Part shown: piece after piece, positions 1 to 64,000 of the stretch
How the letters are laid out: each line of letters opens with the position of its first letter
How positions within the stretch are numbered: position 1 is the first letter of the stretch
Source of the DNA: Curvibacter soli
GTDB lineage: Bacteria; Pseudomonadota; Gammaproteobacteria; Burkholderiales; Burkholderiaceae_C
Length of the DNA: 64,000 bases
NCBI RefSeq assembly: GCF_029211125.1
Contig: NZ_JARGEN010000051.1
Location: 1 to 64,000 of the forward strand
Direction: 5' to 3'
Notes under the pieces: generated by a model
Told to the model about the DNA's origin: nothing
Database searches by the model: none
What the model saw: only the letters and a program-made list of their open reading frames with translations
Translations under genes and position numbers: made by a program

Positions 1-69
1 GTCCGCTGCCGCCCTGGCTTCCGCCAGAGCCGCGCGCATTGACGGGGTAACTGCCGGATTTAGGTTCAT
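1..69 (-). CDS. possible 5' end of tRNA adenosine deaminase (TadA), partial
   Basis: An open minus-strand frame runs off the left edge. It can start at ATG 69 or ATG 39. From the second ATG it reads MRAALAEARAAAD, which resembles the N-terminal helix of TadA (family pattern MRxAL..A..A) that precedes the GEVPVGAV motif. TadA makes inosine at the wobble position of tRNA-Arg. Only 13 to 23 residues are visible, so the identity is a guess. The gene would be head to head with the ABC-F gene, with almost no space between them. Confidence 0.3.
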   Translation of the reverse strand, partial: MNLNPAVTPSMRAALAEARAAAD

Positions 70-72
70 CGC

Positions 73-1965
73 ATGGCTCTTCTGACTCTTCTGAACGCGC
101 AACTGGCCTTTGGTCATGTCGCGCTCCTCGACCATGCCGATTTCGCACTGGAGCCGCGCGAACGCATCGGTATCGTCGGCCGCAACGGGACGGGCAAATC
201 CTCCCTGCTCAAGATACTGGCGGGCCAAGAGCGCCCCGACGATGGAGCTCTCCAGCTTCAACAAGGACTGCGCATCGCTTATGTCGCGCAGGAACCCGTG
301 CTTGAGGAAAATGACAACGTTTTCGAGGCCATCGGCGCGGGGTTGCATGAAGTGCGTGCGCTCAGGGAGCGTTTTTCATCTGCGGCGCACGCCCATGAGC
401 TGGACAATCTGCAATCCCGGATCGAAGCCCAGGACGGCTGGAACTGGGAGCAGCGCGTCGACGAGACCGTTGCCCGGCTCGGGCTGGATCCACATGCCAA
501 GGTGAACGCGCTCTCTGGCGGCAAGCGCAAGCTGGTCGCCCTGGCGCAAGCACTGGTCACAAAGCCAGACGTGCTGCTGCTAGACGAGCCGACCAACCAC
601 CTGGATATCAGCGCGATAGAAAAGCTCGAAGAACTGCTCATCGGCTTCCATGGCAGCGTAGTGACGATCAGCCACGACCGCACCTTCCTGGACCGCGTGG
701 TGACACGCATCGTCGAACTCGACCGGGGCAAGCTGCGCTCTTTTCCCGGCAATTTCCAGAGCTATGTGCAGCAAAAGGAGGCGCAACTGGCGCACGAAGC
801 AACGCTGGCCGGCAAGGAAGACCGCCTGCTGTCCCAGGAGGAAGCCTGGATCCGCAAGGGCGTGGAAGCCCGGCGCACACGCAGCCAAAGCCGCATCACG
901 CGGCTGGAGCGGCTGCGCGCGAACCGCACCGCGCGGCGCGAGGTCATGGGCAGCGTCAAGCTATCGCTGTCAGCCGGCGCGCCCTCGGGCAAGATCGTTG
1001 CCGACCTTGATGCCGCATCGCTGTCGTTCGGCGACAAGATCGTCATTCGCGACTTCACGTCCACCATCCTGCGCGGCGACAAGGTCGGCATCGTCGGCCC
1101 GAACGGTGCGGGCAAGACGACACTCATCAAACTGATCCTGGGCGGCCTGGAGCCCCAGAGCGGTCAGGTGCGGCGGGGGTCCAACCTGCAGGTGGCCTAT
1201 TTCGACCAATTCCGCCAGGAGCTTGATCTCGATGCCACGCTGGAAGACTTCATCAGCCCTGGCAGCGAATGGGTAGAGATCGGCAGCGAGCGCAAGCACG
1301 TCAAGAGCTACCTGGGCGACTTCCTTTTCTCCCCGGCACGCGCAGCAGCACCGGTGCGGTCGCTTTCGGGCGGGGAGCGAAGCCGCCTGCTGCTGGCGCG
1401 GCTGTTCGCGCGCCCGGCCAACGTGCTGGTGCTCGACGAGCCCACGAATGACCTGGACATCGAAACGCTGGATCTGCTCGAAGATATGCTGCAGCAGTAC
1501 ACCGGCACCGTGTTCCTGGTCAGCCACGACCGGGCCTTCGTCGACAACGTGGCCACCAGCATGATCGCCTCCGAAGGCGATGGGCAGTGGAAGGAGTACG
1601 AAGGCGGCATCCAGGACTGGCTGCTGCAATCGAGCCGTTCCGTCAAGCCGGCCGCGGCCATGCCCGCCGCCGCGCTTGCGCCGCAGCGCGGCCCCGCTCC
1701 CGTCCCGCAAGCGGCCCCGGGCATCGAGGCCGATGCCAAAAGCCTGCGCCGCAAGCTGTCGTACAAGGAGCAGCGCGAACTGGAAAGCCTGCCCGCGCGC
1801 ATCCAGCAGCTCGAAACCGAGCAGCAGACGCTGCAACGCGAGCTGGCCGATGGCGGCCTGTATGCACGCGACCTGGCGCGGGCCGTCGGCCTGCAGCAGC
1901 GCCTGGACGCGGTGGAAGAAGAGCTGGGCCAGGCGATCGAGCGCTGGGTCGAACTGTCGCCCTGA
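73..1965 (+). CDS. uup: ABC-F ATPase, Uup type
   Basis: A soluble, duplicated ABC ATPase of 630 residues with no membrane segments. The first cassette has Walker A GRNGTGKSS, signature LSGGKRKL and Walker B VLLLDEPTNHLD. The second has GPNGAGKTT, LSGGERSR and VLVLDEPTNDLD. An interdomain helical linker follows the first cassette. The last 90 residues are a charged coiled coil (KSLRRKLSYKEQRELE onward), typical of Uup. ABC-F proteins act on ribosomes or nucleic acids; Uup is linked to transposon precise excision and ribosome or replication stress. The ATG at 73 gives the normal N-terminus. The gene has no evident link to the flagellar genes downstream. EttA and YheS are the main alternatives, but the C-terminal coiled coil favours Uup. 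Confidence 0.85.
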   Translation: MALLTLLNAQLAFGHVALLDHADFALEPRERIGIVGRNGTGKSSLLKILAGQERPDDGALQLQQGLRIAYVAQEPVLEENDNVFEAIGAGLHEVRALRERFSSAAHAHELDNLQSRIEAQDGWNWEQRVDETVARLGLDPHAKVNALSGGKRKLVALAQALVTKPDVLLLDEPTNHLDISAIEKLEELLIGFHGSVVTISHDRTFLDRVVTRIVELDRGKLRSFPGNFQSYVQQKEAQLAHEATLAGKEDRLLSQEEAWIRKGVEARRTRSQSRITRLERLRANRTARREVMGSVKLSLSAGAPSGKIVADLDAASLSFGDKIVIRDFTSTILRGDKVGIVGPNGAGKTTLIKLILGGLEPQSGQVRRGSNLQVAYFDQFRQELDLDATLEDFISPGSEWVEIGSERKHVKSYLGDFLFSPARAAAPVRSLSGGERSRLLLARLFARPANVLVLDEPTNDLDIETLDLLEDMLQQYTGTVFLVSHDRAFVDNVATSMIASEGDGQWKEYEGGIQDWLLQSSRSVKPAAAMPAAALAPQRGPAPVPQAAPGIEADAKSLRRKLSYKEQRELESLPARIQQLETEQQTLQRELADGGLYARDLARAVGLQQRLDAVEEELGQAIERWVELSP

Positions 1966-2032
1966 GCCGATTGCGGGACTGCGCAGCGTCTTACACGCGC
2001 GCCGGCACTGCGGGCCTAGATTCGGCATCTCC

Positions 2033-3682
2033 ATGGGTGCAACCCTCTCCTTTCCGCACCGCCGCATCTGCATCGTCGCATGGGGCCTTGCCGTTCTTGC
2101 CTGCCTGGCGGCGGGCTGCGCCAGCCTGCCGGACAACGTGGGGCGCACGCCCTCGTATGCGCCCGCGCCCGCCGCCACGGCGGACACCCGCCTGGGCCGG
2201 CTCGCCCAGGCGCTGCGGCCTGCACAGCAAGCCGGCTTTTCGGGTTTCCATGCGCTCGACGACTCCGAAAGCGCGTACGGCACCCGCCTCGCACTGATCG
2301 AAGCCACCCACGCCACGCTGGACCTGCAGTACTACAGCATCCATTACGACGGCTCCACCCGGGCGCTGCTACAGGCCATCCGCCGCGCCGGGCTGCGCGG
2401 CGTGCGCGTGCGCATCCTGCTCGACGACTTCAACGCCTCGGGCGCCAATGCCCGGGTGCTGCTGCTCAACCAGGTGCCCAACGTCGAAGTGCGCATGTTC
2501 AACCCACTGCCCGGGCCGCGGCGCACGCAGTTCGGCAGGGTGTTGAATGCGCTGTTCGATTTCCAGCATGCGCAGCAGCGCATGCACAACAAGGTACTGG
2601 TGGCCGACAACGCCTTCGCCATCACGGGCGGCCGCAACCTGGGCGACGCCTACTTCGGCCAGGGCCAGCGCAGCAATTTCCTGGACCTGGACCTGCTGAC
2701 CATGGGGCCCGTCATCGATGACATTTCCCACAGCTTCGACGCGTACTGGAACCATGCACTGGCATACCCCGTGGAAACGCTGCTCACCCCCGGCGAGATG
2801 CGGCAGCTCCGCGCCGAGGCACAAAGGCCGGAGGAAGCAGTGCGCACGGCGCCGCAGCAGCCCGGCGCGGCGGACGATGCTGGCCCGGGGGTGCCCGCTG
2901 CCGCGCAAGCCCCGGTGGAGGCGCGCGTGGTGCCCGACTCGCAAAGCGCTGCCGACCAGTTGCTGGCCGGGCAGTTGCCGTTCGTGTGGGCGCCCGCCCT
3001 GCTGCTGGCCGACAAGCCCGGCAAGATCGCGCCGGAAGACCCCGAGGCGGAGGAAGACACCATGGTCGACGGCCTGCAGCGGCTGATGCAGCAAGCCCGC
3101 CATGAGGTGCTGATCGTCTCGGCCTACTTCGTGCCCGGCGACGACATGATGGAGATGTTCGCCCGCTTGGCGCAGCGCGGCGTGCGCGTGCGCGTGCTGA
3201 CCAACTCGCTCGCCTCCAACGATGCACCGCTGGCGCACGTGGGCTACGCGCGCTACCGCCAGCGCCTGCTGGCGCTGGGCGTGGAGCTTTACGAACTGCG
3301 CTCCGAAGGCAACACGCACAGGCGGCTGCTCGGTTCGTCGCCCGCCTCGCACGCCAGCCTGCATACCAAACTGGTGGTGATCGATGGCAGGCTGCTGGTC
3401 GTGGGCTCGATGAACCTGGACCTGCGCTCGAAACTCCAGAACACCGAAGTGGCGCTCGTGGTGCGCAGCACGGCGCTGGCGGGCGCCGTGACCCGCGACA
3501 TCGCCGCGGCGCTGGACGCCGAAAGCTTCCGGCTCGAACTGGTCGATGAGCACATCCGCTGGACCGTGCCGGCCCGCGGCACGCAGCCGGCACAGCAGTG
3601 GGATTCCGAGCCCGACGCGGGCCTGGGGCTGCGCCTTCTGCTGCTGCTCGCCGCACCGTTCGCACCCGACGAGATGCTTTGA
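2033..3682 (+). CDS. phospholipase D family lipoprotein (ClsC-like cardiolipin synthase)
   Basis: A 549-residue protein that starts with a lipoprotein signal (LAVLACLAAGC, so Cys near residue 24 would be lipidated). It has two HKD phosphodiesterase motifs: HNKVLVADNAFAITGGRN with His near residue 185, and HTKLVVIDGRLLVVGSMN with His near residue 444. Two HKD motifs form one active site in the PLD superfamily. The closest family I recognise is ClsC/YmdC, which makes cardiolipin by phosphatidyl transfer, but the substrate is not shown by the sequence. A low-complexity Ala/Pro insert lies between the halves (about residues 260-310). The ATG at 2033 is chosen because the lipobox follows directly. 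The gene is convergent with cheB across a large palindrome. Confidence 0.75.
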   Translation: MGATLSFPHRRICIVAWGLAVLACLAAGCASLPDNVGRTPSYAPAPAATADTRLGRLAQALRPAQQAGFSGFHALDDSESAYGTRLALIEATHATLDLQYYSIHYDGSTRALLQAIRRAGLRGVRVRILLDDFNASGANARVLLLNQVPNVEVRMFNPLPGPRRTQFGRVLNALFDFQHAQQRMHNKVLVADNAFAITGGRNLGDAYFGQGQRSNFLDLDLLTMGPVIDDISHSFDAYWNHALAYPVETLLTPGEMRQLRAEAQRPEEAVRTAPQQPGAADDAGPGVPAAAQAPVEARVVPDSQSAADQLLAGQLPFVWAPALLLADKPGKIAPEDPEAEEDTMVDGLQRLMQQARHEVLIVSAYFVPGDDMMEMFARLAQRGVRVRVLTNSLASNDAPLAHVGYARYRQRLLALGVELYELRSEGNTHRRLLGSSPASHASLHTKLVVIDGRLLVVGSMNLDLRSKLQNTEVALVVRSTALAGAVTRDIAAALDAESFRLELVDEHIRWTVPARGTQPAQQWDSEPDAGLGLRLLLLLAAPFAPDEML

Positions 3683-3697
3683 GGCCACGCGCATGCC

Positions 3698-3801
3698 GCT
3701 ACATTTTTGCTAGCTGCCACCGCAATATCCATAAGGACTTCAGATATAAAACATTCTGAAATCCTTGTAGATATTGCGGTAGCAGCTACTTTTTATGTAG
3801 C
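3698..3801. repeat. 104-bp imperfect palindrome between convergent genes
   Basis: The two arms, about 3698-3745 and 3754-3801, are near-perfect inverted copies. The left arm starts GCTACATTTTTGCTAGCTGC and the right arm ends GCAGCTACTTTTTATGTAGC. An AT-rich loop separates them. RNA from either strand would fold into one long hairpin, so the element could end transcription of both the lipoprotein gene and cheB. It is far more AT-rich than its surroundings and contains the core TAGCTGCCACCGCA (3711-3724) and its near-complement (3775-3788). That core recurs in other gaps of this window, so the element looks like a small non-coding mobile repeat of REP or MITE type. Confidence 0.75.
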
Positions 3802-3821
3802 ATTCCGGTGCAGGCACCAGG

Positions 3822-4937
3822 TCAGATGCGGTGGTGCAGCCGATCTGTCGTACCACGCAGTCTGGCGATCAGCGCGGGGGCGATCTGCGTCAAGGGCAAA
3901 ACCTCGTCGGCGGCGCCATGGGCGATCGCCTCGCGCGGCATGCCGAACACGATGCAACTGGCCTCGTCCTGCACGAAGTTGTAGCTGCCGCTGTCGCGCA
4001 TCTCGCGCATGGCCTTCGCGCCGTCGTTGCCCATGCCGGTCAGCATCACGCCGTAGGCATTGCGCCCCACGATCTCCGCCGCGGACCTGAACAGCACCTC
4101 CACCGAAGGCTTGTGGCGGTTGACGGGTTCGCCGTCCTCCACCACGGCCACATAGTTGGCGCCGCTGCGGTTCACGCGCAAGTGCATGCCGCCCGGGGCG
4201 ATGTAGGCGTGGCCGGGCAGGATGCGCTCGCCGTTGGCCGCCTCCTTCACCGTGATCTGGCACAGGCTGTTCAGGCGCGCGGCGAAGCTGGTGGTGAAGC
4301 CCGGCGGCATGTGCTGCGTGATCACGATGGCCGGCGAGTCGGCGGGCATCTGCACCAGGATTTCCTTGATGGCCTCGGTGCCGCCCGTGGAGGCGCCGAT
4401 GAAGATCAGCTTCTCGGTGGAGAGGCGGCCCAGCAGCGATGCCGGCGCCCGAGGCGCGGCGGGCGTGCCATGCGGCGCTGCACCGCCCTCGCCCGCCGGC
4501 GCATGGGCGGACGTACCGAAGTGCGCCCTTCGCACGTGGGCCACGGCGGCCACGCGGATCTTCTCGACGATCTCGTGCGCCAACTCGTTCAGGCCGTTGG
4601 CCAGCCCCACGCGCGGCTTGGCCACGAAATCGACTGCGCCCAGCTCCAGCGCCTTGAGCGTGACTTCCGCGCCCTTTTCGGTCAGCGTGGACACCATCAC
4701 CACGGGCATGGGGCGCAGGCGCATCAGCCGGCCCAGGAAGTCGATGCCGTCCATGCGCGGCATTTCGACGTCGAGCGTGATCACGTCGGGACTGCGCTCG
4801 CGGATCATCTCGCGCGCGATGAGCGGGTCGTTGGCCGTGCCGATGCATTCCATGTCCCGCTGCCGATTGATGATCTCCGACAACAGGCTGCGCACCAGCG
4901 CCGAGTCGTCGACCACGATCACGCGTATTTTTTTCAT
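3822..4937 (-). CDS. cheB: chemotaxis methylesterase/deamidase CheB
   Basis: CheB removes methyl groups from chemoreceptor glutamates and is activated by phosphotransfer from CheA. The N-terminal receiver domain (about residues 1-120) has Asp56 in [13 protein letters not shown] as the phospho-acceptor. A linker follows, then the CheB esterase domain with its triad: Ser in [10 protein letters not shown], His in QHMPPGF and Asp in [11 protein letters not shown]. The length of 371 residues is normal. The ATG at 4937 begins [12 protein letters not shown], the usual receiver start; upstream extension of the frame overlaps cheD and is not expected. It is the last gene of the minus-strand chemotaxis operon, 20 bp after cheD. 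Confidence 0.96.
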
Positions 4938-4957
4938 GGCGTCTCCCACTGCCGGAT

Positions 4958-5692
4958 TCAGAACAGATCGACCGAGCCACCCGCGGTCTTCTGGGCCACC
5001 GCCACGACATTGCCCTTGACCTCCTGCGCCACCAGCGTCTCGGGATGGGCATGCGCCAGACGCTTGACCATCGCCTTGCCGGTGACGGGGAAGAAGCACA
5101 CCTTGCGCGGATAGATGTCCAGCACATCCTCTGACACCACGGGAATGCGCTCGGTGTGCAGGTAGTCGATCACGAACTTGGTGTTGCGCTCGCCGACGTT
5201 CATGGTCGTGAAGTTGTGCATCACCTGCGCGCCGCCGAATATCTTGGCCTGCATGCTCTCGCGGCGCGCGCCCAGCTTGAGCATTTCGTTGATGAGCAGC
5301 TCCATCGCATAGGAGCCGTAGCGCCCCGAAATATCGGCCGAATCGCCATCGGGCAGCATGAAGTGGTTCATGCCGCCCGTGCGCATGCGGCTGTCCCACA
5401 GGCAGGCGGCAATGCACGAGCCCAGCACCGTCATGATGACCAGGTTCTCGTTGGCGACGTAGTACTCGCCGGGCAGTATCTTGACGGCGTTGTACTGGAA
5501 GTGATGGTCGAAATAGAAGAACGCCGCCTCGCCGGGCTTGCGCGCGCGGGTCTTCAGCTCTTCCAGCGACGACTGCGGCGCCGGCCCGCCGGCAACCGGC
5601 AGCAGCGCCGCGTTGAGCGGCGCCATGCGCGGGATGCGGCGCCGGTCCATGGCCCCGCCGGCAGGCAAGGAAGGCGAAGGAATTTCACTCAT
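4958..5692 (-). CDS. cheD: chemoreceptor glutamine deamidase CheD
   Basis: CheD deamidates glutamines in receptor methylation regions. The catalytic Cys93 ([13 protein letters not shown]) and His110 ([11 protein letters not shown]) are present, as is the downstream motif [10 protein letters not shown]. At 244 residues it has about 50 residues more than minimal CheD at the N-terminus, rich in Pro and Ala; internal Met15 or Met23 could be alternative starts. The C-terminus ends in GSVDLF, identical to the last six residues of the CheZ-like protein encoded at 9829-10275 in the same operon. The gene lies between cheR and cheB, the standard betaproteobacterial order. Confidence 0.93.
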
Positions 5693-5764
5693 GGCCCAGA
5701 CCGCTCCATAAACAGCCGTTGGAAAGCGAAAAGCCCTTGCTTCTCCCGGAACGCAGGTATGGAT

Positions 5765-6652
5765 TCATATGCGCTCGTAGACGGTTTTGCCGCGCAGCGC
5801 GAACAGATCGCGCGACTCGCTGAAGTTTTCAGCATGCCCCACGAACAGCAGCCCCTTGGGCTTGAGCACGCGGTGGATGCGCTCCAGCACCTGCCGCTGC
5901 GTGGCGGCATCGAAATAGATCATGACGTTGCGGCAGAACACCGCATCGAATGGCTCGCGGAACGGCCAGTCGTTGCGGATCAGGTTCACGCTGATGAAGT
6001 CGATGACCCGCCGCAATTCCGGCTTGGCGCGCACCATGCCTTCGTTGGTGCCCTTGCCGCGCAGGAAGAAGCGATGCAGCCGCGCCGCATCCAGGCCCTT
6101 GAGCGCATCGGCGCGGTAGACGCCCGTGGCAGCGGAAGCCAGCACCTTGGAGTCGATGTCGCTGGCAACCAGCTTGAAGTTGGCCGAGGCGCCCAGCACC
6201 TCGAACGCCGTCATGGCGATGGAGTACGGCTCCTCCCCCGTGGAGGCCGCGTTGCACCACACGCGCCAGGACGACGCCGCAGGCCGCAACCGCAGGTATT
6301 CGGCCAGTATCTCGAAGTGGTGCGGCTCGCGGAAGAACGCGGTGAGGTTGGTGGTGAGCGCGTTGACGAACTCCTGCCATTCGGGGCCGTCGTCGGACTG
6401 CAGCCAGTCCAGGTATTCGCGAAAGCTCGCATAGCCCGTCTCGCGCAGCCGGCGCGACAGCCGGCTGTACACCATCGCGTGCTTGCCTTCGTGCAGATGG
6501 ATGCCGGCGCGCTGGTAGATCAGGGACTGGACCTTGGCGAAATCGTCGCTGGTCCAGACGAACTCGCGTCCCTGCTCCAGGGGCCCGGAAGTCGGCGCGA
6601 TGCCGCTCTCCGCGCGGCGGGGCAATGTGCTGGCGGATGGTCTGGCAGACAT
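5765..6652 (-). CDS. cheR: chemotaxis protein methyltransferase CheR
   Basis: CheR methylates receptor glutamates using S-adenosylmethionine. The N-terminal helical domain (about residues 20-95) is followed by a class I methyltransferase fold with the SAM motif CNAASTGEEPYSIAM. FDAVFCRNVMIYFD is the family's conserved catalytic-domain motif. The frame extends to a TTG at 6679, but the ATG at 6652 is preceded by a GGGGG-TAAG purine run at good spacing, so I start there (295 residues). The gene sits between cheW and cheD. No chemoreceptor gene lies between cheW and cheR, as is seen in some relatives. Confidence 0.95.
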   Translation of the reverse strand: MSARPSASTLPRRAESGIAPTSGPLEQGREFVWTSDDFAKVQSLIYQRAGIHLHEGKHAMVYSRLSRRLRETGYASFREYLDWLQSDDGPEWQEFVNALTTNLTAFFREPHHFEILAEYLRLRPAASSWRVWCNAASTGEEPYSIAMTAFEVLGASANFKLVASDIDSKVLASAATGVYRADALKGLDAARLHRFFLRGKGTNEGMVRAKPELRRVIDFISVNLIRNDWPFREPFDAVFCRNVMIYFDAATQRQVLERIHRVLKPKGLLFVGHAENFSESRDLFALRGKTVYERI

Positions 6653-6701
6653 CAACGGCTTACCCCCATCATTTCCCAAGAGACGAAGGCAACCTGCGCG
6701 C

Positions 6702-7193
6702 TCAAGCTTCCGCGGGAACCAGCCCCATGTCGACGCTCGACATGAGCTTTTCGATGTCCAGCAGGATCAGCATGCGCTCGCCCACCGAGCCCAGGCCGAG
6801 GATGCAGCCGTTGTCGATCACGCTTTCGATGTCGGGCGCGGCCTTGATGTTGTCGGGCGTCAACTCCATCACGTCGCTCACCGAATCGACCACGATGCCC
6901 ACCACGCGGTTGCGCAGGTTCAGGATGATCACGACCGTGAAGTTGTTGTATTCGGCATTGGCGCAGTTGAACTTCAGCCGCATGTCCACGATCGGCACGA
7001 TGGTGCCGCGCAGGTTCACCACGCCCTTGATGAATTCCGGCGCATTGGCAATGCGCGTCGGTGGCTCGTAGCCCCGGATTTCCTGGACTTTGAGGATGTC
7101 GATGCCGTATTCCTCCTGGTCCAGGCGGAAGGTCAAGTACTCGCGCGCCCCGGAGGACGCCGCTTCGCCGGTCTTTCCCATGATCATGCTCAT
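6702..7193 (-). CDS. cheW: chemotaxis coupling protein CheW
   Basis: CheW links chemoreceptors to the kinase CheA in the polar array. The 163-residue protein is a single CheW domain. Recognisable segments are EYLTFRLDQEEYGIDILKVQ, the loop GYEPPTRIANAPEFIKGVVN and LRGTIVPIVDMRLKF. The first 15 residues are a poorly conserved leader. It follows cheA by 24 bp and precedes cheR by about 50 bp, which indicates co-transcription. Confidence 0.96.
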   Translation of the reverse strand: MSMIMGKTGEAASSGAREYLTFRLDQEEYGIDILKVQEIRGYEPPTRIANAPEFIKGVVNLRGTIVPIVDMRLKFNCANAEYNNFTVVIILNLRNRVVGIVVDSVSDVMELTPDNIKAAPDIESVIDNGCILGLGSVGERMLILLDIEKLMSSVDMGLVPAEA

Positions 7194-7217
7194 GTCAAGC
7201 TCCTTTCATTGTGAATG

Positions 7218-9374
7218 TCAGTGGCGTGCACGCCGCACCAGCCCTGCGGTATCGAGAATCAACGCCACCTTGCCGTCGCCCAGGATGGTGGCGCCGGAGA
7301 TGTTCGGGATCTTCCGGTAGTTGCTCTCCAGGTTCTTCACCACGACCTGGTGCTGCCCCAGCAGTTCGTCCACCAGCAGCGCCACGCGGCTGCCGTCGGC
7401 TTCGACGACCACCATGATGTTGCTGGACTTCTCGAAGTCGAAGCGCGGTACCTGGAACACCTTCTCCAGCGCGATCACCGGCATGTATTCCTCGCGCACC
7501 TTGACGAGTTGCGAGCCCTGCGCCACGGTGCTGACCGACGACTGGTTGACCTGGAAGGACTCGACCACCGACGACAGCGGCAGGATGTAGACCTCGTCGC
7601 CCACGCCCACCGACATGCCGTCCATGATGGCCAGCGTGAGCGGCAGCCGCACCGACACACGCATGCCGTAGCCCTCGGCGGAGTCGATCTCCACCGTACC
7701 GTTCAGGGATGCGATGTTGCGCTTGACCACGTCCATGCCCACGCCACGGCCCGACACGTCGGTCACCTCTTCGGCCGTGGAGAACCCCGGCGCGAAGATG
7801 AGCTGCCAGACGTCGGCATCGCTCATCTGGTCCGAAACCTCCAGGCCGCGCTCGCGCGCCTTGGCCATGATCTTGGTGCGCGAGAGGCCACGCCCGTCGT
7901 CGCGCACCTCGATCACGATGGAGCCGCCCTGGTGCGAGGCAGATAGCGTGATGGTGCCGTGCTCGGACTTGCCCTTGGCCAGCCGGTCCGCGGGCAGCTC
8001 GATGCCGTGGTCGCAGCTGTTGCGCACCAAGTGGGTCAGCGGGTCGGTGATTTTCTCGACCAGGCCCTTGTCCAGCTCGGTGGCCTCGCCGTGCGTCACC
8101 AGATCAACCTTCTTGCCCAGCTTGTTGGCCAGGTCGCGCAGCATGCGTGGAAAGCGGCTGAACACGATGGACATCGGAATCATGCGGATCGACATGACCG
8201 ATTCCTGCAAGTCGCGCGTATTGCGGTCCAGGTCCGCCAGGCCCGCCAGAAGCTGCTGGTACACCGCGCCATCGAGGCCGCGGCTGTTCTGCGCCAGCAT
8301 GGCCTGCGTGATGACCAGCTCGCCCACCAGGTTGATGAGCTGGTCGACCTTGCTGACCGCGACGCGGATGGTGGCGGTCTCCATCTGCGCCTGATTGGCA
8401 ACCTTGGGCTCGGCAGCCTTGCCGGTGGCGGCGCTGGCCCCCGCCTTGGCGGCGACGGCGTCTCCGGCAGGCTTTGCATCGGCCGCCATGCCTGTCGGCG
8501 CACCGGGCGCGCCGGCAAAGAAACCGAAGCCGGCATTCCCCATGACTCCGTCCACCGCGGCGGCGACCGCGGGCCGCTCCGCGGCAGCGGTGGCGGTGGC
8601 GGCCTGGTCGACGATCCGGACCTGCTCCTTGGCCACATGGAACGCGAAGAGATCCAGCAGATCGGCGTCCGACGAATTCGTCTGCACCGCGAACACGCGC
8701 ATGCCCGCATCGCCGCCCGGCACGGCAGTGATGGTGCCCAGGCCTGGAATGTCGCGGAACAGCTCCGTCAAAGCATCTGCCTGCTCGGGGTGGGACAGAG
8801 GCCCGATGCGGATCTCCAGCCTGCGCGCGCCTGCCGCATCGCCGCCCGCTGCCACCGAAGCCGCGGCGGGCGGCGCAGGGACGGCCACCGGCGCCACAAC
8901 CGGGGACGCCGCCACGGGCGCAGGGGCAGGCGCAGGGGCAGCGGCATCGGGCACGACACCCGCCGCCAGTTCGCTGATGCGCCGCACGAGATCGGTGGTC
9001 GACACTGCCTCGCCTTCGCCGCCCGCCTGGTGGCGCGCGAGCAGGCTGCGCGATGCGTCGGCGGATTCCAGCAGCACATCCACCATGGGCGGAATGGCCT
9101 GCAACTCGTGGCGCCGCAGGCGGTCGAGCAGCGACTCCATGTGGTGGGTCAGTTCAGCCACGTCGGAGAAGCCGAAAGTGGCGGCCCCGCCCTTGATCGA
9201 ATGGGCGCAGCGAAAGATGCCATTCAACTCTTCGTCGTCGGCCGTGCCAAGGTCCAAGTCCAGGAGCATCTGCTCCATATGGTCGAGGTTCTCGCCCGCC
9301 TCTTCGAAGAAGATTTGGTAGAACTGGCTGAGGTCGAAATCTGCGCCTGCACCCTCTTGCTGCGTTTCACCCAT
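7218..9374 (-). CDS. cheA: chemotaxis sensor histidine kinase CheA
   Basis: The central kinase of chemotaxis, 718 residues. P1 is the histidine phosphotransfer domain with His58 in RCAHSIKGGAATFGF. A long Ala/Pro-rich linker (about residues 135-185) and a P2-like domain (about 190-255) follow. A second Ala-rich linker leads to the dimerisation helices (ETATIRVAVSKVDQLINLVG), the ATP-binding domain (N box HLVRNSCDHGIE, G boxes DDGRGLS and GRGVGMDVV) and the C-terminal CheW-like P5 domain. Both CheY proteins of this window and CheB are its expected phosphotransfer partners. The gene lies between cheY and cheW. Confidence 0.97.
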   Translation of the reverse strand: MGETQQEGAGADFDLSQFYQIFFEEAGENLDHMEQMLLDLDLGTADDEELNGIFRCAHSIKGGAATFGFSDVAELTHHMESLLDRLRRHELQAIPPMVDVLLESADASRSLLARHQAGGEGEAVSTTDLVRRISELAAGVVPDAAAPAPAPAPVAASPVVAPVAVPAPPAAASVAAGGDAAGARRLEIRIGPLSHPEQADALTELFRDIPGLGTITAVPGGDAGMRVFAVQTNSSDADLLDLFAFHVAKEQVRIVDQAATATAAAERPAVAAAVDGVMGNAGFGFFAGAPGAPTGMAADAKPAGDAVAAKAGASAATGKAAEPKVANQAQMETATIRVAVSKVDQLINLVGELVITQAMLAQNSRGLDGAVYQQLLAGLADLDRNTRDLQESVMSIRMIPMSIVFSRFPRMLRDLANKLGKKVDLVTHGEATELDKGLVEKITDPLTHLVRNSCDHGIELPADRLAKGKSEHGTITLSASHQGGSIVIEVRDDGRGLSRTKIMAKARERGLEVSDQMSDADVWQLIFAPGFSTAEEVTDVSGRGVGMDVVKRNIASLNGTVEIDSAEGYGMRVSVRLPLTLAIMDGMSVGVGDEVYILPLSSVVESFQVNQSSVSTVAQGSQLVKVREEYMPVIALEKVFQVPRFDFEKSSNIMVVVEADGSRVALLVDELLGQHQVVVKNLESNYRKIPNISGATILGDGKVALILDTAGLVRRARH

Positions 9375-9413
9375 GACGGGCTCCTTTGCTTTCCATGGAA
9401 CAGGGAGTTTCGA

Positions 9414-9776
9414 CTAACGTATGACTTTCTGTATGACTTCGATCAAGCGATTGGGATCGAACGGCTTGACGAGCCAGCCCGTCGCGCCGGCGGAGCGGCC
9501 CGCCTGCTTCATCTGGTCGCTGGATTCGGTGGTGAGGATCAGGATCGGGATGGTCTTGAACTTCGGGTTCTCGCGCAGGCGCCGAGTCAGCCCGATGCCG
9601 TCGAGCCGCGGCATGTTCTGGTCGGCCAGCACGAGGTCGATTGCGTGGTTCTGCGCCTTCTCGTAGGCGTCTTCGCCATCCACCGCCTCGACAACGTTGT
9701 ACCCGGCGCCAGTGAGCGTGAAGGAAACCATTTTGCGCATCGACGGGGAATCATCAACGGCGAGGATCGACTGCAT
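9414..9776 (-). CDS. cheY: chemotaxis response regulator CheY (first copy)
   Basis: A single-domain receiver of 120 residues. It has the acidic pair D8-D9, phospho-acceptor Asp52 in LVLADQNMPRLDG, the switch Thr in ILTTESSD and the conserved Lys in WLVKPFDPN. The start is the ATG at 9776 (MQSILAVDDS). It is clearly different from the second CheY at 43317-43703. This type, encoded next to cheA, often serves as motor signal or as phosphate sink; the sequence does not say which. A CheZ-like phosphatase candidate lies immediately upstream, as a true cheZ does beside the second copy. Confidence 0.95.
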   Translation of the reverse strand: MQSILAVDDSPSMRKMVSFTLTGAGYNVVEAVDGEDAYEKAQNHAIDLVLADQNMPRLDGIGLTRRLRENPKFKTIPILILTTESSDQMKQAGRSAGATGWLVKPFDPNRLIEVIQKVIR

Positions 9777-9828
9777 GTAAAGCTCCAGTTTTCTGAAATG
9801 TATCGATGGTCGGGGAAAGGAGACGCGC

Positions 9829-10275
9829 TCAGAAGAGATCCACGGAGCCTGCGTCCATTTCGCTTTGGGTGACGGGGTTGGGGCGGTCCGGCTCCATTTC
9901 GGCGAAGGGCGCGGGCTCTTCGTCCTCTTCGTGGCCCATGGTTTCCGCGGCGATCCGGAAAGCACACCCTTGCAGCACCTTGGTGGTGTGCCAGATCAGC
10001 TGCGAAGCCATGTCATGAAATTGCAGCTCGGTCACGGCGGCGCGCAAGGCCTGCCGCGCCTCGGACAGTTGAGCGGAATCGGCCATGGCAGCCGTTGCGC
10101 AGAGCAGGGTGTTGGCAACCCCGAAGCGCTCCAGCAGATTGTCCGTCGCATGGCTGAGCAAGCCCTCGAGCCGCTGCAGGTCGTGCATGGCCGTCAGCAG
10201 CGAATCCTGCAATTCCGCAGCGACCATGACCGGCAGCCTCACCCCTGGCTCTGAAGACGCTGAGGTTGCTTCCAT
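9829..10275 (-). CDS. small CheZ-like protein, putative CheY phosphatase
   Basis: A 148-residue helical protein, first gene of the chemotaxis operon. Residues 84-93 read LQFHDMASQL. This aligns with the CheZ catalytic segment DFHDLTGQV of the true CheZ at 43707-44351, keeping the key Asp (D88) and the Gln four residues later (Q92). After an acidic, Pro-rich tail the protein ends in MDAGSVDLF, placed like the CheY-binding tail of CheZ (here DDLLASLGF). The six residues GSVDLF also end CheD. The start at ATG 10275 has a GGAG ribosome site five bases upstream; longer frames reach 10368. It is too short for standard CheZ and lacks most of its long hairpin. The phosphatase role is inferred from the motif and from the neighbouring cheY. 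Confidence 0.6.
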   Translation of the reverse strand: MEATSASSEPGVRLPVMVAAELQDSLLTAMHDLQRLEGLLSHATDNLLERFGVANTLLCATAAMADSAQLSEARQALRAAVTELQFHDMASQLIWHTTKVLQGCAFRIAAETMGHEEDEEPAPFAEMEPDRPNPVTQSEMDAGSVDLF

Positions 10276-10487
10276 TTTTTCTCCATCGCCCATAAGCATT
10301 CCTGACAACCATCGCCAGCGACGCGGAACGCGTGACGTGGATGCTGTACTAGCAACATCCGGACCCACCGGCGAAGGCTTGCTGCGCCGCCCGGGCCCAT
10401 TTCAACCCGCCTGAATCCTTGCAATGATCGGGAAACATCCTTGCCTATCCCTATCTCCCGCCATCTGTAACCTATGATAGCGCTCAT

Positions 10488-11606
10488 ATGCTCCCTCCAG
10501 CGTATGACGGGCCCAGGCCCATTCGCATTCTTCATCTGGAAGACTCGCCGGCAGACCACCAGTTGGCGCTCGCCGCACTGCGCAAGACGGCCATGCCGTG
10601 CGACATGCGCCGCGTAGATTCCCTGGGCGAGTTCGCCCGCGAAATCGCCGAACGCGAGTTCGATGTCATCCTCGCCGACTACCGCCTGCCGGGGTTCACG
10701 GCACTGGACGCCTGGCGCCTGCTCTCGGCGCATCCATCACACCCGCCGTTCATCCTCGTCTCCGGCGCGATCGGCGAAACTGCGGCCGTCGACGCCCTGC
10801 ACCACGGTATCAGCGATTATTTGCTGAAGGAAGACATGCACCGCCTGGGCCGCGTGGTGGCGCGCGCGCTGGAGGTGCACGAAGCCCGCGTGGCACGCGA
10901 ACGCGCTGCCGCCGCCCTGACGGCCTCGCGCCAGCAGCTCGCGGAGCTGACCGAACACCTGCAGACCTCCATAGAGCAGGAACGCGCGGCCATCGCGCGC
11001 GAGATCCACGACGACATCGGCGGCTCGCTGGCCGCCGTGCAGTTCGACCTCGCATGGATCGTCCGCCATGCGGGCGACACCGAGCAACGCCGGCACGCAC
11101 AGGCCGCGCAGGACATGCTGCAGCATGCCCTGGGGGCCAGCCAGCGCATCATGATGAACCTGCGTCCGCCCGTGCTGGATCAGGGGCTGGTGGCGGCCAT
11201 TCAGTGGCTGGCGCGCAACTTCGAGCAGCGCACCGCGATCGCGGTGGATTTCCATGCCACGGCGGAACACATCCCCGCGTCCCAGCCAGTGCAGCTCGTC
11301 GCCTACCGCACGGCGCAGGAGGCACTGACCAATGTGTCCAAGTACGCGCAATGCAGCCGCGTGCGCATCGACCTGTCGGGCAGCGAGAACGTCCTGACGC
11401 TCGAAGTGTCCGACAACGGGCAAGGCCTGGCCATGGGATCGCTGGACAAGCCCCGCGCCTTCGGGCTCAAGGGCCTGCGCGAACGCGCCCGCACGGTGGA
11501 CGGCTGGCTCGACGTGGGCAGCCAGGCCGGGCGCGGCACCTCGGTCACGCTGTCCGTACCGCTGTCCGCTGACGCCGCGCCCTCCGGCGAAGAGGACGCG
11601 CCATGA
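10488..11606 (+). CDS. REC-histidine kinase hybrid (HisKA_3 family)
   Basis: A soluble kinase of 372 residues with an N-terminal receiver (about residues 12-130, phospho-acceptor Asp64 in VILADYRLPGF). A helical linker follows, then a NarX/DegS-type dimerisation domain with His174 in AIAREIHDDIGGSL and a HATPase_c domain (EALTNVSKYAQ, DNGQGLA, GLKGLRERA). It has no sensor, PAS or membrane segment, so the receiver itself must be the input, either from another kinase or by binding a partner. The stop overlaps the start of the regulator gene by four bases (ATGA), showing tight coupling. It diverges from the chemotaxis operon. Its targets are unknown; the location suggests motility but does not prove it. 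Confidence 0.85.
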   Translation: MLPPAYDGPRPIRILHLEDSPADHQLALAALRKTAMPCDMRRVDSLGEFAREIAEREFDVILADYRLPGFTALDAWRLLSAHPSHPPFILVSGAIGETAAVDALHHGISDYLLKEDMHRLGRVVARALEVHEARVARERAAAALTASRQQLAELTEHLQTSIEQERAAIAREIHDDIGGSLAAVQFDLAWIVRHAGDTEQRRHAQAAQDMLQHALGASQRIMMNLRPPVLDQGLVAAIQWLARNFEQRTAIAVDFHATAEHIPASQPVQLVAYRTAQEALTNVSKYAQCSRVRIDLSGSENVLTLEVSDNGQGLAMGSLDKPRAFGLKGLRERARTVDGWLDVGSQAGRGTSVTLSVPLSADAAPSGEEDAP

Positions 11607-12232
11607 TCCGCGTCATCCTCTGCGACGACCATGCGGTGCTGCGCCGCGGCATCCGCGACACCCTGTGCGAATGCACGGACATCGAGGTCACCGGCGAAGC
11701 CGGCAGCTATGCCGAGCTGCGTGACCTGCTGCGCACCGCCGCCTGCGACGTGTTGCTGCTGGACCTCAGCATGCCCGGACGCGGCGGGCTGGAGGTCTTG
11801 GCGAGCCTGCGGGAAACCGGCTCGCCCATCAAGGTGCTGGTCGTATCGATGTATCCCGAGGATCAATACGCCCTGCGCAGCCTGCGGGCCGGCGCCCAGG
11901 GCTATGCCAACAAGGCGGGTGCACCGGAAGACCTGATCACTGCGGTGCGTACCGTCATGCAGGGGCGCAAGTACCTCACGCCCGAGGTCGCGCAAATGCT
12001 GGCGGAAAGCGTGGCCCAGCCCACACCGGCCGTGCCGCATGAAACGCTGTCGGAGCGCGAGATGCAGACGCTGGTGAAGATCGCCTCGGGCAAGCGGCTT
12101 TCGGAAATCGCCGAAGAGTTGATGTTGAGCCCCAAGACCGTCAGCGTCTACCGTGCGCGGGTGCTCGAAAAGCTCCAGTTGGCCAATAACGCCGAACTTA
12201 CGGTCTACGCGATCCGCAACGCGCTGGTGTAG
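11603..12232 (+). CDS. NarL/FixJ family response regulator
   Basis: A 209-residue DNA-binding regulator, the cognate partner of the preceding kinase. Receiver domain: acidic pair D8-D9, phospho-acceptor Asp54 in LLLDLSMPGRGG and Lys in YANKAGAPEDL. The C-terminal LuxR-type helix-turn-helix (about residues 143-205) carries LSEREMQTLVKIASGKRLSE and LSPKTVSVYRARVLEKL. The Asn-Lys replacing the usual Thr/Val-Lys region is typical of the NarL group. It ends 12 bp from the end of convergent fliR with no clear terminator between them, so the transcripts may overlap. Confidence 0.9.
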   Translation: MIRVILCDDHAVLRRGIRDTLCECTDIEVTGEAGSYAELRDLLRTAACDVLLLDLSMPGRGGLEVLASLRETGSPIKVLVVSMYPEDQYALRSLRAGAQGYANKAGAPEDLITAVRTVMQGRKYLTPEVAQMLAESVAQPTPAVPHETLSEREMQTLVKIASGKRLSEIAEELMLSPKTVSVYRARVLEKLQLANNAELTVYAIRNALV

Positions 12233-12244
12233 CGCTACCGTCCA

Positions 12245-13012
12245 TCACCGGGCCGAGAAGATGTCGATCATCTGCTGCAGCAGCGTGAGCATGGGTTGCT
12301 CCAGCATGGGCAGCGTCGCGGCAATGCCCACCAGCCCCATGGTCAACGTCACGGGGAAGCCCACCGCGTAGATGTTCATCTGCGGCGCCACGCGCGAGAC
12401 CACCCCCAGCGTCAAGTTGACGAACAGCAGCAGCGCGATCATGGGCAGGGCGATCCAGAGCGCGCTTGAGAACAGCGCCGTGCCAAACTCGTGCAAACCC
12501 AGCCCCTGCAGCGATGCCACGACATTGCCGTTGACCGGAAAGCGCTCGAAGCTCGCCACCACCGCCATGAGCACCACCAAGTGCCCGTTGACCACGACGA
12601 AGAGCAGGGTACCGATGTTGCCGAAGAAGCGCGACACTGCGCTGACCTGCGAATTACTCGCCGGGTCGAAGAAGGCGGCAAAGTTCAGGCCCATCTGCAG
12701 CCCGATCACTTCCCCCGCCAGCTCCACCGCAGCGAATACCAGACGCACGGCGAACCCGATGGACATGCCCACGCCCAGTTGCTGGGCGACGGCGCCCAGC
12801 GCCTCGCGTCCGTTGACGTCAATGATCGGCTGACTCTCCAGCATAGGCTGTGCGCACAGCGCGATGAGAAACGCCAAGCCTACGCGAGCCTGCACCGGAA
12901 TCACGCGCATCGAGAACACCGGCGCCACGCTGAAAAGCGCCAGCACGCGCAGGAATGGCCACAGGATGGGGGAAATCCAGGCCATCAACTGCGCTTCGGA
13001 GAACGTGATCAT
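12245..13012 (-). CDS. fliR: flagellar export gate protein FliR
   Basis: A membrane protein of the type III export gate, 255 residues with about six hydrophobic helices (for example ILWPFLRVLALFSVAPVF and GLAFLIALCA). The N-terminus MITFSEAQLMAWI and the motif GEVIGLQMGLNFAAFFDP are typical of FliR. FliP, FliQ and FliR form the helical pore through which rod, hook and filament subunits pass. It is the last gene of the minus-strand fli cluster, 39 bp after fliQ. Confidence 0.95.
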   Translation of the reverse strand: MITFSEAQLMAWISPILWPFLRVLALFSVAPVFSMRVIPVQARVGLAFLIALCAQPMLESQPIIDVNGREALGAVAQQLGVGMSIGFAVRLVFAAVELAGEVIGLQMGLNFAAFFDPASNSQVSAVSRFFGNIGTLLFVVVNGHLVVLMAVVASFERFPVNGNVVASLQGLGLHEFGTALFSSALWIALPMIALLLFVNLTLGVVSRVAPQMNIYAVGFPVTLTMGLVGIAATLPMLEQPMLTLLQQMIDIFSAR

Positions 13013-13051
13013 CCAGCCCGCCTCGTTCTTTCCACCCGGTGGGCCGGCACG

Positions 13052-13321
13052 CTACAGGGCCAGCGCGGGAATCGACTCGATGGTGCGGCGGATGTAGTCC
13101 ACCAGCGTACCCAGCATCCAAGGCCCGGCGATGGCAAACACCACGACCGCGGCAACCAGCTTGGGCACGAAGGAAAGCGTCGCCTCATGGATCTGGGTGA
13201 CAGCCTGGAAGATGCTCACAACCAGCCCCACGGCCAGCACCACCAGCAACACCGGGGCCGACACCATCAGCAGCAGCGTGAGCGCTTCGCGGCCCGTGGT
13301 CAGCACCATTTGCGCATTCAT
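13052..13321 (-). CDS. fliQ: flagellar export gate protein FliQ
   Basis: FliQ is a two-helix membrane subunit of the export gate. The 89-residue protein has helices at about residues 16-40 (LLLMVSAPVLLVVLAVGLVV) and 52-75, joined by the conserved loop SIFQAVTQIHEATLSFVPK. The length matches the family. It sits between fliP and fliR, as in most flagellated bacteria. Confidence 0.95.
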   Translation of the reverse strand: MNAQMVLTTGREALTLLLMVSAPVLLVVLAVGLVVSIFQAVTQIHEATLSFVPKLVAAVVVFAIAGPWMLGTLVDYIRRTIESIPALAL

Positions 13322-13336
13322 GAATCGTTCTCCATC

Positions 13337-14113
13337 TTACGTGGCGAAACTGGCCGCCAGCGAACCGATCAGCAGGTTCCAGCCATCGGCCAGCACGAAC
13401 AGCATGAGCTTGAACGGCAGCGCCACCAGCACGGGCGAAAGCATCATCATGCCCAGCGACATCAGCACGCTGGAAACGACGATATCGATGACCAAGAAGG
13501 GAATGAAGATCATGAAGCCGATCTGGAAGGCCGATTTCAGCTCGCTGGTCACGAATGCCGGCACCAGTACCCGCAGCGGCGCAGTCTGGGCCGTCACCTC
13601 CGGCGCCAGCTTGGCCAGCCGGGCGAACAGCGCGAAGTCGGACTGCCGGGTCTGCTTGAGCATGAATTCGCGCATGGGCACCTCGGCCCGCGAGGCCGCC
13701 TGCTCGAACGTCAGTGCGTTGGTCGAATACGGCTGGTAGGCATCCTGGTACACGCGATCCAGCGTGGGGCCCATGACGAACAGCGTGAGGAACAGCGACA
13801 GGCCGACGACGATCTGGTTGGGCGGCGCCGCCTGCGTGCCCAGGGCCTGGCGCAGCAGCGAAAGCACGATGACGATGCGCGTGAAGCTGGTCATCATCAG
13901 CAGCACCGCCGGCAGGAACGAAAGCGCCGTGAAGAACAGCAGCGTCTGGATCGGCACCGAATAGCTCGTGCCGCTGCTGCCCGAGCCGATCAGCAGCGGC
14001 AACTGCCCCGTGGCCTGCTGCTGGGCGTGGGCGGCGCCCGTTGCGAACAGCGCGAAACCCGCTGCGGCCAGGACCCACGCCGCACACGCCGATACCCGCC
14101 CGCTCCTAGGCAT
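13337..14113 (-). CDS. fliP: flagellar export gate protein FliP
   Basis: The main pore-forming subunit of the export gate, 258 residues from ATG 14113. A cleavable signal peptide ([14 protein letters not shown]) is present, as is usual for FliP. Family motifs include [35 protein letters not shown] and [20 protein letters not shown]. The frame extends upstream to 14194, but that part overlaps fliO out of frame and lacks FliP character. The chosen start overlaps the end of fliO by eight bases, which suggests translational coupling. Confidence 0.95.
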
Positions 14114-14471
14114 GCGGAACCCGCTCGACAGCCGGCGCCGTGGCGGACGCAGCCTGCAACTGCGCACCGAAGCCTCCCGACACCCCGCCGCCATGCAGCG
14201 GCACGGTGTGCAGGCACTGGATGCTCTGCGCCGTTACGCCCAGCACCAGCCAGTACCGCGCCTGCTCTGGCCCCACCTCGACCGTGACGACGCGCTGGTG
14301 CGGCCCCACGGCGACCGCCGAGATGACGCGCGAGGCGGAGCCCGCCGGCGCAATGCCCTGTCCCTGCCGGCGCTGCAGCCAGCGCAGCGCCATCGGCAGC
14401 ATGGCGATGACCACGACGAAAAGGACGACGGTCAGCAGCGTCTGGGCCATGGAAGACGAACTGTTATCCAC
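14106..14471 (-). CDS. fliO: flagellar biosynthesis protein FliO
   Basis: FliO is a small single-pass membrane protein that helps assemble FliP into the export gate. The 121-residue sequence has one hydrophobic helix near the N-terminus ([18 protein letters not shown]) and a cytoplasmic domain with the pattern [20 protein letters not shown], characteristic of FliO. It is poorly conserved between species, so the position between fliN and fliP supports the call. It overlaps fliN by eight bases and fliP by eight bases. Confidence 0.88.
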
Positions 14472-14904
14472 GACTCACCCGGCGCAGCCGCTCGGAAGGC
14501 GTAACCACGTCGGTCAACCGGATGCCGAATTTATCGTTGACCACCACCACTTCCCCCTGCGCGATCAGGTATCCGTTGACGAGCACGTCCATCGGCTCGC
14601 CGGCCAGGGCGTCGAGTTCCACCACCGAGCCCTGGGCCAGTTGCAGGATGTACTTGATCGGCACCTTGGTGCGCCCCAGTTCCACCGACAGTTGAACCGG
14701 AATGTCCAGCACCATGCTGATGTCCTGGGAATGCCCGCTGCTGTCGGTCGCGGCCAGCGGAGGCACTGCATCGCCCGCCAGCGGGCCACCCTGCTCCACG
14801 GCCGGCCCGTCGTCTGCGCGCTTCTGTTCTTCGAGCGCCTCGGCCCAGCCCGCGAGCGGGTCTTCCGCTGCAGCGTCCTTGCTGTTGTCTTCTTCAGTTG
14901 ACAT
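14464..14904 (-). CDS. fliN: flagellar motor switch protein FliN
   Basis: FliN forms the lower rim of the C-ring and binds phosphorylated CheY and the export ATPase complex. The 146-residue protein has a variable acidic N-terminus (about 65 residues) and a C-terminal SpoA domain: MVLDIPVQLSVELGRTKVPI, LAQGSVVELDALAGEPMDV and VNDKFGIRLTDVV. The ATG at 14904 overlaps the end of fliM by 11 bases; longer versions of the frame lie inside fliM and are rejected. Confidence 0.95.
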   Translation of the reverse strand: MSTEEDNSKDAAAEDPLAGWAEALEEQKRADDGPAVEQGGPLAGDAVPPLAATDSSGHSQDISMVLDIPVQLSVELGRTKVPIKYILQLAQGSVVELDALAGEPMDVLVNGYLIAQGEVVVVNDKFGIRLTDVVTPSERLRRVSRG

Positions 14905-15898
14905 CTCTCTCTCCAAGCCAGTTGAGGTCGTTGCCCCGCAGGCACTCTTCGATGCGAATGGCGTACTTCGCGTTGTGGGTGCCGTACTGGCATTCGAAAA
15001 CCGGAACACCGCCGACCGATGCGCGAATGCGTGGCTGGCGGTCCAGTTCGATGAAATCGCCGGGCTTCATGGCCAGCAGTTGCTCCACCGTCGCGTCGGC
15101 GCGCGCCAGTTCGGCCACCAGCGTCACCTCGGCGGCCTGGATCTCGCGCGTCAGCACGCGCACCCAGCGGCGGTCCACCTCGATCGAGTCGCCCTGGGTG
15201 GACGAATACAGCACGTCGCGGATCGGCTCCAGCGTGGCATACGGCATGCACATGTGGATGGAGCCCGCCAGGTCGCCGATCTCCAGATGGAACGCTGTGG
15301 ACACCACGATTTCGCTGGGCGTGGCGATGTTGGCGAACTGCGGCTGCATCTCGGAGCGCTGGTACTCCAGCTCCAGCGGGTAGATGCCCTGCCACGCCTT
15401 CTTGTACTCGGTGCAGATGACTTCCACCAGGCGGTTGATCACGCGCTGCTCGGTGGCCGAAAAATCGCGGCCTTCGATGCGGGTCTGGAACTTGCCCACG
15501 CCGCCGAACAGCGTGTCGATGATGCCGAAGACCAGGGTTGGCTCGCACACGATCAGACCGCTGCCGCGCAGGGGTCGGATGGCGACGATGTTGAAATTGG
15601 TGGGCACCACCAGTTCGCGCAGGAAGGCGCTGTAGCGCTGCACCGCCACCGTGCCAACGGAAATCTCTGGGCTGCGGCGGATGAAATTGAAAAGGCCGAT
15701 GCGAAAGTTGCGCGCGAAGCGTTCGTTGACGATTTCCATCGTCGGCATGCGCCCGCGGACGATGCGCTCCTGGCTGGAGATGTCGTAGTCGCGGATGGCG
15801 CCTGGCTCCGGCGCATCTTCGTCGATCTTCTGGCTTTCGCCGGTGACCCCTTCGAGAAGGGCATCGACTTCTTCCTGCGAGAGAAACGATTCACTCAT
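14894..15898 (-). CDS. fliM: flagellar motor switch protein FliM
   Basis: FliM is the C-ring subunit that receives phosphorylated CheY. Its first residues MSESFLSQEEVDALLEGV contain the classical CheY-binding peptide. The middle domain carries the GGXG motif region (LFGGVGKFQ), and a SpoA domain ends the protein (about residues 255-325). At 334 residues it has normal length. It lies 21 bp after fliL and overlaps fliN. Confidence 0.97.
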   Translation of the reverse strand: MSESFLSQEEVDALLEGVTGESQKIDEDAPEPGAIRDYDISSQERIVRGRMPTMEIVNERFARNFRIGLFNFIRRSPEISVGTVAVQRYSAFLRELVVPTNFNIVAIRPLRGSGLIVCEPTLVFGIIDTLFGGVGKFQTRIEGRDFSATEQRVINRLVEVICTEYKKAWQGIYPLELEYQRSEMQPQFANIATPSEIVVSTAFHLEIGDLAGSIHMCMPYATLEPIRDVLYSSTQGDSIEVDRRWVRVLTREIQAAEVTLVAELARADATVEQLLAMKPGDFIELDRQPRIRASVGGVPVFECQYGTHNAKYAIRIEECLRGNDLNWLGERDVN

Positions 15899-15919
15899 GG
15901 TGGAGCCTTTGCCTGCCGC

Positions 15920-16501
15920 CTACTGGACGATGAAGCTCGAAAACAGCACGCGCTGCACCGGATTGCGCGATGCGGCACGGCGTGGCGACGGGTCTTCGCT
16001 GTCGGCCCCATCCTCGGTGCGTGGAGGAGCCTCCTTGCGGCTCGCAACGCTGTAGCCCAGCGGGCGCGACACTTCGCGCAGCACGTCATCGGCCAGTTTC
16101 TCCTTGCCCTCGCGGCTCAGCAGCTCCTGCGACGTGCGCTGCGAAATGAGCATGAGGATCCCGCTGCGGATCGTCGGCAGGTATGCCTTGACCTGCTCTG
16201 CCGTCTTGCCGTCGGCCAGTTCCAGGGTAATGCCTACCTGGGCGAACCGGTCACCGCCAGGATCGGCCAGGTTCACCACCATATTCTCGAGCGGCAGGAA
16301 AGTGGGTGCGACTTTCGGCTGGGACTCCACCGGTGCCGCATCGCCCTCGTCAGCCGCGGCGCGGCGGCTCTGCAGCACCATGAACGCACCGGCCACCACC
16401 ACTACCAGCAGCAAAACGACCACCACGCCTATGATGATCAGCTTCTTGCCCGTAGCCTTGGGCTTGTCGGTCGCCGAAGCGGCAGCAGGATTGGCAGGCA
16501 C
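15920..16501 (-). CDS. fliL: flagellar basal body protein FliL
   Basis: FliL is a single-pass inner-membrane protein that surrounds and supports the stator. The membrane helix is at about residues 20-42 (LIIIGVVVVLLLVVVVAGAF) and the periplasmic domain contains FLPLENMVVNLADPGGDRF and the C-terminal LFSSFIVQ. I choose the GTG at 16501 because AAGGA lies seven bases upstream (193 residues). An ATG at 16540 gives 206 residues but has no ribosome site. The AT-rich stretch 16570-16615 upstream may hold a promoter for fliL-fliR. Confidence 0.9.
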   Translation of the reverse strand: MPANPAAASATDKPKATGKKLIIIGVVVVLLLVVVVAGAFMVLQSRRAAADEGDAAPVESQPKVAPTFLPLENMVVNLADPGGDRFAQVGITLELADGKTAEQVKAYLPTIRSGILMLISQRTSQELLSREGKEKLADDVLREVSRPLGYSVASRKEAPPRTEDGADSEDPSPRRAASRNPVQRVLFSSFIVQ

Positions 16502-16638
16502 GTTGGATTCCTTTGCGACTGGGGCCCGGTGCCGCGACATGCCGGCCAGCCGTACCCGATTTGGTGTTCATTATTGAACCGCCTGCAAGGAATAATAGCC
16601 AGAATAAAGATGCAAAACTGCGGCAATCGCGCGGCTTG

Positions 16639-16660
16639 CGCTGGGTGGGCCACCCCAGCG
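16639..16660 (-). terminator. possible hairpin after fliK
   Basis: An inverted repeat CGCTGGG/CCCAGCG with further TGG/CCA pairing lies just after the fliK stop. No U-run follows on the minus strand, so termination would be weak or partial. It may separate fliF-K transcription from fliL-R. Confidence 0.35.
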
Positions 16661-16664
16661 TGGC

Positions 16665-17999
16665 TCAGGCAAAGACATCCAGCGTACGCGCTGTGCTGCC
16701 GTCCATGCCGCCGCGCGCGGCGGCAGTCCCGGCAGGCACCACTGCGGCCACCTGGGTCTGCCGCGCGCCGGAGCGCCCGGCTTCGCGCTCCCCGGACGCA
16801 CCCGGATTCCCGGCATGCGCACCGGAAGCCCCCACGCTGACACCTGAAAGCACCAAGCCCTCGCTTCGCAGCATGTCTCGCAAGTGCGACGCGCTGGAGT
16901 CGAGCAGATCGCGGGTCTGGGCCTGGTCGCTGCGAAATGTCACATGGGCCTCATTGCCTTGCAGCGCGATGTGTACGTCGATGCGCTGCCCGCCCGGGTC
17001 CAGCGTCAGCTCGGCATTCTGCGTGTTGTGGCGCACCCAGTAGCCGACCTGCTCGGCAATGGCCTCCTCCGCGCCGCCGTGCGTGGTATCGATCGCTGCC
17101 GAGGGCAGGTGCGGGGACGACAGCGTGGCCGGCCCCGTGTTCATGGCCGCCAGAGCCGGGCTGGCACCGCCCGCCGCCGTGGCCGGCGTGCCCGTCGGCG
17201 TTTCCGCGACACGCAGGCCATGTCTCTCCAGACCATCCACATCCATCATTGCCGTCGCCGATGTGCCCGGCGCTTCGGTGGCCGCTTGCTGGGCCGCCGC
17301 CATGCCGGCATCGCGCCCCTGGAGCGCCAAGGAGTCCAGCGCCGCTGCATCGCGCCGCCCTGCCTGCAACGCACTCACCGGCTGTTGTGCAGAGGAAGAC
17401 GAAGAAGCCGCGCCCGCAGCGGCAAGCGCCGCACTGGCGGCCCCATGGGCAGAGGAAGCCCCGGCTTTCGCGGCTGCCCGCCCCTTGACGGCAAGCGTTC
17501 CCGTCTCCACGGCCCCCTCCATGCCACCAGCGGACGCGCGCCGCATTTGCGCCAGCAGACCTGCGCCAAAACCTGCGGCGGACTCCACCTTTGCATCTCC
17601 CCCGGTCAGGGTGGCTGCATCTCCCGCAGGCGCCAGTTGCATCTGCGCCAGAAGGTCCACTCCCCGGCCCTTGCCGGCCCCGTCCTTTGCATCGTCAGCA
17701 GCCGCAACCATTGCCGGATCCTCCACCTGCGCCACCGGTATGGGCAACTGAAGGTCCACGCCCGCTTGCGCCACGGCATGGCCATGCACCTTGCGGGCCG
17801 GGCGCGCCTGCGACGGCTCGTCCGGGCCATCGCCTGCACCGTCGAGCCCCGCGTCCGCCACCGGGCCTTCGCTTGCCGCGCTGAGGAGGGAGGAAAAGTC
17901 ATTGTCCCCCGCGTCGTCCTCGGTACCCCCGGCGGCCTTGGCCGCCGATGCGCCAGAGGCGGCTGCGCCGCCGGGGTTGGATATGCGTATCTGTTCCAT
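16665..17999 (-). CDS. fliK: flagellar hook-length control protein FliK
   Basis: FliK is secreted as a molecular ruler and switches export from hook to filament subunits. The 444-residue protein has a long, low-complexity Ala/Gly/Asp-rich ruler (about residues 1-320) and the compact C-terminal hook-control domain (ELTLDPGGQRIDVHIALQ, HVTFRSDQAQTRDLLDSSA, LRDMLRSEGLVLSGVSV). The ATG at 17999 has AGGAG eight bases upstream, which overlaps the end of fliJ; a GTG at 18008 is possible but sits too close to it. The N-terminal repeat content is likely to vary between strains. Confidence 0.93.
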   Translation of the reverse strand: MEQIRISNPGGAAASGASAAKAAGGTEDDAGDNDFSSLLSAASEGPVADAGLDGAGDGPDEPSQARPARKVHGHAVAQAGVDLQLPIPVAQVEDPAMVAAADDAKDGAGKGRGVDLLAQMQLAPAGDAATLTGGDAKVESAAGFGAGLLAQMRRASAGGMEGAVETGTLAVKGRAAAKAGASSAHGAASAALAAAGAASSSSSAQQPVSALQAGRRDAAALDSLALQGRDAGMAAAQQAATEAPGTSATAMMDVDGLERHGLRVAETPTGTPATAAGGASPALAAMNTGPATLSSPHLPSAAIDTTHGGAEEAIAEQVGYWVRHNTQNAELTLDPGGQRIDVHIALQGNEAHVTFRSDQAQTRDLLDSSASHLRDMLRSEGLVLSGVSVGASGAHAGNPGASGEREAGRSGARQTQVAAVVPAGTAAARGGMDGSTARTLDVFA

Positions 18000-18004
18000 C
18001 GCGT

Positions 18005-18472
18005 TCACTCCTGGTAGCCTGCCGAAGCCTGGCGGGCGGCGCTCATGGTGCGCAGCGCCGCCATTTCATCCGTCTGTTTCTGGTCCCGCCGAAGCTGGCA
18101 CAGCGCCTGCTCTGCCTGCCGGCTCTCGCACACCTTGCGCAGACTGGCGAGCCGTAATTCCGCATCCAGCAACGTTTTGCGGCATGCTTCGATGCGGCCT
18201 GCATGCTCCCGCACCACTTCGGCCTGCAGGCCCATGGCATAGGCGAGGCGGCCCATGAAATGCCGATAGTGCAGCATCACTTCTGGCTGCAGCGTGGCAC
18301 TGGGCCGTGCGCCCCAGCGTCCCTGTATTTCGAGCGTGTAGGCGTCAAGCTGCGCCATCTGCGCCTGCGCGGCATCGCGCTGCCCGCAGGCGTCCACGAG
18401 TGCCATGCGGGCCGCATCGCGCCTGCGCGCGGCGATGTCCACCGCGACCTGCAGGGACTGGATCGAAGACAT
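18005..18472 (-). CDS. fliJ: flagellar export protein FliJ
   Basis: FliJ is a coiled-coil protein that inserts into the FliI hexamer and links it to FlhA. The 155-residue sequence is almost entirely helical and charged, for example LRKVCESRQAEQALCQLRRD in the C-terminal half. Conservation is low in the family, so position between fliI and fliK carries weight. It follows fliI by 11 bp and its stop lies just before the fliK start. Confidence 0.9.
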   Translation of the reverse strand: MSSIQSLQVAVDIAARRRDAARMALVDACGQRDAAQAQMAQLDAYTLEIQGRWGARPSATLQPEVMLHYRHFMGRLAYAMGLQAEVVREHAGRIEACRKTLLDAELRLASLRKVCESRQAEQALCQLRRDQKQTDEMAALRTMSAARQASAGYQE

Positions 18473-18483
18473 GGGGATCTCTT

Positions 18484-19878
18484 TCAGCTTTCCAGCACCG
18501 CCGCCAATGCGGATGTACTTTGCGCCATGGAGGCCGACTCGAACATGTCCTGCTGCAGGAACCGCTCCATGGCGGGCAGCAGGCGGATGGCCTCGTCGAG
18601 CTCAGGATCGGAGCCGGCCATGTAGGCGCCCACCTGCACCAGATCGCGGCTTTTCTGGTAGCGGGAATACAGGGCCCGGAAGCGCCGCGCCCGCTCCATG
18701 TGGGTGCGCGGGATGACGTTGTGCATCACGCGCGAGGCCGACTGCTCAATGTCGATGGCCGGGAAGTGCCCCGCCTCCGCCAGGCTGCGCGACAACACGA
18801 TGTGGCCGTCGAGGATGGCTCGGGCGGCGTCGGCGATCGGGTCCTGCTGATCGTCGCCCTCCGACAACACGGTGTAGAACGCAGTGATCGAGCCCACGCC
18901 GTTCAGCCCGTTGCCGCTGCGCTCGACGAGCTGCGGCAGCTTGGCGAAGCAGGACGGCGGATAGCCCTTGGTGGCGGGCGGCTCGCCAATGGCCAGCGCG
19001 ATCTCCCGCTGCGCCATGGCGTAGCGCGTGAGCGAATCCATGAGCAGCAGCACGTGCCGGCCCTTGTCGCGGAAATGCTCGGCCACTGCCGTGGCATAGG
19101 CCGCGCCCTGCATGCGCAGCAGCGGCGGCGCGTCGGCGGGCGCGGCCACCACCACGGCGCGGCGGCGGCCTTCGGGCCCGAGGATGTCCTCGATGAACTC
19201 CTTGACCTCGCGGCCCCGCTCGCCGATCAGGCCAACCACGATCACGTCGGCCTGGGTGTAGCGCGCCATCATGCCCAACAGCACGCTCTTTCCCACGCCA
19301 GAACCCGCGAACAGGCCCAGCCGCTGGCCACGCCCTACGGTAAGCAGGGCGTTGATGGCGCGCACTCCGGTGTCGAGCGGCTCGCGCACGGGGTCACGAT
19401 CCATGGCATTGATCTGCCGGCGGCCCATGGGCTGCGCCGCCACGCCGAGCAACGCGCCCGCATGGTCGAGCGCGAAGCCCTGCGCATCCACCACGCGGCC
19501 CAGCAGCCCGTCGCCCAGCGGCAGGCGCAGCACACCCGGGCCCGGCGCCGGACGCGGCGCGGCGCCCAGTGCCGGCGGCGGCACGTAAGGCGCAGCGGGC
19601 ACCACGCTGGCGCCGCTGGACAGTCCCTGGATATCGCCCGCGGGCATCAGAAAGGCCCGGTCGCCCGCAAAACCGACCACCTCGGCCAATACCGGCTTGT
19701 CGCCGGGCGCGCCGATCCAGCATTGCGAGCCCACCGGCACGCGTATGCCCACAGCCTCCAGCACCAGGCCGGTCAACCGGGTCAGGGTGCCGCGCACTTC
19801 GAGCGGCACGCCCGCATCCACGCGCGTCCGCGCCTCGCCCAGCAATGCGGCCCAGGCAAGCGGGGCGTCAGGCCGCAT
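18484..19878 (-). CDS. fliI: flagellum-specific ATPase FliI
   Basis: FliI is the hexameric ATPase of the flagellar type III export apparatus, 464 residues. It has Walker [14 protein letters not shown], Walker [13 protein letters not shown] and the family motif [20 protein letters not shown]. The ATG at 19878 is the start; it overlaps fliH by 11 bases, while the longer frame up to 19956 lies inside fliH. FliH restrains FliI and FliJ acts as its central stalk; their genes flank it. Confidence 0.97.
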
Positions 19879-20614
19879 CGCCCGGCTCCCCGGTCCAGGG
19901 CACGTCAATGCCCAGCGCAGCCACGGCGCGGACCCAGCGCTTTTCCACAGTGCCATCGATCACCATGCCGGCAGACTCCACCACGCAGCCGCCCGGGCTC
20001 AGCGCAGCATCGCCCACCCAGCGCACGGAGGATGCGCCGGCAAACTCATCCTGCAGCGGCTGCTGCACGGCATCCAGGTCCTGCGGATGCAGGCGGATGA
20101 CGGCGGGCCGGCCATCGGCGACGAGCGTACCCATGGCCTCGCGCACCACGGGCTCCACCACGTTGGGGTTGATGGTGATCTCCTGGCGCACCACCTGGCG
20201 CGCTATGGCGCAGGCCAGTTGCAACACCTGCTGCGCCATGCGCTGCTCCAGCGCGGCCAGTCCCGCATCGACCGCCTGCACGAGCTCGCCGAGCCGGCGG
20301 GCTTTTTCCTGGCCCTCGTCGGCGATGTAGCCGTCCATACGGCGTTGCCATTCCAGCGCGGTTTCGCACCGCCCCTGTTCGAGCCCCTGCGCAAAACCCT
20401 CTTCACGAGCCTGGCGCAGGGCTGCTTCGCGGGTCGCGCGTTCGGCTTCCATGGCCTCTTCGTCGAAGATGGGCGCATCGGGCGGCGCCTGCGGATCTTC
20501 CAGCGCCGACACCGCCGACGCGCCCACGGCGCCGAAGCGCCATGCCGAAACCTCGCCGATCTCCTCGCTCGGGATGAAGCGGGAGTGGTAGCGGCTAGAC
20601 GAAGCTGTCGTCAC
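19868..20614 (-). CDS. fliH: flagellar assembly protein FliH
   Basis: FliH is the stator-like regulator of the ATPase FliI. The 248-residue protein has an acidic N-terminal part, a long charged helix with Gly-rich turns ([20 protein letters not shown]) and a C-terminal domain ([32 protein letters not shown]). No good ATG exists; the GTG at 20614 has GGGAGG five bases upstream (a second GTG is one codon earlier) and gives the expected N-terminus ending in SRFIPSEEI. It overlaps fliG by 20 bases and fliI by 11. Confidence 0.9.
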
Positions 20615-21590
20615 CACCGCCTCCCAGTGAGACCTGGCCTTCGTCAGCCAGGCGGCGCACGGTCTTGAGGATTTCCTTCTGCTGCGATTCGACCTCCGAC
20701 AGCCGCATGGGCCCGCGTGAATCCAGGTCTTCGCGCAGCGCTTCGGCAGCGCGCGTGGACATGTTGGAGAGGAACTTCTCGCGCAACTCCGGCCCCGCCC
20801 CCTTGAGGGCGACGATGAGCGTCTCGGACGCGATCTCCTTGAGCGTGAGCTGGATCGCCTTGTCGTCGAGCTTGAGCACGTCGTCGAAGATGAACATCTT
20901 GTCCATGATCCGCTGCGCCAGATCGGGGTCATGGCTGCGGATCGTATCCAGCACCGCATGCTCCACATTGGTACCCAGCATGTTGATGATCTCCGCTGCC
21001 GCCTTGACGCCGCCGAGCGATGCCTTGCGCACCTTGTCGCCGCCGGCCAGCACCTTGTAGAGCACCTCGTTGAGATCCTTGAGCGCCGTTGGCTGTATGC
21101 CTTCGAGCGTGGCCACGCGCAGCAGCACCTCGCTGCGCTGGCGGTCGCTCAAATGCATCAGCACCGCCGCAGCCTGCTCGTAGTCCAGGTGCACCAGGAT
21201 GGCCGCCACGATCTGCGGGTGTTCGTTGCGCAGCAACTCGGCCACGGACAGCGGGTCCATCCACTTCAGGCTTTCGATGCCCGAGGTGTCGCCGCCCTGC
21301 AGGATGCGGTCGATCAGCAAGGCCGCCTTGTCGTCGCCCAATGCGCGGCGCAGCACGGAACGTACGTAGCTGTTGGTGTCCGACACCAGCAGGCTCTGTT
21401 CGGACGCGGCCCGCGAGAACTTGACCATGACCTCGTCCACGCGCTCGCGCGTCACCGTGCGGGTGCGGGCGATGGTTTCGCCCAGGCGCTGCACCTCCTT
21501 GGGCGAGAGATGCTTGAACACCTCGGCAGCCTCTTCCTCGCCCAGCGACATGAGCAGGATGGCGGCATCGCTCAATCCCTGGTCATCCAT
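20595..21590 (-). CDS. fliG: flagellar motor switch protein FliG
   Basis: FliG sits at the top of the C-ring and makes torque with the stator. The 331-residue protein has the family's three armadillo-like parts. The middle domain carries EHPQIVAAILVHLDYEQAA (EHPQ motif) and the C-terminal domain shows the charged torque helix (DDKAIQLTLKEIASETLIVA, KGAGPELREKFLSNMS). The start MDDQGLSDAAILLMSLGEEE is typical. It lies between fliF and fliH. Confidence 0.97.
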   Translation of the reverse strand: MDDQGLSDAAILLMSLGEEEAAEVFKHLSPKEVQRLGETIARTRTVTRERVDEVMVKFSRAASEQSLLVSDTNSYVRSVLRRALGDDKAALLIDRILQGGDTSGIESLKWMDPLSVAELLRNEHPQIVAAILVHLDYEQAAAVLMHLSDRQRSEVLLRVATLEGIQPTALKDLNEVLYKVLAGGDKVRKASLGGVKAAAEIINMLGTNVEHAVLDTIRSHDPDLAQRIMDKMFIFDDVLKLDDKAIQLTLKEIASETLIVALKGAGPELREKFLSNMSTRAAEALREDLDSRGPMRLSEVESQQKEILKTVRRLADEGQVSLGGGGDDSFV

Positions 21591-21691
21591 GGCGGCCCCC
21601 GATCAGTAACGACACATCCGTCCTCCAGCATGCGGTGGCGCGTCCCCAAGGCGCCCGCGTGCAGCAGGCAGGCAACAGAGGCGGGATAAGC

Positions 21692-23398
21692 CTAGCCTGC
21701 GGCATCATTGCCATTGATCCAGTTCTTGACGATGTTGGCCACCGCCACGGGGTTCTGGCGCGTCAGCGCGCGGGCGTTTTCCAGGCGGGTCATGTCCTCG
21801 CTGAGCGGGATCAGCTCGGCCTGGGCATCGGGCGATGGCAGGGCCGGGCGGTCCGGCGTGTCCGCCTCCAGCGCGCTGAGCTGCGTGTTTGCTGCGCCCG
21901 CCGTCTTTTCCTTGGGCTTGGCCAGGGCCTTGAACACCGGACGCACGGTGGCCAGCAGCACCAGGGCGGCGAACAGCACCAGGGCGGCAGGCACGGCATA
22001 GGTCTTGGCCAGCGCGATGTTGTCGGCCTGCTTCCAGAACGGCTGCTCGGCAGGCGGCTTCTCGACGAGGAACTGGGCGTTCATGAGGTTGACGGAGTCG
22101 CCGCGCTCCTTGTTGAAGCCGATGGTCTCGCGCACCAGCGCGGTCATCTGCTCGACCTGCTCGGGCGTCAGCGGCTTGGCCTGCGCGTTGCCCTTGTCGT
22201 CCACACCGGGCTGGTAGTTCACCACCACCGCCGCAGTCAGGCGCTTGACGGTGCCGGTGGCGGCACGGGTGACGCGCACGGTCTTGTCGACCTCGTAATT
22301 GGTGACCGACTCGCGCTTGCTCACGCCGGTCTGTGCGGCCTGCTGCTGGCCCGCGGCCGTGGGGGCCGGGTTGGCGCCGTTGACGGGCGCGGTGGTGGGC
22401 GCGGGCGGCTGGTTGCTGGTGGCGCCGGGGATGCCGGTGGGCTGCGGCGGCGATTGCGGCCCGCTGCTTTCGAGCACCTGCTGGCTGCGGATGGCGCCCG
22501 CATCGGGCGTCTGGTTGGGGCGGTGCTGCTCGGAGGTGGATTCGGTCTGCGAGAAATCGATCTCGGCGCTGACCTGGGCCTTGACATTGTCGCGCCCGAC
22601 CACCGGCTCCAGGATGTCGAGGATGCGGCGGCTGTAAGTCTGCTCCATCTGCTGCACGTACTGCAACTGCTGGGCGTCGGGGCCCATGCCGTTGTCGTCG
22701 GGCGACTTGGACAGCAGCTTGCCCGAATCGTCGAGCACGCTGACGGCGGCTGGGTTGAGCTCGGGCACGCTGGAGGCGACCAGGTGCACGATGCCCGCGA
22801 TCTGCGCGCGGTCGAGCAGGCGGCCCGGATACAGGCTGACCAGCACGGAGGCCGAGGGCTTCTGCTGCTCGCGGAAGAAACCATTTTGATTGGGCAGCGC
22901 CAGATGCACCCGCGCGCTCTGCACCGACGACAGCGCCTGGATGGAGCGCGTCAGCTCGCCTTCGAGCCCGCGCTGGAAGTTCAGCCGCTCCTGAAACTGG
23001 GTGATGCCGAAGCGGTTGCCCTCGGTCAACTCGAAGCCGGTGACCGAGCCCTTGGGCAGCCCCAGGGTTGCCAGGCGCAGGCGCACGTCGTGCACGCGCT
23101 CGCCGGGCACCAGGATGGCACCGCCGCCCTCGGTGTACTTGTAGGGCACGTTCATCTGCGTGAGCTGGGCGATGATGGCGCCGCCGTCCTTGTCGCTCAG
23201 GTTGGCGAACAGCACGCGGTAGTCGGGCTGGCGGGTGAGTGCCACGGCCAGGATAGCCAGTGCCACCAGCAGGGCGGCGCCGATGCCCAGCCGCAGCCGC
23301 TGCCCCCGGTCCAGGGCCGCGAGCCGCTGCGCCCAGCCCGAGCGCGCAGGCTCGGCCGGGGGCAGCGTGGTCACGGGAAGTTCGGCAACTGCGGACAT
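21692..23398 (-). CDS. fliF: flagellar MS-ring protein FliF
   Basis: FliF builds the MS-ring in the inner membrane. The protein of about 568 residues has an N-terminal membrane helix (LGIGAALLVALAILAVAL), ring-building motifs in the periplasmic part (RVLFANLSDKDGGAIIAQL, GITQFQERLNFQRGLEGELT) and a second membrane helix near residue 430 (AVPAALVLFAALVLLATV). The C-terminal tail (VKNWINGNDA) binds FliG. ATG 23398 follows a GGAAAG site; ATG 23410 four codons earlier is equally usable, and the frame extends to a TTG at 23425. It diverges from fliE across a gap of about 170 bp that must hold both promoters. Confidence 0.95.
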   Translation of the reverse strand: MSAVAELPVTTLPPAEPARSGWAQRLAALDRGQRLRLGIGAALLVALAILAVALTRQPDYRVLFANLSDKDGGAIIAQLTQMNVPYKYTEGGGAILVPGERVHDVRLRLATLGLPKGSVTGFELTEGNRFGITQFQERLNFQRGLEGELTRSIQALSSVQSARVHLALPNQNGFFREQQKPSASVLVSLYPGRLLDRAQIAGIVHLVASSVPELNPAAVSVLDDSGKLLSKSPDDNGMGPDAQQLQYVQQMEQTYSRRILDILEPVVGRDNVKAQVSAEIDFSQTESTSEQHRPNQTPDAGAIRSQQVLESSGPQSPPQPTGIPGATSNQPPAPTTAPVNGANPAPTAAGQQQAAQTGVSKRESVTNYEVDKTVRVTRAATGTVKRLTAAVVVNYQPGVDDKGNAQAKPLTPEQVEQMTALVRETIGFNKERGDSVNLMNAQFLVEKPPAEQPFWKQADNIALAKTYAVPAALVLFAALVLLATVRPVFKALAKPKEKTAGAANTQLSALEADTPDRPALPSPDAQAELIPLSEDMTRLENARALTRQNPVAVANIVKNWINGNDAAG

Positions 23399-23575
23399 CT
23401 TGCTTTCCATTACGGCATGACGCAATGCGGCTTCATGCTCCAGGGCGATTATTCGGATGGAGCACGCCGACGTTCGCTGGATAAGCCCGGCATTTGACCA
23501 TCATTTCCACACGATGGCCGCCGCCGCCGCGCCTACGATCCAATCCTGTCCCGTATTCCCCGATGGGTAACCGCC

Positions 23576-23908
23576 ATGGATCTGCGCATCACCTCCTCCA
23601 CCATTCCGCCCATGCCCGGCAGCACCGGCGCCGCAGGGCGCGCCGCGAGCGGCAAGGTCGCGCCGACGGATACGGGCAAGGTCGAAGGCGGGTTTTCCAC
23701 GGCGCTCAAGGGCGCGCTGCAGTCGGTCAGCGCGGCACAGAACGAGGCCACGCGGCTGCAGCAGGAAGTGCAGATGGAAAACCCCTCCGTCAGCCTGGAG
23801 GAAACCATGGTGGCCATCCAGAAGGCGCAGATCGGCTTCCAATCGGTGATGCATGTGCGCAACCGCATGGTGCAGGCGTACACCGACATCATGAACATGC
23901 AGGTCTAG
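23576..23908 (+). CDS. fliE: flagellar hook-basal body protein FliE
   Basis: FliE joins the MS-ring to the proximal rod and is among the first exported subunits. The 110-residue protein has the conserved C-terminal half: GFSTALKGALQSVSAAQNEA, NPSVSLEETMVAIQKAQIGF and QSVMHVRNRMVQAYTDIMNM. It stands alone, divergent from fliF and convergent with fliT. Confidence 0.95.
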   Translation: MDLRITSSTIPPMPGSTGAAGRAASGKVAPTDTGKVEGGFSTALKGALQSVSAAQNEATRLQQEVQMENPSVSLEETMVAIQKAQIGFQSVMHVRNRMVQAYTDIMNMQV

Positions 23909-23920
23909 ATAGACCCTGAC

Positions 23921-23960
23921 ACTATAAAATCAATAGCTGCCACCGCAGGTAGATAAAGCG
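23921..23960. repeat. intergenic repeat containing the TAGCTGCCACCGCA core
   Basis: An AT-rich stretch directly after fliE holds TAGCTGCCACCGCA at 23934-23947. This is identical to 3711-3724 in the palindrome after the phospholipase gene and nearly complementary to 44433-44446. It appears to be a truncated member of the same dispersed family. Confidence 0.55.
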
Positions 23961-23963
23961 CAA

Positions 23964-23993
23964 AAGGGCAATTTCATCACTGAAATTACCCTT
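23964..23993. terminator. bidirectional terminator between fliE and fliT
   Basis: A 12-bp stem AAGGGCAATTTC / GAAATTACCCTT with a six-base loop. All pairs are Watson-Crick except one that becomes G-U on one strand. On the minus strand it is followed by TTTT, giving a good rho-independent terminator for fliT; on the plus strand it could end fliE transcripts. Confidence 0.7.
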
Positions 23994-24030
23994 GGCCGCT
24001 CGTGCCGCCGGCCACAAGCCGGCAGCGGGA

Positions 24031-24336
24031 TCAGTGCACGAAGTACGGCCTGCCCTCGAACATCTGCGCGCACTGTGCGAGCCACGGCTCGGCCAGGTTG
24101 CGGATCTGCGCGTCGTTGTGCAGGATGCGCTGCATGATGCGCGCCTTCTCGCCGCGCTGCTCGGGCAGGATCTCCTCGTCGTGCGCGCGGCAGCGCAGTT
24201 GCTCGATCAGCACCGCGCAGGCGCCCTCGTAGCGCACCACGCCGTCCCAGTCCTGCACCTGGGCGGCCTCCAGCATGCGGCAACTGCTCTCCTCGATGGC
24301 CTTGTAGTAGTCCAGCAGCATGACAGCCATTCTCAT
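24031..24336 (-). CDS. fliT: flagellar chaperone FliT
   Basis: A small helical protein of 101 residues (LLDYYKAIEESSCRMLEAAQ, ARIMQRILHNDAQIRNLAEP). FliT keeps the cap protein FliD export-ready; in enterics it also inhibits FlhDC. The ATG at 24336 overlaps the fliS stop by four bases (ATGA); a second ATG at 24330 is better spaced from the GGAGG site. The sequence is weakly conserved, so the call leans on position after fliD-fliS. Confidence 0.75.
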   Translation of the reverse strand: MRMAVMLLDYYKAIEESSCRMLEAAQVQDWDGVVRYEGACAVLIEQLRCRAHDEEILPEQRGEKARIMQRILHNDAQIRNLAEPWLAQCAQMFEGRPYFVH

Positions 24337-24755
24337 ATTCCTCCCTGCGTGGCGTTGCCGGCTGTGTCGCCGATCTGTTTCCAGCTTTGGGCCACCGGCG
24401 CGAGCAGTTCGACGACTTCGGCCAGCCCCGCATCGTCGTTGCGCAGGTTGGCATAGGTCAGGCGGACCGTGCAGTAGTCGTACAGCGAACGGAGGTTGTC
24501 CGCCACCGCCCCTCCCTGTGCATCATTGAGGCCGCCCTTGAGCCCTTCTTCCAGGATGCGGACAGCCCTGCCGATGTGGCGCCCCTTGGCCGCGATGTCG
24601 TCGCGGGCCAGGGCGCCGCGCGCTTCGGCCAGCGACTGCATGAGGCCATCGAAGAGGAGGCTGACGAGCTGGTGCGGGGTGGCTCCATCGATGCTCGACT
24701 CGACGCCGACCTGCCGGTACGTTGATGCTGCGCGTGCGCTGACGGGGGTGTACAT
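24333..24755 (-). CDS. fliS: flagellin chaperone FliS
   Basis: FliS binds flagellin in the cytoplasm and prevents early polymerisation. The 140-residue protein has the family pattern TYRQVGVESSIDGATPHQLV, SLLFDGLMQSLAEARGAL and the C-terminal helix NLRNDDAGLAEVVELLAPVA. Start ATG 24755 (MYTPVSARAAST) has AGGA about eight bases upstream; the longer GTG form at 24779 is less likely. It lies between fliD and fliT and serves the two flagellins of this window. Confidence 0.95.
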   Translation of the reverse strand: MYTPVSARAASTYRQVGVESSIDGATPHQLVSLLFDGLMQSLAEARGALARDDIAAKGRHIGRAVRILEEGLKGGLNDAQGGAVADNLRSLYDYCTVRLTYANLRNDDAGLAEVVELLAPVAQSWKQIGDTAGNATQGGI

Positions 24756-24867
24756 GCTGCTGTTCCTGCTTGTATCCACTTTGTGTACTGGTTTTATCGG
24801 CAGCGCTGCCGCGAACTCAAGGGCCGGGAGGCGAAAAAGGGCCAGGGCGCATGGGGCGTACCCGCCG

Positions 24868-26301
24868 TCAACCCTTGCTCTTGTTCCAGTTGGTGATCTG
24901 CTGCGTCATGAAGGTGCTCAGCGAGGTCAACTGGGCCATCTGGGTGTCCAGCGCGGTGTACTGGGCGCGCAGTCGAGACTCCAGGCTCGTGGCCTTGTCG
25001 TTGACCTTGCCCTGCTCGTCCACGTTGCGGCTGCTGGCTTTTTCAAGCGCGCCGTACTTGGTTGTGACCAGGCCGTCAGTGGACAGCAGCATCGTGGCGA
25101 AACTCTTCATGCGGGCCGCGATGCCGGTCGCGTTGCCACTGCCGTCCTTGGCGGTGAAGAGCGTCTTGAGTTCGGCGGAATTGCCGAGCGCATCGTCGAG
25201 CTTGGATTCATTGGTGATCTTGAGATCGCCTCCGCGCTGGAACTCGATGCCGATGTCGCTCAGATGCTGGTAAGCGCCACTGCCGAGCACACCCGTCACC
25301 ACGCTGCGCAGGCTGTTCATGAGGTTCACGGTAGAGGAATCGCCCTGCATGACACCAGCAGTGTTCGTGTCCGAGTCGTACTTGGTCGAGGTACTCAACA
25401 GGTCATTGAGTGCGTTGTAGGCATCCACGAAGGACTGGATGCTGCTCTTGATGGAGTCGGAGTCGGTCGCAACCTGGATTTCGGCCGGGGCGGTGGTCAC
25501 CGCCGTGGCGGTGACGCTCAGGCCCGCGAACAGGCTTGAGAACGTGTTGGTCGCCGAAGTGACCGCCACGCCGTTGATGGTGGCCTTGGCATCAAGGCCG
25601 CTCTGGTAGGTGGCCATGTCGGCCGCCATGCCCACTCCGCTGGCGTTCTGCGGATCGAACGACAACGCCGACAGGCCGGCGCCACCGCTTTCCGTGGCCT
25701 GCACGCGGAACCCCGCGGCCTCGCCCGTGTCCTTGGATCGCAGCAGCAGGCGCTGGCCGGACGCATCGGTCAGCACCGTCGCCACCACGCCAGCGTTGGC
25801 GTCGTTGATCTTGGCGGCCACGCTGGTCAGCGTATCGGTCGATGACACACCGATGTCGACCGCTGCCGCTGTGCCAGGCGTGAAGGTGGATGCGTCGCCA
25901 CTCCACGCGCCGAGCTGGATCGAGAGCGTGCCCGCGCCCACGGGGCTGCCGGCTGCGACCACCCCCGAAGCGGCGGACTGCGCCCGGGCCAGTTGCGACA
26001 CGCCCATGCTGAACGACGTCGCGCTCGGGTTGCCCGTGGCCTTGGCCGTGATGGCGCTGCTGTTGGACGAGGTGACGGTCTTGGTGTTCCATGTGCCGTC
26101 GAGCGACAGCGCGGAGGCGGCGTCCTGCAGTGTGGACACCAGGGAACTGATCTGCCCGTAGGTCGAGATCTGGGTCTGGATTTTCGTGGCCTGGGTCTGG
26201 AGCAGGTCGAGCGGCTTCTTCTCGATCGCCACCATCTGGGAAATGATCGACTCCACGTCCAGGCCGCTGCCGATACCGATGGACGAAATGCTTCCTGTCA
26301 T
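24868..26301 (-). CDS. fliD: flagellar filament cap protein FliD
   Basis: FliD caps the growing filament and inserts flagellin subunits. The 477-residue protein has helical ends (SIGIGSGLDVESIISQMVAI at the N-terminus, LDTQMAQLTSLSTFMTQQI at the C-terminus) and a Ser/Thr/Ala-rich central part with FliD repeats (SIQSFVDAYNALNDLLST). AAGGAG lies five bases before the ATG. It is separated from fliC1 by a strong terminator, so it probably has its own promoter, though no clear sigma-28 site is visible in the short gap. Confidence 0.95.
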   Translation of the reverse strand: MTGSISSIGIGSGLDVESIISQMVAIEKKPLDLLQTQATKIQTQISTYGQISSLVSTLQDAASALSLDGTWNTKTVTSSNSSAITAKATGNPSATSFSMGVSQLARAQSAASGVVAAGSPVGAGTLSIQLGAWSGDASTFTPGTAAAVDIGVSSTDTLTSVAAKINDANAGVVATVLTDASGQRLLLRSKDTGEAAGFRVQATESGGAGLSALSFDPQNASGVGMAADMATYQSGLDAKATINGVAVTSATNTFSSLFAGLSVTATAVTTAPAEIQVATDSDSIKSSIQSFVDAYNALNDLLSTSTKYDSDTNTAGVMQGDSSTVNLMNSLRSVVTGVLGSGAYQHLSDIGIEFQRGGDLKITNESKLDDALGNSAELKTLFTAKDGSGNATGIAARMKSFATMLLSTDGLVTTKYGALEKASSRNVDEQGKVNDKATSLESRLRAQYTALDTQMAQLTSLSTFMTQQITNWNKSKG

Positions 26302-26381
26302 GGTGGCTCCTTCATGATCACCGCCCGCTACGTTGCACAGGCACGCGGCAGTCTCGCACTTTCCGCCGCGGCCATAAAGCC

Positions 26382-26441
26382 AAAAAGCGGTGGCAGAAGG
26401 GCTCTGCTACCGCTTTTTGGGCCGGTCGCCTGAACCGGCCC
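26382..26441 (-). terminator. strong double-hairpin terminator after fliC1
   Basis: Directly after the fliC1 stop the minus strand folds into a perfect 8-bp stem (GGGCCGGT/ACCGGCCC, 26419-26441). A second stem follows, AAAAAGCGGT-GCAGA / TCTGC-ACCGCTTTTT (26382-26418), ending in a T-run. This is typical of a highly expressed flagellin gene. Confidence 0.85.
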
Positions 26442-26454
26442 AATGGCACCTGCC

Positions 26455-27666
26455 TTACCTCAGCAGCGACAGCACCTGCTGCGGCAACTGGTTGGCCTGC
26501 GCCACCATGGCGGTGCCGGCCTGCTGCAGGATCTGGGCCCGCGACAGGTTGGCTGTTTCCGAGGCGAAGTCGGCATCCACGATACGGCCACGCGCCGCCG
26601 AGGTGTTCTCCACCATGATGTCGATGTTGGACACCGAGTTCTCGAACCGGCTTTGCAAGGCGCCCAGCTTGGCGCGGGCCGAATTGACCTGGTCAATGCC
26701 GTTGTCGATCTTCTTCAGCGAAACCCAGGCGTCAGCCTGCGTGGTGACGGTGAGCGTATCGATGCCAGTTTGCGCCGTGCCGCTAGCCGCGGCAAAGGTC
26801 GTGCTTGCCGCAACGCCTGTGGTGGTTGCGGTAAAGCCGCCACCCAAGGTGATCGCGGTCTGCGCCGTACCCGAGGTGGTCAGGGCGTCGGAGCGGAACT
26901 TAACCGTATAGCCACTGGTTTCGTCACCCTCCAGGAAGGCGGTAAGGCCGGTATCGGTGGACTTGCGGTTGATCGCCTCGACCACCTGGCCGAGTCGCTC
27001 GCTGGTGGAGTTGGCGGCATCCAATGCCCCCAGATCGGTGGTCTGGCCGTTGACCGTGATCGTCAGGCCACCCGAAACCGCAGCCAGACCCGCAGTCGTG
27101 ATGGTGCCGGAGCCTGCGGCCACAGCGCCGCTTGCGGTGGCGTATTCCACTTTGGACAGCCCCGTGGCGCTGGAATTGGTCAGCGCGCCCACGGTGATGT
27201 TCTCGCCCGCGTTGGCGCCCACCTGGAACACCGCGCCCGCGAAGGTGCCGTCGAGCAGCTTCGTGCCGTTGAAGCTGGTCTGCTTGGCCACGCGGTCGAT
27301 TTCGTCAGTCAACTGCGACACTTCAGCCTGCAAGGCCTCGCGGTCGGCTTTGCTGTTGGTGGCATTGCCAGCCTGCACGGTCAGTTCGCGCATGCGCTGG
27401 AGCATGTCGCTGACCTTGCCCAGCGCGCCTTCGGCCGTCTGTGCCAGGGAAATGCCGTCGTTGGCGTTGCGCGCCGCCACCGTCAGGCCCTTGACCTGGG
27501 TGTTCATGCGCTCGGCGATCGCCAGACCGGCGGCATCGTCTTTCGCGCTATTGACGCGCAGGCCGGAGGATAGGCGTTGCATCGAGGTGGCCAGCGAACT
27601 GGCGGACGCCGTCAGATTGCGCTGGGCGGTGATGGAATTGATATTGGTATTGATCGTAGAGGCCAT
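26455..27666 (-). CDS. fliC: flagellin FliC1
   Basis: Filament subunit, 403 residues. The N-terminal D0/D1 helices (MASTINTNINSITAQRNL, QRLSSGLRVNSAKDDAAGLA) and the C-terminal helices (ADFASETANLSRAQILQQAG, ending QVLSLLR) are canonical. The TLR5-recognition segment LQRMRELTVQAGN and an flg22-type epitope are intact. The central domain is short and rich in Ser, Thr, Ala and Gly, offering many sites for O-glycans. AGGAG stands six bases before the ATG, and a near-consensus sigma-28 promoter lies about 170 bp upstream. It is highly similar to fliC2 on the opposite strand; differences cluster at residues 10-17 and in the central domain. Confidence 0.97.
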   Translation of the reverse strand: MASTINTNINSITAQRNLTASASSLATSMQRLSSGLRVNSAKDDAAGLAIAERMNTQVKGLTVAARNANDGISLAQTAEGALGKVSDMLQRMRELTVQAGNATNSKADREALQAEVSQLTDEIDRVAKQTSFNGTKLLDGTFAGAVFQVGANAGENITVGALTNSSATGLSKVEYATASGAVAAGSGTITTAGLAAVSGGLTITVNGQTTDLGALDAANSTSERLGQVVEAINRKSTDTGLTAFLEGDETSGYTVKFRSDALTTSGTAQTAITLGGGFTATTTGVAASTTFAAASGTAQTGIDTLTVTTQADAWVSLKKIDNGIDQVNSARAKLGALQSRFENSVSNIDIMVENTSAARGRIVDADFASETANLSRAQILQQAGTAMVAQANQLPQQVLSLLR

Positions 27667-28063
27667 TTCGAACTCCTAGAGGACAAAAAACCGGCATCAC
27701 TGCCGACCGGAACGCCAGTTCAACGACCGGCAGCCAAAACCGCCGCGACGCCCGAGGCAAGCCTGGGCATACACGCCCTCTTCTTGCCCGCCTCGCCTAA
27801 CGGTTTAACGCCCCTTGCAGGGCCGTTGCAATGGTTTTCGGACGGCCATGGCAAAACTTGAGGGCCTGGACGAAAAACATCCCACCGGCGGCGTCCTGGC
27901 CCGCCTGCCCAAGCAGTGAATTGCAAGGCCTTTTCGGCGCTATTCCCGGCTATGGCCCGCACCGAATTGCCCAGAATCACTACACCGCATATCGCAATGC
28001 CGGCCTGCCTGCCGGCGTCCCAGCCGGTGAATTTGCTGGCGAACCGTCACCCAGGAGCTACAA
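27667..28063. promoter_or_regulatory. gene-free 397-bp region between divergent flagellins
   Basis: No credible gene. It holds the fliC1 sigma-28 promoter (27835-27861) and a leader of about 160 bases for fliC1. The fliC2 ribosome site AGGAG lies six bases before its ATG. On the plus strand I find no sigma-28 site with correct spacing; a weak sigma-70-like pair TTGCCC (27967) and TATCGC 17 bases later is the best candidate. Several CCGGC-rich dyads lie near each start and may form leader RNA structures. Confidence 0.6.
27835..27861 (-). promoter_or_regulatory. sigma-28 (FliA) promoter of fliC1
   Basis: Reading the minus strand: TCAAGTTT, 11 bases, TCCGAAAA. The known consensus is TAAAGTTT-N11-GCCGATAA. 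The spacer length is exact and most positions match. Transcription would start near 27828. Confidence 0.75.
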
Positions 28064-29266
28064 ATGGCCTCTACGATCAATACCAACATTGCGTCGCTGA
28101 ACGCCCAACGCAACTTGGCGACCTCCCAGTCTTCGCTGGCCACCTCGATGCAGCGTCTATCCTCCGGCCTGCGCGTCAATAGCGCGAAAGACGATGCCGC
28201 CGGTCTGGCGATCGCCGAGCGCATGAACACCCAGGTCAAGGGCCTGACGGTGGCGGCGCGCAACGCCAACGACGGCATTTCCCTGGCACAGACGGCCGAA
28301 GGCGCGCTGGGCAAGGTCAGCGACATGCTCCAGCGCATGCGCGAACTGACCGTGCAGGCTGGCAATGCCACCAACAGCAAAAGCGACCGCGCGGCCCTGC
28401 AAGCCGAAGTGTCCCAGTTGCGCGACGAAATCGACCGCGTGGCCAAGCAGACCAGCTTCAACGGCACGAAGCTGCTCGACGGCACCTTCGCGGGCGCGGT
28501 GTTCCAGGTGGGCGCCAACGCGGGCGAGAACATCACCGTGGGCGCGCTGACGAACGCGAGCGTCAACGGGCTGTCCAAAGTGGAATACGCCACCGCAAGC
28601 GGCGCTGTGCTCGCAGGCTCCGGCACCATCACGAACTTGACTGCGGTTTCGGGTGGACTGGCGATCACGGTCAGTGGTCAGACCACCGATCTGGGGGCAT
28701 TGGATGCCGCCAACTCCACCAGCGAGCGACTCGGCCAGGTGGTCGAGGCGATCAACCGCAAGTCCACCGATACCGGCCTTACCGCCTTCCTGCAGGGCGA
28801 CGAAACCAGTGGCTATACGATCCAGTTCCGCTCCGACGCCCTGACCACCTCGGGCACGGCGGAGACCGCGATCACCTTAAGCGGCTTTACCGCAGCCAGC
28901 ACAGGCGTTGCGGCAAGCACGACCTTTGCCGCGGCTAGCGGCACGGCGCAAACTGGCATCGATACGCTCACCGTCACCACGCAGGCTGACGCCTGGGTTT
29001 CGCTGAAGAAGATCGACAGCGCACTAGACCAGATCAATTCGTCCCGCGCCACGCTGGGCGCCCTGCAAAGCCGGTTCGAGAACTCGGTGTCCAACATCAG
29101 CATCATGGTGGAGAACACCTCCGCGGCGCGTGGCCGTATCGTGGATGCGGACTTCGCCCTGGAAACCTCCAACCTGTCACGCACGCAGATCCTGCAGCAG
29201 GCCGGCACCGCCATGGTGGCGCAGGCCAACCAGTTGCCGCAGCAGGTGCTGCAGTTGCTGAAGTGA
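28064..29266 (+). CDS. fliC: flagellin FliC2
   Basis: Second flagellin, 400 residues, nearly the same as fliC1 but on the opposite strand. N-terminus MASTINTNIASLNAQRNLAT and C-terminus SNLSRTQILQQAGTAMVAQ, ending QVLQLLK. The D0/D1 domains, TLR5 segment and flg22-type epitope are conserved. The central domain is about three residues shorter and has different Ser/Thr patterns. AGGAG lies six bases before ATG. Unlike fliC1 it shows neither an obvious sigma-28 promoter nor a strong terminator; an IS remnant begins about 70 bp after its stop. It may be weakly expressed, or a reservoir for recombination. Confidence 0.95.
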   Translation: MASTINTNIASLNAQRNLATSQSSLATSMQRLSSGLRVNSAKDDAAGLAIAERMNTQVKGLTVAARNANDGISLAQTAEGALGKVSDMLQRMRELTVQAGNATNSKSDRAALQAEVSQLRDEIDRVAKQTSFNGTKLLDGTFAGAVFQVGANAGENITVGALTNASVNGLSKVEYATASGAVLAGSGTITNLTAVSGGLAITVSGQTTDLGALDAANSTSERLGQVVEAINRKSTDTGLTAFLQGDETSGYTIQFRSDALTTSGTAETAITLSGFTAASTGVAASTTFAAASGTAQTGIDTLTVTTQADAWVSLKKIDSALDQINSSRATLGALQSRFENSVSNISIMVENTSAARGRIVDADFALETSNLSRTQILQQAGTAMVAQANQLPQQVLQLLK

Positions 29267-29673
29267 GTTAAGGGCAGGGCTGAGGTTCCGACGTTCTGAA
29301 CACGCCGCAAAGCGGATTGGCTGCTTCGTTGGGGGAAGGCCCTTCGCCATCGAAGCGTATATTTCCGCATTCAGGCGCTGCGCGAGGCGATCCTTCGCCA
29401 CTCCACGCCCGACATCGCCAACATCGGCCAGGGCAGCCAGTTCAACAGCACCGCGCCCGTGCACTTATTGCACTTATCTTGGAATCTGGGATGTTCATAC
29501 AACCGGAGCCGGACCACTTCGCGATGCCCCGGAATTTTGGGTTTTTCGGAAATTGGTCGCCCAAGGATGCCATGCGCACTTATTATTTGGTGCATTCTTC
29601 ACCTCGCCTGATCGACCACCTCTCGGACCCCATTCCGGTATGCATGCGCGTACCGCTATAGGAAAAATAGCCA
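29267..29673. other. 407-bp gene-free gap at the flagellin/glycan-island border
   Basis: This stretch contains an IS3-type transposase fragment (29340-29455) and an AT-rich tail (29460-29673) unlike the GC-rich surroundings. A 56-codon frame at 29491-29661 has no recognisable features. TAGGAAAAATAG before 29674 may serve as ribosome site for the first island gene. No clear promoter for the island is visible. Confidence 0.6.
29340..29455 (+). pseudogene. IS3-family transposase remnant
   Basis: The frame beginning near 29372 reads QALREAILRHSTPDIANIGQ followed by GSQFNSTA. This matches the integrase-core pattern of IS3-type OrfB transposases (ALEEALARHG.P.I.NTDQGSQFTS). The catalytic Asp of the DQGSQF motif is Gly here. 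No start codon, no rest of the transposase and no terminal repeats are found, so it is a decayed fragment of under 40 codons. Upstream, a different frame (PFAIEA near 29340) may be the same gene after a frameshift. Confidence 0.6.
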
Positions 29674-30366
29674 ATGGATCGCCGGCCTTTAATCATCTAC
29701 GGTAATGGCCAAATGGCCGGCTTGCTCCATCAGTTTGCCAGCCTGGAGTTCGAAGTCGTTGCCTTCACCGTCGATCAATGCGCCATCCGCGAATCCACGC
29801 TGGCAGGAAAACCAGTCGTCCCGTTTGAGACCCTCACGCAGCACTACCCACCGAAAGGCCACCAGTTCATCACGGCGGTAGGGCATATCCAGATGAACCG
29901 CCTACGTTCCCGCAAGTACCAGGAGGCCAAGGCACGGGGTTATGCGTTCGCAAATTACATCCACCCCAGCGTCGTCCGACATCCCTCGGTCTCGCTGGGA
30001 GAAAACAACGTGATACTGGACCATGTCGCCATTCATCCATTCACGCGCATCGGCAACGGCAATTTCATCTGCAGCAATGCCTCAATAGGTCATGGCTGCA
30101 CTATTGACGATGATTGCCTCATCAATTCCGGCGTGGCAATCGCGGGAGAAACGCATATTCACTCTGGCTGCTTCCTGGGGGTCAACGCGACCATTGGCGA
30201 CAATATCTCCCTTGGCGACCATTGCTATGTGGGGGCCCATACGCTGATCGTGAAGGACACCGTTTCAGGTGAAGTCCGCATATCCCCCGCAGGGGAACGC
30301 TTCCCCTTGTCAAGCGACGAATTCCTTCAATTCATTCAACGCGCGCGCAACGCACCAGCGCCATGA
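29674..30366 (+). CDS. NeuD/PglD-type sugar O/N-acyltransferase
   Basis: A 230-residue acyltransferase with an N-terminal Rossmann-like sugar-nucleotide binding part (RPLIIYGNGQMAGLLHQFA) and a left-handed beta-helix of hexapeptide repeats (about residues 95-205: VSLGENNVILDHVAIHPFTR, IGHGCTIDDDCLINSGVAIA). His139 of the SIGHGC region matches the catalytic His position of the PglD/NeuD family. These enzymes acylate the amino group of UDP- or dTDP-amino-dideoxy sugars. First gene of the island; it overlaps the acyl-AMP ligase gene by four bases. I infer that it adds an unusual acyl group supplied by the ligase and carrier protein encoded downstream. Confidence 0.8.
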   Translation: MDRRPLIIYGNGQMAGLLHQFASLEFEVVAFTVDQCAIRESTLAGKPVVPFETLTQHYPPKGHQFITAVGHIQMNRLRSRKYQEAKARGYAFANYIHPSVVRHPSVSLGENNVILDHVAIHPFTRIGNGNFICSNASIGHGCTIDDDCLINSGVAIAGETHIHSGCFLGVNATIGDNISLGDHCYVGAHTLIVKDTVSGEVRISPAGERFPLSSDEFLQFIQRARNAPAP

Positions 30367-31949
30367 GTATCCCCGTGGGCGAAGAAGGGCTAACACCCAG
30401 CCATTCCCCTATTTATGCTCTGTTTGCCCTAGCAGCGGCCCGGTATCCCGACAAGACAGCGCTGATCGTCGGCACCCGACGCCTGACGTATCGTGAAATC
30501 GCCACACGAGTCAATCACCTTGCAGCGGGCCTTGCGGCCCAAGGACTCGACGCGGGGAGCCACCTTGGCGTAGTGCTGCCCAATGGCATTGAATTCGTGC
30601 TGCTGATGCTGGCGGCGGCCCGGTTGGGGCTGGTGCTTGTACCCCAGCCGATGGGTTCCACCGGCGAAGCGCTGGCGAAGGCCTTCCAGGCCACTGACGT
30701 GCGCCATGTAGCGCTTTGGCACGGACTCCTGCCGCGTCTGGTCGACAGCACGGCATTGGCCTCCATCGCTGGCACGCGCATCTGCGCAGGAGGGGGGGCG
30801 AGCCCTGCTGGCTGGATCGCTTTCGAGTCATTGCTGCTGCCGCCCCAGCCCCTTCAAACGCAGCGCGAACCCAGCGTGGCCGCCGCCAGTCATCCCTACT
30901 TGATGGTGCTGACCTCCGGCTCCACCGGCTCTCCCAAACCCATCCTGCTGAGCCAGGAAACCAAGGTCGCCCGGGCACGCGCCGCCATCGACCTCTATGG
31001 GCTCCATGCCGGCGACTGCATACTCACTGCCACGCCTCTCTACCATTCGCTGGCGCAGCGCCTCGTGCTTATTCCTTTGCTCATAGGTGCGACCAGTGTT
31101 GTGCTGGAACACTTTTCTCCCACTGCCTGGTGCGCGGCCATCGCGGAATATCGATGCAGCTTTTCCATCGCAGTGTCATCCCAGCTTAAGCAATTGCTGC
31201 CCGATTTGCATGCCAACAGGCAAACGCTAACATCGTTGCGCTGCCTGGTTTCGTCCTCGGCACTTCTGGATACCCCCACCAAGAGCTCTCTGCTGGAAGC
31301 CCTGAGCTGTGAATTCCACGAATGCTATGGTGCCTCCGAAATCGCCACCGCCACCAACCTGCACGCGCAAATGGACAGTACCAAGTTCGGCTCCGTGGGC
31401 AAACCCGTCCCGGGCGCCGATCTGCTCATCCTCGATGAGCAGGGCCGGACGGCATCCGCAGGCAATCCGGGCGAAATTCTGTGCCGTACGCCGCTGGCCT
31501 TCAGCGGTTACTACGCACAGCCGGAAAAAACACAGGCCGCGCACCTGAATGGATATTTCCGCACTGGCGACATCGGGAAAATCGACGCGGAAGGCTACCT
31601 CTACTACCTGGGTCGGCTGAAGGACTTGGTAATCACCGGAGGCATAAACATCTACCCCAAGGACATCGAAGATCTGCTTACCGGCCGTCTTGGCATCGAA
31701 GAATGCACCGTCATCGCAGTGCCCGACAGCCGGCTCGGCGAAGTCGTCGGTGCCGTACTGGCGACAGGGGTGGGCAGGCAGGCACCTGATCTGCGGGCCG
31801 TCCAAAGGCTCTGCGCCAAGTGCCTGAACGATGCCCAGCAGCCGCGCCACTATTTCATCGTCGATCAACTGCCGCGCAATGCTATGGGCAAGGTCGACAA
31901 GCCGGCGCTGCGCCGCCGGTTCGCTACCTCGGAGGGCTCCGCAGCATGA
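30363..31949 (+). CDS. acyl-AMP ligase (AMP-binding family)
   Basis: A 528-residue member of the ANL superfamily, which activates a carboxylic acid as acyl-AMP and transfers it to CoA or to a carrier protein. Motifs: P-loop-like LTSGSTGSPKP, the core ECYGASE, GYFRTGDIG, hinge GRLKDLVITGGINIYPKDIE and the catalytic Lys in NAMGKVDKPAL. The substrate cannot be read from the sequence. An acyl carrier protein gene two genes downstream suggests loading onto that carrier. It overlaps both neighbours by four bases, indicating one translationally coupled transcript. Confidence 0.85.
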   Translation: MSIPVGEEGLTPSHSPIYALFALAAARYPDKTALIVGTRRLTYREIATRVNHLAAGLAAQGLDAGSHLGVVLPNGIEFVLLMLAAARLGLVLVPQPMGSTGEALAKAFQATDVRHVALWHGLLPRLVDSTALASIAGTRICAGGGASPAGWIAFESLLLPPQPLQTQREPSVAAASHPYLMVLTSGSTGSPKPILLSQETKVARARAAIDLYGLHAGDCILTATPLYHSLAQRLVLIPLLIGATSVVLEHFSPTAWCAAIAEYRCSFSIAVSSQLKQLLPDLHANRQTLTSLRCLVSSSALLDTPTKSSLLEALSCEFHECYGASEIATATNLHAQMDSTKFGSVGKPVPGADLLILDEQGRTASAGNPGEILCRTPLAFSGYYAQPEKTQAAHLNGYFRTGDIGKIDAEGYLYYLGRLKDLVITGGINIYPKDIEDLLTGRLGIEECTVIAVPDSRLGEVVGAVLATGVGRQAPDLRAVQRLCAKCLNDAQQPRHYFIVDQLPRNAMGKVDKPALRRRFATSEGSAA

Positions 31950-33121
31950 CGGCCGACATCCACCGCCCACGCCCGCCCCTGCGGCTGGGCTTCGTGGGCG
32001 GCGCGCTCAATTCAGCCGTCGGCTATGCCCACTTTGTCTCCAGTACCCTCGACAACCGGTTCGAGGTCGTGGCCGGGTGCTTCAGCCGACACCCCGATGT
32101 GAATGCAGAAGCCGGCGCGGCTTACGCCGTTGCGCCCGAGCGCGTCCATGCCGACTGGCATACGCTGCTGGAACGCGAGCGTGACAGCCTGGACGCACTT
32201 GTCGTGCTGACCCCGACGCCCGCGCACGCACCCATACTGGCCACCGCGCTGGATGCGGGCGTGCCCGTCATCTGCGAAAAGGCGCTGGCCACATCCCATG
32301 CGCAAGCCCTGCACATCCAGGAGTCGGTGCAGCGCAACGGCGGCTTCCTGGCCGTCACCTACAACTACACCGGCTATCCCATGGTGCGCGAGCTGCGGCA
32401 GCTCATCCGCGACGGCCTGCTGGGCCAACTGCAGCAGATCCATGTGGAAATGCCGCAGGAGGGCTTTCTGCGCACCACCGACGGCGAACTCCCCCACCCT
32501 CAGATCTGGCGCCTGCATGATGGAACCATCCCGACCGTATCGCTCGACCTGGGCGTGCATGCCCACCACCTGGTGGAGTTTCTGAGCGGTCAGCACGTCC
32601 TGGAAGTCGTGGCCGACCAGCGCTGCTTCGGGCACTTCCCAACCATCATCGACGACATCAGTTGCATGGCCCGTTACTCGGGCGGCATTCGCGTCAACTA
32701 TTGGTATGGAAAAACCGCGCTCGGCTACCGCAATGGTCTGCGGATCAGGATTTTCGGCTCCAAGGCTTCCGCGCAATGGCTCCAGGCCGAGCCAGAGTTA
32801 CTGTCCATCTACCATGCCGATGGGCGCCGCGAGCAGGTTGACCGAGGCTCGTCCGGCCTGCGGGTGGCGAGCCGGCCACGCTACAACCGCTTCAAGCCCG
32901 GGCACCCGGCCGGGTTCGTCGAAGCATTCGCCAACCTGTATGCAGATATCGCCGACCTGCTGCAGCAGCGCCGGCAAGGTCAGGCCCACCCACAGTCGGA
33001 GTATGTATTCGGAGCCAACAGCGCCAGCGCGGGTCTGGCATTCTTGGAAGCCGTCACCGCATCCATGCACAGCCATGCATGGCAGCCGGTGGCCGGTCAG
33101 CCCCCAGCCCAGGAGCAATGA
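31946..33121 (+). CDS. Gfo/Idh/MocA family oxidoreductase
   Basis: A 391-residue NAD(P)-dependent sugar dehydrogenase-like protein. The Rossmann motif is LGFVGGALNSAVGYAHF; the segment VICEKALATSHAQAL matches the family EKP motif, with Ala in place of Pro. The C-terminal domain (about residues 140-390) carries ISCMARYSGGIRVNYWYGK. In nucleotide-sugar pathways this family oxidises or reduces ring carbons (WlbA, KijD10) or acts as a lactone or inositol dehydrogenase. ATG 31946 overlaps the ligase stop by four bases; the longer upstream frame is an overlap artefact. Confidence 0.8.
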   Translation: MTADIHRPRPPLRLGFVGGALNSAVGYAHFVSSTLDNRFEVVAGCFSRHPDVNAEAGAAYAVAPERVHADWHTLLERERDSLDALVVLTPTPAHAPILATALDAGVPVICEKALATSHAQALHIQESVQRNGGFLAVTYNYTGYPMVRELRQLIRDGLLGQLQQIHVEMPQEGFLRTTDGELPHPQIWRLHDGTIPTVSLDLGVHAHHLVEFLSGQHVLEVVADQRCFGHFPTIIDDISCMARYSGGIRVNYWYGKTALGYRNGLRIRIFGSKASAQWLQAEPELLSIYHADGRREQVDRGSSGLRVASRPRYNRFKPGHPAGFVEAFANLYADIADLLQQRRQGQAHPQSEYVFGANSASAGLAFLEAVTASMHSHAWQPVAGQPPAQEQ

Positions 33122-33411
33122 AGAACATGCAGCAAACACCCGCGCGGAACTTCGTCATCCAACTGCTTCAGGAAAGGGGGCCGCTTCCAGCCGAAAATCT
33201 GGATGCCTTCAATTTTCTGGAAAGCGGATTCATCGACTCTTTCGCCCTGATCCGGTTCATTCTCAGCATCGAGGACGAATTCGGAATTGCCATCACGCCC
33301 GGCGAAATGGCCTCCCCGCGAATACGGACCATCGGAGGCATGGCCGAGTTGATCGAAGGCAAGCGGCAGCGCGATACCCCCTCCAGGCAACCCGATGGAC
33401 AACCGACATGA
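33118..33411 (+). CDS. acyl carrier protein
   Basis: A small acidic helical protein of 97 residues. NFLESGFIDSFALIRFILSI matches the carrier pattern around the phosphopantetheine site, with Ser in the sequence GFIDSF; EDEFGIAITPGEM is the following helix-loop typical of ACPs. It would be modified by a phosphopantetheinyl transferase encoded elsewhere. The ATG at 33118 overlaps the previous stop and follows AGGAG; ATG 33127 is an alternative. An ACP inside a sugar cluster implies that an acyl-ACP rather than acetyl-CoA is the acyl donor. Confidence 0.88.
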   Translation: MKNMQQTPARNFVIQLLQERGPLPAENLDAFNFLESGFIDSFALIRFILSIEDEFGIAITPGEMASPRIRTIGGMAELIEGKRQRDTPSRQPDGQPT

Positions 33412-34553
33412 CCCAGTACAAGCTCTTCGATGCAGGGGAATTCCTCGCCCAATGGGTAAGTCAATCCTCTTCGGCAAATGCAACCATTGCCCGGGACTTC
33501 CTGGCCGGACATGCGCCCCGCTATGCCCTGGGCCGCAATGAAACCACCGCCCTGCTGGCGCACAGCGTCTCGCTGGCGGGCGTCTTGGACGACTATGCGG
33601 CAACGGAACACATGTGGAATGGCCTTCCCCTACTGAAACAGGATGCCCTCTCCAGCGATGGCATTGTCATCAATACCGTCGTCGTCGCACGGCCGGTCAG
33701 TGCCGCACGCCGCCTTGGCGCCCTGCCGACGCAGCGCAGCATCGCCTACGCCGACCTGATCCGCGTCCTCCCCGAACACTTTCCCCTGCCGCAATTCGTG
33801 GCGCAGACAAGAGAAGCGCTGCAAAGCCATCGCGCCGAGTTCGAGAACCTGTTCAGCCAGCTCAAAGACGACGAGTCGCGCCGCACACTCGAAGACGTAC
33901 TCCAATACCGGCTGACGGCCGATCCCGCCTTCATGGGCAGTTACCCCTGCAGGATGAAGGATCAGTACTTCGAGCCATTTTTGGATTTCCCCGCCGGCGG
34001 CGTATTCATCGACGCCGGCGGCTACGAAGGCGAAACCAGCATCGAATTCAGCCAGCGGTACCCGGGCTATGGCGGCATCCACGTATTCGAGCCCTCACCT
34101 ACCAACTTCCACAAGGTTCAGGCTTCACTGCATGGCATGCGCGGCGTCACCACCCATGAGGTAGGGCTGTCGGACGTAAAAGATACGTTGCGCTTCTCCG
34201 CAGAAGCCGGCTCTGCCAGCAAGATCAGCAGCGAGGGCGGCGAATCGATCGCAGTGGACCGCCTCGACGACCTCGTGCCCGGGCGCGTGGACTTCATCAA
34301 AATGGACCTGGAAGGCTGGGAGCTGAACGCATTGACCGGCGCGAGGGAGTCGATCGTGAAGCACCACCCCATCCTTGCCATCAGCGCATACCACCACCCG
34401 CTGGACTTCGTGCGCATTCATGCCTACGTCAGCGGCCTGCGCAAGGACTACGACCTCTACCTGCGGCACTACACCGAGGGCTGGATTGAAACCGTCCTGT
34501 ATTTCGTGCCGGCCAAGAGCGGCAGCGGCATTGCATCGGGCCAAACACCATGA
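33408..34553 (+). CDS. FkbM family methyltransferase with N-terminal extension
   Basis: A 381-residue protein. The C-terminal part (about residues 170-370) is an FkbM-type SAM methyltransferase: GGVFIDAGGYEGETSIEFS (SAM loop), HVFEPSPTNF and the family signature FIKMDLEGWELNALTGA. The N-terminal 165 residues have no match I recognise. FkbM enzymes O-methylate sugars and polyketides. The start ATG 33408 overlaps the ACP stop by four bases; the frame continues upstream only through other genes. A second FkbM gene follows directly, so two different hydroxyls may be methylated. Confidence 0.82.
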   Translation: MTQYKLFDAGEFLAQWVSQSSSANATIARDFLAGHAPRYALGRNETTALLAHSVSLAGVLDDYAATEHMWNGLPLLKQDALSSDGIVINTVVVARPVSAARRLGALPTQRSIAYADLIRVLPEHFPLPQFVAQTREALQSHRAEFENLFSQLKDDESRRTLEDVLQYRLTADPAFMGSYPCRMKDQYFEPFLDFPAGGVFIDAGGYEGETSIEFSQRYPGYGGIHVFEPSPTNFHKVQASLHGMRGVTTHEVGLSDVKDTLRFSAEAGSASKISSEGGESIAVDRLDDLVPGRVDFIKMDLEGWELNALTGARESIVKHHPILAISAYHHPLDFVRIHAYVSGLRKDYDLYLRHYTEGWIETVLYFVPAKSGSGIASGQTP

Positions 34554-35419
34554 CGAAACTCGGCGACTTCTCGATCCCGGAACTCTATGCTGAAATTTGC
34601 GCCCGCAAAGGTGAACGCATCGACTTCGGCAAAAGCACCTTGAAGATCGACGCCCGCCAAGGCGGCGGCGTTTACCAGTCCGACGCCGTGTGGATCGACT
34701 TCCACGACCCGCTTTACGCGGAAATCAAGAAAACCCTCAATCCCGCTCTCATCGTGGACATTGGCGCCAACATCGGGTTTTCCTCGGTGTGCTTCGGCGA
34801 GAACTTCCCCGCCACGCGCATCATCGCGGTGGAGCCCAATCCAGAACTCGCGCCCCTGTTTCACGAGAACATGCGCGTCAATGGCATCGCCAATTACGAA
34901 CTGCTTGTCAAGGCGGTCGGGGATTCGGACCAAAAACTGCCGTTCTCCTGCCCGCCCGGATTCTCCGTCGATGCCAAGGTCACGACAGCCGACACTGCGC
35001 CCTCCTTCTGGGCCGAGCAAACGACGCTGGCGCAGATTCTTTCAGGCACACCCGACGAGGCCCCCGTCTACATCAAGATAGACGCCCAAGGGCACGACTA
35101 CAACATCATCAAGGGCGGCAAGAGTTTTTTTGACCGCGCCCACCGCTACCTGGTGCGCGTCGAGTTTGCCCCCGCATGGATCGAGCAAGGCGCCGGAGGC
35201 AGCCCCCAGGAGTTTCTGGCCTATCTGACCCAGAAATTCGATGTGGCGGAACTGCAGAAGCCCAGCTTTTCCACCGGCCGCCTGGCCCCCCTCTTCGAGT
35301 CGCCGCTGAAATGCGACGATGTCGATGCCTTCGTCCGCTACACCCGGCAAAAATCCAGCGGCGGCAAAGGCTACGTGGACCTCATCTTCAAGCCCAAGCG
35401 CCTCAAGATCGATGGATAG
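34550..35419 (+). CDS. FkbM family methyltransferase
   Basis: A 289-residue SAM-dependent methyltransferase. The SAM site is LIVDIGANIGFSSVCFGENF with acidic VEPNPELAP; the later strand has VYIKIDAQGHDYNIIKGGKS, the FkbM signature with Gln in place of Glu. The last 60 residues end in a basic tail. It overlaps both neighbours (four bases and eight bases). Likely substrate: the sugar made or transferred by the other island proteins. Confidence 0.83.
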   Translation: MTKLGDFSIPELYAEICARKGERIDFGKSTLKIDARQGGGVYQSDAVWIDFHDPLYAEIKKTLNPALIVDIGANIGFSSVCFGENFPATRIIAVEPNPELAPLFHENMRVNGIANYELLVKAVGDSDQKLPFSCPPGFSVDAKVTTADTAPSFWAEQTTLAQILSGTPDEAPVYIKIDAQGHDYNIIKGGKSFFDRAHRYLVRVEFAPAWIEQGAGGSPQEFLAYLTQKFDVAELQKPSFSTGRLAPLFESPLKCDDVDAFVRYTRQKSSGGKGYVDLIFKPKRLKIDG

Positions 35420-36542
35420 CATCGACAGACCCACCGCTTCCCGTGGTCAGCCTGCGCATGTTCAGAGCCTGCTTGTATTTCCCGTGGGCGTCGACGGCGC
35501 CAAAACCTATATCCAAACGGCACGGCAACTCGGCTTTCGGGTCATAGGCGGCAGCTCCGTCCCCGTGGGCCTGGTCGACTTGCCAGTGGATGCACTCATC
35601 CATTTGCCATTCGTCACCCACGGCGATTTCGAGGCGGCATTCACCCAAGCCCTCGCCCGCCACCAGATCAGCCACGTCCATGCGCCCCACCATGGCGTGT
35701 GGTGGTGCCTGCGGCAGATGCTGGAGCGCCAGGCCACTCCTTCCTTTTCCCTCTGCGGGGAGCATCCCTTCCAGGCCAACTGGAATGCCTTCCAGCCTGA
35801 TCTGGCATGGGCCGACACGATACTGGGCGACGCCCTGGCCGAAACCATTGAACCTTGCCGCGCGGCCCCTCCCATGGGCCGGTTGCAGTACGCATCTCTA
35901 CACCGCGGCTTCCTGCGGGTCCCCGGCGAAAGCGACGAGGACAAGCTGAGCGCGCTGGCCGCCATCGCGCGCCTGCTGCCCCAGGGCGACGTCGTCGAAA
36001 TCGGTTCGCTGTACGGACGATCCGCCTATGCGCTGGCCCGGCTGGCGCAGCATTACGGCATTGGCTCCATCATCTGCGTCGATCCATGGCGGATGGACCG
36101 AATCCTTGACCAGGGCCCTGCGGCCAAGGATCTTTACGACAGCCGCAGGCTGATCGATCTGGACCATGTGTTCGCAAACTTCTGCGCCACCGCCGCCGAG
36201 GTTCCAGGGATGGGATACATCCGCCAGCCTTCGCTGGATGCCATCGGCGAATACCGCGAAGCCGTCCGGCAGCAGGTTCTGCACTGCCCCGAATTGACGC
36301 CGGTTCCCGTGTGCGGTCGCATCGCCCTGCTGCACATCGACGGCAACCACCGCTACGACCAGGTGGTGCAGGACATCCAGACCTGGGCACCCTACCTGAT
36401 GCCGGGCGGCTGGCTGCTATTGGACGACTATGTCTGGTCGTTCGGGGACGGACCCCAGATGGCAGGCGACGAACTGCTGCAATCGGGCGCCTACGATTCG
36501 GCCTTCGTCGCCAGCGACACACTCTTCCTGCGCCGGCTTTGA
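35412..36542 (+). CDS. two-domain protein with C-terminal class I methyltransferase
   Basis: A 376-residue protein. Residues about 20-160 resemble the pre-ATP-grasp fold (LLVFPVGVDGAKTYIQTARQ, RQLGFRVIGGSSVPVG), with no complete ATP-grasp domain after it. Residues about 180-376 form a Methyltransf_24-like SAM domain: GDVVEIGSLYGRSAYALARL, SIICVDPW, IALLHIDGNHRYDQVV and MPGGWLLLDDY. The combination is unusual and I do not recognise the whole protein. The ATG 35412 overlaps the previous gene by eight bases. A third methyltransferase in one cluster suggests a heavily methylated glycan. Confidence 0.72.
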   Translation: MDSIDRPTASRGQPAHVQSLLVFPVGVDGAKTYIQTARQLGFRVIGGSSVPVGLVDLPVDALIHLPFVTHGDFEAAFTQALARHQISHVHAPHHGVWWCLRQMLERQATPSFSLCGEHPFQANWNAFQPDLAWADTILGDALAETIEPCRAAPPMGRLQYASLHRGFLRVPGESDEDKLSALAAIARLLPQGDVVEIGSLYGRSAYALARLAQHYGIGSIICVDPWRMDRILDQGPAAKDLYDSRRLIDLDHVFANFCATAAEVPGMGYIRQPSLDAIGEYREAVRQQVLHCPELTPVPVCGRIALLHIDGNHRYDQVVQDIQTWAPYLMPGGWLLLDDYVWSFGDGPQMAGDELLQSGAYDSAFVASDTLFLRRL

Positions 36543-36581
36543 CCGCGCAGCCCCCCCAACACGCAAGGCAGCGCACTGCAC

Positions 36582-39500
36582 ATGGCCGAACCCATCATTC
36601 CCGTCACCAGCCCGCTGCTCCCGCCGCTGGAAGATTTCATCCCCTACCTCGAAAAAATCTGGGACAGCCGGCAACTGACCAATGGCGGACCTTTCCACAA
36701 TCAGTTGGAGACGGAACTGGCCCGCTACCTGGGCGTCAAGCACCTGAGCCTTTTCGCCAACGGCACGCTGGCGCTGGTCACTGCATTGCAGGCCCTGAAA
36801 GCCGTCGGCGAGGTCATCACCACGCCCTATACCTTCGTCGCCACCGCCCACTCGCTGCTCTGGAATGGCATCAAGCCCGTGTTCGTGGATATCGACCCCG
36901 ATACCCTCAACCTGGACCCGCGCAAGATCGAAGCCGCCATCACGCCGCAAACCACGGCGATCCTGCCGGTGCATTGCTATGGACACCCCTGCGACGTGGA
37001 GGCGATCCAGCGCATCGCGGACAACTACGGGCTCAAGGTCCTCTACGACGCGGCCCATGCGTTCGGCGTGCGCGACGGCAGCGGCAGCCTCATGAACCAC
37101 GGCGACTTGTCGTGCCTGAGCTTCCATGCCACCAAGGTCTTCAACACCTTCGAGGGCGGCGCCATCGTCAGCCCCGACGAGCGCACGAAGCGGCGCATCG
37201 ACCACCTCAAGAACTTCGGCTTCGTCGATGAGGTGACCGTGGTGGCCCCCGGCATCAACGGGAAGATGAGCGAAGTCAACGCTGCATTCGGCCTGCTGCA
37301 ACTGCAGTACATCGATGGCGCGCTGGCAGCGCGCGCGCGCATCGATGCCCGCTATCGCACCGGCCTGGCGGGCATCGCCGGCATCCGCTGCGTCGAGGGG
37401 CGGGAGCAGCAGCCCAACCATGCGTACTTCCCCATCCTGGTCGGCCCGGAATACCCGCTGGGCCGCGACGAGCTGTACCAGCGGCTCCAAGACCACGGCA
37501 TCCATGCCCGCCGGTACTTCTACCCGCTCGCAAGCTCTTTTCCGATGTACCGGGGCCTGCCATCCGCATCACTGGAAAACCTGCCCGTCGCCCACCGCAT
37601 CGCCAGCCAGGTGCTGTGCCTGCCGATCTTCCCCACGCTGGCCGAACCAGTGGTCGAGAAAATTCTGGACCTGATTTCCCGCCCGGCCACCACGACCAAG
37701 GCACTGGCACCGACTCCGCCAACGACCGACACAGCGCCCGCCCCCTTTCCCGCCGACCAGAGCGCCCGCACGTTCAAGGTAACCGTAGCCATCCCCGCCT
37801 ACAAGGCCCGCTTCTTGGATGCGGCGCTGCGCAGCGCGGTGGAGCAGGAATTCGACAGCTTCGAGATCGTCATCTGCGACGACTGCCGCACCGACGCGGT
37901 GGCGGCTGTCGTACAACCGTACCTGGACGCCCGGGACGGTCCGCCCGTGCGCTACTTCCACAACAGCGAACAGTTGCGGGAAGGCCGCAATTTCAGCAAA
38001 TGCATCGAACTGGCGCGTGGCGCCTATGTCAAATTTCTCTGCGACGACGATCTGCTGCTGCCGGGCACGCTGGCGGCGCAGGCCGCCGTCCTGGATGCAC
38101 ATCCCGGCGTGTCGCTCGTCGCCTCGCGGCGCCAGCTCGTCAACGAAAACGGCGCGCCCCTGGCGGACATTCCCGCCACGCGCAGCCCGTTCGAGGGCGA
38201 CGTCTGCGTGCATGGACACGACCTCGCGTCCTTCCTAGCCGATCACGTCCTGAACTTCATCGGCGAGCCCACCAGCGTCATGTTCCGGCGCGAGCAGATC
38301 CTGCCCTATGGGACCGCCTTGATGGGCTTGGGCGGACAGCCCATCGAATGGCTCGGCGACCTGGCAATGCACGTCAACCTCATGCGTGCGGGCCACCTGG
38401 CGATGCTGGAACAACCCGGCGCCAGCTTCCGCATTTCCAGCGAGCAGGTGAGCCATGCCGGACGCACCACGCCCGGCATCGGCAAAGAGGGCTATGCCAA
38501 TTTCAGCCGCATGATCCGCGAGTTGGGCTGGTACCGCTCCACCAACAACCACATGGTCCGCGTGGCCCCGCTCGGGGCGCCCTCCAATTTCCAGGAAATC
38601 GACCTGGGTACGCGCATAGACCGCATGCTGCGCGGCGAGGATCCGGTCAACCCCTTGCGCCGCTGGCTCGCACAGCGCGTTCCGACCGCCTCGCAGGCCC
38701 GGCTCATCGAGACGCATCTCGACCAGAATGCGCAAGGACCTTCCATCACCATCTTCGTGCGCGACTTCGGCAGCAGCCCGGAAAAACTGACCGCGACGCT
38801 GGATAGCCTGGCGCCCGGCCAATGCCTTTACACGCGCCACGCAGTCGCCGTGCTGACCGATGCCAGGGAGCACGTACCCCATGCAGGCGTGCGCCATGTT
38901 CCGGCCACGCCCGATGATTACCTCCCAGCCCTCAACCAACTGGCAGCCGAAAGCGACTGCGACTGGCTGCTGGTGGTGGATGCGGGCGAAATTTTCACCT
39001 CCAGCGGCCTGTTGATCCTGGCGCTTGAGCTGCTAGGCGCGCCCGGCATACGCGCCGTCTATGCCGACGAGATGATGCGCGCCGCCGACGGCACCCTGGC
39101 TGGCGCGTTCCGCCCCGGCTTCGACCTGGACATGCTGCTGTCGTGCCCGACGGCGCTGGCGCGGCACTGGCTTGTGCGGCGCGACGTATTCGTGGAGGCT
39201 GGCGGATTCGATCCGGCCTGCACCGATGCTCCCGAATTCGACCTGCTGCTGCGTCTGGTAGATGCGGGCGGCATCACGGGCCTGGGCCATGTCGACGAGC
39301 CGCTGCTGATCACCGATGCCCCGCAACTCATCACCAAGGCTGGCGAACTGGCCGCACTACAGCGCCACCTACAAGGACGCGGCTACATGGATGCGCGGAT
39401 CGAGGCCCAGCTGCCGGGTCGCTACCGCGTTCTGTATGGCCACGCCGACACGCCCATGGTTTCGATCATCGTCCCGACCAAGGACCAGTTCGTCATGCTG

Positions 39501-41309
39501 CAGCGCTGCGTGGAGACATTGATCGAAAAAACCGCCTACAAAAACTACGAGCTGCTCATCGTCGACAACAACAGCACCGCCAAGGACGCATGCATTTGGC
39601 TCGATGGCATGGAGGCCATGAACAGCGACCGGATTCGCATCCTGCGCTACCCGCATCCGTTCAACTACTCGGCCATCAACAACATGGCGGCACGGGAGGC
39701 GCGCGGCGACTACCTCGTGCTGCTCAACAATGACACTGCGATCCTGCGCGAAGACTGGCTCGATGCCCTGCTCAACCATGCGCAGCGGCCCGAAGTGGGC
39801 ATCACCGGCGCCAAGCTGCTCTATCCCGATGGGCGCATTCAGCATGCGGGCGTGGTGCTGGGCCTGCGCGGGCCGGCCGAGCACCCGTTCTCTGGCTATC
39901 CGATGGATGCTGCCGGCTACATGCATCGGCTGCAGATCGACCAGAACTACAACGCCGTGACCGGTGCATGCCTGATGATCCGGCGCTCGGTTTTCGACGA
40001 GGTCGCGGGCCTCGACGAAGATGCGTTCAAGGTTTCATACAACGATGTGGACCTTTGCCTGAAGGTCCGCCAGGCGGGGTATCTCGTGGTGTGGACGCCC
40101 CATGCCGTGCTGCTGCACGAAGGCAGCGTCAGCCAGAACACGGTGGACACGGCCGCCGCCGAAGCCAAACGCCAGCGGTTCCAGGGCGAGCAGGATGCGC
40201 TGTATGCCAAGTGGCTGCCTACCATCGCCCGCGACACGGCCTACAACCAGAACCTGTCGCTCAAGGGCATCGGCTTCGAGCCCGAAACCGACAGCAAGCT
40301 CAACTGGCACCCGCTGGTCTGGCGCCCGCTGCCCGTCGTGCTGGCCCTGGCGGCCGACCAGGCCGGCTGCGGCCACTACCGCCTGATCCAGCCCGTGAAG
40401 GCGATCAACGCCGCCGGCCTGGCCACCGCGCAATGGGACATGCGCTACTACAGTCCGGTCGAGATGGAGCGCCTGTCGCCCGACACGCTGGTGCTGCAGC
40501 GCCAGTTCACGGAATCGCTGATCACCGCCCAGCGCCAATCCACCCGGTTCAGCCGCTGCTTCAAGGTGGCGGAAGTCGACGACTACCTGCCGAACGTGCC
40601 GATCAAGAGCGCTCACCATGGGCACCTGCCCAAGGACATTCTCAAGACCATGCGCAAGGCGCTGGCCCTGGTGGATCGCTTCATCGTCTCCACTGCGGCG
40701 CTGGCCGAGGCGTTTGACGGCCTGCACCCCGACATCCGCGTGGTGGAAAACCACCTGCCCCTGCCTTGGTGGCAAAACGTGCAGGGGCTGCGCCGCCAGG
40801 GCGCCAAGCCGCGCGTCGGCTGGGCCGGCGGCATTGGCCATCGCGGCGACCTGGAGCTGATCACCGACATAGTGAAGGCGCTGGCCGGGGAGGTCGAATG
40901 GGTGTTCTGCGGCATGTGCCCCGATGCCCTGCGCCCCTACGTGCATGAATTCCATGCACCTGTCCCCATCGACGACTACCCGTCCGCGCTGGCAGGCCTG
41001 AACCTGGACCTGGCCCTGGCACCTCTTGAACACAACCTCTTCAACGAATGCAAGAGCAATCTGCGGCTGCTCGAATACGGCGCCTGCGGCTTTCCGGTGG
41101 TGTGCAGCGACATACGCCCTTACCAGGGCAGCCTGCCCGTCACCCGCGTGAAGCAGCGGTTCAAGGACTGGATGGACGCCATCCGAATGCACACCACCGA
41201 TCTGGACGCGGCGGCCAAGGCCGGCGACGCGCTACGCGCGGCAGTACAGCGCGACTGGATGCTCGACAACGCCCATCTCTCCCGATGGCTCGCCCACTGG
41301 CTGCCGTAG
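36582..41309 (+). CDS. 1575-residue aminotransferase-glycosyltransferase fusion
   Basis: At least four domains. (1) Residues 1-375: DegT/DnrJ/EryC1 PLP aminotransferase with Lys185 in LSFHATKVFNTFEGG. The whole domain resembles VioA, which makes dTDP-4-amino-4,6-dideoxyglucose. (2) About 398-640: GT2 glycosyltransferase (FKVTVAIPAYKARFLDAALR, acidic motif CDDD at 487-490). (3) About 705-950: a second GT2-like domain whose acidic motif is replaced by VDAGE, probably inactive. (4) About 957-1215: a GT2 domain with MVSIIVPTKDQ and NNDT. (5) About 1254-1575: a GT-B/GT4-like domain with GWAGGIGHRGDLELITDIVK and LRLLEYGACGFPVVCSD. Linkers at about 376-397 are Pro/Thr-rich. No internal stop or frameshift is seen. 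Such fusion of sugar synthesis and transfer is rare. Confidence 0.85.
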   Translation: MAEPIIPVTSPLLPPLEDFIPYLEKIWDSRQLTNGGPFHNQLETELARYLGVKHLSLFANGTLALVTALQALKAVGEVITTPYTFVATAHSLLWNGIKPVFVDIDPDTLNLDPRKIEAAITPQTTAILPVHCYGHPCDVEAIQRIADNYGLKVLYDAAHAFGVRDGSGSLMNHGDLSCLSFHATKVFNTFEGGAIVSPDERTKRRIDHLKNFGFVDEVTVVAPGINGKMSEVNAAFGLLQLQYIDGALAARARIDARYRTGLAGIAGIRCVEGREQQPNHAYFPILVGPEYPLGRDELYQRLQDHGIHARRYFYPLASSFPMYRGLPSASLENLPVAHRIASQVLCLPIFPTLAEPVVEKILDLISRPATTTKALAPTPPTTDTAPAPFPADQSARTFKVTVAIPAYKARFLDAALRSAVEQEFDSFEIVICDDCRTDAVAAVVQPYLDARDGPPVRYFHNSEQLREGRNFSKCIELARGAYVKFLCDDDLLLPGTLAAQAAVLDAHPGVSLVASRRQLVNENGAPLADIPATRSPFEGDVCVHGHDLASFLADHVLNFIGEPTSVMFRREQILPYGTALMGLGGQPIEWLGDLAMHVNLMRAGHLAMLEQPGASFRISSEQVSHAGRTTPGIGKEGYANFSRMIRELGWYRSTNNHMVRVAPLGAPSNFQEIDLGTRIDRMLRGEDPVNPLRRWLAQRVPTASQARLIETHLDQNAQGPSITIFVRDFGSSPEKLTATLDSLAPGQCLYTRHAVAVLTDAREHVPHAGVRHVPATPDDYLPALNQLAAESDCDWLLVVDAGEIFTSSGLLILALELLGAPGIRAVYADEMMRAADGTLAGAFRPGFDLDMLLSCPTALARHWLVRRDVFVEAGGFDPACTDAPEFDLLLRLVDAGGITGLGHVDEPLLITDAPQLITKAGELAALQRHLQGRGYMDARIEAQLPGRYRVLYGHADTPMVSIIVPTKDQFVMLQRCVETLIEKTAYKNYELLIVDNNSTAKDACIWLDGMEAMNSDRIRILRYPHPFNYSAINNMAAREARGDYLVLLNNDTAILREDWLDALLNHAQRPEVGITGAKLLYPDGRIQHAGVVLGLRGPAEHPFSGYPMDAAGYMHRLQIDQNYNAVTGACLMIRRSVFDEVAGLDEDAFKVSYNDVDLCLKVRQAGYLVVWTPHAVLLHEGSVSQNTVDTAAAEAKRQRFQGEQDALYAKWLPTIARDTAYNQNLSLKGIGFEPETDSKLNWHPLVWRPLPVVLALAADQAGCGHYRLIQPVKAINAAGLATAQWDMRYYSPVEMERLSPDTLVLQRQFTESLITAQRQSTRFSRCFKVAEVDDYLPNVPIKSAHHGHLPKDILKTMRKALALVDRFIVSTAALAEAFDGLHPDIRVVENHLPLPWWQNVQGLRRQGAKPRVGWAGGIGHRGDLELITDIVKALAGEVEWVFCGMCPDALRPYVHEFHAPVPIDDYPSALAGLNLDLALAPLEHNLFNECKSNLRLLEYGACGFPVVCSDIRPYQGSLPVTRVKQRFKDWMDAIRMHTTDLDAAAKAGDALRAAVQRDWMLDNAHLSRWLAHWLP

Positions 41310-41332
41310 GGCACGTCGGCACTGCCGCCGAC

Positions 41333-41359
41333 TCAAGTCTGGCGCTTGCAATCCGATAC
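41333..41359 (+). promoter_or_regulatory. sigma-28 (FliA) promoter of motA
   Basis: TCAAGTCT, 11 bases, TCCGATAC, against consensus TAAAGTTT-N11-GCCGATAA: six of eight matches in each half and exact spacing. A GTCGGC/GCCGAC hairpin (41315-41332) abuts it and may end island transcription before motA. Confidence 0.75.
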
Positions 41360-41420
41360 CATTGATGCGCATGGGCTACTCTCCGCCCGCTCCCTATGCC
41401 TTTCTGTCACAAGGCCCTGC

Positions 41421-42281
41421 ATGTTCGTCATCATTGGTTATCTCCTCACCTTCGGCTGCGTCTTCGGCGTCTTCGTGGCCCACGGGGGCCAGATCGGGGT
41501 GCTGCTGGAAGCCCTGCCGTTCGAGATGATCACCATCGGCGGCGCCGCGCTCGGCTCGTTCCTCGTCACCAACCAGTTGAAGGTGGTGAAGGCCACCTTC
41601 GCCTCCATTCCCAAGGTGCTCAAGGGCTCCAAGTACACCAAGGCCCGGTACATGGAGCTGATGACGATGCTCTACGAAATACTGCAGAAGGCGCGCAAAG
41701 AAGGGCTGATGGCGATCGAAAAGGATGTGGAGTCGCCCCAGGAGTCGGAGATATTCAACAAGTTTCCTGCCGTCGGCACGGACCACCACGTCGTCGAATT
41801 CACCACCGACTACCTGCGCATGATGGTGTCGGGCAACCTCAACGCCCACGAGATCGAGGCACTGATGGACAGCGAGATCGAAACCCACCACCAGGAAGCC
41901 AATGCCCCGATCGCCGCGCTCACGCGCCTGGCCGGGGCGCTGCCGGCATTCGGTATCGTCGCCGCCGTACTGGGCGTGGTCAACACCATGGGGTCGGTGG
42001 GCCAGCCCCCCTCGGTGCTTGGCGCGATGATCGCCTCGGCGCTGGTGGGCACGTTCCTTGGCATCCTGCTTGCTTACGGCGTGGTGGAGCCGCTCGCTGG
42101 CCTGCTGGAGCAAAAGGCGGAGGATGCTGCCAAGGAAATGGAGTGCATCAAAACCACGCTTCTTGCGAGCATGCAGGGCTACAACCCGTCCACGGCGATC
42201 GAGTTCGGCCGCAAGGTGCTTTTCTCGGCCGACAGGCCCAGCTTCACCGAACTGGAAAGCCACGTGCGAGGCAAGAAGTAA
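41421..42281 (+). CDS. motA: flagellar stator protein MotA
   Basis: MotA is the ring subunit of the proton-driven stator. The 286-residue protein has four membrane helices (for example MFVIIGYLLTFGCVFGVFVA and APIAALTRLAGALPAFGIVA) and a charged cytoplasmic loop between helices 2 and 3 that touches FliG. The ATG at 41421 gives the standard MFVIIGYL start; the upstream extension to 41346 covers the promoter and is rejected. It starts a likely operon running to fliA. Confidence 0.96.
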   Translation: MFVIIGYLLTFGCVFGVFVAHGGQIGVLLEALPFEMITIGGAALGSFLVTNQLKVVKATFASIPKVLKGSKYTKARYMELMTMLYEILQKARKEGLMAIEKDVESPQESEIFNKFPAVGTDHHVVEFTTDYLRMMVSGNLNAHEIEALMDSEIETHHQEANAPIAALTRLAGALPAFGIVAAVLGVVNTMGSVGQPPSVLGAMIASALVGTFLGILLAYGVVEPLAGLLEQKAEDAAKEMECIKTTLLASMQGYNPSTAIEFGRKVLFSADRPSFTELESHVRGKK

Positions 42282-42308
42282 TACCGCCGGGCACCGGCGG
42301 TCATCACC

Positions 42309-43247
42309 ATGGCTGAATCGAAAAAACTCCAACCCATCATCATCAAGCGGGTGAAGAAGACCGCCCACGCGCCGCATGGTGGCGCGTGGAAGATCGCCTA
42401 CGCCGACTTCGTGACGGCCATGATGGCGTTTTTCCTGCTGATGTGGCTGCTGGGCTCGACGGCCAAGGGCGAACTGCAGGGCATCGCCGCCTACTTCAGC
42501 TCGCCGCTCAAGGTGGCGATGATGGGCGGCGACGGCGCGGGCAACAGCTCCAGCATCATCCCCGGCGGCGGCAACGACCTGAGCAAGGTGCACGGCCAGG
42601 TCCGCCGCTCCGAGAGCGACCAGGACGCGGCGCGCCGCATGAGCCCGCAGCAGGCGCGCGCCGAGATGGCGCGCCAGGATGCCGCGCGCATCCGCACGCT
42701 GCAGGCGAAGATCGAGGCGCTCATCACCCAGAACCCGCGGCTGAGCGAATACCGCTCGCAGATCCGGCTCGATGTCACGCCCGACGGCCTGCAGATCCAG
42801 ATCGTGGACGACCAGAACCGCCCCATGTTCGACAGCGGCAGCGCGCTGGTGAAGCCCTACATGCGCGACATCCTGCGTGCCATCGGCGAGGCGCTCGGCG
42901 AGGTGGAGAACCGCATCAGCCTGGCCGGCCACACCGACGCCACGCCTTACGGCAACGGCGAAAGGGGCTATGGCAACTGGGAGCTTTCCGCCGACCGCGC
43001 CAATGCCTCGCGCCGCGAACTCGTGGCCGCGGGCATGCCCGACGGCAAGCTGGCGCGGGTGGTGGGCCTGGCCGCCACCGACCCGCTGAACGCGCAGGAC
43101 GCCTTCGCCGCCATGAACCGCCGCATCAGCATCACTGTCATGACGCGCGAAGCAGAAGAGCGGCTGATGGGCAAGGGCCCTGCGGTACCCCTTGCGGAAG
43201 TGCAGCAGGAAAACCAGAAAAATCCGCCCCAGCAGAACAAACCATAA
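42309..43247 (+). CDS. motB: flagellar stator protein MotB
   Basis: MotB anchors the stator to peptidoglycan and carries the proton path. The 312-residue protein has one membrane helix with the essential Asp (IAYADFVTAMMAFFLLMWLL) and a C-terminal OmpA-like domain (ISLAGHTDATPYG, NRRISITVM). The segment after the helix (about residues 55-110) is the plug region. It follows motA by 27 bp. Confidence 0.97.
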   Translation: MAESKKLQPIIIKRVKKTAHAPHGGAWKIAYADFVTAMMAFFLLMWLLGSTAKGELQGIAAYFSSPLKVAMMGGDGAGNSSSIIPGGGNDLSKVHGQVRRSESDQDAARRMSPQQARAEMARQDAARIRTLQAKIEALITQNPRLSEYRSQIRLDVTPDGLQIQIVDDQNRPMFDSGSALVKPYMRDILRAIGEALGEVENRISLAGHTDATPYGNGERGYGNWELSADRANASRRELVAAGMPDGKLARVVGLAATDPLNAQDAFAAMNRRISITVMTREAEERLMGKGPAVPLAEVQQENQKNPPQQNKP

Positions 43248-43316
43248 TCGGGGCGAAACGCCTTCCCCGCGACTCCAACGCATGCACACCGCATCCTCTC
43301 TCCGAAAGGGTTTCCC

Positions 43317-43703
43317 GTGGCAAATGCCCTTCGATTTCTGATCGTCGACGATTTTTCTACGATGCGGCGCATCGTGCGCAACCTGCTCAAGGAAAGCGGC
43401 TACTCCGAAGCCGACGAGGCCGAGGACGGCGTCGCGGCGCTCAACAAGCTGCGCAACAGCAAGTTCGACTTCGTCGTGACCGACATCAACATGCCCAACA
43501 TGAACGGCTTCCAGTTGCTGGCCGAGATCAAGCAGGACGAGAAGCTCAAGCACCTGCCGGTCCTGATGGTGACCGCCGAGGCGCGCAAGGAAGACATCGT
43601 GGCGGCCGCGCAAGGGGGTGCTGCAGGCTACATCGTCAAGCCATTCACGAAGGCCACGCTCGAAGAGAAGGTCGCCAACATCCTGAAAAAGCTGGGGATG
43701 TAA
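43317..43703 (+). CDS. cheY: chemotaxis response regulator CheY (second copy)
   Basis: A 128-residue receiver close to enteric CheY in sequence: acidic pair D11-D12, phospho-acceptor Asp56 in [14 protein letters not shown], Thr in [12 protein letters not shown] and Lys in [14 protein letters not shown]. It starts with GTG (ribosome site AAAGGG six bases upstream). It lies directly before cheZ with a three-base gap. Its likeness to enteric CheY suggests that it is the main signal to FliM; this is inference. Confidence 0.96.
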
Positions 43704-43706
43704 GAC

Positions 43707-44351
43707 ATGGAGCCCAGCGACGCCCCCGTACCCGCCGCCTCCCCGGAGCCCGAGAACTCGCAGGACCTGCACAAGAAGATCGGCCTCCTCACGCGCCAGT
43801 TGCACGACGCGCTCAACGAACTGGGCTATGCCGACAAGCTGCGCGGCACCATGGGCGATCTGCCAGACGCCCAGAGCCGGCTGTCCTACATCGCCCGGCT
43901 GACCGGCGATGCCGCCGAGAAAGTGCTGGGCCGCGTCGAGCAGGCCAAGGCGCAGAACGACCAGTTGTGCGAGGAAACGCAGCGCGTCAAGGCGGGCCTG
44001 ATCAAGGACCCCGTGGCCGCCGTCGCCACCGGCGTCATCATGAACTACCTCTTGGACGTGCTGAAGGCCACGCAGGACACGGACGCCCACCTGACCGAGA
44101 TCATGATGGCGCAGGACTTCCACGACCTGACCGGCCAAGTCATCGCCAAGGTGGTCAACCTCGTGGCCACCATCCAGAACCAACTGGTGCAACTGTTGAT
44201 CCAGACCGCCCCGCCCGAGGCGGTGCCCGTCGTCATGACGGAGACCAAGCGCGAAGGGCTGCAAGGCCCCATCGTGGACCCGACCAACGCCCCCGACGTC
44301 GTCACCGACCAGTCGCAGGTCGACGACCTGCTGGCCAGCCTGGGGTTTTGA
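43707..44351 (+). CDS. cheZ: CheY-phosphate phosphatase CheZ
   Basis: CheZ removes phosphate from CheY. The 214-residue helical protein has the catalytic segment EIMMAQDFHDLTGQVIAKVV with Asp140 and Gln144, and the C-terminal CheY-docking tail SQVDDLLASLGF. The start ATG follows cheY by three bases. The small protein at 9829-10275 shares the catalytic motif, so the genome probably has two CheZ-type activities. Confidence 0.97.
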   Translation: MEPSDAPVPAASPEPENSQDLHKKIGLLTRQLHDALNELGYADKLRGTMGDLPDAQSRLSYIARLTGDAAEKVLGRVEQAKAQNDQLCEETQRVKAGLIKDPVAAVATGVIMNYLLDVLKATQDTDAHLTEIMMAQDFHDLTGQVIAKVVNLVATIQNQLVQLLIQTAPPEAVPVVMTETKREGLQGPIVDPTNAPDVVTDQSQVDDLLASLGF

Positions 44352-44365
44352 GCGGCCCCCGCCCC

Positions 44366-44392
44366 GCCCATGGCAGCGGCGCCGCCATGGGC
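44366..44392 (+). terminator. hairpin after cheZ
   Basis: A perfect 9-bp stem GCCCATGGC/GCCATGGGC with a nine-base loop, 14 bases after the cheZ stop, followed by GCTCTTAT. It probably gives partial termination before flhB. Confidence 0.5.
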
Positions 44393-44397
44393 GCTCT

Positions 44398-44483
44398 TAT
44401 AAGCAAAACTGGCCTCCAGCGCTTATATTTCCTGCGGAAGCAGCTACAAAAAAAGTAGCAATCCGGGCGGCCTTGCAGGCCGC
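44398..44483. repeat. intergenic repeat upstream of flhB
   Basis: An AT-rich stretch with TGCGGAAGCAGCTA (44433-44446), near-complementary to the TAGCTGCCACCGCA core found at 3711 and 23934. Around it are GGCCTCCAGCGCTTAT, GCTAC-A7-GTAGC (44443-44459) and a separate perfect stem GCGGCCT-TGC-AGGCCGC (44467-44483). It looks like a member of a dispersed Comamonadaceae-type repeat family, inserted between cheZ and flhB. It may also act as a terminator. Confidence 0.55.
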
Positions 44484-44590
44484 GGCCCGCAGCGCCCGCC
44501 GAATAGCCGGCACAGCCCCCTTCTTATCGGCCTTTAGCCGGCGCCGGCCGTCCCGAGAATGGCGAGACACGATCGCGTTGTCCCGCCACC

Positions 44591-45745
44591 ATGGAATCCA
44601 GCCAAGACCGCAACCTCCCCGCCACCGAGCGCAAGCTCCACCAGGCGCGCCAGGACGGCGAGGCCTCGCGGTCGCGCGACCTGTCCCATGTCTCGGTGCT
44701 GGGCGTGGGCGGCCTGGCGCTGATGGCGCTGGCCCCCGCCGGCCTGGCGCGCCTGGAACACGCGCTGGGCCAGCAACTGGTGTTCGATGCCGCCATCGTG
44801 CTGCAGCCGGCCACCATGATGAACCGGCTGCAGGACATGGTGGCCCTGGGCGCGCTGATCAGCCTGCTCTTCGCCACCATCGTGTCCGCGGCCACGGCGC
44901 TCGCCACCGTGCTCGCCGGCGGCTGGGTCTACAGCTTCAAGCCCATCGCGCCGAACTTCGGGCGCCTCAACCCGCTGGCCGGGCTGGGCAACCTGTTTTC
45001 CAAGCAGCAGTTCGCCACCGTGGTGAAGATGATCGTGCTCACCACGGTGCTGCTGGCCGTGGCGTGGGCCTTCATGAGCCACGGCATCGCCGGCATCGCG
45101 GCGCTGGTGCTGCAGCCCTCCAACGCGGCCATCGCCCATGCCGCCGACTGGATCGTCTCCGGCATGGGCCTGCTGCTGCTGGTCGTGTGCGCCTCGGCGG
45201 TGATCGACGTGCCCCTGCAGAACTACTTCTTCAAGACCAAGCTGAAGATGTCGCACGAGGAAGTGAAGCAGGAGCACAAGGAGTCCGAAGGCAGCCCGCA
45301 GACCAAGAGCCGCATCCGCTCGCGCCAGCGCGAGATCGCCAACCGCGCCAGCATCGCCGCCGTGCCCAAGGCCGACTTCGTGGTCATGAACCCGACCCAC
45401 TTCGCCGTGGCGCTGAAGTACGACGAATCGTCCATGGGCGCGCCCCAGGTCGTCGCCAAGGGCGCCGACCTGCTGGCCATGAAGATCCGCGAGGTCGCCA
45501 AGGCCCATGCCGTGCCCGTGCTGGAGTCGCCGGTGCTGGCGCGCGCGCTCTACGCCCACGCCGAGCTGGACCAGCCGATCCCCGCCAGCCTGTACGCCGC
45601 CGTGGCCCAGGTGCTGGCCTACGTGTACCGGCTCAAGGCCGCGCTGCGCGGCGCGGGCCCCATGCCGGACGCCGCGCCCGAACCTTTCGTCCCGCAGGAG
45701 CTCGATCCCCTGCATCCCGCAGCCAGCAAGAAGGCCGCCGCATGA
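44591..45745 (+). CDS. flhB: flagellar export switch protein FlhB
   Basis: FlhB sits beside the export pore and controls the change from hook to filament export. The 384-residue protein has four membrane helices and a cytoplasmic domain with the self-cleavage motif Asn267-Pro-Thr-His in VVMNPTHFAVALKYDE. The N-terminus (DRNLPATERKLHQARQDGEA) is typical. The stop overlaps flhA by four bases. Confidence 0.97.
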   Translation: MESSQDRNLPATERKLHQARQDGEASRSRDLSHVSVLGVGGLALMALAPAGLARLEHALGQQLVFDAAIVLQPATMMNRLQDMVALGALISLLFATIVSAATALATVLAGGWVYSFKPIAPNFGRLNPLAGLGNLFSKQQFATVVKMIVLTTVLLAVAWAFMSHGIAGIAALVLQPSNAAIAHAADWIVSGMGLLLLVVCASAVIDVPLQNYFFKTKLKMSHEEVKQEHKESEGSPQTKSRIRSRQREIANRASIAAVPKADFVVMNPTHFAVALKYDESSMGAPQVVAKGADLLAMKIREVAKAHAVPVLESPVLARALYAHAELDQPIPASLYAAVAQVLAYVYRLKAALRGAGPMPDAAPEPFVPQELDPLHPAASKKAAA

Positions 45746-47829
45746 AAACGCCGCTGAAATCGGCCCAGGAATGGCTGGGCGCCAACTCGGGCGCGGTGCA
45801 GGGCATCGCCGCGCCGCTGCTGGTGGTGCTCATCCTCGCCCTCATGGTCCTGCCCATGCCGGCGTGGCTGCTGGACACCTTCTTCACCCTCAACATCGCC
45901 GTGGCGCTGATCGTGATGATGGTGTCGGCCTACATGATCAAGCCGCTGGACTTCGCGGCCTTCCCCTCCGTGCTGCTGCTGACCACGTTGATGCGCCTGT
46001 CGCTCAACGTCGCCTCCACCCGCGTGGTGCTGCTGGAAGGCCACACCGGCCCGGGCGCCGCCGGCGCGGTGATCGAGGCCTTCGGCCACTTCCTGATCGG
46101 CGGCAACTTCGCAGTCGGGCTGATCGTCTTTGCCATCCTGGTGGTCATCAACTTCGTCGTCGTCACCAAGGGCGCCGAGCGCATCGCCGAGGTGTCGGCC
46201 CGCTTCACCCTCGACGCCATGCCCGGCAAGCAGATGGCGGTGGACGCCGACCTGAACGCCGGCCTGATCGACGAGAAGGAAGCCAAGCGCCGCCGCGCCG
46301 AGGTGGCCGAGGAAGCCAACTTCTTCGGCTCCATGGACGGCGCATCGAAGTTCGTGCGCGGCGACGCCATCGCCGGCATCCTGATCCTGCTCATCAACAT
46401 CGTGGGCGGCTTCACCGTGGGCGTGCTCCAGCACGACCTGTCGGCCGCGCAGGCGGCCGACAGCTACATCCTGCTGGCCATCGGCGACGCGCTGGTGGCG
46501 CAGATCCCCGGACTGCTGATCTCGGTGGCGGCGGCCATGGTGATCTCCCGCGTGGGCAAGGATACTGACACCGGCCACCAGATCATCGACCAGCTCTTCA
46601 TGTCGCCGCGCGTGCTCGGCGTCACGGCGGGCGTGCTGGGGCTGCTGGGGCTGATTCCGGGCATGCCGCACGTGGTGTTCCTCGCCATGGCGGCCGTCCT
46701 GGGCTACGGCGCCTGGGTGCTGGCCCAGCGCCAGGCCCGCCAGAAGGAGGTGGTCGCGCCGCCCCCCGCGCCCGCGGGCGACGGCGAGGCTACCTGGGAC
46801 GACCTGCAACCCGTAGACCTGCTGGGCCTGGAGCTGGGCTACCGCCTGATCGCGCTGGTGGACAAGAACCGCAAGGGCGACCTGCTCACGCGCATCAAGG
46901 GCGTGCGGCGCAAGTTCGCGCAGGAGGTCGGCTTCCTGCCGCCCGCGGTGCACGTGCGCGACAACCTGGAGCTCAAGCCCAGCGGCTACCGCATCACCCT
47001 GCGCGGCGTGGTCATGGGCGAGGGCGAGGCCTTCCCCGGCATGTTCATGGCCATCAACCCCGGCGGCATCACCGCGCCGCTGATCGGCACCGCCACCACC
47101 GACCCGGCCTTCGGCCTGCCCGCGCACTGGATCGACGCGCGCCAGAAGGAAGCGGCGCAAATGGCGGGCTTTACCGTGGTTGATTCGGAAACCGTGCTGG
47201 CGACCCACTTGTCACACTTGATGCAAGTGCAGGCCGCCAGGCTGCTGAGCCGCACCGAGACCCAGCAACTGGTGGAACACGTCGCCAAGCTGGCCCCCAG
47301 GCTGATCGAGGAAGTGGTGCCGAAAATGGTCTCCATCGCGACCTTCCAGAAAGTCCTGCAACTGCTGCTGGAGGAATCGGTGCACATCCGCGACATCCGC
47401 ACCATCGTCGAGGCGCTGGCCGAATTCGCGCCCACCATCACCGACCCGGTGGAGCTGGCGCGCCGCGTGCGCATCGCGCTGGCGCCGGCCATCGTGCAGC
47501 AGATCTATGGGCCGGCCCGCGAGCTGAACGTCATCGCCATCGAGCCCGGCCTGGAGCGGATGCTGGTGCAGGCGCTGGGCAACACCGCCGCCGGCCCCGC
47601 GCTCGACCCGGGCGTGGCCGACATGCTCACGCGCAGCGCCGCCGAAGTGGCCAACAAGCAGGAGGAAATGGGCCTGCCGGCCTGCCTGCTGGTGCCCGAC
47701 GCCATCCGCAACGCCATCGCGCGCCTGGTGCGCCGCGTGGCGCCGCGCCTGCAGGTGCTGGCGCACAGCGAAATCCCCGAAACCCACACGATCCGCATCG
47801 GCCCCATCCTTAGAGGTGCAGCATCATGA
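45742..47829 (+). CDS. flhA: flagellar export protein FlhA
   Basis: FlhA forms the nonameric export ring and docks chaperone-subunit complexes such as FliS-FliC. The 695-residue protein has eight predicted membrane helices in the first half, the conserved loop VSARFTLDAMPGKQMAVDAD, and a large cytoplasmic domain (about residues 340-695). The ATG at 45742 overlaps flhB; the frame extends much further upstream only as an artefact. It overlaps flhF by four bases. Confidence 0.97.
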   Translation: MKTPLKSAQEWLGANSGAVQGIAAPLLVVLILALMVLPMPAWLLDTFFTLNIAVALIVMMVSAYMIKPLDFAAFPSVLLLTTLMRLSLNVASTRVVLLEGHTGPGAAGAVIEAFGHFLIGGNFAVGLIVFAILVVINFVVVTKGAERIAEVSARFTLDAMPGKQMAVDADLNAGLIDEKEAKRRRAEVAEEANFFGSMDGASKFVRGDAIAGILILLINIVGGFTVGVLQHDLSAAQAADSYILLAIGDALVAQIPGLLISVAAAMVISRVGKDTDTGHQIIDQLFMSPRVLGVTAGVLGLLGLIPGMPHVVFLAMAAVLGYGAWVLAQRQARQKEVVAPPPAPAGDGEATWDDLQPVDLLGLELGYRLIALVDKNRKGDLLTRIKGVRRKFAQEVGFLPPAVHVRDNLELKPSGYRITLRGVVMGEGEAFPGMFMAINPGGITAPLIGTATTDPAFGLPAHWIDARQKEAAQMAGFTVVDSETVLATHLSHLMQVQAARLLSRTETQQLVEHVAKLAPRLIEEVVPKMVSIATFQKVLQLLLEESVHIRDIRTIVEALAEFAPTITDPVELARRVRIALAPAIVQQIYGPARELNVIAIEPGLERMLVQALGNTAAGPALDPGVADMLTRSAAEVANKQEEMGLPACLLVPDAIRNAIARLVRRVAPRLQVLAHSEIPETHTIRIGPILRGAAS

Positions 47830-49352
47830 ACATCAAGCGCTTTCATGCCCCCACGTCCCGCGAGGCACTGGCCAAGGCCCGCATGGCTTTCGGCGAGGGA
47901 ACCCTGATCCTCTCCAACCGCCCTACCGCCACGGGCGTCGAGGTGGTGGCCACCGCGGAAGACGCGCTGTCGTCGCTCGAACAGCAGGCGCCCGCCGAAC
48001 AGGCCGCCGCCCAGCCCGCGCCCCGCAAGCCCGCGCTGGCCGCGCCCGGCACGGCCAGCGCGCGCAGCGCCGTGGCCGAAGACGCCGAGCAGCTCGCCAT
48101 GAGCACGCTGTCGTTCCAGGACTACGTGCGCGAGCGCATGCTGCGCCGCCGCGCCGAGGCGCTGCAGGCGCCCGCCGCCGACCTGTCCGCGGCAGCGACC
48201 CCCGCCGCGCCCGCGCCGGCCGAACGCCCGCGCGAGCAGCACGCCGCGCCGGCCGTGTCCCTGGCGCCCTCCATGCCCGCCGCGCCCGCGCGCCACAACC
48301 CGCTCAGGAGCATCCCGATGGACCTGCCCGATCCCCCCGCGCGCAAGCGCGTCGGCGCCACGGCGCCGGCCCTGGCCGCGGCAGAGGCCGCATCGCTCAT
48401 GGGCACGCAGAACCTGATGCATGAACTCCATGCGATGAAGGACCTGATCGAGGAGCGCTTCAGCACCCTGTCGTGGCTGGGCCAGGCGCGGCAGGACCCG
48501 ATCCAGTCCAACCTCATGCTCAAGCTGCTGCGCGCGGGCTACTCGCCCTCGCTGGCGCGCGCCATCCTCGAACGCATCCCGGAGGACATCGATGCCGCCG
48601 GCGCCGTGCGCTGGCTCATGGACGTGCTGGCCCGCAACGTACACACCGACGCCGAGTCGCGCCCCATCTTCGAGACCGGCGGCATCTACGCCCTGGTCGG
48701 CGCCACCGGCGTGGGCAAGACCACCACCACCGCCAAGCTCGCCGCGCTGTGCGCCCGCGTGCATGGCCCCGCCAGCGTCGGGCTGATCACGCTGGACACC
48801 TACCGCGTGGCCGCCCACGAGCAACTGCGCACCTATGGCCGCATGCTCGGCGTGGTGGCCCACCTGGCGCACGACCGCGCGGCGCTGCAGGACCTGCTGG
48901 GCCTGCTGGCGGGCAAGAAGATGGTGCTCATCGACACCACCGGCATCGCCCCGCGCGACCCGCGCAAGCGCGACATGCTCGACGTGCTGGACCTGCCCAA
49001 TGTCAAGCGGCTGCTGGTGCTCAATGCCGGCAGCCACGGCGACACCATCGACGACATGGTGGGCGCGTTCAAGAGCACCGGCGCGCAGCAGACCATCCTG
49101 TCGAAGATCGACGAGGCCGTGAAGCTCGGCCCCGCGCTGGACGCGGTGATACGCCACCAGCTGCTGCTGCGCGGCGTCACCAACGGCCAGCGCGTGCCCG
49201 AGGACTGGGACGTGGCCGACGCGCAGGAGCTGGTGCGCATGTCGATGCGCTCGCCCGCCAAGTCGGCCTTCGACCCGAAGGCATCCGACCTGAATTTCAT
49301 CTTCTCGCAGACGCCCGACGCCGCGCGGGACCGGGGACTGGTGGATGCTTGA
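47826..49352 (+). CDS. flhF: SRP-type GTPase FlhF
   Basis: FlhF sets the position and number of flagella, usually at a pole. The 508-residue protein has an N-terminal basic part (MNIKRFHAPTSREALAKARM), an Ala/Pro-rich middle (about residues 60-190) and an SRP-like NG domain: P-loop VGATGVGKTTTTAKLA from about residue 291, LITLDTYRVAAHEQLRTYG and LIDTTGIAPRD. Its usual partner FlhG stimulates the GTPase; the next gene has lost the FlhG ATP site. It overlaps that gene by eight bases. Confidence 0.95.
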   Translation: MNIKRFHAPTSREALAKARMAFGEGTLILSNRPTATGVEVVATAEDALSSLEQQAPAEQAAAQPAPRKPALAAPGTASARSAVAEDAEQLAMSTLSFQDYVRERMLRRRAEALQAPAADLSAAATPAAPAPAERPREQHAAPAVSLAPSMPAAPARHNPLRSIPMDLPDPPARKRVGATAPALAAAEAASLMGTQNLMHELHAMKDLIEERFSTLSWLGQARQDPIQSNLMLKLLRAGYSPSLARAILERIPEDIDAAGAVRWLMDVLARNVHTDAESRPIFETGGIYALVGATGVGKTTTTAKLAALCARVHGPASVGLITLDTYRVAAHEQLRTYGRMLGVVAHLAHDRAALQDLLGLLAGKKMVLIDTTGIAPRDPRKRDMLDVLDLPNVKRLLVLNAGSHGDTIDDMVGAFKSTGAQQTILSKIDEAVKLGPALDAVIRHQLLLRGVTNGQRVPEDWDVADAQELVRMSMRSPAKSAFDPKASDLNFIFSQTPDAARDRGLVDA

Positions 49353-50133
49353 AGCCTGCGTGCACCAGGGCGCGGGGCTGCGGCAGGCCGCGCACCCGCA
49401 TGGCCTGCGCATCGTCGCCATGTGCACCAGCCCCGGCGGCTGCGCGCAGGGGCTGGAGCTGCTGTGGCAGGTCTGCACCGCCCTGCGGCAGCAGGGACTG
49501 CCGGTGGCCGTGCTCGACGGCACCGCGCCCGAGACCGGGGACGCGCCGGGCCTCCATGAACTGCTGGCGCACACGCGCTGGTGCGCCGACATCGCGGCCG
49601 ACGCCGCGTCGCTGGCGGTGTTTCCCGCCATGCACGGCCTGGCCTGGCTGCGCCGGCACGCGGGCGAGGCCCCCGCGCGGCAATGGCTGCAGCCCGTGCT
49701 GCACGCCTATGCCGTGGCGGTGGTCTACGCCCCCGCGTTCGTCATCGCGGACGTGCTGCAGGACACCGCCACCACGCCCCTGGTGTGGATGCCGGCATCG
49801 CGGCAGGGCGTGCTGGACGCCTATGGCGCATGCAAGCAGCTCGCGCGCACCGGCCTGGGCGCCACGGTGGTAACGGTGGGCGACGGGCGCGGCCCGCGCG
49901 AGGACGCGCTGATCGCCGGCATGCAGCACGCCCTGCGGCAGTGCGCGCGCGAACACCTGGGCTACGCGCCCGCCACCGTCACCGCGCGGCCCGATGCACC
50001 GCACGACATGACACGGCTGGCCACCGTGGCCCTGGAGCATGCCGCCGCGCTGCCGGACGGCGGCATGCCTGGAGTAGGATGTGACGCGGCAGCCGGCGCT
50101 TGGGGCACCGTCCGCCGGGAGTCATGGATGTGA
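49345..50133 (+). CDS. FlhG/MinD-like protein with degenerate P-loop
   Basis: A 262-residue protein in the place normally taken by flhG, between flhF and fliA. The start of the fold is recognisable (GLRIVAMCTSPGGCAQGLEL, then LPVAVLDG), but the MinD-type P-loop, normally SxKGGVGKT, is SPGGCAQG here at residues 29-36, with both lysines and the Thr/Ser lost. ATP binding is therefore unlikely. No membrane-targeting helix is present at the C-terminus. FlhG limits flagellar number by acting on FlhF; this version might still bind FlhF without ATP control. The stop overlaps fliA by one base. The assignment rests on position and on weak fold similarity. Confidence 0.6.
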   Translation: MLEACVHQGAGLRQAAHPHGLRIVAMCTSPGGCAQGLELLWQVCTALRQQGLPVAVLDGTAPETGDAPGLHELLAHTRWCADIAADAASLAVFPAMHGLAWLRRHAGEAPARQWLQPVLHAYAVAVVYAPAFVIADVLQDTATTPLVWMPASRQGVLDAYGACKQLARTGLGATVVTVGDGRGPREDALIAGMQHALRQCAREHLGYAPATVTARPDAPHDMTRLATVALEHAAALPDGGMPGVGCDAAAGAWGTVRRESWM

Positions 50134-50849
50134 TGTACACCGCCAAAGGCCAGCTTGATCGAGACGCGATGCTTCGCCAGTACGTGCCGCTGGTACGCCG
50201 GCTGGCGCACCACATGATCGCCAAGCTGCCCCCCAACGTGGAGATCGACGACCTGATCCAGGTCGGCATGATCGGCCTGTCGGAGGCGCTGTCGCGCTAC
50301 GAGAGCAGCCAGGGCGTGCAGTTCGAGACCTTCGCCACCCAGCGCATCCGCGGCGCCATGATCGACGAGCTGCGCGAGGGCGACTGGATGAGCCGCGGCT
50401 CGCGCAAGAGCCAAAAGGAGATCGAGCACGCCGTCCACCGGCTGGAGCAGCGGCTGGGCCGCAGCCCGCTGGAGTCCGAGATCGCGGGCGAGCTGGGCCT
50501 GAGCCTGTCCGAATACCAGAGCCTGCTGGGCAAGGTGCGCGGCACCCAACTGGTGTACCTGGAGGACATGGTCCACCACAACGACGATGACGAGGGCTTC
50601 CTCGACCGCCACATGGGAGCCGGCCACGCCGACCCGATGGAGATGCTGCGCGACCAGCGGCTGCGCCAGGCGTTGGTCAACGCCATCAAGGGGCTGCCGG
50701 AGCGCGAGCAGTACATCATGGGCATGTACTACGAGCACGACATGAACCTCAAGGAGATCGCGGCGGTGCTCGGCGTGACCGAATCGCGCGTCTGCCAGCT
50801 CCACAGCCAGTCGATCGCGCGGCTGCGCGCCAAGATGCGGTCGCACTGA
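50133..50849 (+). CDS. fliA: flagellar sigma factor FliA (sigma-28)
   Basis: FliA directs RNA polymerase to late flagellar promoters. The 238-residue protein has region 2 (YVPLVRRLAHHMIAKLPPNV, IDDLIQVGMIGLSEAL, QFETFATQRIRGAMIDELRE), region 3 and region 4 (LKEIAAVLGVTESRVCQLHS). ATG 50133 overlaps the preceding stop (TGATG); ATG 50124 three codons earlier sits too close to the GGGAG site. It is held inactive by FlgM (51436-51759) until the hook is complete. Confidence 0.97.
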   Translation: MYTAKGQLDRDAMLRQYVPLVRRLAHHMIAKLPPNVEIDDLIQVGMIGLSEALSRYESSQGVQFETFATQRIRGAMIDELREGDWMSRGSRKSQKEIEHAVHRLEQRLGRSPLESEIAGELGLSLSEYQSLLGKVRGTQLVYLEDMVHHNDDDEGFLDRHMGAGHADPMEMLRDQRLRQALVNAIKGLPEREQYIMGMYYEHDMNLKEIAAVLGVTESRVCQLHSQSIARLRAKMRSH

Positions 50850-50884
50850 GCGCGGCCCAACCGCGCTGGCGCGGCAATCCACCG

Positions 50885-50979
50885 ATACTCCCAGGGAGTA
50901 TGACTTTGAACCTGGCTTTTTTCCTGCGGTAGCGAGGAGCAGGTGGGGGGAGTATACCTTCGCCCCAGCCTTTTTCTGC
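50885..50979. repeat. palindrome and tandem imperfect repeat after fliA
   Basis: A perfect dyad ATACTCCC-A-GGGAGTAT (50885-50901) begins the region. Two imperfect direct copies of about 33 bp follow, each of the form GGGAGTAT..CTT..CC.GCCTTTTT.CTGC (50894-50927 and 50948-50979). The first copy contains TTTCCTGCGGTAGC, akin to TTTCCTGCGGAAGC at 44428-44441. It lies between convergent fliA and flgN and may stop transcription from both sides. Confidence 0.5.
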
Positions 50980-51006
50980 CTTGGCGCGATGGCGCGCCGC
51001 CCCTCG

Positions 51007-51357
51007 CTATTTGCCGACGGCGCGCCCGTAGGTGGAAACCTGCGCCTGCGCCACCGCGGGCAGCAGGCAGGCGGCCTGGCGCTGGGCGAAGGCGGCGATG
51101 CGCATGGCGCCCTCGCGCTGCTGGGCCAGTTGCGCCGCCATCTGCTGCAGGCGCGCCCGCAGCGCGGGGCGGGAGAAATCGTCGCTGGAGAGGCTGCCCA
51201 GCACCTGCGCCAGCTCGGCGGAGGCCTGGCGCAACTGCACGCTTTGCGATTCCACGCGCTCGGGTTCGGCGGCTATCAGCGCCGCCGACAGGTCGGTGAT
51301 CTGCCGGTCGACCGCCGCCAGAGCGTGGTCGAGCAGTTGGCTAGAAGTGGATGGCAT
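51007..51357 (-). CDS. flgN: flagellar export chaperone FlgN
   Basis: A helical 116-residue protein (LLDHALAAVDRQITDLSAAL, QLRQASAELAQVLGSLSSDD). FlgN escorts the hook-filament junction proteins FlgK and FlgL, both encoded in this window. Conservation is low, and the call relies on length, helicity and position after flgM. Start ATG 51357; a longer frame reaches 51408 but adds a Pro/Ser-rich stretch. Confidence 0.78.
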   Translation of the reverse strand: MPSTSSQLLDHALAAVDRQITDLSAALIAAEPERVESQSVQLRQASAELAQVLGSLSSDDFSRPALRARLQQMAAQLAQQREGAMRIAAFAQRQAACLLPAVAQAQVSTYGRAVGK

Positions 51358-51435
51358 GGCGTGAGGGCTGGTGGGTACGCTGGGCGGGTGCCGGGAGAGG
51401 GGCGGCACCCGCGCAAGACACGGCCCGGGCGAACG

Positions 51436-51759
51436 TCAGTGGCCGGGCGGGCGGCTCAGCAGTTCCTGGGCGTTGGAGAGCAGTTTGCCGGCGATGGCTT
51501 CGGCATCCACGGTGAAGGTGCCGTCGCTGATGGCCGTGCGCACGGAATCGACCTTGGCAGAGTCGATGTCGTCGAGCGGCGAGGCGTTCTTGTCGAGCGC
51601 GCGCGCCAGCACCGACACGGTCACGGGAAGGCCTGCGGCGGCCGAGGACGCATCCTTCACGGGTGCGGCGGGTGCCGCCGTGCTTGCCTGCTTCGTCTGT
51701 TTGGCGGTGCCCGCCTGCGTCAACGACGCCGCGGGATCCGGGGTTGGACCAATCTTCAT
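51436..51759 (-). CDS. flgM: anti-sigma-28 factor FlgM
   Basis: FlgM binds FliA and is exported through the finished hook, which releases sigma-28. The 107-residue protein begins MKIGPTPDPAASLTQ. It has a disordered Ala/Thr/Lys-rich N-terminal half and the binding helices DDIDSAKVDSVRTAISDGTF and DAEAIAGKLLSNAQELLS. A ribosome site GGAGAG precedes the ATG, and a near-consensus sigma-28 promoter lies upstream (51802-51828), giving the usual feedback loop. Confidence 0.94.
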   Translation of the reverse strand: MKIGPTPDPAASLTQAGTAKQTKQASTAAPAAPVKDASSAAAGLPVTVSVLARALDKNASPLDDIDSAKVDSVRTAISDGTFTVDAEAIAGKLLSNAQELLSRPPGH

Positions 51760-51801
51760 CGCTCTCTCCTGAACCCCCAGCCGAGGGGTGTGGTAGCAAT
51801 G

Positions 51802-51828
51802 TCATCGACCGTTTTTCCGCCAACTTTA
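51802..51828 (-). promoter_or_regulatory. sigma-28 (FliA) promoter of flgM
   Basis: Minus strand: TAAAGTTG, 11 bases, GTCGATGA. Seven of eight positions match the -35 consensus TAAAGTTT and six of eight the -10 consensus GCCGATAA. It lies in the flgA-flgM gap and would drive flgM-flgN. Confidence 0.78.
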
Positions 51829-51858
51829 GCTGAATTTGCATTTTTGCCCTTCAGCGCT

Positions 51859-52596
51859 TCAGAGCACGATCAGCACCGACCGGTCTTCCAGCACCGTGCC
51901 CGAGACGATGCGGCCGTTGTCCATGCGGATGCGCACCGGCTGGCCCAGCAGTCCGGCGCCCAGCGCCTGGCCTTCGGACGCCACCGAGAAGCCCGAACCG
52001 CTGGCCACGACCCGCACCTGGGCGCCCGCCGCGAACAACTGCGGCGGCTTGAGCATGGTCTGCCGCAGCGCCTGGCCCGCTGCGAGGGGCTTGGCCGCCA
52101 CCTTCCCCACCCACTGGGCCGGACTGGCGGCGATGGGGGCGGTTTGCGCCGCCCAGTCCACCTCGGTCTCGCTCGCGTCCGCCGCTTGCAGGACCGTGCC
52201 GGCGGCGACGTTCGCGTTCAGCACCCAGGCGGGACCGAAGGCCTTGACCGTGACCGGCAGAAAGACGTTCCAGCGCGTCGGGCCGTCCACGCAGCGCAGG
52301 CCGATGCGCGCACGGCCCCACAGGCGCACGCCGGCGGGGACATAGGGCTCGACCTTGGCGCAGGGCGCCAGTTGCAGCCGCTCGTCGAGCGCGCCCACGC
52401 TCACCTCCATGCGCAGCGGCATGGGCGACGCGGCCTCGGCCTGCGCGATGGCGCCATCGAGCCAGCTCTGGCTTTGCTGCAGGTATGCGGCGCGGGCGTC
52501 CACGCCCTGGGCCGCCGCCGGCAGGGCCATGGCGGCCAGCAGGCCGGCTGCCGCGGCACCGCGGCGCAGGACGGGGAAAAGCGCTGTCTCGACCAT
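51859..52596 (-). CDS. flgA: flagellar P-ring chaperone FlgA
   Basis: FlgA helps FlgI assemble the P-ring in the periplasm. The 245-residue protein has a signal peptide (AAAAGLLAAMALPAAAQG) and the SAF-like C-terminal domain (VGKVAAKPLAAGQALRQTML, AQVRVVASGSGFSVASEGQA). ATG 52596 has GGAGG six bases upstream; the longer frame to 52668 is rejected. It diverges from flgB across a 220-bp gap with no other gene. Confidence 0.93.
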   Translation of the reverse strand: MVETALFPVLRRGAAAAGLLAAMALPAAAQGVDARAAYLQQSQSWLDGAIAQAEAASPMPLRMEVSVGALDERLQLAPCAKVEPYVPAGVRLWGRARIGLRCVDGPTRWNVFLPVTVKAFGPAWVLNANVAAGTVLQAADASETEVDWAAQTAPIAASPAQWVGKVAAKPLAAGQALRQTMLKPPQLFAAGAQVRVVASGSGFSVASEGQALGAGLLGQPVRIRMDNGRIVSGTVLEDRSVLIVL

Positions 52597-52816
52597 GGCG
52601 AGCCTCCATGCATGGGCCGGGCGATACCCGGCGATTGCAGCGACTATAGGTAAACGGCGCCGCGGCAAAGCGGCGAACTGCCCGCGTTAAGGCCGCTTCT
52701 TCGCCGCTTTGGACACGGGGCGCGTTTCCATAATCGACGCACGACGGCAGAGGCCCCCTTGCACACCCTTGCACGGGCCGCCTGCCCCACCCACCGCGAC
52801 GAAGGGCGAGGTTTCC

Positions 52817-53224
52817 ATGATCGACAAGTTCACGGCCCAGATCGATTTCCAAGGCAAGGCGCTGCAGATGCGCTCGGACCGCCAGCGCCTGATCGCCAGC
52901 AACATCGCCAACGCCGATACGCCGGGCTACGTGGCGCGCGACTTCGACTTCCCCAGCGCCATGCAGCAGGCGCTGGAGCCGCAGAACAGGCTGGGCACCA
53001 ACGGCGCCACCGACCCGCGCCACATCCCGCTGCCCGCGCGCATGGACGGCGACGGCGGCACGCTGGGCTACACGCTGCAGACCCAGCCCAGTCTGGACAA
53101 CAACACCGTCGACCTGGACCGCGAGCGCGCCAACTTCGTCGACAACTCGGTGCGCTACGAGGCCGCGCTGCGCTTCATCAACGGCCAGGCCAAGCTCATG
53201 TTGAGCGCCATCCAGGGCCAGTAA
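52817..53224 (+). CDS. flgB: flagellar rod protein FlgB
   Basis: Proximal rod subunit of 135 residues: MIDKFTAQIDFQGKALQMRS, then the rod motif RLIASNIANADTPGYVARDF and C-terminal RYEAALRFINGQAKLMLSAI. First gene of the flgBCDEFGHIJKL operon. The GAGG site five bases before ATG 52817 fixes the start; an in-frame extension upstream is in the promoter region. Confidence 0.96.
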   Translation: MIDKFTAQIDFQGKALQMRSDRQRLIASNIANADTPGYVARDFDFPSAMQQALEPQNRLGTNGATDPRHIPLPARMDGDGGTLGYTLQTQPSLDNNTVDLDRERANFVDNSVRYEAALRFINGQAKLMLSAIQGQ

Positions 53225-53251
53225 CCCGGCCGCCAGTACCAGGACCCCATC

Positions 53252-53659
53252 ATGTCGATGTTCTCCATCTTCAACGTCTCGGGCAGCGCCATCAGCGCGC
53301 AGTCCCAGCGACTGAACATCGTGGCCAGCAACCTGGCCAATGTGGATGCCGTCGCCGGCCCCGACGGGCAGGCCTACAAGGCGCGCCAGGTGGTTTTCCA
53401 GACCGCGCCGACAGGCCAGGCCGAAGGCACGGCGGGCGTGCGCGTGAGCGCCATCACCGAGAGCAGCACCCCCGGCCGGCGCGTACACGACCCCGGCAAC
53501 CCGAACGCCAACGCCGAGGGCTATGTGACGCATTCCAACGTCAACGCGGTGGAGGAGATGGTCAACATGATCTCGGCCTCGCGCTCCTACCAGAACAACG
53601 TCGAAGTCATGAACACCGCCAAGACGCTGCTGCTCAAGACGCTGCAGATGGGCCAGTAA
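53252..53659 (+). CDS. flgC: flagellar rod protein FlgC
   Basis: Proximal rod subunit of 135 residues. The N-terminal motif [20 protein letters not shown] and the C-terminal [20 protein letters not shown] and [17 protein letters not shown] are conserved. It follows flgB by 27 bp. Confidence 0.96.
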
Positions 53660-53685
53660 CCGACACACACCGCGGAGCCTTTGCC

Positions 53686-54354
53686 ATGGTCAGCACCACA
53701 TCCTCCTACAACATCACGTCGAGCATCGACAACCCGAGCGCCACGTCCGCAGCCACCACCTCGACCACGACCGCCGAGCAGGACCGGTTCCTGACGCTGC
53801 TGGTCGCGCAGCTCAACAACCAGGACCCGCTCAACCCGATGGACAACGCCGAGATGACGACGCAGATCGCCCAGATCAACACCGTCACCGGCATCCAGAA
53901 GCTCAACGACACCGTGAGCTCCATCACCTCGCAGTTCAGCGCCATGCAGATGATGCAGGGTGGCTCGATGATCGGCCACGAGGTGCTGGCGGCGGGCAGC
54001 GCACTCACCGTGGACGCCGACACCCACACGGGCTCGGGCGCGTTCGACCTGGCGGGCGACGCGGCCAGCGTCTCGGTGCAGGTCGTGAATGCCAGCGGGC
54101 AGGTGATCGGCACCGAGCAGCTCGGCTCGCTCGGCGCGGGCCGCCACGAATTCACCTGGGACACCTCGGCCTACACGGGCCCCGGCGGCAGCCTGAGCTT
54201 CAAGGTGGTGGCCGCCAACGGCACCACCAGCGTGGACGCCACCACGCTCATGCGCGACAAGGTCGTCTCCGTCGGAGCGCAGAACGGCACCGTGCAGCTC
54301 CAACTGGAAAAGAGTGGCTATGTCGACTACACCGCCCTGAAGGCAGTCCTCTGA
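53686..54354 (+). CDS. flgD: hook cap protein FlgD
   Basis: Scaffold at the tip of the growing hook, 222 residues. Conserved N-terminal part QDRFLTLLVAQLNNQDPLNP and MDNAEMTTQIAQINTVTGIQ, then a FlgD Ig-like domain (TEQLGSLGAGRHEFTWDTSA). The start is ATG 53686; the longer open frame upstream runs through flgB and flgC and is an artefact. Confidence 0.95.
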   Translation: MVSTTSSYNITSSIDNPSATSAATTSTTTAEQDRFLTLLVAQLNNQDPLNPMDNAEMTTQIAQINTVTGIQKLNDTVSSITSQFSAMQMMQGGSMIGHEVLAAGSALTVDADTHTGSGAFDLAGDAASVSVQVVNASGQVIGTEQLGSLGAGRHEFTWDTSAYTGPGGSLSFKVVAANGTTSVDATTLMRDKVVSVGAQNGTVQLQLEKSGYVDYTALKAVL

Positions 54355-54394
54355 ACACCATCCCCAACCCCAACGCATCCAACAGGAGTTCATC

Positions 54395-55621
54395 ATGAGT
54401 TTTCAGCAAGGTCTCTCGGGCTTGAACGCGGCAAGCAAGGGGCTGGATGTCATCGGCCACAACATCGCCAACGCCAACACCACCGGCATGAAATCCTCGC
54501 GCGCCGAGTTCGCCGAGCTCTACGCATCGTCGCTGTCCTCCGCGGGCGGGACCGGCTCGGGCATCGGGGTGACGGTGAACAACGTCTCGCAGCAGTTCTC
54601 GCAAGGCAACCTCGGCATCACCGGCAACGACCTCGACCTCGCCATCAACGGCTCGGGCTTCTTCGTCGTCCATATGCCCGACGGCAGCAGCGCCTACACG
54701 CGCGCGGGCATGTTCACCCTCGACGAAAACGGCTACGTCGTGACCAGCGATGGCGCCAAGCTGCAGGGCAAGGTCACCGATCCGGTGACCGGCACCGTCA
54801 GCGTCGGCGACCTGTCCCTGCCCACCGGCAAGGGCGTGGCCGGCAAGCAGACCACGGCCGTCACCGCGGAGCTGAACCTGGACACGGCGACGCCCATCGC
54901 GGCGAGCACCACGCCGCCCACGCCGGTGACGACCTACGGCACCTCGCTGAACGTGTACGACAGCCAGGGCGCGGCCATCCCCGTGGGCCTGTATTTCAGC
55001 AAGACCGCCGCCAACACCTGGAACGTGTACGCCGACTATCCCCAGGGCTCCACCGGCACGGGCACGCTGGGCGCGCCCATCGGCGCCGTCACGTTCGACG
55101 CGTACGGCGCCCTGAACACCACGACGCCCTCGCCGCTGACGCTCACCGGCGTGCAGGTCATCACGGATGCCACGCCCCCCTTCAACATCACGCTCGACCT
55201 GTCCACCATGACGCAGGACGCCAAGGCGTTCACGGTGACCAACCTGACCCAGGACGGCCAGGCCCCCGGCCAGCTCACCGGCATCGCCATCAGCGACGAC
55301 GGCAACATCCTGGCGCGCTTCTCCAACGGCGCCACGCAGTCCGCGGGGCAGGTGCAGCTCGCCAACTTCCGCAACGTGCAGGGGCTCGAACCGATCTCCG
55401 GCACCTACTGGAAGCAGACCTTCTCCTCCGGCACCCCGGTGGTCAGCAACCCCGGCGCGGGCAATTTCGGCTCCATCCGCTCGGGCGCGCTGGAAGACTC
55501 CAACGTGGACCTGACGGCCGAGCTGGTCAACATGATGACCGCCCAGCGCGCCTACCAGGCCAACGCGCAGACCATCAAGACGCAAGACCAGGTGATGTCC
55601 ACGCTGGTGAACCTGCGCTGA
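54395..55621 (+). CDS. flgE: flagellar hook protein FlgE
   Basis: Hook subunit of 408 residues: MSFQQGLSGLNAASKGLDVI, HNIANANTTGMKSSRAEFAE and C-terminal ALEDSNVDLTAELVNMMTAQ followed by RAYQANAQTIKTQDQVMS. Hook length is set by FliK. A good ribosome site (AGGAG) precedes the ATG. Confidence 0.97.
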   Translation: MSFQQGLSGLNAASKGLDVIGHNIANANTTGMKSSRAEFAELYASSLSSAGGTGSGIGVTVNNVSQQFSQGNLGITGNDLDLAINGSGFFVVHMPDGSSAYTRAGMFTLDENGYVVTSDGAKLQGKVTDPVTGTVSVGDLSLPTGKGVAGKQTTAVTAELNLDTATPIAASTTPPTPVTTYGTSLNVYDSQGAAIPVGLYFSKTAANTWNVYADYPQGSTGTGTLGAPIGAVTFDAYGALNTTTPSPLTLTGVQVITDATPPFNITLDLSTMTQDAKAFTVTNLTQDGQAPGQLTGIAISDDGNILARFSNGATQSAGQVQLANFRNVQGLEPISGTYWKQTFSSGTPVVSNPGAGNFGSIRSGALEDSNVDLTAELVNMMTAQRAYQANAQTIKTQDQVMSTLVNLR

Positions 55622-55643
55622 CCGCTGAACTGGAGACGCCGCC

Positions 55644-56384
55644 ATGGACCGCATCATCTACACCACGATGACGGGCGCCAGCGCCGCCGCGAACCGGCAG
55701 GCGGTGCTGGCCAACAACCTGGCCAATGTGTCCACCCAGGGCTTTCGCGCGGAGTTGTCCACCTTCCGCTCGGTGCCGGTGCAGGGCGAGGGCTCCACCA
55801 CGCGCGTGTTCGCGCTCGAAGCCACCGCCGGCCACTCCACCCTTCCCGGATCCGTACAGCGCACGGGACGCAGCCTGGACGCCATGGCCGAAGGCAATGC
55901 GTGGTTCGCGGTGCAGGGGCTCGACGGCACCGAGGCGTACACCCGCAACGGCGCCTTCGAGGTCTCGTCTGGTGGCGTGCTGGTCAACGGCCTGGGCCTG
56001 CCCGTGCTGTCCGACGGCGGCACGCCCATCGACATCCCGCCCGACTCCGAGATCGCGCTCGGCGCCGACGGCTCGCTGAGCGTGAAGACCGGCGACCAGC
56101 CGGTCGCCAACCTGGGCCGCATCAAGCTCGTCACGCCCACCGACGAAAACCCCATCAAACGCAGCGAGGATGGGCTTTTCCGCGCCAGCGCCGGGGACGC
56201 GCTGCCCAGCGACGCCGCCGCGCGGCTGCAGACCGGCGCCATCGAAGGCTCCAACGTCAACGCCGTCGAGACCATGGTCGGCATGATCGCCGCGGCGCGC
56301 CAGTTCGAGCAGCAGATGCGCCTGCTGCAGACCGCCGAGACCGACGACAAGTCCGCCAGCCAGTTGCTGAACATGCAGGGCTGA
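55644..56384 (+). CDS. flgF: flagellar rod protein FlgF
   Basis: Proximal rod subunit of 246 residues. It begins MDRIIYTTMTGASAAANRQA with [20 protein letters not shown] and ends with GAIEGSNVNAVETMVGMIAA and ARQFEQQMRLLQTAE. It lies 22 bp after flgE; an upstream GGAGA site supports the start. Confidence 0.96.
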   Translation: MDRIIYTTMTGASAAANRQAVLANNLANVSTQGFRAELSTFRSVPVQGEGSTTRVFALEATAGHSTLPGSVQRTGRSLDAMAEGNAWFAVQGLDGTEAYTRNGAFEVSSGGVLVNGLGLPVLSDGGTPIDIPPDSEIALGADGSLSVKTGDQPVANLGRIKLVTPTDENPIKRSEDGLFRASAGDALPSDAAARLQTGAIEGSNVNAVETMVGMIAAARQFEQQMRLLQTAETDDKSASQLLNMQG

Positions 56385-56419
56385 CTCCCCATGACCGCTT
56401 TTCCCCATAGAGGCACCAC

Positions 56420-57202
56420 ATGATCAATTCGCTCTGGATCGCGAAAACCGGAATGGAAGCCCAGCAAACGCAGCTGGACGTCGTATCCAACAACCTCGCC
56501 AACGTATCCACCACCGGCTTCAAGCGCGGCAACGCCGTGTTCGAAGACCTGATCTACCAGAACCTGCGCCAGGTGGGCGCGAACACGAACGAGCAGGACC
56601 AACTGCCCACGGGCCTGCAACTGGGCCTGGGCGTGCGCACCGTGGCCACGACCCGCAACTTCACACAGGGCAGCCTGCAGCAGTCCAACAGCAGCCTGGA
56701 CGTGGCGATGAACGGCAACGGCTTCTTCCAGGTCACCCTGCCCGACGGCACCTCCGGCTACACGCGCGACGGCTCCTTCCAGCTCAATGCCCAGGGCCAG
56801 CTCGTCACCGCCAACGGCCTGGCCGTCGCCAACGGCGTCACGATACCGCCCAACGCCACGAGCATCAGCATCAGCGCCGACGGCACGGTATCGGCCCTGC
56901 TGCCCGGCAACGTCGCCCCCCAGACCATGGGCACCCTGGCCGTGGCCAGCTTCATCAATCCCGCCGGCCTGGAGCCGCGCGGGCAGAACATCTTCACCGA
57001 GACCGCCGCCTCCGGCCAGCCCAACAACGGCACTCCCGGCACCAACGGGCTGGGCACGGTGATGCAGGGCTACCTGGAAACATCGAACGTCAACGTGGTA
57101 CAGGAGCTGGTGACCATGATCCAGACCCAGCGCGCCTACGAGATGAATTCCAAGGCCGTGCAGACTTCCGACCAGATGCTCCAGAAGCTGGCCCAACTCT
57201 GA
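56420..57202 (+). CDS. flgG: flagellar distal rod protein FlgG
   Basis: Distal rod subunit of 260 residues: [60 protein letters not shown] and C-terminal [20 protein letters not shown]. The length and sequence are close to the family standard. Confidence 0.97.
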
Positions 57203-57223
57203 GGCCGCACCGGAGCCAACGCC

Positions 57224-57904
57224 ATGCCACCGATTCTTCAGCGCCTTGCCTGCCTCGCCGCCGCGCTCTGCGCGGGCTGCGCCAGCCTGTCGCCGCCACC
57301 GCCCGTGGACGTGCTGCCCACCGCGCCGCCGGCGCTGCCCGCGACATCCAGCGCCGGCCGGCCCGCGAACGGCAGCCTGTTCCACCCGGCGCGCTACCGC
57401 CCGGTGTTCGAGGACGAGCGCGCCCGCTTCGTCGGCGATACGGTCACGATCCAGATCGTCGAGAACGTGACGGCCAGCCAGACCTCCAGTTCCACGGTAA
57501 ACCGCAAATCCGACCTGTCGGCAGGCGTGACGGCCTTCCCGTACTCCTCGGCCTCGTCGCTGAGCAAGCTGTCGCTGGGCGCCAATTCGGCCAACGACTT
57601 CGAGGGCAAGGGCGGCACGCAGAGCGCCAACACCTTCTCGGGTGCAATCACGGCCACGGTGGTGGACGTGCTGCCCAACGGCCACCTGGTGGTCACCGGC
57701 GAGAAGCAGATCGGCGTGAACCAGAACGTGGACGTGCTCAAGTTCTCCGGCACCGTCAACCCGCGCAGCCTGCAGCCGGGCAGCATCGTCGCCTCGACCC
57801 AGGTGGCCAACGTGCGCGTCGAGTCGCGCGGGCGCGGCCAGCAGCAGGAAGCCCAGGTAATTGGCTGGCTCTCCCGGTTCTTTTTGAGCGTTCTGCCGTT
57901 CTGA
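57224..57904 (+). CDS. flgH: flagellar L-ring lipoprotein FlgH
   Basis: FlgH forms the outer-membrane L-ring. The 226-residue precursor has a lipoprotein signal with lipobox LCAGC. Conserved segments: GSLFHPARYRPVFEDERARF, VGDTVTIQIVENVTASQTSS and LVVTGEKQIGVNQNVDVLKF. It lies between flgG and flgI as usual. Confidence 0.96.
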   Translation: MPPILQRLACLAAALCAGCASLSPPPPVDVLPTAPPALPATSSAGRPANGSLFHPARYRPVFEDERARFVGDTVTIQIVENVTASQTSSSTVNRKSDLSAGVTAFPYSSASSLSKLSLGANSANDFEGKGGTQSANTFSGAITATVVDVLPNGHLVVTGEKQIGVNQNVDVLKFSGTVNPRSLQPGSIVASTQVANVRVESRGRGQQQEAQVIGWLSRFFLSVLPF

Positions 57905-57923
57905 ATCCGGTCAGAATGGGGCC

Positions 57924-59066
57924 ATGAACACCCTGATGCAGCACCCGCCGGCCTTCATGCGGGCACTCGCCGCCCTCGGCGCGCTGTGCCTGGGGCTGCT
58001 GGCGCCCGCCGCGCAGGCCATGCGCATCAAGGAAATCGCCGCCGTGCAGGGCGTGCGCAGCAACCAGTTGACCGGCTACGGCCTGGTCGTGGGCCTCGAC
58101 GGCACCGGCGACCAAACCACGCAAATGCCCTACACCACGCAAAGCCTGTCGAACTACCTGCGCGAGATGGGCGTCACCCTGCCATCGGGCAATGGCGTCA
58201 CCGCGCCGCAGCTCAAGAACGTGGCCGCCGTCATCGTCACGGCACAACTGCCGGCGTTCGCCCAGCCGGGCCAGATGATCGACGTGGTGGTGTCCTCCAT
58301 GGGCAACGCCAAGTCGCTCAAGGGCGGCACGCTGATCGCCACCCCCATGCGCGGTGCCGACGGCGAGATCTACGCCCTGGCCCAGGGCAACGTGGCCGTG
58401 GGCGGCGCGGGCGCATCGGCGGGCGGCAGCAAGGTGCAGATCAACCAGTTGAATGCGGGCCGCATTCCCGAGGGCGCGCAGGTGGAACGCTCGGTGCCCA
58501 CGCCGCTGCAGGACGGCGACAGCGTCACCTTCGGCCTCAATGCGTCGGACTTCCAGACCGCCAGCCAGATGGCGCAGGTCATCAACCGGCTCAAGGGCGG
58601 CGGCATCGCGCGCGCGCTCGACGGGCGCACCGTGCAGGTCCGCGCGCCGCAGGACCCGAGCGAGCGCGTGGGCTTCATCGCCCAGCTCGAGGAACTGCAG
58701 CTCGACAACCCCACGCCCGCCGCCAAGGTGGTGATCAACGCGCGCACCGGCTCCATCGTACTGAACCAGGCGGTGACGCTCGGACCCTGCGCCATCGCGC
58801 ACGGCAACCTGGCCATCACGATCAGCTCCACGCCCGTCATCAGCCAGCCCAACTCGCTGTCCCAGGGCCAGACCGTGGTGGCGCAGCGCAGCGACATCCA
58901 GGTCAAGCAGGAGCCGGGCATCCTGCTCCAGATGCCGCCCTCGCCCCAGCTCGCCGACGTGGTGCGCGCGCTCAACAGCCTGGGCGCCACGCCGCAGGAC
59001 CTGCTGGCCATCCTGCAAGCCATCAAGGCGGCCGGCGCACTCAACGCGGAGCTGGAGGTGATCTAG
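57924..59066 (+). CDS. flgI: flagellar P-ring protein FlgI
   Basis: FlgI forms the periplasmic P-ring with help from FlgA. The 380-residue precursor has a signal peptide (ALGALCLGLLAPAAQA) followed by MRIKEIAAVQGVRSNQLTGY and GLVVGLDGTGDQTTQMPYTT. The C-terminus LQAIKAAGALNAELEVI is typical. flgJ starts two bases after its stop. Confidence 0.97.
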   Translation: MNTLMQHPPAFMRALAALGALCLGLLAPAAQAMRIKEIAAVQGVRSNQLTGYGLVVGLDGTGDQTTQMPYTTQSLSNYLREMGVTLPSGNGVTAPQLKNVAAVIVTAQLPAFAQPGQMIDVVVSSMGNAKSLKGGTLIATPMRGADGEIYALAQGNVAVGGAGASAGGSKVQINQLNAGRIPEGAQVERSVPTPLQDGDSVTFGLNASDFQTASQMAQVINRLKGGGIARALDGRTVQVRAPQDPSERVGFIAQLEELQLDNPTPAAKVVINARTGSIVLNQAVTLGPCAIAHGNLAITISSTPVISQPNSLSQGQTVVAQRSDIQVKQEPGILLQMPPSPQLADVVRALNSLGATPQDLLAILQAIKAAGALNAELEVI

Positions 59067-59067
59067 C

Positions 59068-59946
59068 ATGGCCTTCTCGTCGCTGCCCTCCGCCTCCGAC
59101 ATCACGTCGGCCAATGCGCTGGCCGCGGATGCGAAGTCGCTCAACGCGCTGAAATACCAGGCCGGCGAAAACAACCCCGCAGCCCTCAAGGAAGCGGCCA
59201 AGCAGTTCGAGTCGCTGTTCATGCGCGAGCTGATGAAAAGCATGCGCGAGGCGACGATGAAGTCCGGCATGTTCGAGAGCGCGCAGGAAAACCTGGGCAC
59301 CGACATGCTCGACCAGCAGTACGCGGTGCAGATGTCGGGCATGCCGGGCGGCCTGTCGGACATCATCGCGCGGCAGTTGTCGCAGCGCATGGGCACGGCA
59401 CCTTCCACGGTACAGTTCGCGGCGGGCCAGTCCGCCAAGGCCGCTGCCGCCGGCCCGGCCATGCCCGTGAGCGGCGGCCAGAAGGACTTCGTGCAGCGCC
59501 ACACCGATGCCGCCGCGCGCGTGGCGCAGGACAGCGGCATCCCCGCCAGCTTCATGCTGGGCCAGGCGGGGCATGAGACCGGCTGGGGCAAGAGCGAGCT
59601 CAGGAACGCCGACGGCAGCCCGTCGTTCAACCTGTTCGGCATCAAGGCCGGCGCCGGCTGGAGCGGCAAGGTGGCTGCGGTGACGACCACCGAGTACGTG
59701 GATGGCGTGGCGCGCAAGACGGTCGCCAAGTTCCGCGCCTACGACTCGTACGAGGATTCCTTCCGCGACTACGCACGCCTCATCAACGGCAGCCCACGCT
59801 ACGCCGATGCGCGCGGGCAGACGTCTTCCGCCGGCGCCTATGCGGCAGCGCTGCAGAAGGCCGGCTACGCCACCGACCCGGCCTACGCGGCCAAGCTGGG
59901 GCGCGCCATCGCCAGCGCGCAGCGCGCCCAGGGCCTGCAAGCCTGA
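59068..59946 (+). CDS. flgJ: flagellar rod-cap/peptidoglycan hydrolase FlgJ
   Basis: FlgJ caps the growing rod and cuts peptidoglycan to let it through. The 292-residue protein joins a rod-scaffold domain (about residues 40-105: KQFESLFMRELMKSMREATM, MLDQQYAVQMSGMPGGLSDI) to a C-terminal glucosaminidase domain (about residues 140-290: MLGQAGHETGWGKSELRNAD with catalytic Glu, SPSFNLFGIKAGAGWSGK). This two-domain form is normal in beta- and gammaproteobacteria. Confidence 0.96.
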   Translation: MAFSSLPSASDITSANALAADAKSLNALKYQAGENNPAALKEAAKQFESLFMRELMKSMREATMKSGMFESAQENLGTDMLDQQYAVQMSGMPGGLSDIIARQLSQRMGTAPSTVQFAAGQSAKAAAAGPAMPVSGGQKDFVQRHTDAAARVAQDSGIPASFMLGQAGHETGWGKSELRNADGSPSFNLFGIKAGAGWSGKVAAVTTTEYVDGVARKTVAKFRAYDSYEDSFRDYARLINGSPRYADARGQTSSAGAYAAALQKAGYATDPAYAAKLGRAIASAQRAQGLQA

Positions 59947-59963
59947 CGAGGGAGCCCGGGACC

Positions 59964-61880
59964 ATGAGCACCCTTCTCAACCTCGGAGCCCGCGCGCTGC
60001 TGGCCAACACGGCGGCGCTGCAGACCATCGGCCACAACATCTCCAACGCCAACACTGCCGGCTACTCCGTGCAGTCGGTGGTGCTGGCCACGGTGGCGGG
60101 CCAGTACACGGGCAGCGGCTATATCGGCTCGGGCGTGGAGGCCACGACGGTGAAGCGCAGCTACAGCGAGTTCCTCACGCGCCAGGCCGCGCTCACGCAG
60201 TCGATCGCATCCATGGACCAGGCGCGCTCCGACAAGCTGTCGCAGCTCCAGGACATCTTCCAGGCCGGCGACAGCGGCCTGGGCGCGGCGGTCAACAGCC
60301 TCCTCAATGCGTTCTCCGACCTGACCAGCGCGCCCACCGACCTGACGGCACGCAACGTGGTGCTCACGCGCGCCAACGAACTGGCCAGCATGTTCCAGTC
60401 TGCGGCGGCGCAGATCGCCGACACGCAGAGCGGCGTCACGCAGGAGCTGCAGAACTCCGTCTCGGCCATCAACACGCTGGCGAGCCAGATCGCGGCGGTC
60501 AACGAGCAGATCGCCCGCGTCACCGGCAACGGCCAGACGCCCAACGACCTGCTCGACCAGCGCGACCAGCTCATCAACGACCTGAACCAGTACGTGCAGA
60601 CCAGCACCGTGCCCGCCGACGACGGCACGCTCAGCGTGTTCGTCGGCAGCCAGGCCCTGGTGCTGGGCAATACCGCCGCGCAGATGGCGCTCGTGGCCGA
60701 CGGATACGGCAACCCCAATGCCCAGTTGGCCGTGCAGCGCGGCAGCGTGAGCAACGTGCTCGACGAGAACGCCCTGGGCGGCGGCTCCGTGGCGGGGCTG
60801 CTGAAATTCCAGCACAGCGACCTGCCCGAGGCGACCAACCTGCTGGGGCGCATGGCGCTGACGATCACCGAGGAAGTCAATGCCCAGCACCACATCGGCC
60901 TGACGCTCGACGGCACGCTCGGCGGCGACTTCTTCACGCCCCAGGCCCTGGCCAACGGCCTGGCCGCCTCGGCCAACACCGGCACCGCATCCGTGTCCAT
61001 GAGCGTCGCTGACACTTCGATGCTCGTGGCGTCGGACTACCAGGTCGTCATGACCGGCGCCGCCTCGGGCAGCGTCGTCCGCAAGTCCGACGGCCAGGCC
61101 TTCGCCTTCACCGCGGTGCCGGTGCAGGTGGACGGGCTGCAATTTTCCGTCAGCGCGGGCGCCGCTGCGGGCGACTCGTTCCTCGTACAGCCCTATGCGA
61201 ATACCGCGTCCGGCATGGGCACGGTGTTCTCCTCGCCGCGCGACCTGGCCGTGGCCAGCACCATCGAGCCGCAGATCGGCGCGGCCAACACCGGCAGCAT
61301 GACCGTCACCGCGCTGCAGGCGCATGCCGGCGGCTTCGTCATGCCCCCGGTCGGCGGCGTGGCACTGACCTTCGCCGCCGGACCGCCATTGACCTACACC
61401 CTCACCGGATCAACCACGCCGCCCTCGGGCTTCACGGGCAACTACCTGTCGGGCCAGACCATCACCATCGACGGCTGGGACCTCACGCTCCAGGGCACGC
61501 CCGCCACGGGCGACACGGTGACCGTGCAGGACGCCCGTCCCGCCAGCGGCGGCACGGGCTACTACACGCTCAACGCCGGCAACGCATCGGCGCTCATGGG
61601 TCTGCGCGACAAGGCCGTCTTCGATGGCTCGCCGCTCTCCGACGGCTATGCGGGCCTGATCGCCCAGTTGGGTACGCGCACGCAGAGCGCCCAGTACGCC
61701 ACGACCGTCTCGCAGACCATCGCCGCCAACACGGAGAGTTCACGCGCGGCCATCTCCGGCGTGAACCTGGACGAAGAAGCCGCCAAGCTGATCCAGTTCC
61801 AGCAGGCGTACCAGGCGTCGTCGAAGCTCATCCAGGTCTCGCAGAGCATTTTCGACAGCCTGATCCAGACCCTGCGCTGA
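59964..61880 (+). CDS. flgK: hook-filament junction protein FlgK
   Basis: First junction protein (HAP1), 638 residues. The N-terminus has LNLGARALLANTAALQTIGH and NISNANTAGYSVQSVVLATV; the C-terminus has SGVNLDEEAAKLIQFQQAYQ and ASSKLIQVSQSIFDSLIQTL. The middle (about residues 330-560) is a variable Gly/Thr/Ala-rich domain. FlgN is its chaperone. Confidence 0.96.
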   Translation: MSTLLNLGARALLANTAALQTIGHNISNANTAGYSVQSVVLATVAGQYTGSGYIGSGVEATTVKRSYSEFLTRQAALTQSIASMDQARSDKLSQLQDIFQAGDSGLGAAVNSLLNAFSDLTSAPTDLTARNVVLTRANELASMFQSAAAQIADTQSGVTQELQNSVSAINTLASQIAAVNEQIARVTGNGQTPNDLLDQRDQLINDLNQYVQTSTVPADDGTLSVFVGSQALVLGNTAAQMALVADGYGNPNAQLAVQRGSVSNVLDENALGGGSVAGLLKFQHSDLPEATNLLGRMALTITEEVNAQHHIGLTLDGTLGGDFFTPQALANGLAASANTGTASVSMSVADTSMLVASDYQVVMTGAASGSVVRKSDGQAFAFTAVPVQVDGLQFSVSAGAAAGDSFLVQPYANTASGMGTVFSSPRDLAVASTIEPQIGAANTGSMTVTALQAHAGGFVMPPVGGVALTFAAGPPLTYTLTGSTTPPSGFTGNYLSGQTITIDGWDLTLQGTPATGDTVTVQDARPASGGTGYYTLNAGNASALMGLRDKAVFDGSPLSDGYAGLIAQLGTRTQSAQYATTVSQTIAANTESSRAAISGVNLDEEAAKLIQFQQAYQASSKLIQVSQSIFDSLIQTLR

Positions 61881-61910
61881 ATTGCGCGACACCGACCGAG
61901 GAGCTGCCCC

Positions 61911-63134
61911 ATGGCCAATACGCGCGTAGGCACCTACAACGCTTTCGACAGCGCCGTGCGCAACATCAATTCGCGCTACGCGACGCTGTCCTCGCTGCAG
62001 GAGAACCTCACCTCGGGCAAGCGCGTGCTGCGCCCCAGCGACGACCCCACCGCCGCCGCGCAGGCCGAGCGGGCGCGCACGCGCATCGCGCGCGTGGAAA
62101 CCGACCAGCGGGCGCTGGCGCTGCAGAAGGACTCCATCACCACGGCGGAATCGACGCTCGGCGAGGCCAACGACGCGCTGCAGAGCTTCCGCGAGCTGGT
62201 GGTGAGCGCGGGCAACGGCAGCTACAGCGCCACCGAGCGCGCCGCCATCCTGCAGCAGCTCACCTCGCTGCGCGACGAGATCTACGCGCAGGCCAACCGT
62301 TCGGACTCCAACGGCATTCCGCTCTTCAGCGGCCTGGGCAGCGCCGCGCCGCCCTTCACCACCATCGCCGCGGGCGTGCAGTACCAGGGCATCGGCGGGC
62401 AGAGTACGGGCAGCGCGGTGTCGATACCGTCCACCATCGACGGGGACGCCACCTGGATGAGCGTGCCCACGGGCAACGGCGTGTTCACCGTGGACTACGC
62501 CGCCACCAACACCGGAACTGCCTGGACCGACGTGGGCCAGGTCACCAACCCATCCGCCGTGACCGGCGACAACTACACGCTGCAGTTCTCGGTGGTCGCC
62601 GGGGTGACGACCTACACGGTGGTCGACAACACCACGGCCTCCGCGGTCGCCGGCGGCCCCTACACGGCGGGCCAGGCGATCGCATTCGACGGCATCTCCA
62701 TCACCCCCAAGGGCGACCCGGCCAACGGCGACAGCTTCACCATCGCGCCGAGCCAGGCCAGCGACGTGTTCAGCGTCCTCGACAAGGCGATCGCCGGCAT
62801 CCGCAACGCGGCCATCACCACGGGCACGGTATCGACCACCAACGTCGGCACGCTGACCCACGGCATCACGCAGGCGCTCACGCAGATCGACAGCGCCCTG
62901 CAGAGCATCCAGACGGCGCGCGGGATCGCGGGGGATCTGCTCAACCGCGCCGACCGCATCAACAACAGCCAGACAGCGCTGTCCGTCCAGCACGAGGCCG
63001 ACCGTTCGCGCGTGGAAGACATGGACATGGTTCAGGGAATCTCCGATTTCCAGAACCAGCAGACCGGTTATTCTGCGGCCTTGCAATCGTATGCGGCGAT
63101 CCAGAAACTGTCGCTGTTCAACTTCATCAGCTAG
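61911..63134 (+). CDS. flgL: hook-filament junction protein FlgL
   Basis: Second junction protein (HAP3), 407 residues. N-terminal flagellin-like helix FDSAVRNINSRYATLSSLQE with LTSGKRVLRPSDDPTAAAQA; C-terminal RVEDMDMVQGISDFQNQQTG and YSAALQSYAAIQKLSLFNFI. A central insertion (about residues 150-290) enlarges it over the enteric protein (about 317 residues). It ends the flg operon. Confidence 0.96.
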   Translation: MANTRVGTYNAFDSAVRNINSRYATLSSLQENLTSGKRVLRPSDDPTAAAQAERARTRIARVETDQRALALQKDSITTAESTLGEANDALQSFRELVVSAGNGSYSATERAAILQQLTSLRDEIYAQANRSDSNGIPLFSGLGSAAPPFTTIAAGVQYQGIGGQSTGSAVSIPSTIDGDATWMSVPTGNGVFTVDYAATNTGTAWTDVGQVTNPSAVTGDNYTLQFSVVAGVTTYTVVDNTTASAVAGGPYTAGQAIAFDGISITPKGDPANGDSFTIAPSQASDVFSVLDKAIAGIRNAAITTGTVSTTNVGTLTHGITQALTQIDSALQSIQTARGIAGDLLNRADRINNSQTALSVQHEADRSRVEDMDMVQGISDFQNQQTGYSAALQSYAAIQKLSLFNFIS

Positions 63135-63146
63135 CGCCTTGAACGC

Positions 63147-64000
63147 ATGGTCCAATCCGTCCTGGGGAGCCTGACCCTCGGCTACCGTCCTATCTGGAAC
63201 CGCGCCCGCACCCTTGCGGGCGTTGAGCTTTTCGTGCAGGGCGATACCGCCGCGATGGAGGCGCCGCTGCTGCTGCGCACGCTGCAGGAGCTGTGGGACC
63301 ACGACTCGCCGCCGCTGCTGCTGTCGCTGCAGTCGCCCGATCTGCTCGCCAACTGGCTCGACAGCGCGCCGGCCGATTCGCCCTGGATCGCGGTGCGCGA
63401 CGACTGGCTCATCGACCCCGCCCTGGTGGGCAAGCTGCGCCGCGCCCGCGCCCGCGGGCTGCACCTGGTATGGCACGGCGACCTGGCCCACCTGCCCGAG
63501 CCCGAGCTGGCCGGCTGCTTCGAGAAGAGCCTGCTCAGCATGCAGCCCGAGGAAACCATGGCCGCGCTGCAGGCTGCGGGCGCGGCCAAGCCATCCGCGC
63601 AGGGCGCGCCGCAGCGCCCGAGCCCCGTGATCGAAGGCCAGATCTACGAGGACCTGGCCAGCCGCGCGCTGGTGGAGCACTGCCTGGACCAGAAGAACGC
63701 CTGGGGCGTCATCGGCTGGCCTGCCGACGATGTGCTCTACGCCTACCGCCACCAGCCGCCGCAGCCCGCGCACAGCGCCATCGTGCGGCTCATGAAGGCC
63801 ATCGAGGCCGAGCAGCCGGTCGAGACCTTCGAGACCCTGCTCGGCGCGGACCCGCTGCTGGCCTACCGCTTCCTGCTGTTCACCAACTCCGCCGCGCTGG
63901 GCCTGCGCGCAGGCGTCGATTCATTGCGCCGCGGGCTCATGATGGTGGGCTACGGCACGCTCAGGCACTGGCTCGGCGACCAATTGCCGCAGGCCAGCGA
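63147..64000 (+). CDS. EAL-HDOD (YuxH-like) signalling protein, partial
   Basis: An open frame from ATG 63147 runs off the right edge with 284 codons visible. The first 110 residues resemble a degenerate EAL domain (LGYRPIWNRARTLAGVELFV); the ExL catalytic motif is not present. After a variable linker, residues from about 210 match an HDOD domain: LLGADPLLAYRFLLFTNSAA, LGLRAGVDSLRRGLMMVGYG and LRHWLGDQLPQA. Proteins of this type act in c-di-GMP-linked signalling without evident catalysis. It begins 12 bp after the flgL stop and could be co-transcribed with the flg operon. Confidence 0.75.
   Translation, partial: MVQSVLGSLTLGYRPIWNRARTLAGVELFVQGDTAAMEAPLLLRTLQELWDHDSPPLLLSLQSPDLLANWLDSAPADSPWIAVRDDWLIDPALVGKLRRARARGLHLVWHGDLAHLPEPELAGCFEKSLLSMQPEETMAALQAAGAAKPSAQGAPQRPSPVIEGQIYEDLASRALVEHCLDQKNAWGVIGWPADDVLYAYRHQPPQPAHSAIVRLMKAIEAEQPVETFETLLGADPLLAYRFLLFTNSAALGLRAGVDSLRRGLMMVGYGTLRHWLGDQLPQAS

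Follow-up and report, generated by a model that had tools for sequence, protein, structure and literature searches.

The locus examined here raises the question of what a 148 amino acid long protein with a CheZ-type DxxxQ motif does directly in front of cheY1, when a true CheZ is encoded beside a second cheY of the same region. The window, i.e., the whole 64,000-nucleotide stretch of Curvibacter soli DNA that was analysed (contig NZ_JARGEN010000051.1), contains the corresponding gene, referred to here as mini, at positions 9829 to 10275 of the minus strand, with an ATG at 10275. The open reading frame had been recognised in a preliminary description, which left the strand unstated and also gave the protein beside cheY1 the coordinates 9829-9776, which is a slip; the plus-strand reading of this interval is interrupted by stops. 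In the translation, LQFHDMASQL occupies residues 84 to 93 (positions 9997 to 10026, minus strand) and contains D88 and Q92 where they had been placed; family conservation marks it as a putative phosphatase site. The protein ends with the conserved peptide RPNPVTQSEMDAGSVDLF (residues 131 to 148; positions 9832 to 9885, minus strand), a putative docking peptide that is shared with receptor forms of the protein. Our best explanation is that Mini is a stand-alone two-helix module, which combines a CheZ-type F-x-D-x-x-x-Q site with a docking peptide and most likely ends the CheY1 signal, a reading that we put at a probability of a little under 0.6.

The gene order on the minus strand is mini-cheY1-cheA-cheW-cheR-cheD-cheB. 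Mini is followed by cheY1 (positions 9414 to 9776), which encodes the putative substrate of 120 amino acids (PF00072, E = 2.4e-29), and by cheA (7218 to 9374), which encodes 718 amino acids and was named from its translation. The reading frames of cheW (6702 to 7193) and cheR (5765 to 6679, with a provisional TTG start) were named from sequence and are syntenic in two loci of the genus g19 (L243 and L245). The cheD gene (4958 to 5692) matches NCBIfam PRK13487 CheD (E = 1.1e-99) and its product ends with GGSVDLF, and cheB (3822 to 4937, with an ATG at 4937) was again named from sequence. Because cheY1, cheA, cheW, cheR, cheD and cheB all come after it on the same strand, mini is the head of the operon, as had been proposed. 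On its 5' side, a divergently oriented gene, read by eye as a receiver-kinase, begins at 10488. The second pair is located on the plus strand at 43317 to 44351, between motB and flhB (both read by eye), and consists of cheY2 (43317 to 43703; PF00072, E = 3.2e-33) and the adjoining cheZ (43707 to 44351), which encodes a true CheZ of 214 amino acids (PF04344, E = 1.8e-59). Control of the mini operon by sigma-28 was considered and dropped: the promoter consensus does not occur upstream of the operon, and its 17 matches across the window compare with 11 expected. An Rfam scan of the window gave nothing above cut-off, and a tblastn search with the Mini protein against the PLSDB plasmids had zero matches.

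Conservation and predicted structure

Scanning genome contigs yielded 177 confirmed relatives, of which the best 80 were retained; the closest named relatives of the genome, from Acidovorax, Simplicispira and Comamonas, indicate a Comamonadaceae-like bacterium. With the genome of the window counted, mini was found in 18 of 40 related genomes, which at the sensitivity of this search corresponds to 18 of 24 genomes of the same family and none of 16 from other families. Across 90 distinct family sequences, that of the window included, no substitution occurs at Q85, F86, D88, M89, Q92 or L93, and the tail RPNPVTQxEMDAGS[IV][ED]LF is mostly invariant as well; the acidic linker (about residues 116 to 128) varies much more than the end of the tail does. 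A cheY1 match begins no more than 250 bp downstream of mini in all 100 loci inspected, among which the window itself is counted and a few genomes appear twice, and cheA follows within 1.2 kb in 99 of them, the exception (L012) being a contig end. The invariance of Q85, F86, D88 and Q92, together with this constant neighbour, indicates that the DxxxQ observation is more than chance. Entropy over 27 sequences is zero at Q85, D88, Q92 and H96, which on a projection of helix 2 lie opposite the hydrophobic moment, on a roughly polar face that also holds V81 and M89. This placement is as expected of a surface site, as far as a rough projection can indicate.

AlphaFold2, run with 73 sequences, predicted with high confidence two helices (residues 16 to 61 and 68 to 112) and with low confidence an irregular linker and a short C-terminal helix (residues 137 to 142), at a mean pLDDT of 76.9. 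Structure searches with such a two-helix hairpin are uninformative. Foldseek found no match to the predicted structure in the PDB at E ≤ 0.001, and the second search with VIA-align gave a best Z of 12.2 and returned the receptor hairpins 3g67, 6s1k and 1qu7 together with many two-helix proteins of no relation; neither aligner had CheZ within the 50 matches listed. A sequence search of the PDB yielded the repeat protein Tako8, matched solely via repeated 14-residue scraps, and one weak match (E = 1.7). The Pfam and NCBIfam scans gave no match above cut-off for Mini or its stand-alone relatives, which agrees with the earlier suggestion that the window protein may belong to an undescribed family. 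In the open-licence PMC literature, no paper was found that treats this protein or describes chemoreceptors with a CheZ-type module.

A module shared with chemoreceptors and the C-terminal tail

The profile of the Mini family, when run over the class, matched 52 of 274 genomes at E ≤ 0.01, three of which belong to the same family, and a combined profile run over the phylum matched 130 of 398 genomes at this threshold, with many weaker matches that span the helix-2 part alone. Among 27 loci outside the family that were read, 24 contain a receptor signalling tip (21 by a stricter pattern). PF00015 is present in all seven receptor forms scanned, with six of six among the non-family loci, and MCP models alone were matched by receptor forms in the Pfam and NCBIfam scans. 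Taken without any filter, the 27 loci have Q[FY]xDxxxQ in every case, a final phenylalanine in 26 and an end of the type [VI][DET][LF]F in 24. Five Mini family sequences and 24 of these 27 loci were combined into an alignment of 29 sequences (A4), which omits L149 and L153 for their divergent tails and L155, which failed the cutting pattern. Its invariant columns are one alanine, Q(-3), the aspartate, Q(+4) and the final phenylalanine, where the invariance of Q(-3) is partly built in, because the cutting pattern was [LM]Q[FY]x[DE]xxx[QN].

Profile comparisons by hhalign, for which 22 receptor forms were used, extend this homology to both helices. Helix 2 plus tail of the Mini family matched the receptor forms with P = 1.4e-20 (probability 99.3), and helix 1 matched the helix before the receptor hairpin with P = 8.7e-6 (probability 83); mismatched controls gave P values of 0.15 to 0.28 for helix 1, and of 0.24 and 0.003 for helix 2. 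The profile matches that recruited the receptor forms fall across the hairpin from helix 1. As both flanking helices match, Mini corresponds to the receptor module minus its signalling hairpin. Short chemoreceptors of about 330 to 460 amino acids share with Mini a homologous helix 1, a DxxxQ helix 2 and a GD[IV][ED]LF-type peptide, but have their two helices separated by the MCP signalling hairpin, which Mini, L209 to L211 and L216 lack. By eye, many of them look membrane-anchored at the N-terminus.

Longer stand-alone or receptor forms with the motif and tail of Mini are also found at cheY1 in five genomes from other families of the order. The gene just before a cheY1-type cheY encodes a stand-alone protein of 191, 182 or 194 amino acids (L209 to L211) or a receptor form of 404 amino acids (L217), and in L218 a 388 amino acid long receptor form is encoded about 880 bp before such a cheY. 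A distant genome within the same family (L216) has in this slot a gene for a 139 amino acid long form with 38% identity to Mini. The neighbouring CheY proteins of these six loci are 58-71% identical to CheY1 and 36-40% identical to CheY2.

Several other DxxxQ proteins and gene clusters were encountered. L214 (positions 3867 to 4340) and L215 (978 to 1508) encode members of a separate family of 157 to 176 amino acids with MQFQDxTRQQLEHV and a SIDLF or EVDLF end, directly upstream of a cheY close to cheA; the L214 protein has a weak NCBIfam CheZ match (E = 0.0077). A 204 amino acid long protein with QFYDAMTQ and no ELF end (L173, 4579 to 5193), probably another DxxxQ protein, is encoded within a cheA-cheW-MCP-cheR-cheD-cheB cluster, as read by eye. 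In L168, L171 and L177, receptor forms adjoin, also by eye, a gene for an approximately 100 amino acid long STAS-like protein and a receiver-bearing gene of 550 to 580 codons, suggesting a recurrent cluster type. L237, L238 and L239, from two genera of the same family, encode receptor forms of 331 to 335 amino acids that end with GGDITFF near a cheY whose product is 45-47% identical to CheY1.

Within the window, only two ORFs of at least 60 amino acids end with [VI][DEST][LF]F, namely mini (GSVDLF) and cheD (GGSVDLF), and 80 of 89 CheD homologues in the loci examined, which are mostly from the same family with a few genomes counted twice, end with [VI][DE]LF. The terminal peptide is therefore the one of CheD and the receptor forms and not a CheZ tail, and the tail of Mini may dock on a partner common to CheD and these receptors. 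The segment VTQSEMDA of the tail also gives the impression of a resemblance to the N-terminal CheY-binding peptide of FliM (LSQEEVDALL in the FliM of the window). Receptor pentapeptides provide a precedent for docking of CheR and CheB. By analogy with them and with the CheT-CheR complex described in the accessible part of PMC12654446, CheR or CheB could be alternative docking targets of the Mini tail.

This leads to the alternative that Mini is no enzyme and acts as a docking adaptor, with a structural hairpin and a GS[IV][ED]LF peptide by which it would tether CheY1 or CheA in a CheS-like manner, or else CheR or CheB. The tail is the most conserved part besides the DxxxQ site and is common to CheD and the receptor forms, and CheS, a protein of other function, is encoded directly upstream of cheY1-cheA in rhizobia. 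The complex that CheT of Sinorhizobium meliloti forms with CheR (PMC12654446, available text) also favours an adaptor. However, this proposal leaves unexplained why stand-alone and receptor forms alike retain D88 and Q92 without exception, at a spacing of four residues on a single helix. A further argument against it is that none of six motif-less receptors in the loci examined ends with [VI][DE]LF, two of them ending with EFVKF or EFVRF. We consider an adaptor without catalytic function rather unlikely.

Pairing with CheY1 and relationship to CheZ

The co-occurrence of mini with CheY1 was surveyed in 200 genomes of the family, with that of the window counted (mini profile at E ≤ 1e-4, CheY1 at E ≤ 1e-42). 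Mini was matched in 123 genomes, CheZ in 133 and CheY1 in 126. Mini is present in 122 of the 126 genomes with CheY1, versus 1 of 74 genomes without it, and in this single genome (G698) the match is a receptor form (L239). The same holds among the 133 CheZ-bearing genomes, where mini occurs in 116 of 120 with CheY1 versus 1 of 13 without; because the genomes are related, Fisher P-values overstate this link. Four CheY1 genomes (G709, G717, G723 and G826) lack mini by profile and all have CheZ; in their loci (L248 to L251), cheY1 starts at most about 260 bp from the divergent kinase gene. Conversely, six genomes have mini and no CheZ match, and all six keep CheY1; at E ≤ 1e-20, CheY2 is likewise unmatched in five of the six. 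No CheY1 genome lacks both mini and CheZ, but as only about 0.2 such genomes are expected by chance, we do not claim that one of the two can be lost, but never both.

The survey also bears on the possibility that Mini duplicates the function of CheZ, as another phosphatase acting on the motor regulator CheY2 or on both CheYs. The operon shared with cheA would fit this idea, as would the 4, 6 and 0 CheY1 genomes (out of 126) that lack mini, CheZ and both, respectively, a pattern that is not significant. Since the presence of mini tracks CheY1 and not CheZ, and five genomes keep mini in spite of having no CheY2 match, we regard it as improbable. The view that each CheY has its own CheZ-type protein accordingly stands for the pairing itself, i.e., Mini with CheY1 and CheZ with CheY2, as supported by synteny and the 200-genome survey, but not for the assignment of Mini to CheZ.

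The AXXFQ/DXXXQ motif pair of CheZ is described in the accessible text of PMC7750401. CheZ carries the active-site motif F-[QH]-D-x-x-x-Q on helix 2 of a hairpin, as does Mini, and its architecture of hairpin, flexible linker and C-terminal helix is likewise predicted for Mini, where the last helix has low confidence. In contrast, Mini is shorter (148 versus 214 amino acids for the CheZ of the window) and its tail ends with S[IV][ED]LF instead of VDDLLxSLGF. The CheY-binding peptide Q-x-x-V-D-x-L-L-x-S-L-G-F is invariant in 30 CheZ rows, and Mini has QxEMDAGS[IV][ED]LF in its place. The window protein matched neither PF04344 nor the NCBIfam CheZ model, the 25 Pfam families listed at E ≤ 10 for 27 members of the Mini family do not include CheZ, and BLASTP of Mini against the CheZ of the window gave nothing significant.

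More sensitive comparisons gave a mixed picture. Comparing the Mini family with CheZ by hhalign resulted in P = 0.16, and in P = 0.0022 once receptor tails were added, which is to be read against P = 0.003 for a control of Mini helix 2 with another receptor coiled coil. Scored with the CheZ HMM, 99 Mini sequences had a mean of 2.26 bits, versus -1.64 for shuffled and -0.74 for reversed sequences (99th percentile of the shuffles, 3.3 bits; maximum of the reversed, 5.6 bits); as these sequences are close relatives, the shift does not amount to 99 independent tests. In the best of these alignments, the motif aspartate lies within four positions of the catalytic aspartate of CheZ in 78 of 99 sequences. 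L216 matched PF04344 with E = 0.014 and 15.7 bits, below the cut-off of 30.7, and was not counted as a member, because equally weak matches to unrelated families appeared in these scans. Mini and CheZ may share a common ancestor, but these comparisons do not prove it.

That Mini is a true, extremely diverged CheZ homologue would account for the common F-[QH]-D-x-x-x-Q motif, the similar hairpin and linker, the upward shift of the HMM scores and the L216 match, but it is hardly probable given the absence of CheZ from the Pfam families listed, the different tail, the close relatedness of the scored sequences and the far stronger homology to the receptor-embedded modules. The term CheZ-like phosphatase from the preliminary description can be kept for the DxxxQ site and the predicted hairpin-linker-helix architecture, but the filing under CheZ cannot. 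The same applies to the resemblance that had been seen between an acidic tail and the CheZ docking peptide, since the acidic stretch is there, but is much less conserved than the tail end, and this end differs from that of CheZ. Judging from the sequences, the label of a reduced CheZ is less apt than that of a module which elsewhere forms part of chemoreceptors of about 400 amino acids and here stands alone; its C-terminal peptide is shared with these receptors and with CheD.

Proposed signal termination and a probable output of CheY1

In E. coli CheZ, Q147 positions the attacking water and D143 forms a salt bridge to the active-site lysine of CheY. If Mini operates similarly, its tail or hairpin would dock on a partner, D88 would form a salt bridge to the active-site lysine of CheY1, and Q92 would position the attacking water on the aspartyl phosphate, so that both residues together would speed its hydrolysis, while CheZ, encoded beside cheY2, would serve CheY2. 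Besides catalysis, we infer here dimerisation of Mini, its binding to CheY1 and a docking partner for the tail. This reading of Mini as a CheY1 phosphatase has to accommodate that 4 of 126 CheY1 genomes lack mini, that the homology to CheZ is not significant and that the tail is unlike that of CheZ. Moreover, a phosphatase for CheY1 is not obviously needed, because purified CheY1 of Comamonas testosteroni CNB-1 loses its phosphate fast and unaided (PMC6391922, accessible part).

Known systems provide partial precedents. The cheT gene of S. meliloti is located at the far end of its operon, after cheD, and CheT reportedly acts on the sink CheY1. According to the accessible text of PMC12654446, CheT (Agbekudzi et al., 2024) is a small protein encoded in a che operon, which has a DXXXQ motif and no significant homology to known chemotaxis proteins, is predicted to have a CheZ-like structure and discriminates between two CheYs. 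Compared by these descriptions, CheT is on the best reading the functionally nearest relative of Mini, as both are small che-operon proteins with a DXXXQ motif. They differ in that mini comes first in its operon, before cheY1, and in that rhizobia with CheT have no CheZ (PMC8429497, available part), whereas the genome of the window has both Mini and CheZ. The same source states that CheS of S. meliloti favours the drainage of phosphate and binds both CheA and CheY1. Mini itself occupies the gene slot directly upstream of cheY1-cheA that cheS has in rhizobia. No DxxxQ motif is known for CheS. CheC, CheX and FliY belong to the function class proposed for Mini, the CheY~P phosphatases, but have a different fold and an ExxN-type site. 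In C. testosteroni CNB-1, an unpublished gene, CtCNB_4786, with low CheZ identity and a signal-quenching role is mentioned in a review (PMC6600141, accessible text); its number lies far from that of cheY1 in the che cluster (CtCNB1_0474), which makes identity with mini improbable.

Where two CheYs occur together, one of them is often assumed to serve as a phosphate sink, and the genus g19 is informative in this respect. Its two near-complete genomes (G018 and G805) have kept the order mini-cheY1-cheA-cheW-cheR-cheD-cheB (L242 to L245), although neither has a FliM, CheY2 or CheZ match. FliM was covered genome-wide in both, and fliM, fliG, fliF, flhB, motA, motB and fliR have no match within about 38 kb around the operon, a region that is partly masked in G018. 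G846, which has mini and no CheZ, has no FliM match either, while FliM is present in G710 and G800; G722 likewise gave no FliM match, but its contig also carries fliR (L247), so that an assembly gap is the probable cause, and it was not counted as FliM-less. A sink for CheY2 should be useless once CheY2 has been lost, and a pure sink role for CheY1 therefore does not predict that CheY1 and Mini are retained in g19. This retention suggests that CheY1 has an output itself, with Mini as its inferred terminator, pointing to a non-flagellar output in g19. An output of its own is probable for CheY1 also because both CheYs of the window are paired with a separate DxxxQ protein.

CheA of C. testosteroni CNB-1 phosphorylates CheY1 as well as CheY2, and deleting cheY2 abolishes chemotaxis, whereas deleting cheY1 reduces it in part; CheY1 has been proposed to be a phosphate sink (all in the accessible part of PMC6391922). 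Deletion mutants of cheA, cheY1 and cheY2 are described in the same source, as is the purification of all three proteins, which makes the question of Mini and CheY1 directly testable.

Tentatively, Mini may represent an unnamed family of CheY-phosphatase modules across Pseudomonadota, which consists of a first helix, a second helix with F-x-D-x-x-x-Q, a linker and a GD[IV][ED]LF peptide, occurs in receptor-embedded forms and as stand-alone proteins of about 190 and about 148 amino acids, serves a motor-independent CheY1 output and shares the partner of its tail with CheD. If this is true, receptors with this module would be sensor and signal terminator in a single chain. Many receptors that are now taken as plain MCPs would hold a built-in signal terminator, provided that the module has phosphatase activity.
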